A DNA stretch of 39,375 bases, taken from positions 1 to 39,375 of IMG/VR virus record IMGVR_UViG_3300005537_000017; one strand, written 5' to 3'. A model generated the notes under the pieces. That model saw only the letters and a program-made list of their open reading frames with translations, was not told the DNA's origin and ran no database searches. The stretch comes from a virus. Position numbers and translations under genes: made by a program. This document shows, piece after piece, positions 1-39,375 of this stretch (its first letter is position 1; every line of letters starts with the position of its first letter).

Positions 1-120
1 TGTAGAGGAGGTGGATAGTGAACCTCTACTTAACTGCCTTAGAGTATATACAAGATCCTAGCGGTCAGGAGACTGCATCTCTAGTATCGAACTTGACAAG
101 AGTCAGCAGCAATATGAGTG
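1..120. repeat. Terminal direct repeat, left copy
   Basis: These 120 bases are identical to the last 120 of the window. The repeat carries the Shine-Dalgarno site and first codons of the head-tail connector gene, so it is ordinary coding sequence read twice. The simplest reading is that the sequence is a circular or circularly permuted genome with an assembly overlap; a true short direct terminal repeat is less likely because it would lie inside a late operon. Confidence 0.95.
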
Positions 121-902
121 TAGGAGCTACCGCTTTACCGCTAGTCGCAGCAACAACTGCTAACCTCAACCTCTACGATAACATTACTATCTTCGACGGG
201 AGCAGTTCTGAAGTCGTAACAGTAGCTGCTGCAGCGTCAGCAGGTGCTACCTCTGTTACTATTAGCGCTACGGCGTACGTTCACAATGCTGGTACAGTAG
301 TGTGCTCCGATGGAGGAAGCGGTAGTCTAGCGAACAGCATTCGAGTTGCTTCGCAGAGGGTAGAGACGTTCTGTCAACAGGCCTTGCTAACGACTACATA
401 TACGGAGACGTTACCCTTACGTACACTCAATGCCAGTGTGACAAGCGACGGTTACCTACACTTTCGTACAAGACACTTCCCTATCACTAGCGTAAGCGCA
501 CTAGCCATTGTGTTAGATGCGAAGACGACGATAACACTAGATCCAACGCAATGCATACTAAACACCAGAGCAATGTCGGTGGACGTACCCATTGTGAGTA
601 CGATCTTACACAATGCACAAGTACTCACAGCGTTACCACCGCTGACTCAGTTAGACCCAGGATGGTTGCAGTATACGTACATAGCAGGATACAGCGCTAG
701 CGCACTGCCGTGGGATATCAAGCAAGCATGTACCTACTTTGTGTCGGAAATAGTATCCGACAGGCTTAATCCAACTGCAGCGGTTAGCATCTCGATGGGG
801 AAGAGGCACCTGACACAGTACGGCAAGGGAGTGAGTACGCTAGAGAATCCCTACCAGATCCGTGCATATGAGTTACTCACTCCTTATAAGAGGTTGGTGT
901 AG
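18..902 (+). CDS. Head-tail connector (gp6-like adaptor) with inserted beta domain
   Basis: The 294-residue protein opens with an acidic N-terminal helix (YLTALEYIQ) and has a C-terminal half with a helical adaptor pattern (ALPWDIKQACTYFVSEIVSDR) as in HK97 gp6-like proteins, which sit between portal and tail. Residues about 33-97 look like an inserted Ser/Thr/Ala-rich beta domain (VVTVAAAASAGATSVTISA) of a kind that recurs in this phage's fibre genes. It starts at GTG behind an AGGAGG. It is the first tail-side gene after the decoration gene once the genome is circularised, and it abuts the next gene with no gap. Family assignment rests on size, order and pattern. Confidence 0.65.
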   Translation: MNLYLTALEYIQDPSGQETASLVSNLTRVSSNMSVGATALPLVAATTANLNLYDNITIFDGSSSEVVTVAAAASAGATSVTISATAYVHNAGTVVCSDGGSGSLANSIRVASQRVETFCQQALLTTTYTETLPLRTLNASVTSDGYLHFRTRHFPITSVSALAIVLDAKTTITLDPTQCILNTRAMSVDVPIVSTILHNAQVLTALPPLTQLDPGWLQYTYIAGYSASALPWDIKQACTYFVSEIVSDRLNPTAAVSISMGKRHLTQYGKGVSTLENPYQIRAYELLTPYKRLV

Positions 903-1238
903 ATGTCCCAGATCATCACTGTCAATGTCACTAGAGTAACTCAACCCTCACAGACTCCCACAACCATTGTTAGTGGAGCGGTCGTGCAACTAGATGCACT
1001 TAACCCGAGACTGGCGACTGACTACAAAGGCAACCACCCGTTTGACACGTTTGATGCATACGTGACGTACTTGCCTCCTACGATCGTACTAAGTCGAGCA
1101 GACCTGTTCACAGATGCTTTGAATACGGATCCGTCCACGAATCAGAAGGCCGCATACAGAATTATTAGCAGACCTGAAGCGTTTCCTGACGGTCACATAG
1201 AGTGCGTTGTTGAGCAATTCGTTGGAGTAAACTCATGA
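903..1238 (+). CDS. Putative head-closure (stopper) protein
   Basis: A 111-residue, beta-rich protein lies immediately after the connector and overlaps the next start by an ATGA. In HK97- and SPP1-like gene orders this slot holds the stopper that closes the connector after packaging and joins it to the tail. The sequence ends in a likely strand pair (AYRIISRPEAFPDGHIECVVEQF). No diagnostic motif is visible, so the role comes from position. Confidence 0.45.
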   Translation: MSQIITVNVTRVTQPSQTPTTIVSGAVVQLDALNPRLATDYKGNHPFDTFDAYVTYLPPTIVLSRADLFTDALNTDPSTNQKAAYRIISRPEAFPDGHIECVVEQFVGVNS

Positions 1239-1711
1239 GTATTGTTAACATTGCGTGGTCCGCGAGTAGTCTTAAGAAGCTAGAACTACTTAAGGAGCTT
1301 GGGGATATAGATATTACTCAGCATCTCGCGTGGCGTACAGCTAACTTCCGGGTTGGTACACTCCTAGCAAAGAACATCTCAGTCACAGCCTCTTCTAAGT
1401 TTCGTGGGGGTACTGGTGCTCTTGCTAGTAGCTTCTCTCCACTCGGAATAACTGGATCCGGGACCGGAACTGGTATGGAGGTTGGCTCTGATCTCCCGTA
1501 TGCACGTCGACGAGAGTTCGGGTTCTCTGGACGTACTGATAGTAGGGGAAGATACTTTAGTAACGATCCCGGTCAGATCTATGTGATGGAAGCTATTGTG
1601 GATACCGAACCTAACATACGACAATACTATGCTAGGGCTCTTTCGTTCATTCTAGGAACCGTAGAGGGTGGGACTGCGGGAGACTTCATGTTGCAGGAGT
1701 ACAGTGGATGA
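1235..1711 (+). CDS. HK97 gp10-like neck/tail-completion protein
   Basis: A 158-residue protein with the typical gp10 layout: an N-terminal helical part, a Gly/Ser-rich middle, then a conserved-looking VGSDLPYARRREFGF stretch and an aromatic/Gly segment, and a C-terminal helix (PNIRQYYARALSFIL). Such proteins finish the head-proximal end of the tail. It overlaps both neighbours by ATGA junctions, so translation is probably coupled. Confidence 0.7.
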   Translation: MSIVNIAWSASSLKKLELLKELGDIDITQHLAWRTANFRVGTLLAKNISVTASSKFRGGTGALASSFSPLGITGSGTGTGMEVGSDLPYARRREFGFSGRTDSRGRYFSNDPGQIYVMEAIVDTEPNIRQYYARALSFILGTVEGGTAGDFMLQEYSG

Positions 1712-2181
1712 GTCTACCTAATACTATTGGAGTTATGCAACAGATCCAATCTCTAATTACTGCTAGCGGAGCAAACTATCGCACGATCGCTATCGGAGCA
1801 GTGAAGGACTGGACGGGAGTAGACCCCATCTGTGAAATAGGGTTGTCCTCGGACTCTAGCGCACACTTTGCACATGGAGGCAGGATCGAGGACACTCAAG
1901 GGTTCCGTATCACGACTGCTGTACTCTTCGCTTCCAGTACTTCCCCCACACCAACTCCGACACAGGCAGTAACAACACTGTGTGGTATACGCGACGTGGT
2001 AGTACCGTTGTTCCAACAAAAGGCGTATCTTGGTGGCCTTGCTGGGGTTGCAGACAGTAGAGTAAAACCAGGAAACTTCACCATCAGCTTTATAACAGTT
2101 GGTGGTAATGACTACATCGTACATGAGTTCGAGGTAGAGGTTAGGTCGATGTACAACATCGTTGTGCCCGACGGAGGTTAG
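1708..2181 (+). CDS. Putative tail terminator
   Basis: A 157-residue protein in the slot between the gp10-like gene and the tail tube, where lambda U or HK97 gp11-type terminators lie; these cap the tail tube at a set length. The fold pattern fits: an N-terminal helix (IGVMQQIQSLITAS), a long middle with strands, then a final beta strand pair (NDYIVHEFEVEVRSMYNIV). A GGAG lies upstream of the ATG, which overlaps the previous stop. Confidence 0.55.
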   Translation: MSLPNTIGVMQQIQSLITASGANYRTIAIGAVKDWTGVDPICEIGLSSDSSAHFAHGGRIEDTQGFRITTAVLFASSTSPTPTPTQAVTTLCGIRDVVVPLFQQKAYLGGLAGVADSRVKPGNFTISFITVGGNDYIVHEFEVEVRSMYNIVVPDGG

Positions 2182-2232
2182 ATGCAATACATGAGTTTAC
2201 CGTACGTATCACTAGACAATGGAAAGGGTTAG
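2182..2232 (+). CDS. Possible 16-codon leader peptide before tail tube gene
   Basis: A short ORF (MQYMSLPYVSLDNGKG) starts one base after the preceding stop, behind GGAGG at a suitable distance, and ends three bases before the tail-tube ATG. It could couple translation of the tube gene to the upstream operon, or be a remnant of a longer gene. There is no other evidence that it is made. Confidence 0.25.
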   Translation: MQYMSLPYVSLDNGKG

Positions 2233-2235
2233 ACG

Positions 2236-3873
2236 ATGGCCTCAACAGCTCTTGGTCAGATAGGCTATGCTTTCGAACCCACCTCTGCTCCAGGAGAGCA
2301 AATTGGTACTCCTCCGGGAGGGTCAACGGACGTAAGCATACTGTCTTACGGTAACGTGGCTGCATCTGTCTCGGCTACCAACCAACCAACGGGTTCAACA
2401 GGTATGAGACTACACATCTATGTGTACAACAACACGGCAACTGGTACTTTGACAGTTGCCGGAACAGATATCAATGGCAATAGCATTACGGAGACTACTC
2501 CAACGATTCCTATTGCCCCCGTACAACCTCAATCACAAGAGACAGGTCGATTCGACTATGTGACTCAAAAGGTCTACAAAACTATCAACTCAAGCGGTAT
2601 TACAACATCGGGTCTAACTGGGGGGAGCATTAAGATTGGTGGTATCTACGGTGCAAAAGCTATGCTCCCAGGTACTTTGAAGGCTGTAGCGAAGTACGGC
2701 GAGTATTCACCAGACGAGCAGAGAGCGTTAGGAGATCGGCATACTCACAAAGTTCAGACTATCAAAGATGTGAGTGTGGATATCGACATCGCTATGTACC
2801 CTGAAACGTCTCTGTTCATCCCTTACGCACTCACTAGTCAGAGTACACCGACATCTACACCGAGTTCGGCTACTACTCTGAAGACTACGACTGCTGTGTC
2901 AGGTTCGCCGCTGTCTCTCACTACCCAACCTACTGCACCAGGCCAGTATCTGATAATGGTGATAACTGGAACATCTACTTCAGGTACAATCGCTCTCACT
3001 GGCAGTAACGACCTGGGCGCTTCCACCACTGAAACTATCACGGCGAGCGGTAACGGTACCTACTACTCTGCTAACAAGTACAGTGCTATCGCATCTGGCG
3101 GCGTAGTCATTACAGGTTTGACGAGTGGGAGTATCGCCATTACAGGTGTGTTCGCGTGGAACAGAACGTTCCAACCTACATTCACTCCTTACACACTGGC
3201 TCTAGAGTGGTTTACTGGCTCAGAGTCGATGACGATTCCGTTCTTCGCTATGGAAGGTGTGGAGTTCGACTTCGATGTCAAGAAAGAGTTCACTGCCAAG
3301 ATTAAAGGTATCGCTCAAGAACGTATGCCAATTGGCGACCGTACGACTCTTGGTCTAAGTACCTCACGCGTAAGTACTCTCATACAACCGGTTGACCGAC
3401 CAATAGCAAGTTGGCAATGCAATGTGTACATCGATCCCGGTACTAGTGGTGCTTGGGGAGTTACGAGTTTCGGCGACATGATGACCGGTAAGGTGAAGAT
3501 CTCGAACGCAATCGAAGGTGTACACACACTAGCCAACCAGCAGACATTTACACAACTAGGTAGAGGTAAGTGGACTGTAGAGTTTGAAGCGAAGTTGATC
3601 TATACGAACTTGCTACAGATCGAACAGTTCCGACAGGATACCAAGCAGTACATACAGTTGAGCTTCCTTGGACGTAACGTAGGATCGGGAAACATCCAGC
3701 AGATCCAGTTTGTAATACCGTTCAAGTACAACAAGTTTGAAGTGACCAGTACAGCAGCGATGAAGTACCCAGAAGTTGACATTGCTGGCATCGGTGAATA
3801 CGATCCGACGTTAGGGTCTTCCTATCAGATTCAGGTCCTCAACTCCGCTCAGAACCCAGCCTACACAAGCTAA
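2236..3873 (+). CDS. Major tail tube protein with Ig-like insertions
   Basis: A 545-residue protein, larger than a usual 150-350 residue tube protein. The excess looks like two Ser/Thr/Gly-rich Ig-like domains (about residues 35-140 and 205-310), both containing GTxTxxGTxxxG-type repeats and ending in GGSIKIGGIYG or SGSIAITGVFAW. The tube-like parts are around 150-205 and 315-535 (EWFTGSESMTIPFFAMEGVEFDFDV split here; EFTAKIKGIAQERMP). It is directly upstream of the chaperone pair and the tape measure, as the tube gene is in siphophages. Surface Ig domains on tails are often thought to aid weak host binding. Confidence 0.75.
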   Translation: MASTALGQIGYAFEPTSAPGEQIGTPPGGSTDVSILSYGNVAASVSATNQPTGSTGMRLHIYVYNNTATGTLTVAGTDINGNSITETTPTIPIAPVQPQSQETGRFDYVTQKVYKTINSSGITTSGLTGGSIKIGGIYGAKAMLPGTLKAVAKYGEYSPDEQRALGDRHTHKVQTIKDVSVDIDIAMYPETSLFIPYALTSQSTPTSTPSSATTLKTTTAVSGSPLSLTTQPTAPGQYLIMVITGTSTSGTIALTGSNDLGASTTETITASGNGTYYSANKYSAIASGGVVITGLTSGSIAITGVFAWNRTFQPTFTPYTLALEWFTGSESMTIPFFAMEGVEFDFDVKKEFTAKIKGIAQERMPIGDRTTLGLSTSRVSTLIQPVDRPIASWQCNVYIDPGTSGAWGVTSFGDMMTGKVKISNAIEGVHTLANQQTFTQLGRGKWTVEFEAKLIYTNLLQIEQFRQDTKQYIQLSFLGRNVGSGNIQQIQFVIPFKYNKFEVTSTAAMKYPEVDIAGIGEYDPTLGSSYQIQVLNSAQNPAYTS

Positions 3874-3884
3874 GAGGTAATACT

Positions 3885-4250
3885 ATGGGTGCATTTAGCA
3901 AGATACCAACTGTCTCAGTGCCAAGAAATGACGAAGAGAAAGAGAAGCTAGGCTGGGAACCCCACGAAACTGTGACTATCAAGGCAAAGGCACAGTTTGG
4001 AGACGTGCAGTACGCAGCAGATCCCAAATCTCCAACCGGAGTCGATATGGTGAAGTTACTCTCTAGACTCATACTATCGTGGACACTGACAGACGACAAC
4101 CACAACGCAGTTCCGGTAACAGAAGCTGCCATTGAACAACTCCCCATTACCTACGTGGTAGGTCTTACTGCTGCGATACAAGAGACGTCTCTCGGAGGAC
4201 TACTCCCAAACCCATCGCCTTCGGTGAACTCTGTGAACGGGCGTTCCTAG
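3885..4250 (+). CDS. Tail assembly chaperone G (frameshift upstream part)
   Basis: A 121-residue gpG-like protein between the tail tube and tape measure genes. Such chaperones coat the tape measure during tail assembly and are not in the virion. A canonical slippery heptamer C_CCA_AAC sits in the correct frame near the 3' end, twelve codons before the stop codon. Most ribosomes should make this short form; a minority shift by -1 into the T frame (next entry). The start follows an AGAGGT motif. Confidence 0.8.
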   Translation: MGAFSKIPTVSVPRNDEEKEKLGWEPHETVTIKAKAQFGDVQYAADPKSPTGVDMVKLLSRLILSWTLTDDNHNAVPVTEAAIEQLPITYVVGLTAAIQETSLGGLLPNPSPSVNSVNGRS

Positions 4251-4465
4251 ATGAGTTGGCTGAAGGCGAAACTATGCCAGAAGAGATTATCGAGTACAGG
4301 ATGATGCCAATCTTCGGTGGGTACTGGGCACTACAAGAAGCTCCTATGGAGGTAGTGCAAAAGCAAGTGCAAGTTTGGCAGGCAGAAGTAAGAGCGGAGA
4401 AGGAACGCCAGCGCAGAGCAGAAGAGGAGCAACGTCGTAATATGGAGAACAACTATGGCCGGTGA
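3885..4465 (+). CDS. Tail assembly chaperone GT (-1 frameshift product)
   Basis: After slippage at C_CCA_AAC, translation continues through 84 codons in the -1 frame, giving a GT protein of about 193 residues. The T part begins PIAFGELCERAFLDELAEG and ends in a charged helix rich in Arg, Glu and Gln (about 40 residues), typical of the T tail that contacts the tube protein. The T frame has no good start codon of its own and would look like a 69-codon orphan gene. It overlaps the tape measure start by 11 bases. Confidence 0.8.
4205..4211 (+). promoter_or_regulatory. Programmed -1 frameshift site (G/GT)
   Basis: CCCAAAC lies as C_CCA_AAC in the frame of G, matching X_XXY_YYZ. A -1 slip moves from the G frame into the open frame that runs to 4465. 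This is the conserved organisation of tail chaperone genes in siphophages. I did not define a stimulatory pseudoknot. Confidence 0.85.
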
Positions 4466-7013
4466 GTACAATCTCAGTGTTATACTGGGTGCGCAAAACC
4501 AAGCCGGTGGTGTAATAGCGTCGCTTGCATCTCAACTCGCTGGTCTTGGTGGTCCTATGGGTGCGGTTGCTGGTATAGCTGTTGGTTTAGGTGCAGCCAT
4601 CGTAGGTGTAGGTGCTACGGCAGTTAAGATGGCCGGAGACTTCCAAAGTGGTATGACTACACTTGTGACTGGTGCAGGCGAAGCTCAGTCGAATATAGGT
4701 ATGGTGTCCAACGGCATCCTCCAGATGGCTATCGATACGGGCACGACGACTAAGCAGCTTACTGATGGTATGTATATGATTGAGTCCGCTGGCTATCACG
4801 GAGCAGACGGTCTGAACGTACTAAAGGTAGCTGCCGAGGGTGCTAAGGTTGGTAACGCTGACTTAGGAGTGGTAGCGAATGCAGTCACAACTGTGCTGAC
4901 AGACTACCACATGAAGTCTACAGACGCTACAGCAGCCATGAACGCTCTAATCACAACGGTTGCGAGCGGTAAGACACATCTACAAGACCTCGCATCCTCG
5001 ATGGGCTCTGTACTCCCGCTCGCTTCAAGTCTAGGTATCTCCTTCCCACAAGTTGCGGGTGCTCTAGCAACGATGACGAATGCCGGAATGGATGCGCAGC
5101 GGGCATCTCAGAACCTTGCGAATGCCATTCGATCTCTCTCCGCTCCGAGTGGGATAGCTAAAACTGCAATGGATAACATCGGGTTGTCCGCCCAACAGGT
5201 AAAGGATACATTAGGAAACAAAGGTCTAGCAGCGACTATCCAGATGATCGAAGATCACGTAGGCAAGACGTTTCCTGCGGGATCTGTTCAAGCAGTCACA
5301 GCCTTCAAAGATATTATGGGTGGTGCAACCGGGTACAACGTGGCGTTGATGTTGGGTGGCCAGAATATGAAGACGTACCAGGGAGATATTGCAGCCATCG
5401 CAGCTGCAATGCAATCTGGTAGCAAAGATGTGCAGGGTTGGTCAAACGTGCAGAACGATTTCAACTTCAAGATGGATCAAGCTAAGGCCGTCATTGAAGT
5501 CCTCATGATTAAGATCGGAACTGCACTACTCCCTGTGATAGGTAACATCGTCACCGCTATCTCCGGTGCTATATCAGGATTCATGAGTTGGGAAGACAAG
5601 ACACACGGTGTGGAGAATGCGCTTTCTGCTCTTGGAAATGCGATATCAGCCGTAACTGGGTTCTTCCAGAGCAATAGCATACAAGCACAGATTGTGAAGG
5701 ACTTGCTGATCGGCATAGGGATAGCGATTGCCGCTATCCAGATCGGGGCTTTCTTAGCTACTCTCCCGGCTCTGATTGCTGGGTTCGGTGCTTGGGCCAT
5801 ATCTGCTGGAGCTGCCGCTATCGCGACTCTTGCTGCCACGTGGCCTCTACTCCTTGTCGTCGCTATCATCGCACTAGTAGTAGCAGGCATCATACTAGCT
5901 ATGCAGCATTGGGGAGACATTACAAAATTCCTCCAAGGTGTATGGGCTGCATTTGTGAGTTGGTTCCAAGGAGCACTTACTAATGTAGGTAACTTCTTCA
6001 AAAGTGTGTGGGACGGTATTACGTCTGGCTTGCAGGCAGCGTGGAACGTCATTGTCAACATCGTCAAGGTTGGAGCAATGCTCCTCTTCTACGCTATCTT
6101 TGGCCCTATCATCCTAATTGTCAATGCATTCGAGTGGCTATACAACCACAACTACTACTTCAAAGACTTGATTGACACCATCACTAATGTAGTCAAAGCT
6201 GGCATTGAGTGGCTGCAAAATGCTTGGCAGACAGTTATTAGCTGGCTTACTGGCCTTTGGAGTACGCTTAGTGGTGCTGCTCAATCTGCTTGGGGAGCTA
6301 CAAGCAGTACTACACAGTCTGTGGTTGGTAACGTTACTAGTTGGTTGAAGAGTGCCTGGACTACGTCCATCAACTGGCTGAGTGGCGTGTGGAATACCCT
6401 ATCTGGACTAGCTCAAAAAGCTTGGAATGCTGTGGTATCCGTATTCCAGAGTGTGTGGGCTCCGATCTCAGGAGCGCTATCTAGTCTATGGAATAACATC
6501 TCTAGTTGGTTCAGTAACCTTGCAAGTCAAGCACTCGCTTGGGGTAAGAATCTCATTCAAGGGTTCATTAACGGTATCACATCGATGGCTGGTGCTGTCG
6601 GTAGTGCTGTGGGTGGCATAGCCAACAACGTCAAGAGCTTCCTAGGATTCCACTCTCCTACGAAGGAAGGTCCTGGCTCGACTGCGGATCAGTGGGCTCC
6701 AGCACTGATGACTATGTTCGTACACGGTATCGAGGGAGGCTTGCCTAAGCTGAAGGCAACTCTACAGAACGTTGCTCAAACTGTGCAAGGTGGTCTCAGT
6801 AAGGGAGGCACAGGTAGTCTTAGCGGAAGTGTGTCTCTGTCGGGTAGCGCTGGTAGCGTCTCTGGCAATACCATCTTCATACTCAACTTCACTGTCAATG
6901 GCAGTGTAGTGGACCACACCAAACTCCTCACCGATCTAGAGAAGCAGCAGAATAGGTTACACAGGATGAGCGGACTGCATACGACTGTGACAAGTGGAGG
7001 TAAGCCTAGATAA
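4455..7013 (+). CDS. Tail tape measure protein
   Basis: An 852-residue protein, the longest of the tail-core genes, directly after G/GT. Its N-terminal third resembles TP901-type tape measures (GDFQSGMTTLVTGAGE, then a helical GVVANAVTTVLTDYHM region). Hydrophobic segments lie around residues 25-55 and 415-480, followed by Trp-rich repeats (VWAAFVSWFQGAL, VWDGITSGLQAAW, AWQTVISWLTGLW). The C-terminus has LGFHSPTKEGPGSTADQW, a motif common at the end of these proteins, then a Gly/Ser linker. At about 1.5 angstrom per residue it predicts a tail of roughly 130 nm. Confidence 0.9.
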   Translation: MAGEYNLSVILGAQNQAGGVIASLASQLAGLGGPMGAVAGIAVGLGAAIVGVGATAVKMAGDFQSGMTTLVTGAGEAQSNIGMVSNGILQMAIDTGTTTKQLTDGMYMIESAGYHGADGLNVLKVAAEGAKVGNADLGVVANAVTTVLTDYHMKSTDATAAMNALITTVASGKTHLQDLASSMGSVLPLASSLGISFPQVAGALATMTNAGMDAQRASQNLANAIRSLSAPSGIAKTAMDNIGLSAQQVKDTLGNKGLAATIQMIEDHVGKTFPAGSVQAVTAFKDIMGGATGYNVALMLGGQNMKTYQGDIAAIAAAMQSGSKDVQGWSNVQNDFNFKMDQAKAVIEVLMIKIGTALLPVIGNIVTAISGAISGFMSWEDKTHGVENALSALGNAISAVTGFFQSNSIQAQIVKDLLIGIGIAIAAIQIGAFLATLPALIAGFGAWAISAGAAAIATLAATWPLLLVVAIIALVVAGIILAMQHWGDITKFLQGVWAAFVSWFQGALTNVGNFFKSVWDGITSGLQAAWNVIVNIVKVGAMLLFYAIFGPIILIVNAFEWLYNHNYYFKDLIDTITNVVKAGIEWLQNAWQTVISWLTGLWSTLSGAAQSAWGATSSTTQSVVGNVTSWLKSAWTTSINWLSGVWNTLSGLAQKAWNAVVSVFQSVWAPISGALSSLWNNISSWFSNLASQALAWGKNLIQGFINGITSMAGAVGSAVGGIANNVKSFLGFHSPTKEGPGSTADQWAPALMTMFVHGIEGGLPKLKATLQNVAQTVQGGLSKGGTGSLSGSVSLSGSAGSVSGNTIFILNFTVNGSVVDHTKLLTDLEKQQNRLHRMSGLHTTVTSGGKPR

Positions 7014-9145
7014 TGTGGGTAGTGATGAACAACATAGACAGAACGTCTAGCGTGCAACCACAGAGTCTGAGCATTGATATGGCTCTGGGCGATCCTCTCA
7101 CAACTGCTTCTTTCGAGGTAACCGATCCAACCTCTTCCATCAATCTAGACTTCAACTACAGCGTAATGATATGGGACGAGAATGCCGCTCCAGACTATAC
7201 TATTGCGAGGCAACCCGTACCTACTGTACCGTCCATCAACATTCTGCACGAGACATTTGTGACTGGTGGTACGTATGCTGCTAACGTCGCACTGAACATC
7301 TACAACCAGGCCTTTACGTTTAACAATGCGTCTCAGACCGGGCCTACTCACGATGCCCATGTGACTACTGTCGCTAGTAGTATTGCTTACGGGTACATCA
7401 CTCCAGGTCAGACGTATATGTATAGCTTCTTTATAAACTGCAACGCTGCCCCGACTGCTCTTAACTACTACTACCAAATCAATTGGCTTGACATCAATCT
7501 CAACCTACTATCTAGCACTGTCAGTACTCCGACTACGCCACCAGTGAACAACACGCAAGTACACATCTCGGGGGTAGCACCAGCCAATGCAGCATTCGCT
7601 CAAGCACAGTTTGGAGTATATGCCACTAGTTCCACCAATAACGGAGTCGTTAACTTTGCGAACCACAACATTACTCCAGTCTGGTTCGCCGGTAAGTCTA
7701 TGGGCGATGGTACTCCGATTACGTATCCTACCCCAGACTGTAATGGCGCTCAGGTCAACTCTGCTGTCATGCCGGACGGTACCTTCTGTAGACTCAATCG
7801 ACTATTCTATGGCTACATCTCTAACCTCGAAGCTAAGTACGATGGTATCAAACGTACATGGACGGTAGACTGTCGGTCTATGGGAGATGTCATCGAGAAT
7901 GGCGGTATAGGTACCCCGATTGATATCACTTACACCAACTTTACTGACACTGGTATCATCAATGATCTGATCAATACCTACTTTCCCGGTCTACTCTCTA
8001 CTGGTCAGGTGAACTCGTCTAGGCCGCCAACCACTATAGTCACAGGGCAAACTATCCCGACGATCTCGTTTACAGACCAAACGTTTAGGGAAGTGCTCAA
8101 TAGTATTGTAGACATTACTGGGTTCGTATTCTATATAGACCAATTCTTATACGTTCACTATAACCCTATCCCTTATGACTATTCCAACTTTTCTCTGCTT
8201 ATCGATCCTGATCCTCTCAATCAGCCAGACTACTTTACCATATTCCCACCACAAGAGTACACGTATATCAAAGATGGCACGCAGATACGAAACAGCGTGA
8301 AGGTGACTGGAGGTACGCTGCAAGTTACTGTGCAAGACGTGTTTAGTGGTGATGGGTCAACTACGAAGTTTGTACTGAGCCAGATACCTGTGTCTATCAC
8401 AAGTGTGTCTACTAACGGTGGATCTAGTACGTATGCTCCTACATCTTCGAACCTAGTAGGCGTATCGGGCCAGGATACAAATGGGACCAACGGAGTCGTA
8501 GTCCTTATGGACTCCTCCAACCATTCCGTAACCTTCAACACTGCACCCGGCAGTGGTTCTAATAACGTAGTAATAACCTACGTACAGAATAGGCCTGCCA
8601 CTGTGCTAGTCGAGGAAAACACTAGTATAGGCACGTACAAGCGACGATTCGTGAGTAAGGTGGAGGATACTAACCTCGCTTCGAATGCTGCTGCGAAGCT
8701 ACGTGGCGAGAGTGAGATTGCACAGTGGGCGTACCCTGTGCAGAACATCACCTTCAAACTGTCAAGTCAGATGGACCTCAACCGTATGCCGCTAGACGTC
8801 TTCATACGACCGGGTACGACTATCTTCCTTACGAGTACTCTTGATAACCTCACCAACCAGCCGTTCGTTATCCAGACAGTGAAAGTCAGTTCTCTCGGTG
8901 GAGGAATCAACGTCTACGAGTATGAAGGTGGAGTATACCGACCTACTCTGAGAGACAGCATCCGAAATGTACAGAAGTCACTAGCTCGCAACCCAAGCAC
9001 AGGTGGTACTACTCCCATCCAACTTACATTCGAGGTACTCAGGGATACTATGACGTATGTAGACGCTGTGGTAGTCAATCCTCACGGATTCGGTGCTATT
9101 GATACATGGGGGACTGGTAGATATGGACAAGCGTCCTTTAGCTAA
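7013..9145 (+). CDS. Distal tail / baseplate hub-like protein
   Basis: A 710-residue protein right after the tape measure, where Dit and Tal-type proteins lie. The N-terminus (about 1-75) is a beta-rich domain; 75-220 resembles a carbohydrate-binding jelly roll; 240-440 has a hub-like pattern with paired strands (EVLNSIVDITGFVFYIDQFL); 440-530 is an Ig-like insertion; and about 555-660 again looks hub-like. ATG overlaps the previous stop (TAATG), with GGAGG 12 bases upstream. No peptidase motif is visible. Hub and distal-tail functions may be fused. Confidence 0.6.
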   Translation: MWVVMNNIDRTSSVQPQSLSIDMALGDPLTTASFEVTDPTSSINLDFNYSVMIWDENAAPDYTIARQPVPTVPSINILHETFVTGGTYAANVALNIYNQAFTFNNASQTGPTHDAHVTTVASSIAYGYITPGQTYMYSFFINCNAAPTALNYYYQINWLDINLNLLSSTVSTPTTPPVNNTQVHISGVAPANAAFAQAQFGVYATSSTNNGVVNFANHNITPVWFAGKSMGDGTPITYPTPDCNGAQVNSAVMPDGTFCRLNRLFYGYISNLEAKYDGIKRTWTVDCRSMGDVIENGGIGTPIDITYTNFTDTGIINDLINTYFPGLLSTGQVNSSRPPTTIVTGQTIPTISFTDQTFREVLNSIVDITGFVFYIDQFLYVHYNPIPYDYSNFSLLIDPDPLNQPDYFTIFPPQEYTYIKDGTQIRNSVKVTGGTLQVTVQDVFSGDGSTTKFVLSQIPVSITSVSTNGGSSTYAPTSSNLVGVSGQDTNGTNGVVVLMDSSNHSVTFNTAPGSGSNNVVITYVQNRPATVLVEENTSIGTYKRRFVSKVEDTNLASNAAAKLRGESEIAQWAYPVQNITFKLSSQMDLNRMPLDVFIRPGTTIFLTSTLDNLTNQPFVIQTVKVSSLGGGINVYEYEGGVYRPTLRDSIRNVQKSLARNPSTGGTTPIQLTFEVLRDTMTYVDAVVVNPHGFGAIDTWGTGRYGQASFS

Positions 9146-9668
9146 AGAGGCATACAACGTGGATTCACTGCACTTTCTAGGGGAGATACGTATTAGGGAA
9201 CTGCCTCCCCAACTAGACAAAGCAACTTGGGAGAGTTGGTGGAAGGGTCTAACTCAGCAAGAGAAGGATAGGTATACTGTTGCCGTAGTGAAGAATCTCA
9301 TTACTACGAATGGCCGCAACCAGATACTGACGTTCATCGGATCTGCCTCTACTGGTACAGGAGCATTCAGCCAGTACTTCGCGATTGGTACATTTCCTAT
9401 CAATAGAGTACAGCCAGGTGATACGGCTGTGAACTCTGAGATCTTCAGAGCAGTTCCGTCGTCGGCAACCATATCAGGTAACACTGTCGATATCTCGACG
9501 TTCTTAGGTACAGCGCAGGGCAACGGTATACTCACTAACTGTGGCATCTTCGGCGTCAATGCGACATCGTCTACTGGTAGCGGTACTCTTATGACTCACG
9601 CTCTACTAAGTTACACCAAAGATAACCTGCATACAGTTACTTTCGACTACTTGATTACCCTCAACTGA
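9123..9668 (+). CDS. Tail fibre/receptor-binding related protein
   Basis: A 181-residue protein. I place the start at the ATG (MDKRPLAKEAYNV) behind GGGGGA rather than at an in-frame codon 30 bases further upstream, which would lie deeper in the hub gene. The part from KNLITTNGRNQILTFIG onward matches the general pattern of the 266-residue fibre protein at 13.8 kb (NIITDNGATSALKNLW) and ends with a beta-sandwich-like segment. Position after the hub supports a tip or fibre role. Confidence 0.5.
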   Translation: MDKRPLAKEAYNVDSLHFLGEIRIRELPPQLDKATWESWWKGLTQQEKDRYTVAVVKNLITTNGRNQILTFIGSASTGTGAFSQYFAIGTFPINRVQPGDTAVNSEIFRAVPSSATISGNTVDISTFLGTAQGNGILTNCGIFGVNATSSTGSGTLMTHALLSYTKDNLHTVTFDYLITLN

Positions 9669-9677
9669 GGAGGTGAC

Positions 9678-10028
9678 GTGGCTCTCTACTATGTGACTAA
9701 CGGTACGACATCTGCCGCACTTGATCTTAATCAAGCACTCAGTATACTTATGCAACCCGCTGGAGGTCAGGAGGTCGGCCACTACATTCTAGCGATGCCA
9801 GCCTATGCAGCATCAGCAACGATCTCGAACTACGTACCTAGTCTAACTAGGCATGCAACACCAGTATCAGTGACAGTAGATGTGACGGATGTCAACAATG
9901 GCTTTATAACCACTGTGCCACCTAACACGGATCACCTCACTGCAAACGGGTTCAGGGTCTACGATACGCCTTTGACAGGTGCTCAAGCAAACCCGATTGT
10001 GGGTGGAGTCTACACTATACAGTATTGA
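9678..10028 (+). CDS. Small fibre-associated domain protein, copy A
   Basis: A 116-residue protein starting at GTG behind GAGGAGGTGA. It shares a domain pattern with the C-terminal end of the next gene and with the 113-residue protein that follows: LNQALSILMQPAGGQEVGHY, then TPVSVTVDV, then a last GG-x-YTIQY strand. Function is unknown; three copies flanking and ending a GH18-like fibre suggest a trimerisation, capping or docking domain. Confidence 0.6.
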   Translation: MALYYVTNGTTSAALDLNQALSILMQPAGGQEVGHYILAMPAYAASATISNYVPSLTRHATPVSVTVDVTDVNNGFITTVPPNTDHLTANGFRVYDTPLTGAQANPIVGGVYTIQY

Positions 10029-10039
10029 GGTAGAGCATA

Positions 10040-12757
10040 ATGACAGTTGTTAAGCACATTGGTGGGTGGATCTTTCCAGGAAGCTCCCTTGTTGGTGGAG
10101 TAAGCCATGTGCCAGTCGAGATAGCAGACGGTAGAGCCCTCTACGACCTACGACCTGAGTACTACAGATTCAATACTAGTGGTGGACTCGTCCAGTTGAC
10201 TGTAGCTAGCGGAGCTGGAGTGGATGGCTACACCTCAGCGAATGCAGCCCTCGTCAAGAGATACTCCGCTATACAATGGGTAACTATCTCCGGTAATAAC
10301 CATACTCTCACAGCGTCCGGTCTATCAAGTTTGTCCTCCAATACAGGAGGGGTGCTCACGTCGCTTGGTACCACGATGGTGTCATTTCTACAGTCGGTTG
10401 GCTATGCTGGTGGAGTTATACTTGACGTCGAGCTGCCTCCGTGGAACTCTACGAAGTGGTCCCAGTACAAGACTGTGATCTCGTCCTTTGCTACAGCCCT
10501 TCATGCTGCTGGATTCCAACTGGCTGTGTCAGGTCCAGGTATGACTAGCCAGGGGACAACATCTTGGAACTGGTCCGACTTGGATACGCTGCAAGACAAT
10601 ACTTCACCTACGACGCTCAATGCAGTAGACTTAATGGAGATGCAGGTCTACGACTACATGTATGGCAATGGTGGCGTAGGTGTCGCACTAGCTCCACTCT
10701 CCTTTGTCACGTCTGCTTGTAACTTCCTCACCTCTCAAGTTACCCATAGCCCAGCAACAAGATTAGGAGTTACACTTACAAGTGAGGGATACTTTGGAAC
10801 TGTAGGCGATACCAGCGGTGGTACTATCGTAGAACCAGTTGGGTTCGTCACGATGGAAGGTGAACCCGGATTTAGCACAGCAACGAGAGACTCAGGTTCT
10901 TCAGAACTACAGTGGACGAATAGCGGTACTTTCTACGACTACAACGATAGTACGTCACTTAACGCGAAAATAGCTAATGTGACAGCTGCGGGTATCCAGA
11001 ACATCTCTATCTTCTACATCGGCGACATCAACTATTGGCCGACAATACAGTACCAACCTCCACTATCTACTCCAACGCTCAATGGAACGGTAACTCGCAA
11101 AGACACATTTGCTTCTCGTTCTGTATCTCCTGGCCTGAGTTTTGGTACAGCATCAGATGGTAACACGTGGAATACGCTTACGTCTGGAGGCACAACTGCT
11201 ACTACACTCTGTGTTAGGCAAGGCCAAGGGGAGGCGTACTACGACAATAGCGGCCAGGGTAATGGCTATGCAGAAGTTGTGTTAGGAGCTGCTACGGCAG
11301 CCAACTCTGAGGTGCTTTGCAGATTCGCTGCGCTTTCCTCAGCAGCAGGCCACTTTGGACTCTTCGCTAGGTACACGGTCAACAGTCAGTGGTATCGGTG
11401 CAACCTCAATATTGGTGCTAACTACTTCCTTATAGAGAAGATGGTCGGTGGAACGTTCTTCCCTTCACTCACAACTGCATCGTTCACATTTACGATCGGG
11501 ACTTACTATTGGGTGAGGTTTAAGTGCTCCGGTAGCACTATCCAAGTACGTATATGGGCCGATGGAGCTACTGAACCAAGTACTTGGAATGCGACTCTCA
11601 CTGACACAAGTGTGACTGCTTCTGGCCAGGTTGGTATGATGCTCGTTCCGGTCTCAACCGCAGCTGGTGGAGGATTCTCAGTAGACTCGTTCTCTGCTGT
11701 CACAGTTGGCACAGTTACTATCTCCTCTCCGTACTCTCTACTCGTACTAGATAGTGGTCCAGCCGCATACTACAGACTGGACGAGCTATCAGGTCTGGTA
11801 GCGTTTGACTCTTCCGGGAATGGGAACGATGCTACAATCACAAGTGTGGGCGTGTCCTATAACCAAACTGGTGCCATATCTGGTGATTCTGACGCCGCAA
11901 TGCTCTTCAATGGTAGTACGGGGTACATAGATTGCACCTCTGGTGACTTGGGTACGGATCAGCAGACGAACTTTACTATCGAGGCGTGGATTAAACTCTC
12001 CAATACTACTTTTGTGACCAACCCTAGGATAGCTGGCAACAACCGACCTACAGTCACTAATGCAGGGTTTGCATTCTATATAGGTGCCGGAGGAACGTCT
12101 ATCTCATTCGATGTAGGAGCAAATGGTACTGTCGCGCATGCCACTGCTAGCTTCACATTCACCGCTGGTACTTACTATCACGTAGCGGGTACGTACGATG
12201 GAACTTCCGTAATACTCTACGTCAACGGGGTGGCTAGAGCAAACATCTCTCTATCTGGTCCGATCGGAAACTCGACTAGCGATATAGGTCTCGCATGGCC
12301 ATCTGCATATGCTGGAGACTATTTCCCTGGGGATCTGGACGAGGTTGCTATCTACTACTTCCCGTTGCCAGCTCGAACCATCCTTAGTCACTATAACGTA
12401 GGAGCAGGTCTACTTAGCTACCTCTACCAAGTTGTTACAGGCAGTCCGATATTACACCAAGACGTAAACCAAGCCATCAACGTAGAACAGCAACCCTCTG
12501 GTGGTAAAGAGACTGGTAAGTACTACTTAGCGGGTAACTCCTACATCTCTGGGGGGTATGTGACGCAATATATGCGTACTCTTTCTCAACTGTCAACGCC
12601 CGTGTCAGTATCTATCGATACGTCGGACCAGGCAGTTACTAACCTAAATGTACCAACCACGTCTGGTCTAACGTCCAATGGGTTCAGAATCCAGGCAACA
12701 TCGACGGGTATCGCAACCAACTGTGTGGCTGGTGGAAACTACACAGTGAACTATTGA
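10040..12757 (+). CDS. GH18-like glycosidase and LamG-domain fibre protein
   Basis: A 905-residue multidomain protein. Residues 1-345 resemble a GH18 TIM barrel: GGVILDVELP (D129, E131) is like the end of the DxxDxDxE motif, though the earlier Asp positions are not kept, and MQVYDY (about 201-206) matches the GH18 M-x-Y-D-Y strand. About 355-550 is a jelly-roll domain. About 560-775 is a concanavalin/LamG domain (AYYRLDELSG, FTIEAWIKL, YHVAGTYDGT, LDEVAIY). The last about 115 residues are copy B of the triplicated domain. It probably binds or cuts a host surface polysaccharide. Loss of some acidic residues leaves catalysis uncertain. Confidence 0.7.
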   Translation: MTVVKHIGGWIFPGSSLVGGVSHVPVEIADGRALYDLRPEYYRFNTSGGLVQLTVASGAGVDGYTSANAALVKRYSAIQWVTISGNNHTLTASGLSSLSSNTGGVLTSLGTTMVSFLQSVGYAGGVILDVELPPWNSTKWSQYKTVISSFATALHAAGFQLAVSGPGMTSQGTTSWNWSDLDTLQDNTSPTTLNAVDLMEMQVYDYMYGNGGVGVALAPLSFVTSACNFLTSQVTHSPATRLGVTLTSEGYFGTVGDTSGGTIVEPVGFVTMEGEPGFSTATRDSGSSELQWTNSGTFYDYNDSTSLNAKIANVTAAGIQNISIFYIGDINYWPTIQYQPPLSTPTLNGTVTRKDTFASRSVSPGLSFGTASDGNTWNTLTSGGTTATTLCVRQGQGEAYYDNSGQGNGYAEVVLGAATAANSEVLCRFAALSSAAGHFGLFARYTVNSQWYRCNLNIGANYFLIEKMVGGTFFPSLTTASFTFTIGTYYWVRFKCSGSTIQVRIWADGATEPSTWNATLTDTSVTASGQVGMMLVPVSTAAGGGFSVDSFSAVTVGTVTISSPYSLLVLDSGPAAYYRLDELSGLVAFDSSGNGNDATITSVGVSYNQTGAISGDSDAAMLFNGSTGYIDCTSGDLGTDQQTNFTIEAWIKLSNTTFVTNPRIAGNNRPTVTNAGFAFYIGAGGTSISFDVGANGTVAHATASFTFTAGTYYHVAGTYDGTSVILYVNGVARANISLSGPIGNSTSDIGLAWPSAYAGDYFPGDLDEVAIYYFPLPARTILSHYNVGAGLLSYLYQVVTGSPILHQDVNQAINVEQQPSGGKETGKYYLAGNSYISGGYVTQYMRTLSQLSTPVSVSIDTSDQAVTNLNVPTTSGLTSNGFRIQATSTGIATNCVAGGNYTVNY

Positions 12758-12765
12758 GGTGAACA

Positions 12766-13107
12766 ATGCCACAAACTCTTATGCATCCAGGCAATACGTT
12801 CTACGCAAGCGTCTTGAACGGTATCCTCTACATACTCCAGCAACCAACTGGAGGACAAGAGACGGGTAAGTACGAGATAGAGTCAAACGTATACATATCC
12901 ACTGCGTTTGTGAGTTGCCCAATTAACACATGGTCTAGGAACTCTACCCCTGTGTCAGCATCTGTAGACACTGCTGATGACGCTTATGTAGGACTGTCCT
13001 CTGTAACGACTGGCCACCTCACTATGGGTGGAATGCAGATCTTCGCAGCGGCCACCACTACAGGAGCAGATCTCCACTGTGGGGGTAATTGGACCATACA
13101 ATATTAG
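12766..13107 (+). CDS. Small fibre-associated domain protein, copy C
   Basis: A 113-residue protein with the same signature as copy A and the end of the GH18-like fibre: LYILQQPTGGQETGKYEI, TPVSASVDT, and GGNWTIQY at the C-terminus. It starts behind GAGGTGA, eight bases after the upstream stop. The three copies differ enough that they look like old duplications rather than recent ones. Confidence 0.6.
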   Translation: MPQTLMHPGNTFYASVLNGILYILQQPTGGQETGKYEIESNVYISTAFVSCPINTWSRNSTPVSASVDTADDAYVGLSSVTTGHLTMGGMQIFAAATTTGADLHCGGNWTIQY

Positions 13108-13113
13108 GAGGCA

Positions 13114-13689
13114 ATGATGGGTCTACATCATATCACTGAAGATAGTACGGAACTGCACTTCCACTGCACCAACCCAGACTGCGAGTACCACAACTGCTCT
13201 AACTGGGAACCCTACCAGCGTTGTGAGGTACACGATGCTTTTGTGCACGTTGTGGTACCTGCCGAAGAGATGCGACAACGCCTGATGGGTACAGTTGGTC
13301 CAGAAGTGCTCCAGAACGTAACTGACACTGTGCTAGTGCAAAAGAATACGGACGGTCGTAAGGATGGCAGGACAAGAGTTATTCCGATAGACCATCCTGA
13401 TATTGAATGGACTGGTCCGGGAGTAGTAGCTCTGCCTACTTGCTCTTGCGGTACTAGGATGTTCCTAAAGGTAGACTTCACCGAGAAAGAGTTGGCCGCC
13501 CACAACATCAGTGTACCTGTCAGAGATCCGAACAATGCGAGCATCGTAACCCGCATTGACCAACATCCTATGGTTGCTAGGCATAAGCAACTAGCGGAAG
13601 CATTACGTGCCAGGGGGAATGTGTGGGTCGATCCACACCAAACGCCAGTTGAGAGAGGAGTCATAGTACATGGGAGCAGCGAAGGGTAA
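13114..13689 (+). CDS. Zinc-ribbon-like protein of unknown function in the fibre region
   Basis: A 191-residue protein with clustered Cys and His residues: CTNPDCEYHNC and C at about residue 35, then CSCG near 110, which could bind one or two zinc ions. The rest has no clear family signature. An ATG at 13117 has better spacing from AGGAGG than the one at 13114, so the start could be one codon later. Its place among fibre genes suggests a structural or assembly role, but that is only context. Confidence 0.55.
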   Translation: MMGLHHITEDSTELHFHCTNPDCEYHNCSNWEPYQRCEVHDAFVHVVVPAEEMRQRLMGTVGPEVLQNVTDTVLVQKNTDGRKDGRTRVIPIDHPDIEWTGPGVVALPTCSCGTRMFLKVDFTEKELAAHNISVPVRDPNNASIVTRIDQHPMVARHKQLAEALRARGNVWVDPHQTPVERGVIVHGSSEG

Positions 13690-13822
13690 TACCAACGCCG
13701 CTGGACCTCACAAGCATCGAGGAGGTTCACATAAGGGCGCTAAACACCACGTTGGGAAGAAGGGTAGTCACCATGCAACCAGAAAAACTACTCACCACAG
13801 ACGGTCGTCAGTTCACAAATAA
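13670..13822 (+). CDS. 50-residue His/Lys/Arg-rich protein without acidic residues
   Basis: A short ORF (MGAAKGNTNAAGPHKHRGGS at the start) begins behind GAGAGGAG at nine bases and overlaps the end of the previous gene by 20 bases. It has about 10 His, 8 Lys and 4 Arg, and no Asp or Glu, so it is a strongly basic, probably disordered peptide. It fills most of the gap before the next fibre gene. The ribosome-binding site and operon position argue that it is real. It could bind nucleic acid, metal or an acidic surface; its function is not known. Confidence 0.55.
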   Translation: MGAAKGNTNAAGPHKHRGGSHKGAKHHVGKKGSHHATRKTTHHRRSSVHK

Positions 13823-13843
13823 CCGGAAAGGTATGCTTTTACA

Positions 13844-14644
13844 ATGAGCGAATTGCTGTTAGTCACTCTACCGGAGTACTACAAGTGTCAGGTCAAACCA
13901 CGTAACTTCCAAGACTGGACAGAGATGTACGATGCTCAAGAGTACGGGGTACTCGGTCTCTGGGAACTCAAGTCATTCGACGCTCGAACAGGAACAGTCT
14001 TACAAAGGATTTGGGCGAAGAACATTATCACAGACAATGGTGCAACATCTGCACTGAAAAACCTGTGGAACAATGCAGGTAGTACTGTCAGTGTGATGAA
14101 CCAGATCGCGGTATCTGCTTCGTCTGGTAGTACTACGCTCACCACTGCACTGACGAACGGTCAGACAGGCGTAACCTCCCTCGCTGTACAAGCGATTCCT
14201 GCTGCTATTGCAAGTGGTACCGTTGTGACTATTGGTTACGGAACTGGACAGACACAGAACGTAACTTTGTCAGGCTCTGCCTCACTTGGCGCAACGTCCT
14301 TGTCTGTCACGTCGTTTACTGCTAACGCTGCTTATGCGATTGGTTCCAACGTCGTACCTGTTCCTTTAGTTACGGACAACCCGTCATCCGTAACAGGAGC
14401 ACAGTATAGTGGAGCTTTGTCGTCTGGTGCGTTCTCGTTCTCTGGTACGGGTGCAGGTAACAGGCAAGTGCAGATTCAGTACACGTTCACTGCGGGTAGC
14501 TTTACTACAGGTAACTACACAGATCTGTACACGACCAACGCTAACCCGATAGCTTCCAACAGCACAGCATCACACCTCATCACTGTGCCTACTCCGCTAA
14601 ACAACGTGACTTCGCTAACTGCAACCATTATCGAGAAGGTATAA
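13844..14644 (+). CDS. Tail fibre protein with beta-repeat domain
   Basis: A 266-residue protein. Residues 1-60 contain EYGVLGLWELKSFDARTG, followed by NIITDNGATSALKNLW, which parallels the 181-residue fibre protein near 9.1 kb. About 80-165 is an Ala/Ser/Thr-rich beta domain (TVVTIGYGTGQTQNVTLSG) of the same type as the insertion in the connector protein. The C-terminus forms a beta-sandwich-like end. A role at the tail tip or as a side fibre is likely. Confidence 0.55.
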   Translation: MSELLLVTLPEYYKCQVKPRNFQDWTEMYDAQEYGVLGLWELKSFDARTGTVLQRIWAKNIITDNGATSALKNLWNNAGSTVSVMNQIAVSASSGSTTLTTALTNGQTGVTSLAVQAIPAAIASGTVVTIGYGTGQTQNVTLSGSASLGATSLSVTSFTANAAYAIGSNVVPVPLVTDNPSSVTGAQYSGALSSGAFSFSGTGAGNRQVQIQYTFTAGSFTTGNYTDLYTTNANPIASNSTASHLITVPTPLNNVTSLTATIIEKV

Positions 14645-14662
14645 CTTCGAGGTACATCCGTA

Positions 14663-16912
14663 ATGACAGCACTTACTGTCTATGGTACTAATGTAGCTAC
14701 CTCAACTCTCTCAACTGCGGCTGGCCTGGTTACATCGACCGGAGGTACTTTATCGTCTTGCTCGTCGAAGATAGGTACCTCCACCGGATACGGCGAACTC
14801 TACTCACTAACCAACTCCAACGCTTGGGCGGCAGCGGGTAGCTTAGGATCTCCTTCTGGAAACGGCTGGTTGTGGGACGTAACAAGTCTCGAAGGCCAAT
14901 CTCTACAGACCGGCAACTACACTCCATCTATTAGGGTGAGGTTCTCCAACGGGACAGGAACTTGTGACTTCTACGTCAGATATTACAAGTATCATAGCGG
15001 AACGTATACGCTTATAGGTATATGCTCCTCTACTGGCAACAGTATGACCACGGGGTTTCTCAACCTCACGTTTTCTGCCACCTCGCTCAACTTGATGCCA
15101 TTCTCAACTGGTGACAAGTTGTACATAGATACTTGGGCAGATATTACGGCCAACAGTAGCGGAAGTGGCGCTGCTACACTTATCATGACGGTCTGTAGCA
15201 CTAGCACACTGGGTGATACTACCAACCAGTCTGTAACTCCCGGCTACTTAGCTTCGAGTTTCACGCTGACTACAGACTCGATGACTGTATCCGACTCCTA
15301 TACGCCTACCATATCCCCCACTCTCACTGACAGTAATACGCTAAGCGACACTTTATCGCCGACTACAGCATCGTCTTTTACAGATACTAGCACAGTGTCG
15401 GATGCGCTTTCCCCTACCTCTATTCCTATCTTGACGGATGCACTCACCCTAGTTGAGAGTAGCGTTTCGTGGTCGCTTGCTCAAACACAGACGGATAGCA
15501 ACACTCTTACGGATACCCCAGCTTCGACTACTGTGTCTACTGTTACTGACAGTGGGTCGTTTGTAGATACTCTGTCTCCAACCACGAATTCAACCGGAAC
15601 AGACAGCGTTACTGTGTCTGATACGTTGTCTCCAACTGTCTCGCCTACAGTCACTGACAGTAACAACTTTAGCGATACGCTTGCACCCAGTACTAGCTCC
15701 AGTCTCACTGACAGTGGACTTACGAGTTCCGACTCTTTCAGCGATGCCATTGCTTCATCTCTCACTGACAGCACGTCGCTAACCGATACATATACATACT
15801 CATCTAGTACTTCTTATACAGATATTAGCTCGTTTTCAGACTTATTATCGCCCACCACTAACACAACAGGTACTGACGTCGAGCTGATAGTAGGAGAGTC
15901 TTATTCGTACTTATTAGCACCTACAGTCACTGACAGTAATACGTTACAAGAGGCAAGCCAGAGTAGTAGTTCGACTACCTTTACTGATGGTGAGATGCTT
16001 ACCGAGGCGTTCTCGCCAACTAGCATCCTTATCGAGACGGATGCGCTTACTCTGGTTGAAAGCGCGACGTGGTCTTTACTGGACTCGCTTACTGACGCCA
16101 ATGTGCTAGTAGAGACTTTCGTACTGCTACCTAACGAGATTCTCACTGACAGGGAATCGTTCCAAGACCTACTCCAGGCGATTACGTCTTCTCCAACTCT
16201 TACGGATAGTGGTTCGCTAGTTGACTCTCTACTATTGCAGAGTCTAAGTACGTACGCAGATGCTAATTCCTTGCTGGACAGCCTACTACCGAGTACGACG
16301 ACTACCTTTACCGACAGTGAGTCGATGTCAGACAGTTCTGCCAACAGTACTAACACGACTGGTACGGATAGTATGACAGTTGGAGAGAGCTATACCAGTA
16401 TCGAGAATACAGTAGTTACAGATGTGCTGGTCCACATAGAGGTCTTGCAACTGCTACTAGCGGAGTCACTCGTAGATAGTGCGTCGATGTCGGATACGTC
16501 CGCGAATACAACTTCTCTTTCATTACTGGATACCGGTTTGACCGTTGGAGAGTCGTTTACAAGCATTACGTTGCCTAGTCCGGTTGACATTGCGCCATTC
16601 GCAGATATGTACCAAATCTCACTCTCGACTACCTTTACAGAAGTTCCACTCAGTCTGGCGGATGGTCTTAGCAACTCTGTGATACCTACGTTGTCTGACA
16701 GTTTGACTGCCACTGAGATACTAGTCAACATTCTATTGCTGTTGGTGCTCACCGATCAACTCAACTCCGTTGACAAATCTCAGCTCATTGCAGTCATATC
16801 GCCAGCTCTTGTAAGCACGACTTGTCGAAATGGCGTCATAACAACCGTATGTCGCAGTGGAATAGTGATAGCGACGAGTAGGAATGGTCTAGTCTCTGCC
16901 TTTACGAGATAG
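14663..16912 (+). CDS. Long repetitive Ser/Thr/Asp-rich fibre (adhesin-like)
   Basis: A 749-residue protein. Residues 1-205 look like a beta-sandwich binding domain (NGWLWDVTSLEGQSLQTGNY). From about 205 to 690 the protein is built of roughly 18-residue units of the form TDSxSLSDTLSPTxSxT, more than 20 in all, degenerating towards the C-terminus. The last 35 residues hold three short strands (CRNGVITTV, CRSGIVIAT, RNGLVSAFT). The repeats carry about one or two Asp each, so Ca2+ could stiffen them. It likely forms a long flexible fibre, with the N-terminal or C-terminal end binding receptors. Confidence 0.6.
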   Translation: MTALTVYGTNVATSTLSTAAGLVTSTGGTLSSCSSKIGTSTGYGELYSLTNSNAWAAAGSLGSPSGNGWLWDVTSLEGQSLQTGNYTPSIRVRFSNGTGTCDFYVRYYKYHSGTYTLIGICSSTGNSMTTGFLNLTFSATSLNLMPFSTGDKLYIDTWADITANSSGSGAATLIMTVCSTSTLGDTTNQSVTPGYLASSFTLTTDSMTVSDSYTPTISPTLTDSNTLSDTLSPTTASSFTDTSTVSDALSPTSIPILTDALTLVESSVSWSLAQTQTDSNTLTDTPASTTVSTVTDSGSFVDTLSPTTNSTGTDSVTVSDTLSPTVSPTVTDSNNFSDTLAPSTSSSLTDSGLTSSDSFSDAIASSLTDSTSLTDTYTYSSSTSYTDISSFSDLLSPTTNTTGTDVELIVGESYSYLLAPTVTDSNTLQEASQSSSSTTFTDGEMLTEAFSPTSILIETDALTLVESATWSLLDSLTDANVLVETFVLLPNEILTDRESFQDLLQAITSSPTLTDSGSLVDSLLLQSLSTYADANSLLDSLLPSTTTTFTDSESMSDSSANSTNTTGTDSMTVGESYTSIENTVVTDVLVHIEVLQLLLAESLVDSASMSDTSANTTSLSLLDTGLTVGESFTSITLPSPVDIAPFADMYQISLSTTFTEVPLSLADGLSNSVIPTLSDSLTATEILVNILLLLVLTDQLNSVDKSQLIAVISPALVSTTCRNGVITTVCRSGIVIATSRNGLVSAFTR

Positions 16913-16920
16913 GAGGTTAT

Positions 16921-17259
16921 ATGGCTATCTCGCCATTCGCAGTAGGGCAACTACTGCCAGTTATGCAAGTGCAGTTGTTTACAGAAGGGTCAACACCTAC
17001 TGCTCAGGGAGTTCCCTTGGACATAACGGGTCTAACCTTCGGTAACTTTACTCTCAACATCTACAATGTGATTACTAAGACGGACCAGCTTGGGCAAGGA
17101 TCATTCATCATTGTAAACGCTTCTCAAGGCATCATACGCTACGCTTGGGCCTTAGGAGATACTTCAGCCGCTGGAACGTACCAACTGTTTGTCACAGCCA
17201 CTTACTCAGGCAATCCCCTTACGTTTGATCCCATTCCGTTTACTATCGTACCTAAGTAG
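16921..17259 (+). CDS. BppU-like baseplate/fibre N-terminal domain protein
   Basis: A 112-residue Ig-like protein. The pattern VPLDITGLTFGNFTLNIYNV, then GIIRYAWALGDTSAAGTYQLFVTATY resembles the N-terminal domain of lactococcal-phage upper baseplate proteins (BppU), which attach fibres to the baseplate. It stands alone here instead of being fused to a fibre. It starts behind AGGAGG, close after the long repetitive fibre gene. Confidence 0.6.
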   Translation: MAISPFAVGQLLPVMQVQLFTEGSTPTAQGVPLDITGLTFGNFTLNIYNVITKTDQLGQGSFIIVNASQGIIRYAWALGDTSAAGTYQLFVTATYSGNPLTFDPIPFTIVPK

Positions 17260-17267
17260 GAGGTAGT

Positions 17268-17498
17268 ATGAGTACCGCACAAATTATCCTGACTGTCGTC
17301 TTTTACATTTGGCTATTCGTCGTAGTTGGGTTACTTGCTTACCACGCCTTACGCAGCGGTACTTATGTCAGAGGCCTCCAGCATACACTATCTGAGATAG
17401 CGAAACAGAGTGCAGACGCAGCCACCACAAGTGCCAACGCAGTAGAGAGGCTAGTTACCCTGATGGAGCAGGAGAAAAAGGATGCCGGACCTCAGTAG
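17268..17498 (+). CDS. Small membrane protein, holin candidate 1
   Basis: A 76-residue protein with one strong membrane segment (residues about 5-28, ILTVVFYIWLFVVVGLLAYH) and a helical, coiled-coil-like tail with Ala, Thr and Lys. It ends with an acidic/basic tail overlapping the next gene. At the end of the late operon, one- or two-gene membrane sets of this kind are usually holins or antiholins, but single-span proteins of this shape are not diagnostic. Confidence 0.45.
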   Translation: MSTAQIILTVVFYIWLFVVVGLLAYHALRSGTYVRGLQHTLSEIAKQSADAATTSANAVERLVTLMEQEKKDAGPQ

Positions 17499-17835
17499 CT
17501 TCCTGTCCATACTCAGTCCTGTACTCGCGATCTGCATACTAATTGGTGGATTCTTTGCCTTCCGCTCAGGTTATAGTAACGCTACTACAGAGACGCAAGC
17601 GAAATTGATAGAGACTCTCAAAGTCCAAATAGAGACGTTAGAGAAGCAGGTAGCCCACGATACTAAGGAGATCACCCGCTTAAAAAGCACCGTGATAACT
17701 ATCCAGAAGGTATTAGGGCAACGTGGTATGACTATAACAGTGGATGACGAGTCCGTGACTCTCAAGGAAGATATGAACAAACAAACCATCTCTACTACTA
17801 CTGTGCAGATCACGTCCTCTCAAACAACACCGTAA
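17482..17835 (+). CDS. Small membrane protein with coiled coil, holin candidate 2
   Basis: A 117-residue protein with one N-terminal membrane helix (about 7-27, LSPVLAICILIGGFFAF) and a long coiled coil (about 35-80, KLIETLKVQIETLEKQV), then a Thr/Ser tail. It starts behind GGAG within the previous gene. Overlap suggests translational coupling with its neighbour. Together they could make a two-part holin or a spanin-like pair; no endolysin gene is next to them. Confidence 0.45.
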   Translation: MPDLSSFLSILSPVLAICILIGGFFAFRSGYSNATTETQAKLIETLKVQIETLEKQVAHDTKEITRLKSTVITIQKVLGQRGMTITVDDESVTLKEDMNKQTISTTTVQITSSQTTP

Positions 17836-18071
17836 TGATAAAACGTTTTATACTGGTTTCTCCCGTTTGTACTCTACGCCTGCTAATTTATATCACTCCG
17901 TATTATAGCCCTAGTAGATAACTGGTATAGCGTTAAATAACATGGATTACGAGCGATGTTATAGAGTTGACTGAAGCGAGAGATCCGATAGACTAGAGGC
18001 CAAAATAAAAGAACGGTTATCTTTCGATCTCCATTCTTTTTCAAAGCCAACCCTCAGTCCAATCACTCACT
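17836..18071. other. Convergent-operon boundary
   Basis: The 236 bases between the end of the rightward late block and the leftward early block hold no gene. Present are a 14-bp perfect palindrome ATAAAACGTTTTAT at 17838-17851, an inverted repeat ATAACAT at 17937-17943 with 17956-17962, and a T-rich hairpin near the end described as a terminator. Confidence 0.6.
18007..18041. terminator. Probable bidirectional terminator
   Basis: AAAAGAACGG and CCATTCTTTT can pair over ten positions with one mismatch around a 14-base loop, with A's on the left and T's on the right. It lies between two converging transcription units, 31 bases beyond the translocase stop, where a bidirectional terminator is expected. 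The stem is AT-rich and so weak. Confidence 0.45.
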
Positions 18072-19682
18072 TCACTCAAGTCCTTCACTTCGATCCACTA
18101 ACTTCGCTCCAACGTAAGCAGTCCTCTGCCCTCTAGTACCGTCTGCCTTCGGCCCTGATGGAGTGCTCTGCTCTATATTGAACTCCGCCTTCATTAACTT
18201 CTTCAACTCCTTCGCAAAGTCGCCACTGGACTTTGATTGTATGCCTGCTCTCCGGCAGCGTTTAGAGTAGTCAACCCAGCACTCCCAAGCAGCGACCTCT
18301 GAGTTGAAGTCCTTCTCTACTCTGCACTCAAACCACTCAGTCACATCGTTGGTGATCTCTGGCTCTGGTTCGATCCACTCCATCACTGCTCTCGATCTTA
18401 GATCGCTCTGGATCACTGCACTGGACTCTAATTTCTGCACTGGATGACTGCTCTGGATCACTGCATCATAACTATGCACTGCGATCTGCTCTGGCAGAGG
18501 CCTCTGCACTCCAGTCGATGCACTGTATCTCTGTACGAGTGCTCTGATGTCCTCGACAGTTGTGAAGGGCACAGATATAATCACTGCTTTTCTCAGAGGA
18601 CCTCCATCGAGTACTGCATAGCCAGCGGCTTCCTCACCTTCGATCAGAGGGAGCAAGTTCTCGATCGCATCCTCGTCTATGCCTAACATACGTGCTTGCG
18701 CATCCCTAGAGCCAAATGCATAGCGGGTCTGGAGGTTGTCCCTGGCTCCACTGCCATCGAACAGTATTGCTGGTAGCGACTGCCCTGCAATGATGCACCT
18801 CATCTTAAACTTCCTACCCTCTGTTACAAGTCTCAGCACCGCATCTTGTACTGCCTCCGTTGCTTTCTTGTTTCTTTTGAGGGCAGTCATGAGTGCAGTG
18901 AACTCATCGATGATGTACAGTAGCTCTGGCAGAGCCTCCCACTGACTCAGCGCTCTGGACTCTCTTCTCTGCACTGCTTTATAGAGAGCCTTCCTTTGAG
19001 TGAGGGCATCGATGATCCATTGAGCATCTGTCACAATATCGTCAGGGTCATCAAAGATGTTGAGCACATCGCTCAAGTCAGCAGCTACACTGCAATGCAT
19101 GTCCCAACCTCTCACCTCTGCCCCTCTCTTCAGAGCGCAGGCAACTAAGTATCGAAGCAGTGTAGACTTACCCTGCCCTGGACGACCGATGACACCAATA
19201 GACAGTGTGTGCTCTGGCTTCGCTCTAATCCAGTCACAGCCGTCATACCCCAGTATCTCTTGCCCCGCACTGACTTGGTTCCACATCTGCTTGATCGCTG
19301 GACTCCTTGTCGGCAGCAAGTCGTTCGGTGCTACTCCCCTGTCTCGTAACGACTGTACATTATCGCTAGTTACTACAATCTCTTCCTCTATCGGATACCT
19401 GCCAAATGCTCGATCCAGTAAACTACGCTTCGATCCTGTCATAGGTGGTATTGTCTCTTGAGGAGATTCTTTCTGTTGCCAGAGGTCAGTGAGATCGTAT
19501 TCGGTCCCTCTTACACCAACCAGTTGTAACACATCTGTACTACCTGCACCCGCTACTAGTCCAGAGACGAGCCCACAGAAAATGGCTGCTGGAACAGGTA
19601 AGTGTCCCATTCCAGCAGTGGCTCCGAAGACAGTTAGACCAGTCGTTAGACCAGTGGTAACTTGGGTTCTAAACTTGTCCAT
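18072..19682 (-). CDS. FtsK/SpoIIIE/TraB-like DNA translocase
   Basis: A 536-residue ATPase. Residues about 10-55 hold one or two membrane helices. Walker A is GRPGQGKST (about 166-174) and Walker B is LLYIIDE (about 254-260), followed by a sensor-like IIAGQSLPA strand, in the order of FtsK-family motors. Residues about 445-530 form a helix-turn-helix-like C-terminal domain with basic helices (CWVDYSKRCRRAG). Tailed phages do not usually carry such genes. In Streptomyces plasmids and integrative elements, a single FtsK-like protein (TraB) moves double-stranded DNA and works with small membrane Spd proteins. The two genes upstream in this operon are membrane proteins. Confidence 0.75.
   Translation of the reverse strand: MDKFRTQVTTGLTTGLTVFGATAGMGHLPVPAAIFCGLVSGLVAGAGSTDVLQLVGVRGTEYDLTDLWQQKESPQETIPPMTGSKRSLLDRAFGRYPIEEEIVVTSDNVQSLRDRGVAPNDLLPTRSPAIKQMWNQVSAGQEILGYDGCDWIRAKPEHTLSIGVIGRPGQGKSTLLRYLVACALKRGAEVRGWDMHCSVAADLSDVLNIFDDPDDIVTDAQWIIDALTQRKALYKAVQRRESRALSQWEALPELLYIIDEFTALMTALKRNKKATEAVQDAVLRLVTEGRKFKMRCIIAGQSLPAILFDGSGARDNLQTRYAFGSRDAQARMLGIDEDAIENLLPLIEGEEAAGYAVLDGGPLRKAVIISVPFTTVEDIRALVQRYSASTGVQRPLPEQIAVHSYDAVIQSSHPVQKLESSAVIQSDLRSRAVMEWIEPEPEITNDVTEWFECRVEKDFNSEVAAWECWVDYSKRCRRAGIQSKSSGDFAKELKKLMKAEFNIEQSTPSGPKADGTRGQRTAYVGAKLVDRSEGLE
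18384..18525. repeat. Cluster of CACTG repeats inside the translocase gene
   Basis: CACTG, followed by C, G or T, appears seven times in about 140 bases on the plus strand, with a 16-base exact direct repeat GCTCTGGATCACTGCA at 18405-18420 and 18450-18465. It falls in the coding region between the motor and the C-terminal DNA-binding-like domain, where the peptide contains AVIQS twice. TraB recognition repeats lie within or beside some traB genes; this could be a similar cis site, or only repetitive linker coding. Confidence 0.5.
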
Positions 19683-19683
19683 A

Positions 19684-20205
19684 TTATTTCCTCCAACCGT
19701 CTATGGCCGCTTCAATAAGCCTAAACGCAATCGGCAAAAGGAAACACACTCCCATACCGCATACAAGTGAGAACGCCAGGTTACCTACCCAACTACCTAC
19801 ATACAAGGTACCGTAGGAAAAGTCAGAGTAAGCATTGTACAGCAGTAATACTAGGGAGGCGATCACCCACCACTTAGGAAGACTCTGATGTGATTGGGAA
19901 GCTGCTTCCATAGCAAACTTCAATGCTACCGCGAAGATCAGCGTAACCAACTCCACCATGTACGCCCACGTGACTGCGACTAGCAAAGCTCCGTGTAGTT
20001 GTCCTGTTACTAGCTCCCAGAACAGTACGAACACTCCCCAATCGGCTGTCTGTACTGTCACTTCTTTGCCGGATAGCATGAGTGCCATTGAAGTTTGCAA
20101 CTGCAATAGTACAATGCCTACCCACATACCCGCACAGAAGAGTCCTACGACAAGCAGCAGTATTGGACTTTGCTGTCTGCGATGTGTTACATGTTCTGTT
20201 GCCAT
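19684..20205 (-). CDS. Multi-span membrane protein
   Basis: A 173-residue protein with likely membrane helices at about 14-36, 71-98, 111-125 and 138-160, one base upstream of the translocase ATG region and overlapping the zinc-finger gene at its own start. A short basic N-terminus (HRRQQ) and C-terminus (DGWRK) suggest both ends face the cytoplasm. I do not recognise a family. Tight spacing implies co-translation with the translocase and a shared membrane complex. Confidence 0.6.
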   Translation of the reverse strand: MATEHVTHRRQQSPILLLVVGLFCAGMWVGIVLLQLQTSMALMLSGKEVTVQTADWGVFVLFWELVTGQLHGALLVAVTWAYMVELVTLIFAVALKFAMEAASQSHQSLPKWWVIASLVLLLYNAYSDFSYGTLYVGSWVGNLAFSLVCGMGVCFLLPIAFRLIEAAIDGWRK

Positions 20206-21101
20206 TACTGCACCTCCTCAATACTTTCGACTCTAGGCTGCTGCATCTCTAGAAACAACTGACGTACGTCCCTTTCTGCTAGTAGCTTCTCTTTGTATGC
20301 TCCAGCCAACTCTCTTAGATCGTTCGCCTCTTGCTTAAGGTTGGCTGCTACCATTGCTGGCGTCTTCACTTCAATCGGCATCCCCAACGCAATGATAAAG
20401 TCTCCGGCTGTTGTACCTATCGCCCTAACAGCTACGATCAAACCGATGACGGAGAACATCACAGTTGTATTAGCTCCTGTCAGTGCTCCGAACTGTGCAA
20501 CGGCTGAGATAATCGCTAAGACAAACCAACTGATAGCGGCCCAAGTCATTTGCCCTTCTAAAATCGGTTTTGACTCGGAGGCAGCAATGGCAATCTGGTA
20601 TCTCAGCCGACGTACCGCTAGTGTTTGTAGCATCAGAATGCCTTCAAAGGCGATCGTCATACCTAACACAGCGGCCATAGAGAGCCAGTTGGTATCCTTC
20701 CCTATCAGAAACACAGTAATGTCTACGCCTACTGCTGCCACAATCAGTACGACAGCGACTAACGGCCCCCAATGTAGCATCCACCTCTCCACGGTAGCAG
20801 CTGGACCTTCCTTCTCGGCCTCAGTACGAGCATCACGTAACTGTCCTTGGGCGTCTTGAGAGAACATCTCACTACGTTCTACAGCCTTCCGCTCTTCCAC
20901 AGAAGTAAAATGTTCTGTCGTGGTAGTAGTCGTTTTTGACGCGACTACCATCCGACGCTCTTCGTCTTGCCTATGCAGAGACATTTGCTTCTTGTGTGCC
21001 ATATGTGCTAGGTAGCAATTGTTGTTACAGTACTTCCCTTGATGACTCTTAGGAAGCACTGCACCACACGTTGGCAATGCACAATATTTAATTTCTGCCA
21101 T
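20205..21101 (-). CDS. Zinc-finger multi-span membrane protein
   Basis: A 298-residue protein. I choose the ATG (MAEIKYCALPTCG) behind AAGGGG; a longer form starting at 21146 would overlap the upstream gene. C7, C12, C25 and C29 with GKYCNNNCYLAH form a zinc-finger-like knuckle. Four membrane helices follow at about 112-134, 140-162, 184-205 and 211-238, then a helical, charged C-terminal tail. It forms an operon with the tetra-span protein and the FtsK-like motor. No family is recognised; a membrane anchor with a cytoplasmic DNA- or protein-binding knuckle fits. Confidence 0.6.
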   Translation of the reverse strand: MAEIKYCALPTCGAVLPKSHQGKYCNNNCYLAHMAHKKQMSLHRQDEERRMVVASKTTTTTTEHFTSVEERKAVERSEMFSQDAQGQLRDARTEAEKEGPAATVERWMLHWGPLVAVVLIVAAVGVDITVFLIGKDTNWLSMAAVLGMTIAFEGILMLQTLAVRRLRYQIAIAASESKPILEGQMTWAAISWFVLAIISAVAQFGALTGANTTVMFSVIGLIVAVRAIGTTAGDFIIALGMPIEVKTPAMVAANLKQEANDLRELAGAYKEKLLAERDVRQLFLEMQQPRVESIEEVQ

Positions 21102-21112
21102 CTCAACCCCTT

Positions 21113-21454
21113 CTAGCGGTCCTCTACGTACACTTCCCACTCGCATCCGAATTCGTCTATCCTGTAACGATATCCTAGCAACTCTCGTACCTTACGTTCG
21201 TACTTCCACTCTAGCATCTGCATTTGCTGCTCGTCCTCATCCTCGTCATTCCACATTGCAATGCAACCTTGATACCACCACTCCATACGAGCAGCAATCT
21301 CTTCCAAAGACATCCCTTCTCTCAACAAGTCTCGTCCGCGCAGCTGCCAATACAGACCGTACGCGTAGGACCTACGCTTGGGTTGGATCTCGAAACATCG
21401 AGGTTCGCTATACATGGACGTATCAGTTAATGGGGTGACTGTGATGGTTTGCAT
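21113..21454 (-). CDS. Hypothetical acidic small protein
   Basis: A 113-residue protein; I choose the internal ATG (MQTITVTPL) behind AAAGGAGG. The middle is rich in aromatic and acidic residues (AARMEWWYQGCIAMWNDEDE) and ends YEWEVYV-like (CEWEVYVEDR). No family is recognised. It lies between the excisionase-like gene and the membrane module, in the same direction. Confidence 0.5.
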   Translation of the reverse strand: MQTITVTPLTDTSMYSEPRCFEIQPKRRSYAYGLYWQLRGRDLLREGMSLEEIAARMEWWYQGCIAMWNDEDEDEQQMQMLEWKYERKVRELLGYRYRIDEFGCEWEVYVEDR

Positions 21455-21500
21455 GTGTATCCTCCTTTTGGCCTGTGTGTCACGTGCATTTCGCATGCCA

Positions 21501-21725
21501 CTAAAAGATAGGAAACTGTCTGTGACGTAGAAGCTGAATAACAGCTTCTTTCTTTACCCTCCAACGCTTCCCTGTTCGCACTGCCTGAATATCTGCTTCG
21601 CGCAGCCAGTTGCCTAATGTATACACTGAGATGTTGAGCATCTCTGCTAGCTCGGCGAGGGTGTACTCATCTTTGAGCCGCTCCGCCAACTCGTCGTACT
21701 TGTCGATCATCCGCTCCAACTCCAT
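21501..21725 (-). CDS. Excisionase-like helix-turn-helix protein
   Basis: A 74-residue protein whose centre, YTLAELAEMLNISVYTLGNW, matches the MerR-type/excisionase HTH, followed by a wing (RTGKRWRVKKEAV). Such proteins act as recombination directionality factors or as early regulators. The first ATG has no Shine-Dalgarno site and sits two bases from the operator, so a second in-frame ATG at 21710 (MIDKYDEL), with GGAG upstream, is a good alternative start. The promoter and palindrome just upstream suggest self-regulation. Confidence 0.75.
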   Translation of the reverse strand: MELERMIDKYDELAERLKDEYTLAELAEMLNISVYTLGNWLREADIQAVRTGKRWRVKKEAVIQLLRHRQFPIF

Positions 21726-21727
21726 TT

Positions 21728-21756
21728 TATATCTATAGTAGACTACTATAGATATA
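21728..21756. promoter_or_regulatory. 29-bp perfect palindromic operator
   Basis: Arms of 14 bases (TATATCTATAGTAG) flank a single central base, ending two bases before the HTH gene's first ATG. The palindrome overlaps the predicted start site of transcription and the end of the -10 box. This is a classic layout for repression by a dimer, perhaps the HTH protein itself. Confidence 0.8.
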
Positions 21757-21784
21757 TTATAAGTGACATACTATATAAAATCAA
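21756..21784 (-). promoter_or_regulatory. Sigma70-like promoter for the HTH gene
   Basis: On the minus strand, TTGATT and TATAAT are separated by exactly 17 bases. Transcription should begin inside the palindromic operator and run into the excisionase-like gene and probably on to the membrane module. Confidence 0.7.
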
Positions 21785-21799
21785 TGGATAATCCTTATT

Positions 21800-21902
21800 T
21801 ATACAGGTGCCCTATAAAATACCTACAGTTGTTAGCTGCACGTGACTAGTGGAGGGCTAACAACTGTAGGTACTTTAATATTATAGAGTAAGCTCCTGTA
21901 TA
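21800..21902. repeat. Long nested inverted repeat (hairpin or cruciform)
   Basis: The inner stem is 17 perfect pairs at 21820-21836 with 21856-21872 (core ACCTACAGTTGTTAGC) around a 19-base loop. Outside it, CTATAA pairs with TTATAG and TATACAGG pairs with CCTGTATA, so the whole 103 bases can fold as one long, interrupted stem. T-tracts are weak, so it is not a textbook terminator; it may be a terminator, a replication or recombination site, or a structured RNA. Confidence 0.7.
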
Positions 21903-21912
21903 TTAACAAGCG

Positions 21913-22245
21913 TTATAGGTCGTAGGACTGTTCGTACCAGTTGGTATGTTTGGTCTTCTCGAAATGACGAACGAAAGACATGTCAACTATTTCGCTTGGA
22001 AGGGTGGTTAGCGTTCCTTTGAACTGCTTCAGAGCTTTCTTCAGAGGCTCTTCGACAATAACCGATGGTTTCAAGCCTACGACAAGCACATGCCAGCCAC
22101 TGTCCGAGAGAATACGGTAAGCTGATAGCTCACATGGATGTAGGTAGATCAGGTTACGAGCCGCTTCATATGCCTGACCTGCTTTATTTTTGCTGGGGTA
22201 GCTATAGGCTAGCGAATACATGCTAGATCTTTGTACGTTCGTCAT
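21913..22245 (-). CDS. Hypothetical early protein
   Basis: A 110-residue protein with no recognised family. The sequence has a helical N-terminal part (KNKAGQAYEAARNLIYLHP), a central hydrophobic strand (WHVLVVGLKP) and a helical C-terminus. The pattern is that of a small alpha/beta fold. It begins behind AGGAAGG and ends just before the long hairpin. Confidence 0.45.
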   Translation of the reverse strand: MTNVQRSSMYSLAYSYPSKNKAGQAYEAARNLIYLHPCELSAYRILSDSGWHVLVVGLKPSVIVEEPLKKALKQFKGTLTTLPSEIVDMSFVRHFEKTKHTNWYEQSYDL

Positions 22246-22281
22246 GTTGTACGGCCTTCCTAGACTCTTATACGCCAGAGT

Positions 22282-22539
22282 TCATACTGCTATGTCACGA
22301 TGGACTCCGTATTCGTAGTAAGGGTATTCCTTTGTTTCATGCGTCTGCTCATCCTCCCAACTGGCGTAAGGCTTGCCAGGCACAGGTCTAAAAGTGGCTT
22401 GCCTCCGATAGCTGGGAAACCGTCTAGTATCACAGTCGTACTTGTGGTTGAACTGGTCCATCAAATGAGGTGTGGCTGTGAGCCGTTGCCGCCTACAACA
22501 ATGGATGCAGTATACAATGATGATAACTACGTCAGTCAC
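22282..22539 (-). CDS. Small Cys/aromatic-rich hypothetical protein
   Basis: An 85-residue protein starting at GTG and overlapping the previous stop (GTGA), with GGAGG upstream. The N-terminus has a hydrophobic stretch ending CIHCC, and the C-terminus is Tyr-rich (EYPYYEYGVH). No family is recognised. Translational coupling to the upstream zinc-ribbon gene is likely. Confidence 0.45.
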   Translation of the reverse strand: MTDVVIIIVYCIHCCRRQRLTATPHLMDQFNHKYDCDTRRFPSYRRQATFRPVPGKPYASWEDEQTHETKEYPYYEYGVHRDIAV

Positions 22540-22751
22540 GAGATCGCCTCCTTTGACAACTTACAAGCACAGATGATACGGACTCTCATACAATTTGGAC
22601 ATCGCTCACCAGAGCATCCTAAAGAGTGTAGTTGTGGAGGGATAGCGCCACAGAGGATACAGATCCTTGTAGCAGGCAACCTATCAAACAACGTGTCATC
22701 GATCCTATACTGCTTCACTTTTTGTGACTCCGACAGCCACTGTGTGCTCAT
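22536..22751 (-). CDS. Zinc-ribbon-like small protein
   Basis: A 71-residue protein starting at the ATG (MSTQWLSES) that overlaps the upstream stop as ATGA. Cys pairs CILCG, GCSGERCPNC and CAC can make a zinc ribbon. Small phage zinc ribbons often bind nucleic acids or host proteins, but no specific role can be read here. Confidence 0.5.
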   Translation of the reverse strand: MSTQWLSESQKVKQYRIDDTLFDRLPATRICILCGAIPPQLHSLGCSGERCPNCMRVRIICACKLSKEAIS

Positions 22752-22846
22752 TGACCATACCCACACTTTCTGCACTTACCTGTGGAGACATCGTGAGATG
22801 TCTCCCTTCGGCAACGGAGGCAATATCGTTTTATAAAGAACGCCAT
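22748..22846 (-). CDS. 32-residue zinc-ribbon protein
   Basis: A very short gene, easily missed. The ATG (MAFFIKRYCLRC) lies behind GGAGG and overlaps the upstream stop. CLRC and CRKC form a complete C2-C2 ribbon. A longer in-frame form starting at 22954 would overlap most of the upstream membrane gene and has no good ribosome-binding site. The stop overlaps the next start, so the chain of four genes is coupled. Confidence 0.55.
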   Translation of the reverse strand: MAFFIKRYCLRCRRETSHDVSTGKCRKCGYGQ

Positions 22847-23049
22847 CACTTGCCTCCGATCGGTTCGTACGCCAGTAGTACGCTTAGGACTACAGCCGAG
22901 ATCGCAGTTATGATGATACCCAAAAAGTCTGTGATCATCACTATCAAGACGCATCCTAAAATGTAGGTAGCGAGTGATAGCGACAGCTGTATCCTAGACA
23001 ACCTCTTGACCGTTAATTGGATATTTGTCACGTGCATTACACTCCTCAT
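22846..23049 (-). CDS. Small two-helix membrane protein
   Basis: A 67-residue protein with one or two membrane helices (about 24-62, LATYILGCVLIVMITDFLG, then IITAISAVVLSVLLAY). Two starts are plausible: the first ATG with AGGAG at seven bases, or an ATG four codons later (MHVTNIQ) with GAGGAG. The stop overlaps the start of the 32-residue zinc ribbon. No family is recognised. Confidence 0.5.
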   Translation of the reverse strand: MRSVMHVTNIQLTVKRLSRIQLSLSLATYILGCVLIVMITDFLGIIITAISAVVLSVLLAYEPIGGK

Positions 23050-23051
23050 GG

Positions 23052-23315
23052 CTATGCTCCTATTTCCGCTAGTAGTTCAACGGGTACTCTGTACTCGTAT
23101 ACAGGACATTGATTACCGCTCAGGTCTAGCGCGGACTCTTTCACTAGTACATACTCCGCTTGCTTCAACTCCCAAGTGAGTTGAGCACTGTTGACTGGAC
23201 ATCCCGTCAAGTGTGTCTCAATGCGTAGGGAAGTAGGGTCTAGTAAACTTCGTATGGACTTCCACTCCGTTACGCAGCAGTGAGCACACCTCACTTGCAT
23301 GTTGACTACTGGCAT
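23052..23315 (-). CDS. Small Cys-containing hypothetical protein
   Basis: An 87-residue protein with CAHCC near the N-terminus and single Cys residues later (TGCPV, NQCPV), so a zinc ribbon is possible. The rest is strand and helix with no recognised family. It overlaps the preceding nucleotide-modification-like gene by ten bases. Confidence 0.45.
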   Translation of the reverse strand: MPVVNMQVRCAHCCVTEWKSIRSLLDPTSLRIETHLTGCPVNSAQLTWELKQAEYVLVKESALDLSGNQCPVYEYRVPVELLAEIGA

Positions 23316-23713
23316 ACTTCCACCTCTTCGGCCCTTGCCACTTGAGACAGGACGTGTTTGTGGTGAAGACGTAGTATAACTAACTCGAACACGGCGTAGT
23401 TGACCAGATCTCGTAGAGAGTCTTCAGTCTTTTCATAGGTAAACTCATTCGTGGTACCTATGGACAACTGCTTGATGTACTTCGCAAGACAATTTTTGAA
23501 ACGTTCAGCCTTGTGCATAATGTACATGTAGCAGACTTGAAACGGACCTGCAATGATTTCGTCTCCGTTTAGGTAAGTCATCATTGAGTGAGACTCCGCA
23601 GCATTGTTGTACTCAAGTGATCTCTGTCTCATCACTGAGATGCACTCTTCCATCGCCTCAATATACATCTGGTTGAACTCGTGATCTGTGTAGCTGAAAC
23701 TGCTGTTTGACAC
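23306..23713 (-). CDS. DUF1599-like / MazG-type nucleotide-associated protein
   Basis: A 135-residue helical protein starting at GTG behind AAAGGAG. RQRSLEYNNAAESH, then VCYMYIMHKAERFKNCL, then EDSLRDLVNYAVFELVIL match the pattern of phage DUF1599 proteins (nucleotide modification associated domain), related to all-alpha NTP pyrophosphatases; the final E-x-x-x-D-x-x-N-Y is typical. These proteins probably act on nucleotides or their modification state, but an exact substrate is not known. Confidence 0.6.
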   Translation of the reverse strand: MSNSSFSYTDHEFNQMYIEAMEECISVMRQRSLEYNNAAESHSMMTYLNGDEIIAGPFQVCYMYIMHKAERFKNCLAKYIKQLSIGTTNEFTYEKTEDSLRDLVNYAVFELVILRLHHKHVLSQVARAEEVEVCQ

Positions 23714-23782
23714 GTGCTTGTCTCCTTTTGTTATCTCTCTTCGTGCTGTACTGATGTACTGATGAGTAAACGTAATAGGCTA

Positions 23783-23802
23783 GGCCAGGTGAGAACCTGG
23801 CC
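23783..23802. repeat. Perfect hairpin in intergenic gap
   Basis: GGCCAGGT and ACCTGGCC pair around a four-base loop GAGA in the 107-base gap between two early genes. There is no clear T-run on either strand, so termination is uncertain; an operator or RNA processing site is possible. Confidence 0.5.
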
Positions 23803-23820
23803 GTACAATATACACATCTT

Positions 23821-24117
23821 TCATACAGAGACATGCTCAGTACGCTCGTCCCGTCTGCGTTGAGACCTCAGCTTCCTTAGCTCCACTTTAGTTAGTTGCT
23901 TCTTCCACTGGGTCAGTAAACTCGACCTTTTAAGTTGACTGACTATGGCAGAAGCCCTTTTGCTCGTCCAGGCAGGGCCGATGTACTTAGCTACCAACCT
24001 ATACAGCGTAGTATCGTCTGTCGCTTCTAGCACTTCCGACTCCTTCAACATATCCTCGACGAATTTGTCAACGATGAATGCCCCTCTCGGCGTTCGGTAC
24101 TCAAACCACTGTTTCAT
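23821..24117 (-). CDS. Hypothetical basic protein, possibly DNA-binding
   Basis: A 98-residue protein with a winged-helix-like N-terminal part (TLYRLVAKYIGPAWTSKRAS) and a strongly basic C-terminus (VELRKLRSQRRRDER). It sits just downstream of the primase-helicase gene and shares its direction, so a replication accessory role is a fair guess. No family is recognised. Confidence 0.45.
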   Translation of the reverse strand: MKQWFEYRTPRGAFIVDKFVEDMLKESEVLEATDDTTLYRLVAKYIGPAWTSKRASAIVSQLKRSSLLTQWKKQLTKVELRKLRSQRRRDERTEHVSV

Positions 24118-24137
24118 GTGCTACACCTACTTTCTCA

Positions 24138-26609
24138 TTATCGAGGAGTGTTCGGTAGAGCAAATCGTTCATCACCGCGAGCAAACAGCTTCAACTCAGT
24201 GGTTAACCGTACTGGTCGGATGCCAGTCCACACCTCTTGAGGTGTGCTTTTGCCATTGGGCCTGGGTATTAGTATCTGCTCACGCTTAACTCCATAAGGA
24301 ACACCTACTACTTCTAACTTCTCCTTAAAACGCCTTATGTTTAGAGGGTGAGTTTCTTTGTGTAGTTCACACACTGCTGTGTAGTAGACATGCAAATCCT
24401 CTTTCGTCGTGTAACGACGCTTCTCAGGGAGATCAGCTAGGTCCTCTCCGGTTAGACAATAAACTTCCAAGAAGGTTGCTAGAGGGTTATTCTCTGATAT
24501 ATACGCCTCCTTCGCCTTCGCCATTGTCACAGACTCGGTAAACACCTCGTTGTTATCAATGAGCCTGAACAATCCACACATCGCTCTCGCGGCAAAGGCT
24601 GCTCTATGCTTGGTCATCAAATCAACGATCTTCCGTTCTCCCTCAGCTGTTCTCTGAAACACCTGGCGAAAGCGTAGAATCAACATGCGGTTGAAAGCTG
24701 CTCCATCTTCGACAGCTACTATGGATGGTAGGCCGTTGCAAAAGAAGATGCCTTTCACTGTAGGGATGAACTTGAACTTGTTCTTGAACTTCCGTTCTCC
24801 AGTGATAGGCGTACCTGCCCCGTTGTACAGAGACTTCAATCGGCTAAGTTCATCCAGCTTTATATTGCTGGATTCATCGCAAAGGTTGATGGGACACCTA
24901 AACAAATCACCCATCGACCATCTGTCACTTGTGATCTGGTGGAGGGAAAGCGTCTTTGCGCCAGGCCCCATTTGGTCTAATATGATACGCATCAGTGAGT
25001 TCTTACCAGAGTTGCTTTCTCCGGGGCACAGCATGAAGTACTTAGTCCACTTTCCGTACCAGTAACAGGTCCCAATGTACTCCCAAAACACTGGGATAGC
25101 ATCTGGTTCAAACAACTCCGCGATGTAGGCATCTACTGCCGTAGTATCGGCGTCTGGTAGGTAATCAACTGGGAATTGGTAGGTGCTGTGCACGGCTGGC
25201 GTATGTGATACTAATTGTCGTGTCTCCAGGTCGAGCAGGCCATTGCGGAAGTTAATATACCTTGCTGGGTCAATCCCATCCCATGTTGGGATCTCAGATG
25301 TGTCCCGACATAAGTCAATAACTTTGTCTATGTAGTCTGATGTCGAAACATCGCCCAACATATCAGAGACGATGAATCGTAGTGGATCTCGATCTTCTGC
25401 TTCTGGGACTCTGTACACACCTCCTTCATAGTACGCTACGGCTGAGCCAACGATGAGTAAGCAGTAATTCTTCAGTAGTTCGGTCACCACTAGCTTCGGT
25501 CGAAAGGTTTTTTGATCAAAAAACCTCCCCCAACCTGCTCCAGAGGTCCCCTCTGGGGACCCAACCCAGTTCAGTGCGTTGTTTACTGTCACCTCCACAT
25601 ATGCTTTACCTTGGCCTTTAGATGAGTCTTCTCTGAATCTCTCACCGCTAAACCATGTTGGATGCATTAGCACAGATGCTGCTATGCCGGGGCTATACCC
25701 CATCCCTAGAAGGCAGTTAGCAATCCACATGTCGTTATCACTTCGATTTACTCTCCCCTGACCTTTCTGCGTAGCACCAGCTTCGAGTGCAGTAGCCTCG
25801 CTGTAGATGCGTTGGTATAGGGCCTCATGACGCTGCTTTATATCTGCTAGAAACTGCTCCTCATCCTCTATGGGTTCTTCCTCCAGGATAGGTCCATAGT
25901 TAGTTGTTGGCTTGGCCTTAGCCGCAGCAGTTCCAAATTGCTCCATCCTGTAGACACGTTCTGGCTTAATCCACAACACGCGTGTATCTTTTTCCATACC
26001 AAGGTGGCCGCCTTTCCAGTGTTGTGTCCCTGGAAATCTATAGAGGTGGGCTGCCTCTGCACTTGCAGGGTCTCCTCCATACGCTTCAAAACTCTGTTCA
26101 AGCCACCTGTTACGGGCCTCTAACGCTTCAATGTCCGTCTCAAAGCGATCCAAAAGCCAATAGACTTGAATACCTTCACCAGTATGGATAGCGATAGTCG
26201 GAGGGAGAGCGAGCTTTTCAAGAGCCTCTGTGACTTCCTTCTCTGCCACCTCTGCTGGTTTACGAAGCCAACCTTCAACCTTGTAGTAGTCAAGGTCGGC
26301 GTACAGTACACAGTATCCAGACGTATGCTCCTTCTTACCCCTCGTTCCTGGTGGAGGTTGGTTCGCCATAACTGTTGGCCTAAAGTACACGTCCGTCTGT
26401 TTACGCATATACTCCCGACCCCAGCGGAGTATCTCGTCAACAGCTCCAACTTGAGGTGCTTCGCTAAACGATTTTGGTTTATCAGCCTTCCCAGTCCAAT
26501 CTTTTTCCCAACGGTTCACTGTGGTGTAGTAGTCAGGTGGGCAGTGTTTGAACACCGTCTCGAAGAATAGCCTAACTATCTGCTCGTCTACTCTTAATGG
26601 GTCACGCAT
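24138..26609 (-). CDS. Prim-Pol/D5-type primase with SF3 helicase
   Basis: An 823-residue replication protein. The N-terminal part has an archaeo-eukaryotic primase-polymerase pattern: YADLDYYK (DLD about 105-107), HTGEGIQVYWLL and LYRFPGTQHW. A D5-type linker follows (about 380-520, ending EYIGTCYWYGKW). The SF3 helicase has Walker A PGESNSGKNS (about 529-538), Walker B INLCDESS, and the Asn sensor GIFFCNGLPS. A winged-helix-like C-terminus ends near PYGVKREQILIPRP. It is close to plasmid and phage replication proteins that start, prime and unwind at an origin. ATG follows GGGAG. Confidence 0.85.
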   Translation of the reverse strand: MRDPLRVDEQIVRLFFETVFKHCPPDYYTTVNRWEKDWTGKADKPKSFSEAPQVGAVDEILRWGREYMRKQTDVYFRPTVMANQPPPGTRGKKEHTSGYCVLYADLDYYKVEGWLRKPAEVAEKEVTEALEKLALPPTIAIHTGEGIQVYWLLDRFETDIEALEARNRWLEQSFEAYGGDPASAEAAHLYRFPGTQHWKGGHLGMEKDTRVLWIKPERVYRMEQFGTAAAKAKPTTNYGPILEEEPIEDEEQFLADIKQRHEALYQRIYSEATALEAGATQKGQGRVNRSDNDMWIANCLLGMGYSPGIAASVLMHPTWFSGERFREDSSKGQGKAYVEVTVNNALNWVGSPEGTSGAGWGRFFDQKTFRPKLVVTELLKNYCLLIVGSAVAYYEGGVYRVPEAEDRDPLRFIVSDMLGDVSTSDYIDKVIDLCRDTSEIPTWDGIDPARYINFRNGLLDLETRQLVSHTPAVHSTYQFPVDYLPDADTTAVDAYIAELFEPDAIPVFWEYIGTCYWYGKWTKYFMLCPGESNSGKNSLMRIILDQMGPGAKTLSLHQITSDRWSMGDLFRCPINLCDESSNIKLDELSRLKSLYNGAGTPITGERKFKNKFKFIPTVKGIFFCNGLPSIVAVEDGAAFNRMLILRFRQVFQRTAEGERKIVDLMTKHRAAFAARAMCGLFRLIDNNEVFTESVTMAKAKEAYISENNPLATFLEVYCLTGEDLADLPEKRRYTTKEDLHVYYTAVCELHKETHPLNIRRFKEKLEVVGVPYGVKREQILIPRPNGKSTPQEVWTGIRPVRLTTELKLFARGDERFALPNTPR

Positions 26610-26627
26610 GATACATGCTCCCTACAT

Positions 26628-26633
26628 ATTATA
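26628..26633 (-). promoter_or_regulatory. Possible -10 box for the primase gene
   Basis: TATAAT on the minus strand lies 18 bases ahead of the primase ATG. No good -35 is present at 17 bases, so the promoter may be weak or activated. An inverted repeat region lies just upstream. Confidence 0.4.
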
Positions 26634-26640
26634 TCTAAGC

Positions 26641-26699
26641 CCTCTTGATTTTATATAAATGATCGTTTATAATATAACCAAGAGGTTGTTCCAACAACC
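26641..26699. repeat. Inverted repeats upstream of the primase gene
   Basis: CCTCTTG at 26641-26647 pairs with CAAGAGG at 26679-26685. Between them, TATAAA and TTTATA flank a six-base centre. Next to them, GGTTGTT and AACAACC face each other across two bases (26684-26699). The cluster is a candidate operator set for the replication operon, perhaps bound by the nearby ribbon-helix-helix-like protein. Confidence 0.5.
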
Positions 26700-26705
26700 A
26701 TTGTT

Positions 26706-26761
26706 TCTCTGTAAGCGCACTGGTGAACAAGTTCCTCAACTCCCGACCCAGTGCGTTTTAT
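26706..26761 (+). terminator. Possible terminator-like hairpin
   Basis: CGCACTGG and CCAGTGCG form an eight-pair stem around a long 24-26 base loop and are followed by TTTTAT on the plus strand. The neighbouring genes run on the minus strand, so a plus-strand terminator would block readthrough from the other direction. The long loop makes this weak. Confidence 0.3.
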
Positions 26762-26962
26762 CTACTCCGTCTGCTCTGCGATGCTAGCTTCTTCCCTTTC
26801 TACAATGGCCTGTAACACGTTTTGCACATAGGTGCTAGTTGCCAGCCCCTTACTCTCTGCGACTGCCTTGACTCTCCTCTGGAGTGACCTAGTTGCGCTC
26901 CAAGGGGCTTGTACGCGTTGATCATCGATGTTAGTAACAATACGACTACGTCTTAGCGGCAT
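26762..26962 (-). CDS. Ribbon-helix-helix-like DNA-binding protein
   Basis: A 66-residue protein. The pattern WSATRSLQRRVKAVAESKG, then TSTYVQNVLQAIVEREE resembles the two helices of Arc/MetJ-like ribbon-helix-helix proteins, with a basic N-terminal arm (PLRRSRIV). It starts behind AGGAGGAGG. Its place between the origin candidate and the primase gene suggests control of replication or copy number. Confidence 0.6.
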   Translation of the reverse strand: MPLRRSRIVTNIDDQRVQAPWSATRSLQRRVKAVAESKGLATSTYVQNVLQAIVEREEASIAEQTE

Positions 26963-27048
26963 TGTGTATTACCTCCTCCTACCTGACGCCTGTTTTCTAT
27001 GGATCTACTTCTATAAGAATATTATATGATACTTTGTTCTATAAATAA

Positions 27049-27099
27049 AGGGGTATCCCCAGCAATTTTAACTCATCAATAATATTACCTGGGGCCCCT
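27049..27099. repeat. GC-rich stem-loop with TAATATTAC in its loop
   Basis: AGGGG-TAT-CCCCAG pairs with CTGGGG-CCCCT as a bulged stem around a 26-base AT-rich loop. The loop holds TAATATTAC (27080-27088), the sequence cut at geminivirus origins. No rolling-circle (HUH) Rep protein is encoded here, so that match is probably chance, but the hairpin sits beside the iteron origin. Confidence 0.5.
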
Positions 27100-27107
27100 C
27101 CTGTATA

Positions 27108-27373
27108 TAGTTGGTTCTATAGTTGATTCTAGTTGGTTTCATAGTTGGGGTAAACCTACTTCTAGCCTAGGTTTAGTTGGATTAGTTGGTTTTTCATTAA
27201 CTTAATTAAAAAATTTATATATAGATGAGCTAATATATACCCATAAAATATATAAATTAAGCTGTGAAAAAAACCAACTAATCCAACTATGAACGGTTAA
27301 ACCTAGGCTAGAAGTAGGTTTAACGGATTTGGTTTCCAACTATGAAACCAACTAACTACCTAAAATCCAACTA
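27108..27373. repeat. Iteron-bearing imperfect palindrome, probable replication origin
   Basis: Six TAGTTGG iterons (one with a final A) on the plus strand at 27108, 27120, 27130, 27142, 27174 and 27183 are mirrored by five CCAACTA at 27274, 27283, 27336, 27348 and 27367. Perfect inverted segments include 25 bases at 27151-27175 with 27298-27322, and 19 bases at 27130-27148 with 27336-27354. The centre (27195-27269) is almost pure A and T. This layout, between the RHH-like gene and a D5-like replication gene, is what a Prim-Pol/SF3 origin should look like. Confidence 0.75.
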
Positions 27374-27461
27374 TACACTGCAAGGGGTGGAGGGAAGACA
27401 CACTTGTGATAGGCGACTGTACCCACAGCAATAATCGTATAAAACCCAAGCTGAGGGTAAG

Positions 27462-27495
27462 GTTTAACGTATGTCCTGTCGGACATACGTTAAAC
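27462..27495 (-). terminator. Strong hairpin after the replication-accessory gene
   Basis: Fifteen perfect pairs (arm GTTTAACGTATGTCC) around a TGTC loop lie seven bases after the stop codon of the leftward gene. It lacks a clear run of T's, so it may be a rho-independent-like stop with poor tail, an mRNA-stabilising hairpin, or part of the origin region. Confidence 0.5.
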
Positions 27496-27502
27496 GAGCT
27501 AA

Positions 27503-28222
27503 CTACTTTAACTGCTCGTAGAGCCGAGCAGTTTCTTCGTTCCAAGCAGAGCCGAAGACATAGCTTGGCCGACCCTTGACTACCTTCTTTTTGGGTGGCT
27601 CTCCAACATGAGGAAAGCGGCTACGTCTAGGTTTCTCTTCCTCTTCTTCCTCTTCCTCTTCCCATACTTGCTCCTCTTCCTTTACATCTATAGCTGTGGA
27701 TACCCGATCGAGAATTGTCTTCCCGGTTAGGTTGAACTGACGCCCAGCCCAAGCATACTTGTTGTTCGTCGTGACTAGCGGTAGTTTGTAAAGCGTGGCA
27801 ACCGTCTTGTAGAACGTGTTCCTGCCGATGATGTTAGCGATGCTGAGGTTGTTCTCGTTCGCCCACTGTATGAACGCCCTCCACGCGTCCTGTCGAATCA
27901 GTGTATCCGACCGACGTTGATTGGGCTTCCATGAGATACAGTCCACTTTGACGGTGCACGCTTCCATGAACTCTCTAACTCGCTGCTCCGCTTCAGTCGT
28001 AGGTCCTTCCGTCTCGACCTCAATCCCTTCCTCTTCAGGTTGTGGGACAATGCCTCTCCGAGCTAACTCAGTTAGCTGTCTCTGAAGTGCTGCAAACTGT
28101 TGCATGACTGCCTGTTCAAAATTGCTTGTTTCTGAGGCTTGAGTTTCCATCAGTACGTCGAGTCGTTGGGCAATACAGATGAACTCATCTCTCTGGTTGG
28201 TTCCTTGTTCGATGTTTTCCAT
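27503..28222 (-). CDS. Replication-accessory protein with D5-like winged domain
   Basis: A 239-residue protein. Residues 1-60 form a coiled coil (MQQFAALQRQLTELARRG). About 85-175 resembles the C-terminal winged domain found in D5/P4-type primases: RQDAWRAFIQWANENN, then IGRNTFYKTVATLYKLP, then KYAWAGRQFNL. The tail has an acidic run (about nine Glu) next to a basic PKKKVVKGRP. It may be a split-off origin-binding or loading subunit for the primase-helicase. It lies beside the iteron origin. Confidence 0.55.
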   Translation of the reverse strand: MENIEQGTNQRDEFICIAQRLDVLMETQASETSNFEQAVMQQFAALQRQLTELARRGIVPQPEEEGIEVETEGPTTEAEQRVREFMEACTVKVDCISWKPNQRRSDTLIRQDAWRAFIQWANENNLSIANIIGRNTFYKTVATLYKLPLVTTNNKYAWAGRQFNLTGKTILDRVSTAIDVKEEEQVWEEEEEEEEEKPRRSRFPHVGEPPKKKVVKGRPSYVFGSAWNEETARLYEQLK

Positions 28223-28259
28223 TTGGTTCTTTCTTCTCCGTTTGCTATCAACAACATTT

Positions 28260-28294
28260 TAGACATGACACCACTAAAGTGATATTTGTGTCTA
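28260..28294. promoter_or_regulatory. Nested inverted repeats, possible operator
   Basis: TAGACA and TGTCTA flank an inner CACTAAAGTG. The site lies just upstream of the leftward replication-accessory gene, so it may bind a repressor. No clear promoter was placed here. Confidence 0.35.
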
Positions 28295-28317
28295 TGCTAC
28301 TATTCTCCGACAACCGC

Positions 28318-28393
28318 CCCAAAAGTGGAAAATGATCCTATAAGGTATAGTTCTTATAGGAGGAGTTCCTTTTAGGGGTCCCAAAAGCGGAAA
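28318..28393. repeat. Direct and inverted repeats between replication and integration genes
   Basis: CCCAAAAGTGGAAA (28318-28331) and CCCAAAAGCGGAAA (28380-28393) are near-identical 14-base direct repeats. Between them, CCTATAAG and CTTATAGG form an eight-pair hairpin (28337-28360). Next to an integrase such repeats can be arm-type integrase sites or repressor sites. Confidence 0.5.
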
Positions 28394-28437
28394 TTACCGG
28401 GGAAATTGGTTAGGGAGGGTGACACAACGCAACTGTG

Positions 28438-28470
28438 CTAATGGGGGGAGATTCGAACCCTCAACCCATG
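28438..28470 (-). other. tRNA 3'-end-like fragment (T arm), attachment-site candidate
   Basis: On the minus strand, a TTCGAAT loop is flanked by GAGGG and CTCCC, like a tRNA T arm with one mismatch and one G-T pair, followed by CCCATTA like an acceptor end. The rest of a tRNA is missing. Phages that integrate at tRNA genes often carry such 3' pieces in attP, so this is one of two attP candidates by the integrase. Confidence 0.4.
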
Positions 28471-28501
28471 TCGGGCCTGCTTTTTGAGGAGGTGTGAGGT
28501 C

Positions 28502-28530
28502 TTGACAATGGCGGTAAGGTCTGCTACAAT
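28502..28530 (+). promoter_or_regulatory. Near-consensus sigma70 promoter ahead of the tRNA-like piece and integrase
   Basis: TTGACA and TACAAT are 17 bases apart. Transcription would start near 28537, run through the tRNA-Leu-like segment and reach the terminator that overlaps the integrase ribosome-binding site. Repeats of TGCACTTGT (28542-28550 and 28563-28571) follow, 21 bases apart, possibly integrase arm sites. Confidence 0.75.
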
Positions 28531-28618
28531 CTCGTTGCAGTTGCACTTGTCCAGTGTCGTACTGCACTTGTTTCGGGAGGAACCTGTACCCCTATAGGTC
28601 TCTGAACGAGCTTCCCAA

Positions 28619-28660
28619 GCCGGTGTGGCGGAACGGTATACGCGCCTGTCTCAAAACCAA
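28619..28660 (+). other. 5' half of tRNA-Leu(CAA), probable attP core region
   Basis: The segment reads as tRNA-Leu from base 1 to the anticodon loop: acceptor GCCGGTG, TG, D arm GCG with CGC, then anticodon loop CTCAAAA. After the loop the match stops: the anticodon stem does not close and there is no T arm or acceptor 3' strand. It is therefore a partial tRNA, as expected if integrase recombines at the anticodon region of a host tRNA-Leu and the phage supplies the 5' half with a promoter. Confidence 0.6.
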
Positions 28661-28720
28661 GGACACAGCGCGACTTCGCTAAACTGGCCTGAAGAGCGAC
28701 TTCACAGCAAACAGAACAGA

Positions 28721-28764
28721 CTCCTTTCGAAACATTGCAGTTGTTTTTCGAAAGGAGCTTTTTT
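28721..28764 (+). terminator. Intrinsic terminator overlapping integrase ribosome-binding site
   Basis: CTCCTTTCGAAA pairs perfectly over 12 bases with TTTCGAAAGGAG, then CTTTTTT follows: a textbook rho-independent terminator. Its descending arm contains AAAGGAG, the only Shine-Dalgarno site for the integrase ATG at 28765. Folding should both end most transcripts and hide the ribosome-binding site. Confidence 0.85.
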
Positions 28765-29697
28765 ATGCTCATCCGGGACGCCATTGAAGAATATCTGGCT
28801 ACCAAACGACCCTCTATCACCCATGATACGTACGAGTGGTACACCTACTTGCTCGACTTCTTCCAACGCTGGTGTGATACTCACCACCTCACTGTGTTGG
28901 CAGAGCTAAAGGCACCACATGTTGCCCAGTTCGTTGCAGATACCCCCTCACAAAACACGCATACTCGCCATGCAAGAGCACAGGTTGTCAAGAGCTTTCT
29001 CCGCTGGTGCTCAGAAGATGATGAGTTAGGGGTACGTGAACGAACCGTCAGCCGCATAGAGATGCCCAAAATCGAACAGTCTGAGATCCACCTGTTTACT
29101 GACACTGACATCCGGCAACTCTTCAAAGCCTGCGATCAGACACGTGATCCACATCGCAACAGAGCAATCATCCACCTGCTGTTAGACACAGGGGTACGTG
29201 CCAGCGAACTGTGCTATGACTCCACCCGTCCAGAGGAAGAAACCGGCTTACGCATGGCCAACCTCTTCATAGGCCGAGGTGACTCCTACATCAGGGTCAT
29301 GGGCAAAGGCCGGAAACCTCGCAGCATTGGACTTGGCCAGCAAACTAGCCTCGCTGTACGTCGGTATCTCTCACGTGAACGTGGACACTCCCTTTCCCAG
29401 TTTGTCTTCCTGTCTAGGGGTGATGAACCTCTCAGTGTCCGTATGCTTCAACAGTTTCTGGGTACTCTTGGCAAACTGGCCCATGTCCCTGATTGTCATG
29501 CTCACAGGTTCAGGCACACATTTGCTGTGATGCAACTCATGCAAGGGACCTCAGACCTCGTCCTTATGCAACTGATGGGGCACACCACACTGGAGAGCAC
29601 GAAGCTGTATACACGAGCAATGACCTCACTACAAGCTCGACAATCCGGCAAGAGTCCGGTTGATCATATGATTTCTCTTCGCCGTTACACGCTATAG
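28765..29697 (+). CDS. int: Tyrosine integrase
   Basis: A 310-residue XerC/D-like recombinase. Residues 1-85 form the SAM-like core-binding domain. Catalytic residues are in order: R145 in DTGVRASEL, K181 or K184 in GKGRKPRS, H247 and R250 in HAHRFRHTF, H273 in LMGHTTLES and Y282 in KLYTRA. The ATG follows AAGGAG by seven bases; a TTG start 30 bases upstream would lie in the hairpin loop. It should integrate and, with the excisionase-like protein, excise the prophage. The two tRNA-like fragments upstream are attP candidates. Its expression is likely set by the terminator hairpin. Confidence 0.92.
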   Translation: MLIRDAIEEYLATKRPSITHDTYEWYTYLLDFFQRWCDTHHLTVLAELKAPHVAQFVADTPSQNTHTRHARAQVVKSFLRWCSEDDELGVRERTVSRIEMPKIEQSEIHLFTDTDIRQLFKACDQTRDPHRNRAIIHLLLDTGVRASELCYDSTRPEEETGLRMANLFIGRGDSYIRVMGKGRKPRSIGLGQQTSLAVRRYLSRERGHSLSQFVFLSRGDEPLSVRMLQQFLGTLGKLAHVPDCHAHRFRHTFAVMQLMQGTSDLVLMQLMGHTTLESTKLYTRAMTSLQARQSGKSPVDHMISLRRYTL

Positions 29698-29718
29698 GTT
29701 GTACCCACAGTGGTTGCA

Positions 29719-29776
29719 CTCTAGGGGGTAGTATCCAGTTCTCAAGCTCTAGAGGGTCTGCTAGACTTCTAGGGAG
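29719..29776. repeat. Three TCTAGGG-type direct repeats upstream of the Xre-type gene
   Basis: CTCTAGGGGGT (29719), CTCTAGAGGGT (29747) and TTCTAGGGAG (29767) share a TCTAG(R)GG core. They lie between the integrase and the Xre-like gene and may be operators for the repressor. The spacing (28 and about 20 bases) is not regular. Confidence 0.45.
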
Positions 29777-29797
29777 CGCATAGAGAAGGATCTGTAT

Positions 29798-30046
29798 ATG
29801 ATACGGCTGAGGGTAAAGGAAGCAGTCACAGAGCAAGGGGTGAGTCTTGCAAAGCTGGCACGGAAAGCGGACCTTGATTGGAAAACCGTCCACCGGCTGA
29901 TCAAAAACCCCTATGCAGAGGTCTCTACCATTACCCTCGGTCGGATTGCAGATGCTTTAGGAGTCTCTGTTCACGCGCTCGTTGAAGACGGTCCTGGGCC
30001 AGACCAGCAAGGTGGCCTCCACCTTGACAAGCTTACTCTATTATGA
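29798..30046 (+). CDS. Xre/Cro-type HTH regulator, candidate repressor
   Basis: An 82-residue protein with a full five-helix Xre fold: VKEAVTEQGVSLAKLARKAD, WKTVHRLIKNPYAEV, and LGRIADALGVSVHALVED. It starts at ATG behind AAGGA. It lies just after the integrase and is the best candidate for the prophage repressor, although many such small proteins are activators or repressors of neighbouring genes. Its stop lies inside an inverted repeat that overlaps the promoter of the next gene. Confidence 0.8.
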   Translation: MIRLRVKEAVTEQGVSLAKLARKADLDWKTVHRLIKNPYAEVSTITLGRIADALGVSVHALVEDGPGPDQQGGLHLDKLTLL

Positions 30047-30052
30047 TAGAGT
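30024..30052 (+). promoter_or_regulatory. Promoter and operator ahead of the HhH-like gene
   Basis: TTGACA and TAGAGT are 17 bases apart. An inverted repeat ACTCTAT-TATG-ATAGAGT (30035-30052) covers the spacer and -10 and overlaps the stop of the HTH gene, so the regulator may bind here. Confidence 0.5.
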
Positions 30053-30073
30053 ATATATGAAGGAGCCATATAT

Positions 30074-30781
30074 ATGATCGCAAACACAGACGTACAACTC
30101 ATGTTTACAGCTCTCCAGCAACTCCCAGACTTAACAGATGAACTCCCTGAATTCGTATACGGCCACCTCAGTCAGTGTGTTATCGCAGCCATCTACTCCT
30201 TGCAGACTGACGGGGATGTCGAGCGAGCGATTGTCCAACGCTATGCTGAGTGGGCCAAGCTTGAACCTGTGTACCGATCGAGTAGGCTTGACTTCGTGCC
30301 TATAGGAAATCAACAACCACTGGGAGCTTTCATCAGGGACGTCAACGACTGGGGTCCAGACATGTTTGCATCTGAGGTACTACGGAACAGCAGGCCAATT
30401 GGTGGTATCTCACGAGCGTTGAGTGCCTTAGAGTTTGCACAGTTGTGTGTGAAGTGGGAAGTTCGCTACTTCCAGGACTGCGATCGCATCCTCCACAACC
30501 AGGCGTTTGAACGTGAAGTGAAAAAGATCCTTGGCTGGGGTGGAGGCAGAGCCCTTGACTACTTTTATATGATGGTTGGTACAGAAGAGGACGTGAAGGT
30601 AGACGCACGAGTGTCAGACTTTGTCACCCGTACCCTCGGACGTTCGCTGAATGAATCCGACACCAAAGCGTTAATTATCGCCGTAGCGCCACTGTTCCAA
30701 CGAACCCCCAGACAAATAGACAACCGCATTTGGCATTGGGAGCGTATCCGAAACAAAGGACGTAAACGCCATGACCCATGA
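30074..30781 (+). CDS. HhH-GPD-like DNA-glycosylase-fold protein
   Basis: A 235-residue protein. Residues about 145-215 match the helix-hairpin-helix-GPD pattern: KKILGWGGGRALDYFYM, then KVDARVSDFVTRTLG, where the Asp in VDARV corresponds to the VDTHV Asp of endonuclease III and AlkA-like enzymes, then ALIIAVAPLFQRTPRQIDNR. The N-terminal 140 residues are helical and unassigned. It may repair or sense damaged or modified DNA, or only use the fold to bind DNA. ATG follows AAGGAG. Confidence in enzyme activity is low. Confidence 0.5.
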   Translation: MIANTDVQLMFTALQQLPDLTDELPEFVYGHLSQCVIAAIYSLQTDGDVERAIVQRYAEWAKLEPVYRSSRLDFVPIGNQQPLGAFIRDVNDWGPDMFASEVLRNSRPIGGISRALSALEFAQLCVKWEVRYFQDCDRILHNQAFEREVKKILGWGGGRALDYFYMMVGTEEDVKVDARVSDFVTRTLGRSLNESDTKALIIAVAPLFQRTPRQIDNRIWHWERIRNKGRKRHDP

Positions 30782-30965
30782 CCACCATAACCATGACCAC
30801 GAAGACCCTCCTGTGTACGTGATCGTAGACCAGCACGGTCACTGCATCTACCTCACGTACCGGGAAGCCCTCATCACTATTGAATGGCTCCGAGACCGGC
30901 TCCGACAAACCCTACAAGACCAGGAGTTCTCCCCTGACTCTCCCCCTGACAACCCTCACACTTAA
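30771..30965 (+). CDS. Small His-rich hypothetical protein
   Basis: A 64-residue protein overlapping the HhH-like gene by 11 bases and starting behind AAAGGA. The N-terminus MTHDHHNHDHEDPP is a likely metal-binding His/Asp cluster; the middle (VYVIVDQHGHCIYLTYREA) looks like a small alpha/beta fold and is followed by an acidic Pro-rich tail. No family is recognised. Confidence 0.45.
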   Translation: MTHDHHNHDHEDPPVYVIVDQHGHCIYLTYREALITIEWLRDRLRQTLQDQEFSPDSPPDNPHT

Positions 30966-31033
30966 CACAGTCGCTCTGTGTCTGTTCCTGGATGAAGAAG
31001 CTTTCATCTTTGTTAGAGAACTCCGTTGTTGGT

Positions 31034-31125
31034 TATGGGCGATATGGGCGTTATATTTTAATTAGTTATAAAAAAAGATCAGAAAATTTTATATATAAAA
31101 ATAAAAGACGCCCATATCGCCCATA
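31034..31125. repeat. Inverted iterons around an AT-rich core (second origin-like locus)
   Basis: TATGGGCGATATGGGCGT (31034-31051) is perfectly inverted at 31108-31125. Each arm holds two ATGGGCG units nine bases apart. The 56-base centre is almost all A and T. The plan is like the 27.1-27.4 kb palindrome, with different iterons, so it could be a second replication site, a partition-like site, or a control site for the late operon. Confidence 0.6.
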
Positions 31126-31182
31126 GCTTAAAAATCTGTTGAGGAAAAAAGAATCATCACCGTATGCTATAGCGTCGTAACC

Positions 31183-31214
31183 AGCAGATTGGCTAGCAGT
31201 TTACAGCAGTTTGG
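31183..31214. repeat. Three AGCAG-TT repeats, possible terminase recognition site
   Basis: AGCAGATTGG, AGCAGTTTAC and AGCAGTTTGG lie at 31183, 31195 and 31205, upstream of the terminase genes. Small terminase subunits bind short tandem repeats at pac or cos sites, usually next to their own gene. Support is positional only. Confidence 0.35.
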
Positions 31215-31245
31215 ACTCTCGAAGAGATATTACCGGGATTACCTC

Positions 31246-31275
31246 TTGATTTGTCACTGACAAGTATCATAGAAT
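31246..31275 (+). promoter_or_regulatory. Weak promoter candidate for the late operon
   Basis: TTGATT and TAGAAT lie 18 bases apart, with TTGTC and GACAA inverted across the spacer. It points to the terminase genes about 195 bases downstream. A non-sigma70 late promoter cannot be excluded. Confidence 0.35.
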
Positions 31276-31470
31276 ATATCCAACAGGTCATCGTCAGTAA
31301 AGTACCTTGGTGAGTAAAGCCCTTTGCCGCTGTGGTACCGATGACCAAATGCATACAAAAAGTGATTTGTAGAGGACGGTGTCTTCACTTATCACTGACG
31401 GGAGCTCCTTTGGTGCAACGGTAGTTAGTAACCGATATGGTGAACGCTACCGTTTGTGCTGTGTACTACT

Positions 31471-31884
31471 ATGTCAAATCCAACTTCCTACAAACATGAC
31501 TCAGCCACTGTTGAGAAGATTCGACAGCAAGCGATACGTAGAGAAGCCCAGAAGCGTGGTGAGTTGATAGTCGTGGAAGAGCCCTCTCCAGCAGACCTTC
31601 AGAAGGAATTCAAACATACTTGGGCGGATCTCGAAGTTAGATTAAAGAAGCTATGTGACGTTGCAGAGAAGTGCTATATCGAGATTATGGCTAGCTCAAG
31701 CGTCCCCCCTAGACTAGTTGAAGTACTCAACCAAACCGCTGACGGTATTGCTAAGGAAGTAGGTGCTCGCCAGCAGAAGTCTCAAGTAGAACTATCAGGT
31801 AGCGTACAATCGCAAGTCGTGTACGTAGAGTTCCCCTCAGTTGACGAAGAAGTTGAGGACGAAGAAGACGTTGACTCAGACTGA
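31471..31884 (+). CDS. terS: Terminase small subunit (probable)
   Basis: A 137-residue protein beginning MSNPTSYKHDS. The N-terminal part is helical and basic, the middle is a long helix region (KEFKHTWADLEVRLKKLCDV), and the tail is strongly acidic (VDEEVEDEEDVDSD), as in small terminases. It overlaps the large subunit gene. No Shine-Dalgarno site is visible before the ATG. The call comes mainly from position. Confidence 0.6.
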   Translation: MSNPTSYKHDSATVEKIRQQAIRREAQKRGELIVVEEPSPADLQKEFKHTWADLEVRLKKLCDVAEKCYIEIMASSSVPPRLVEVLNQTADGIAKEVGARQQKSQVELSGSVQSQVVYVEFPSVDEEVEDEEDVDSD

Positions 31885-33289
31885 AGTACGCATTCGACCT
31901 CATAAAGGTCCGCAGACAAAGTTCTTACAAACGAGAGCGGAGATCTGTGTGTATGGCGGGAGTGCCGGTTCGGGTAAGAGTTACGGAGTACTATTAGAGG
32001 CAGCGAGACATGCCTGCTTGCAACCTGTGAGAGGTTTCCAAGCCGTTGCGTTTAGACAGTCGTTCCCTCAGATTACACAAGAGGGTGGACTGTGGTCTAC
32101 ATCATTGCAGTTGTATCCGATGTTGGGTGGTATACCGAGATTCTCCGACTTGAAGTGGTTGTGGCCTCAGTACGATACGTCGATAAGATTTAGTTACCTC
32201 AATCACGTAGACGATGTGCTGAAGTGGCAAGGTAGTCAGATTACGTTGATCATCTTCGACGAACTCACCCACTTTAGTCAACAGCAGTTCTTCTACATGC
32301 TCTCCCGCAACCGTAGCACATGTGGCGTCCAACCATATGTGAGAGCTACAACGAATCCTGACGCTGACAGTTGGGTGAAGGACTTCCTCTACTTATGGGT
32401 GGATGAGACCTGTCCACACGAAGACAAGGCGAAGAGTGGTGAGATACGTTGGTTCATACGAGAGGGCGGTAACATTGAGTGGCTACCAAGAGGAGAGAGG
32501 CATCCAGATGCTAAGAGCGTTACGTTCATTGCAGCTAGCATTTATGATAACCCGACTCTGCTACAAGCTGATCCAAACTATCTTAAGAACCTTAAAGCAC
32601 TTGATGATGTCGAACGACGTCGTTTACTACATGGAGATTGGTCCGTACGCCCATCCGGTATTGTGTACCAGAGAGAATGGTTTAGGGTGGTACATACTAT
32701 AGATGAGTTTGAGTTCGTACGTAAAGCACGGTGGTGGGATTTAGCTGCCACTGAAGAGACTGGGGCTAACGATCCTGACTATACCGCTGGTGTGCTGGTA
32801 GGGAAAACAAAAGACAACCACTACGTCGTACTTGACGTGTGTAGGTTACGCGGTTCTCCGAGACAGGTCGAGACGATGATAGCGAAGAAGGCAGCTGAGG
32901 ATGGCAAGGACGTCTCGATCTATATGGAACAAGAGCCCGGTAGTGGAGGGATCAATACTATCGACCACTATAGACGCAACGTATTGCAGGGGTATACGTT
33001 CCGAGGTATTGCACCTCACACATCGAAGGTGGAGAGATCCCGCCCTGTGTCATCACAATGTGAAGGCGGGAACGTGACCCTAGTGAAAGCGCACTGGAAT
33101 GACACCTTTTTGAATGAGTTGGTAGCCTTCCCCTCTAGTGGAGTACATAAAGACCAAGTGGATGCGTTCAATGGAGTCATGGGGCAGTTGTTCGAAGCTG
33201 ACATTGACGAACACTTGAGAGCACTCAAGAGCAGATTGGAGGTGAGAGAGCAACATGGCAAGACGCGTACGCCGGCAACAATCCTCTGA
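31841..33289 (+). CDS. terL: Terminase large subunit
   Basis: A packaging motor and nuclease of up to 482 residues. Walker A is GGSAGSGKS (about 39-47), Walker B is LIIFDELTHF, followed by the coupling motif ATTNPD. The C-terminal nuclease domain has WWDLAATEE (first metal Asp), the EQEPGSGG segment, and HKDQVDAFNG (late Asp pair), as in Terminase_6C families. The start is unsure: in-frame TTG codons at 31841, 31853 and 31871 all precede a conserved-looking region, and the last overlaps terS least. It drives DNA into the prohead through the portal. Confidence 0.92.
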   Translation: MTKKLRTKKTLTQTEVRIRPHKGPQTKFLQTRAEICVYGGSAGSGKSYGVLLEAARHACLQPVRGFQAVAFRQSFPQITQEGGLWSTSLQLYPMLGGIPRFSDLKWLWPQYDTSIRFSYLNHVDDVLKWQGSQITLIIFDELTHFSQQQFFYMLSRNRSTCGVQPYVRATTNPDADSWVKDFLYLWVDETCPHEDKAKSGEIRWFIREGGNIEWLPRGERHPDAKSVTFIAASIYDNPTLLQADPNYLKNLKALDDVERRRLLHGDWSVRPSGIVYQREWFRVVHTIDEFEFVRKARWWDLAATEETGANDPDYTAGVLVGKTKDNHYVVLDVCRLRGSPRQVETMIAKKAAEDGKDVSIYMEQEPGSGGINTIDHYRRNVLQGYTFRGIAPHTSKVERSRPVSSQCEGGNVTLVKAHWNDTFLNELVAFPSSGVHKDQVDAFNGVMGQLFEADIDEHLRALKSRLEVREQHGKTRTPATIL

Positions 33290-35165
33290 TCGTACAGACC
33301 TCCGTTCGATAGTTCGAGAAGAACTCGCACGTATGGGTATGAGTCCAGGTAAGATCAACCAGGGTCAAACTATTCTGCCAAGTGCTACGTACGATGCTAA
33401 GCAGTTAGGTGGTAGCAAGGCTAGAGCGACCAAGATTATGAAGGCGTTACCTCAAAGCGGCAACCTTGCTGCATCACCGGCCAACAACTTCGTACCAGCC
33501 GACATCTCGATTATGGAGGCAATGTATCAGGCATTGGCTCCTCAAGATGCTGATACCGCTACTCCGCTGTATTCTCCTGGTGTACCACTCCTACCGATTC
33601 CTGGTATTACTCCACCAACCGGTCCTAGACAGTTCTCCATCAAAGTTGGTGGGAACATATCCTCTGTGCCAAGAGGAGATAGAGAGTTCTCGTTCTCAGA
33701 CCTCAGGGCGATAGCACGTTCGTATGACGGTATGCAGATTTGCATACAAGTCTGGTTAGACTACGTTGGGAAACTATCTCTGCATATTGAACCTCGGTCT
33801 GAACTCATCGGTGAGGATATGGACGTGTCCGTCTTCGATGCCGACATTGCGAAGTACTCTGCGTTCTTCGAGTATCCTGATAAAGTACATTGTCTACGTG
33901 ATTGGTTGCAGATTGCCGTACGTGAGACTTTGGAGATCGATGCTCTGGCTATCTATCTACGCCCTACAGAGTCAGGAGACTTGTACGCAATCGAGATTCT
34001 AGATGGCTCTACTATCAAGCCATTGATGGATGATAGGGGTCGTAGACCTGAGTCACCTTACCCTGCCTACGCTCAGTACCTTTGGGGTGGTGTTCCTGCT
34101 GCTTGGTTGACGTCTGACGAGATACTCTACTTGATAGAGTCGGAGAGGACGGATGACCTATTTGGTACGTCTCGCATTGAGAAAGTTATTCTGAGGGCAA
34201 ATCAAGCACTACGCAAACAATCCAAAGATTTGTTAAGGTTTACTGAAGGCACTGTCCCAGCCGGTATGATCGAGGTTCCTTCCGACTCACCTTGGACTCA
34301 GGACCAGTTGGAGGAGTTCGAAGTTAACCTGAATGCACTTATGGCTGGTAATGATCAAGCAAGAGCAAGATTAAAGGTACTGCCTAAAGGATTTACATAC
34401 ACTCAAACCGACGACCCTGCTATTCAGGACGAGTTTGATACGTTCTTGCTCAACACAACTGTGTCAGCCTTCGGTCTCACTATGGCAGAGTTAGGTTTTA
34501 CTGAGAACGTAAACAAAAGTAGTGGGGATTCTCAGGAGAACGTAGTCTATAGACGAACTATGAGGCCTCTCATCTCACGATACGAGGACTTGCTTACACT
34601 GGTACTCCGTAAGTGTTTCCACGAGGAACGGTTCGTTGTTAAGTTCAAAGGGTTCGAGGAGACTGAAGACTTTCAAGCACAGGTAACTGCGTACCAAGCA
34701 CTCGTTGCAGCTGGTATCCAGTCCCCAACTCAGGCAGCCAAGGCACTAAAGTTACCTGTCTACGAAGACTTAGACGTACCACCATTTGTAATGACTACCG
34801 GTGGACCGTTCGTTATCTCTGACTTAGCTAACGAAGAGTTGAGGAGTGCTCAAGTCAAGTCGCAGATTCAAGGATTAACCCAACCTCCACCTACTACGCC
34901 ACCAAAGGATACTCCTGATACTCCTACGGAGAATGAACCCAAGCCCACCACAGACAAAGCGACTAGAGCAGAATACCGCAGGTGGAGGGATGCTGTCTTG
35001 CATGACGTAAAACGCAATAAACCTGTGAGGACGTTCAAGTCTGAACTTATACCGCAAGAGACGTTGCAGACGATGCAAGCGCAACTACAACGCTGTGCCA
35101 CTCCAGAACAAGTGACTACGTTGTTCAATGCCTGGCATGGCAGCAAGCTAGGAGTGAGAGATTAA
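33255..35165 (+). CDS. Portal protein
   Basis: A 636-residue HK97-type portal. Signature parts include the wing and stem pattern VPAGMIEVPSDSPWTQDQLE, TVSAFGLTMAELGFTENV, and NVVYRRTMRPLISRYEDLL. The N-terminal about 80 residues are basic and unusual for the family (ARRVRRQQSSDR). The C-terminal about 90 residues add a Pro/Thr-rich linker and a basic helical tail (TRAEYRRWRDAVLHDVKRNK). ATG follows GGAGGTGA inside the end of terL. The portal forms the DNA channel at one vertex. Confidence 0.88.
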   Translation: MARRVRRQQSSDRTDLRSIVREELARMGMSPGKINQGQTILPSATYDAKQLGGSKARATKIMKALPQSGNLAASPANNFVPADISIMEAMYQALAPQDADTATPLYSPGVPLLPIPGITPPTGPRQFSIKVGGNISSVPRGDREFSFSDLRAIARSYDGMQICIQVWLDYVGKLSLHIEPRSELIGEDMDVSVFDADIAKYSAFFEYPDKVHCLRDWLQIAVRETLEIDALAIYLRPTESGDLYAIEILDGSTIKPLMDDRGRRPESPYPAYAQYLWGGVPAAWLTSDEILYLIESERTDDLFGTSRIEKVILRANQALRKQSKDLLRFTEGTVPAGMIEVPSDSPWTQDQLEEFEVNLNALMAGNDQARARLKVLPKGFTYTQTDDPAIQDEFDTFLLNTTVSAFGLTMAELGFTENVNKSSGDSQENVVYRRTMRPLISRYEDLLTLVLRKCFHEERFVVKFKGFEETEDFQAQVTAYQALVAAGIQSPTQAAKALKLPVYEDLDVPPFVMTTGGPFVISDLANEELRSAQVKSQIQGLTQPPPTTPPKDTPDTPTENEPKPTTDKATRAEYRRWRDAVLHDVKRNKPVRTFKSELIPQETLQTMQAQLQRCATPEQVTTLFNAWHGSKLGVRD

Positions 35166-36613
35166 TGGCAGATTGGAGTACTAAGGAGTCCAGAGAGAAC
35201 CATCGCAAGAAAGGTGGTTACTTTGCTGGCCCTGACGACACCTTTCCATTGACTGATGCCTCCGATGTGTCAGATGCTTGGGGTCTTGCAGGCCATGCAG
35301 CGAATCCTGATCAAGTCAGACGCAACATCATCAGGTGGGCAAAGAGCAATGGACATACAGACGCCCTTCCAGATACAGCAACTGAGTGGGCAAAGGAGCA
35401 TGATGTGGAACTAGCAAACCAACCTGAGTTGGTCAGGAGCGTTCCAACTTCGCTGTCGATTCCGATGGATATCATCAGAGTCGATGCAGAGAGGCGTGAG
35501 GTGGTAGCACGTGCTACTTCAACATCTAAGGATAGTTACAAGACCGCATTCGACTACAAAGGGAGTAAAGAAGCCTTTGCGAAGTGGCGAGGTAACATCC
35601 GAGAGATGCACGACCCTCACAAGGCTGTTGGAAGAGCCTTCGACGTTATCCCACGAGACGACGAAGAGGCTATTGACCTTGTGATTCGTATCAGTAAAGG
35701 TGCTGAGGATACTTGGCAGAAAGTACTTGACGGTACACTGGCAGGAGCATCCATCGGTGCTAGAAATGCTGAGTACGAAGAGCGTATAGTGGATGGCGAA
35801 AAGATCCCAGTCTACACTAGATACGACCTGGTAGAGGTCTCTCTCGTAGACAACCCCTCCAACCCAGACTGCAATATAGCTGTGATTAGGTCTAATGGGG
35901 ATCAACTCGAAACCACTGATGTAGTAGACCAAGAAGAAGTAGCAGAGGTAACTGACACTGAACAGGTTGATGAATCAAGAGCTGGGAAAACTATCAGTGC
36001 TGCAACCGCGACTAAGATGCACCAGACAGCTATCCATGCTATTCAGGCAGCGAAGGCTGCTCACGATATGTGTGGATGTCCTACATGCAAATCTGTATCT
36101 ATGGTAATGGACCCGGATCAAGACGGTGACATCGACATTATTCCAGAACTAGACACTGATGGTGACGGTGGAGGTAAGGTCAATGGACTCTCTTCCGTCA
36201 TGTCTTCCATACAACCAGAGCTAGTGCGTATGGTAGGTGAGACTGTGGGTGAGTCATTTAGCGCTACGGTTCGCCGTCTCAATACTATCGCCGCACGGTT
36301 AGCTCAAGTAGACAACGCTGACCTTACACGGAGACTGGTAGCAGTAGAGGATTTGAAGGGAGAGGTTCAAGAAGTACGCTCTGTTCTGGCAGAGGTACGA
36401 GAGTTGACCACTCGCATTGCAAATCGACCTGCAACTGGAGGCCCTGTAGTAAGCACAGGTGGCATTCAACGTACTGCTCCAACTGTAAACGTTGCTGAGT
36501 TAGCTGCGGACATAGTTACGACTATGATCCAGTCCGGCATCATAACAGGGAGAGAGCAGCAGATCAAGGCTAATATGCTGGTGCAACAACTAGCACAAGG
36601 AGCAACATCATAA
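35165..36613 (+). CDS. Head maturation protease fused to scaffold
   Basis: A 482-residue protein. Residues 1-90 hold a DUF-like N-terminal domain (AWGLAGHAANPDQVRRNI). About 95-240 is an S78/XkdF-type protease: His in REMHDPHKAVG (149 or 152) and Ser in LAGASIGAR (about 196). The C-terminal part (about 265-480) includes a CGCPTC motif, a Ca-binding-like loop (DPDQDGDID, DTDGDGGG at about 316-337) and coiled coils typical of a scaffold (RLVAVEDLKGEVQEVRSVLA). It should trim scaffold and capsid after assembly. ATG overlaps the portal stop. Confidence 0.75.
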   Translation: MADWSTKESRENHRKKGGYFAGPDDTFPLTDASDVSDAWGLAGHAANPDQVRRNIIRWAKSNGHTDALPDTATEWAKEHDVELANQPELVRSVPTSLSIPMDIIRVDAERREVVARATSTSKDSYKTAFDYKGSKEAFAKWRGNIREMHDPHKAVGRAFDVIPRDDEEAIDLVIRISKGAEDTWQKVLDGTLAGASIGARNAEYEERIVDGEKIPVYTRYDLVEVSLVDNPSNPDCNIAVIRSNGDQLETTDVVDQEEVAEVTDTEQVDESRAGKTISAATATKMHQTAIHAIQAAKAAHDMCGCPTCKSVSMVMDPDQDGDIDIIPELDTDGDGGGKVNGLSSVMSSIQPELVRMVGETVGESFSATVRRLNTIAARLAQVDNADLTRRLVAVEDLKGEVQEVRSVLAEVRELTTRIANRPATGGPVVSTGGIQRTAPTVNVAELAADIVTTMIQSGIITGREQQIKANMLVQQLAQGATS

Positions 36614-38284
36614 ATGTCGCAAGAATATGAAGAGCGCCTTGCGAAACTCGAACAGGACCTTGCGGAGAGCAAGAACAAGCCCGACTACGTCGTTTCTCCC
36701 AAGTATGGTGTTCCTGTCGATGAACAGACGCTAAATAAATACAAGTCCGGCCACATACTACAGACTCCAGAAATTGTTAGGAGTGCTGGGGCTGTGAGTC
36801 GAGATCAACTCGGTAGTCTACTAAACAAACTGAATGCTGAGACGGTTGCTAATACTCAGGCAAGTATTCAACGTGCTATCAGTACGTCAACTGGCTTCAC
36901 ACCTTACGTCCTTGAGACACCATCGATTCGTATCTATCCAACTGAAGCTCCCTTCACTCAGTTGATTCCACGAGTCGTTGGTAGGGGTACTGACATCGAG
37001 CACTGGAAATCAGTGCTCTCCATCTTCTTCTACAACTCCATCAATAGTGGTCCTTTCGGACAGACTAACTGGGGTAGTACGACAGATGGTGGTACTACAC
37101 TGAACACATTCGCCTACAACGTTCAGTCGTACCAGACAACCTACCAGACGATCTTCCAACCACAGACCCAAACCTTTCAGAGCCAGTGGAGATCACGTGC
37201 TCTTGAGGGTGATCTGATGGCTCGTGCGAAGATGGATACTCTCTACGCACTGAAGCTCCAGGAAGAGAACTGGCTGCTTAACGCAGCGACACAGTTGTTT
37301 ACTCCTCCTCCGCCTGTGCTAGTTGGGAATGCGACTGGTGGTAACCTAGCTGCGGGTACATTCTATGTGTGCTACACAGCAACAAACGGTGCAGGTGAGT
37401 CTACACCTTCATCCATTGTACCTGTTGTGGTTGGAGGTTCTGGTTCTGGGTCAGTCACTATGACCTTCTTCACACAGCCACAGGCAACCGGTTACAAGTT
37501 CTATATGGGTACTGCGTCTAACGCACTACACGTAATGGTTGCCGCAGACTTCTCACCTTCAGGTATTCCGGTTCAGCCTGTTGACTACATTGGTACGGGT
37601 ATCGTTACTGCTACGATCGTAACTGCACCAACAACCGGTGCTGCACAGCCAAGTAGCAATACTGCTACGATCTCTGGCCAGTTCGACGGAGCGCTCTCGC
37701 TCTGTTACAAAAACCCGAACGGCCTAACAGCTCCCTCGGTAGGAGAGCAAGGCATGACCAGTGTGATTGTTCAACCAGCAGCTTCGACTGGGTTACTGGC
37801 GCTACAGGACTTCAACCATCTATTCCGCGTAATGTACAGCCAGGCAAGAGCAAATCCTTCACACTTGTTTGTGTCACCGATCGAGTCAGAGACACTGGCA
37901 ACTCTGTTGGGTACGTCTTCGAACTACCGCTTTGTGACAGAGCCAACCGAACCTAATCTGTCGAACTTGGTAGTTGGTACCAACGTGAGCAAGGTACTGA
38001 ACCCAGTCACTAACACTTATGTGCAGGTGGTAACCGTTCCTTATCTGCCTCAGGGTACTATCATAGCAGGTAGCTTCAGTGTCCCATTCCCACTACCTTC
38101 TGGTGTCAGTGATCCTCCGTTTAGGGTGATGGTTAACCAAGACTACACGTATGCGGAGTATCCTCCAACTATTGCTAACCCACAGCAATGGGGTTGGGCG
38201 TACCTAGTTGACGAGTGCCTTGTGAATCAGTGGCAGGGTGGATGGGGTCTGATCAACGGTATTGTGCCTCCAACAGGATACTAA
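36614..38284 (+). CDS. Major capsid protein with Ig-like insertion
   Basis: A 556-residue HK97-fold capsid protein. The N-terminal coiled part (EERLAKLEQDLAESKNK) may be the delta domain cut off by the protease. Core segments are QLIPRVVGRGTDIEHWKSVL, and DFNHLFRVMYSQARANPSHLF. Residues about 231-348 form an inserted fibronectin/Ig-like domain (AGTFYVCYTATNGAGESTPS), which would project from the capsid surface. The C-terminus is the expected strand-rich part. Position directly after the protease agrees. Confidence 0.85.
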   Translation: MSQEYEERLAKLEQDLAESKNKPDYVVSPKYGVPVDEQTLNKYKSGHILQTPEIVRSAGAVSRDQLGSLLNKLNAETVANTQASIQRAISTSTGFTPYVLETPSIRIYPTEAPFTQLIPRVVGRGTDIEHWKSVLSIFFYNSINSGPFGQTNWGSTTDGGTTLNTFAYNVQSYQTTYQTIFQPQTQTFQSQWRSRALEGDLMARAKMDTLYALKLQEENWLLNAATQLFTPPPPVLVGNATGGNLAAGTFYVCYTATNGAGESTPSSIVPVVVGGSGSGSVTMTFFTQPQATGYKFYMGTASNALHVMVAADFSPSGIPVQPVDYIGTGIVTATIVTAPTTGAAQPSSNTATISGQFDGALSLCYKNPNGLTAPSVGEQGMTSVIVQPAASTGLLALQDFNHLFRVMYSQARANPSHLFVSPIESETLATLLGTSSNYRFVTEPTEPNLSNLVVGTNVSKVLNPVTNTYVQVVTVPYLPQGTIIAGSFSVPFPLPSGVSDPPFRVMVNQDYTYAEYPPTIANPQQWGWAYLVDECLVNQWQGGWGLINGIVPPTGY

Positions 38285-38291
38285 GTAGGTG

Positions 38292-38321
38292 ATAGAGGAG
38301 AGGGTTAGTCCTCTCCTCTAT
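38292..38321. repeat. Perfect 12-bp hairpin after the capsid gene
   Basis: ATAGAGGAGAGG and CCTCTCCTCTAT pair around the loop GTTAGT just after the capsid stop and overlapping the region before the next ribosome-binding site. There is no T-run, so it is more likely to stabilise capsid mRNA or tune the next gene than to terminate. Confidence 0.65.
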
Positions 38322-38331
38322 GGAGGAAACT

Positions 38332-38682
38332 ATGCCAAACCAAACAACAAAGCTGACTAAGGTCGTATCCACAGCTCCTCCTGATCCACCGGCTGTACCT
38401 AAGAATGCCATTGAGTTGCAGGAACAAACTCAAGAGAACCTGTTCGACGACCAGTATCCGGTACAGATCACGGTAGATACGGAAATAGTCTACCATGTGA
38501 CTTTGCCGTACGGAGTGCTGAAGGCTATCCTCGACCCAACTGTGCCAGATGCGTTCATATTACTCAGGAACGTTACTCAGACTGGTCCTCACATTATGGC
38601 TCACGGGAAGTATAGATATGTACATACTAGCTGTATCCGCGAGATAACGTTCGACAAAGATCTACCGGGGGTGAAGCTATGA
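38332..38682 (+). CDS. Hypothetical head protein
   Basis: A 116-residue protein. I choose the ATG (MPNQTTKLTK) with GGAGG six bases upstream; an earlier ATG four codons up lies in the hairpin. Its first 35 residues are Pro/Thr/Gln-rich, then a strand-rich domain follows (QITVDTEIVYHVTLPYGVLK). It overlaps the next gene as ATGA. It may be a head completion or decoration protein; no family is recognised. Confidence 0.5.
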   Translation: MPNQTTKLTKVVSTAPPDPPAVPKNAIELQEQTQENLFDDQYPVQITVDTEIVYHVTLPYGVLKAILDPTVPDAFILLRNVTQTGPHIMAHGKYRYVHTSCIREITFDKDLPGVKL

Positions 38683-39260
38683 GCATTCCTCAACAACAAG
38701 TACCAGCCGTTTCGCTCCTAGCGCAGCCTATATTCCTGGTAGACTCGAACGGTAACCCACTGTCCCTATCGACTGTGGCGAGTAACGTTAATCTCAACCA
38801 AGTAGGTGGAAGCGCCTTTGCTACTGGCCAGCAGACTATGGCTAATAGCATCGGAGTAGCTCTAGCGAGTGATCAAGCATCTATTCCGGTTACGTCACTG
38901 ACAGCAGACCTTACTGTGGTGGCTGCTGGTAGTCATACAACAACTCAGACTCAATCAGATCAGACTAACGTTAATGCTAGAGGGTTGAGAGTCGTACTAG
39001 ACATGACCGATGTGACTGCGAGCCCGTCAGTTACGCTGGAGATCGATGCTAAAGACGTAGCGAGTGGCAAGTACGTCTCACTGCTAACTGGGAGCGCAGT
39101 AGTGACTGTCAGTACTAATGTGTACTTGATCCATCCAAGTCTGACTGCTGCTGCTAACTCCATTGCTCAGAACATTCTGCCGAGGACGTGGAGAATCAAA
39201 GCTACCGCTAACAACTCAAATGCCGGTGTTTACAGTGTCGGTGCGTCGTACCTGCTGTAG
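38679..39260 (+). CDS. Putative capsid decoration/Ig-like protein
   Basis: A 193-residue Ser/Thr/Ala-rich protein. The N-terminal part contains FATGQQTMANSIGVALASDQASIPV, split here to GVALASDQASIPV, a motif common in phage beta-rich virion proteins; the C-terminal about 120 residues form a beta-sandwich (RGLRVVLDMTDVTASPSVTL). The stop is five bases into the terminal repeat. Its place between the capsid and connector genes on the circle fits a surface decoration role. Confidence 0.5.
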   Translation: MSIPQQQVPAVSLLAQPIFLVDSNGNPLSLSTVASNVNLNQVGGSAFATGQQTMANSIGVALASDQASIPVTSLTADLTVVAAGSHTTTQTQSDQTNVNARGLRVVLDMTDVTASPSVTLEIDAKDVASGKYVSLLTGSAVVTVSTNVYLIHPSLTAAANSIAQNILPRTWRIKATANNSNAGVYSVGASYLL

Positions 39261-39375
39261 AGGAGGTGGATAGTGAACCTCTACTTAACTGCCTTAGAGT
39301 ATATACAAGATCCTAGCGGTCAGGAGACTGCATCTCTAGTATCGAACTTGACAAGAGTCAGCAGCAATATGAGTG
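39256..39375. repeat. Terminal direct repeat, right copy
   Basis: Identical to bases 1-120. It ends the decoration gene and restarts the connector gene, so the two ends join without a frameshift. Confidence 0.95.
39273..39375 (+). CDS. Head-tail connector gene, 5' fragment (duplicate of the first gene)
   Basis: The first 34 codons of the connector gene appear again because the terminal repeat is present twice. It is not a second gene; on the circle it is the same start as at position 18. Confidence 0.95.
   Translation, partial: MNLYLTALEYIQDPSGQETASLVSNLTRVSSNMS

Follow-up and report, generated by a model that had tools for sequence, protein, structure and literature searches.

The window analysed here is the whole of IMG/VR virus record IMGVR_UViG_3300005537_000017 (39,375 bases), whose first 120 bases are identical to its last 120, which is what a phage assembly closed into a circle should show. 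Its leftward block, from ~28.2 to 18.1 kb, holds a D5/P4-type primase-helicase and small genes and ends in a cluster encoding an FtsK-type ATPase (the motor) and two multi-span proteins. An earlier note, made from the sequence alone, had described three leftward, tightly packed genes at 18072-21101; the open reading frames are indeed present, and their junctions are a TAATG overlap and a 1-nt gap (Table 1). Rightward genes follow the tailed-phage order of terminase, portal, protease, SU10-like capsid, tape measure and tail genes. The phage is known from public sequence data only, and is temperate, since it carries a tyrosine integrase and a Cro/C1-type repressor.

Two further leftward genes precede the cluster. 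The 127-aa product matches no family in Pfam, PHROGs or a further profile search. The HTH_17 gene is the first gene of the apparent operon, and its counterpart in a second phage, described below, is just 35% identical. The palindrome upstream of it, absent from 20 shuffled genomes, touches the -10-like hexamer of the promoter-like site and is a candidate operator; promoter-like sites in the window are no more frequent than in shuffles. The 22-bp inverted repeat is 97% conserved between the two phages and its loop is invariant, whereas the flanking DNA is not conserved. It is a candidate terminator, regulatory hairpin, or protein or recombination site. We infer that the genes from the HTH regulator through the motor form one self-regulated operon. 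An Rfam search returned nothing at gathering scores, and low-threshold miRNA matches at 31033-31126 were set aside as an AT-rich hairpin.

Table 1. Features of the motor cluster, its upstream DNA and selected phage genes (window coordinates)
Feature	Position	Strand	Basis or remark
FtsK_SpoIIIE-family ATPase motor, 536 aa	18072..19682	-	PF01580, motifs
173-aa protein, four predicted membrane helices	19684..20205	-	hydropathy
298-aa protein, zinc-finger-like	20205..21101	-	Cys motif, hydropathy
127-aa protein	21113..21496	-	conserved with cluster
HTH_17/excisionase-type DNA-binding protein, 74 aa	21501..21725	-	PF12728 E 5.7e-12, TIGR01764
29-nt perfect palindrome, 14-bp arms	21728..21756	.	directly upstream of HTH gene
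Promoter-like site	21784-21756	-	10/12 consensus positions
22-bp inverted repeat, 19-nt loop	21813..21885	-	fold z-score -7.2
Tyrosine integrase	28735-29697		
Cro/C1-type repressor	29798-30046		
Terminase	31841-33289		phrog_979, 447 bits, 2e-133

Several other features of the genome were recorded. An AT-rich intergenic region beside the primase block (27095-27390) combines AGTTGGTT/AACCAACT iterons with perfect inverted repeats that are nested and have arms of 25, 21 and 19 bp; it is likely the phage replication origin, and is missing from the second phage. The neighbouring 239-aa protein (27503-28222) has a weak D5/primase C-terminal-like domain (phrog_6088, E 0.0045) and is possibly an origin-binding protein. 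In the tail region, a 749-aa protein (14663-16912) consists mostly of degenerate short repeats around 'LTDSxTLSDTLSPT'. A 235-aa protein (30074-30781; phrog_29694, E 1e-24) has a counterpart in the second phage that is 78% identical. Just before the terminase region, ~300 mostly noncoding bases (31166-31462) are 95% identical in the second phage, kept although the terminase genes of both phages differ; they are a candidate late promoter, packaging or attachment site. Convergent with the motor gene are two small one-helix proteins of 76 and 117 aa (17268-17835), 97 and 90% identical in the second phage while most tail genes there differ; the larger is weakly like an Rz-type spanin.

The FtsK-type motor and its two membrane partners

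The motor scores 30.3 bits against PF01580 (E 3.6e-7), above the curated cut-off of 24, and its copy in the second phage scores 27.2 bits; on these Pfam matches both copies belong to the FtsK/SpoIIIE ATPase family, as the earlier note had proposed. It also matches phrog_1358, 'FtsK/SpoIIIE-like', at 1.9e-11. The RecA-like core carries Walker A GRPGQGKST (residues 166-174) and Walker B LLYIIDE (254-260) as originally read. An N-terminal hydrophobic stretch lies at about residues 12-46, yet its best 19-residue mean hydropathy of 1.88 is only moderate, so that the proposed membrane anchoring is likely rather than certain. Downstream of the core, a variable linker (about residues 390-430) leads to a C-terminal domain (about 430-530). 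The C-terminal 100 residues match a stretch of viral primase containing Pfam Pox_D5 (E 2e-5, one record), and the domain alone gives E 0.07-0.1 for RFX and Pox_D5. The HTH-like C-terminus claimed earlier thus finds a D5/RFX-type winged-helix match, a weak one, and a DNA-binding end of this type is plausible, not proven. AlphaFold models (pLDDT 34.5 for the whole motor, 52.5 for the C-terminal domain) were too poor for use, because the motor has too few relatives.

The two multi-span partners, one of them zinc-finger-like, also proved to be as first described: each has four predicted helices, and the Cys motif was found. The 298-aa protein consists of an N-terminal zinc-finger-like Cys motif, a coil, its hydropathy-predicted helices and a C-terminal coil. 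Its motif reads C-x4-C-x12-C followed by a fourth Cys, where the homologue in the second phage has instead a nearby His at the fourth ligand position. The start is assigned to the ATG at 21101, with a AGAAGGGG-type ribosome site ahead of it; the listed open reading frame has an in-frame upstream ATG at 21146. No family match was obtained for the 298-aa protein in Pfam, or for the 173-aa protein in Pfam and PHROGs.

Among the named comparators, a Lactococcus plasmid ATPase is best (54.7 bits), followed by an EccC-like protein (47.4), a Streptomyces californicus plasmid Tra (42.7, core only), an AICE-type Tra (40.0), E. coli FtsK (29.3) and pIJ101 Tra (20.8); scores of pIJ101 and pSN22 TraB against the motor are near chance. 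The Lactococcus FtsK ATPase is likewise nearest in the plasmid collection (E 2e-6, about 25% over the core). This ranking characterizes the motor as a single-core FtsK ATPase of the mobile-element or secretion sort, with no close named family. It is closest, though weakly (~26%), to single-domain FtsK ATPases of Gram-positive mobile elements, among them those of small plasmids (TcpA-like, e.g. of Lactococcus pJM4J), and to EccC. Unlike the phage, however, the 4.1-kb pJM4J has a replication initiation factor adjoining its ATPase, and its annotation shows no recognised counterpart of the two four-helix partners. The EccC proteins of type VII secretion, which score similarly over the core, have several ATPase cores and ESX partners, whereas the motor has one core and no ESX partners among the scanned proteins.

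Comparison with TraB/Spd systems

In Streptomyces, TraB is a lone FtsK-type pump for double-stranded DNA that binds 8-bp clt repeats, and membrane Spd proteins are encoded in an operon with it (PMC12857230). The Streptomyces plasmids hold in one block a Prim-Pol/P4 primase, an HTH protein, DUF2637, small proteins (zinc-binding once), TraA and TraB. Like TraB/Spd of these plasmids and of AICEs, the phage cluster combines a single FtsK-type ATPase with membrane partner genes in an operon, in a genome with its own transcriptional regulator, primase-helicase and tyrosine integrase, and the motor C-terminus is winged-helix-like, if weakly so. In contrast to those systems, the cluster lies within a complete tailed-phage genome and kinship is limited to the FtsK core: neither HMM, BLAST nor hhalign comparison reveals anything beyond it, and the motor was rejected as a TraB member. 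The partners matched no SpdB/DUF2637 profile (PF10935) at E 10, in a weak control, as PF10935 also missed pIJ101 SpdB, and hhalign left the membrane segments of the 298-aa protein unaligned, so Spd/DUF2637 membership was likewise rejected. The specific kinship to TraB/Spd suggested in the earlier note is therefore not supported, as TcpA-like, AICE-type and EccC-like proteins all outscore pIJ101 and pSN22 TraB and the partners are unlike SpdB/DUF2637; its sequence observations stood, and its interpretation is supported in part.

A clt-like cluster of octamer repeats common to both phages was not found. We discarded two candidate clt/KOPS-like sites: octamer repeats at 18382-18465 lie inside the coding sequence of the motor linker and form no such cluster in the second phage, and the iterons of the putative origin have no equivalent there. 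Being unshared, neither is a convincing common recognition site. By analogy the cluster may work like TraB/Spd; it qualified as a member in no test applied here.

Retention of the cluster in a second phage

We searched for relatives of the motor by pattern scans of IMG/VR, including one with the Walker A pattern. The sole relative found is IMGVR_UViG_3300006028_000024 (33,228 bases); the pattern scans yielded no further copy, and the other Walker A matches were DnaB-type helicases and a clamp-loader-like ATPase rather than motor relatives. Such scans detect close relatives only, so the rarity of the cluster is partly due to method. Searching 50,697 phage records and 72,556 plasmid records with the whole motor gave nothing at 1e-5, and neither 398 Bacillota genomes nor a separate genome scan yielded a relative; a further genome scan returned only distant relatives of the terminase, from Bacillus and archaea among others. 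Of 38 virus records with a related terminase that were searched with the motor, none contains it, although one matched its C-terminal domain alone, inside a primase, and one has a different FtsK-like gene.

In the second phage the 127-aa, 298-aa, 173-aa and motor genes stand in unchanged order (86, 90, 94 and 84% identity), so that both membrane genes accompany the motor there too, as the original interpretation expected of relatives, with a single relative to judge from. The dN/dS values are 0.30 (127-aa), 0.19 (298-aa), 0.075 (173-aa) and 0.15 (motor). The latter three indicate that the cluster genes are real rather than chance reading frames, and by this sequence comparison the four-gene set is under purifying selection.

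The remainder of the two genomes is largely exchanged. BLAST of the window against the second phage found no match for terminase, portal, capsid or primase-helicase, and the integrases are 35% identical. The claim that this phage has Prim-Pol replication and a tyrosine integrase holds for the integrase, which was found together with the D5 primase-helicase and the motor; a Prim-Pol domain was not detected in the window by Pfam and is found in the relative. There, an integrase, a PF09250 Prim-Pol domain and the motor accompany a full virion gene set. By gene content alone, the second phage formally fits the definition of an AICE, an actinomycete element, as Tyr/Ser integrase, Prim-Pol/RepSA/RepAM and FtsK-type Tra in one element (PMC3218068). 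The cluster thus outlived the swap of virion, replication and integration modules, which favours a function of its own and disfavours a close link with either this primase or this integrase.

Possible roles of the operon

The survival of the operon in a phage with different capsid, replication and integrase genes makes it probable that the operon has a genuine function in handling phage DNA at the envelope. Our tentative preference, at rather less than even probability, is a TraB/Spd-like membrane pump for double-stranded DNA that acts on the phage genome in transfer, positioning or segregation. The self-regulated operon would encode a membrane-anchored FtsK-type translocase and two dedicated multi-span partners. 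At the host membrane the motor would form a ring, and its winged-helix-like C-terminal domain would load it onto phage DNA. The motor would then pump or tether the genome at a site in the membrane that both partners help to build, resembling TraB and Spd in manner, not by descent. Extrachromosomal phage DNA might in this way pass through a septum or between cells in contact, or be positioned there. In favour of such a pump are PF01580 in both copies, the plasmid- and AICE-like nearest sequences, the tight junctions, the purifying selection on the retained four-gene set, the weak D5-type match, the separate terminase and the precedent of TraB with its Spd proteins; against it count the missing TraB/Spd/DUF2637 orthology, the lack of a shared clt-like cluster, the small number of known copies (two) and the resemblance of the motor to EccC, a protein mover. 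True cell-to-cell spread takes up about half of the probability we give to the pump. That a family of temperate tailed phages possesses a full TraB/Spd-like apparatus for conjugation, T4SS-free and independently evolved, and so can spread as naked double-stranded DNA from cell to cell on contact as well as in virions, is accordingly a rather unlikely proposition. Conjugation through a T4SS appears not to apply, as neither a relaxase nor VirB4 turned up when about 30 proteins of the window were compared with Pfam or PHROGs.

It is possible, if doubtful, that the operon serves lysogeny within one cell in the manner of FtsK-Xer, by driving or directing the tyrosine integrase in excision, integration or multimer resolution, or by segregating an extrachromosomal prophage when the cell divides. 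An excisionase-type HTH gene heads the operon, a tyrosine integrase is present and the conserved inverted repeat adjoins. To our knowledge, however, FtsK-Xer systems need no two extra membrane partners, and the identities of 35% for the integrases and 84% for the motors indicate that the two are not evolving as a matched pair. A role in lysogenic recombination has been proposed for integrase-near FtsK genes of B. cereus-group phages (PMC3335513).

Superinfection exclusion or defence, in which a lysogen-made ATPase and two membrane proteins block entry or kill on invasion, strikes us as unlikely. Membrane proteins without an assigned family are common in exclusion, the regulator and promoter-like site fit prophage expression, and of all library profiles PADLOC mad8 matches the motor best (E 3e-12); this match is nevertheless restricted to the common NTPase core, and no effector domain or other defence gene was found nearby. 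Protein export by an EccC-like (type VII) or coupling-protein-like ATPase, instead of DNA movement, seems improbable. The EccC-like ATPase scores nearly equal to plasmid FtsK proteins and TIGR03924 matches at E 2.6e-4, but the motor has a single core and a possible DNA-binding C-terminus, and the scanned proteins include neither ESX substrates nor further Ecc components, all of which argues otherwise. Least credible, and very improbable indeed, is a motor for virion DNA packaging or genome entry. Although phrog_2666, annotated as terminase, matches the motor core (E 1.8e-7), the genome has its own canonical terminase and a portal gene in the PHROGs scan, and the same motor stands beside a different terminase in the second phage. 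We therefore rejected the motor as the terminase of this genome, which also answers the concern that the ATPase might belong to a packaging family.

FtsK-family genes of B. cereus-group phages were described in 2012 within an additional module, with no role assigned and a link to lysogenic recombination suggested (PMC3335513). Like the phIS3501 p50 module of these temperate phages, our cluster is an accessory module through which a phage encodes an FtsK ATPase; unlike here, membrane partners are not described in the passages on that module. The motor had no match at E 1e-5 in the phage collection, outside which the phIS3501 record lies. What is new here is that the motor comes with two membrane partners and a regulator, and that this set persists while other modules are exchanged.

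Phage-borne FtsK ATPases have long been noted without an assigned function (PMC3335513). A motor, two membrane proteins and a regulator that survive swaps of capsid, replication and integration genes make a compact, testable unit. If the operon does move phage DNA between cells, viral and conjugative routes would be joined in one element. Furthermore, a phage can fall under the Int+Rep+FtsK rule for calling AICEs.
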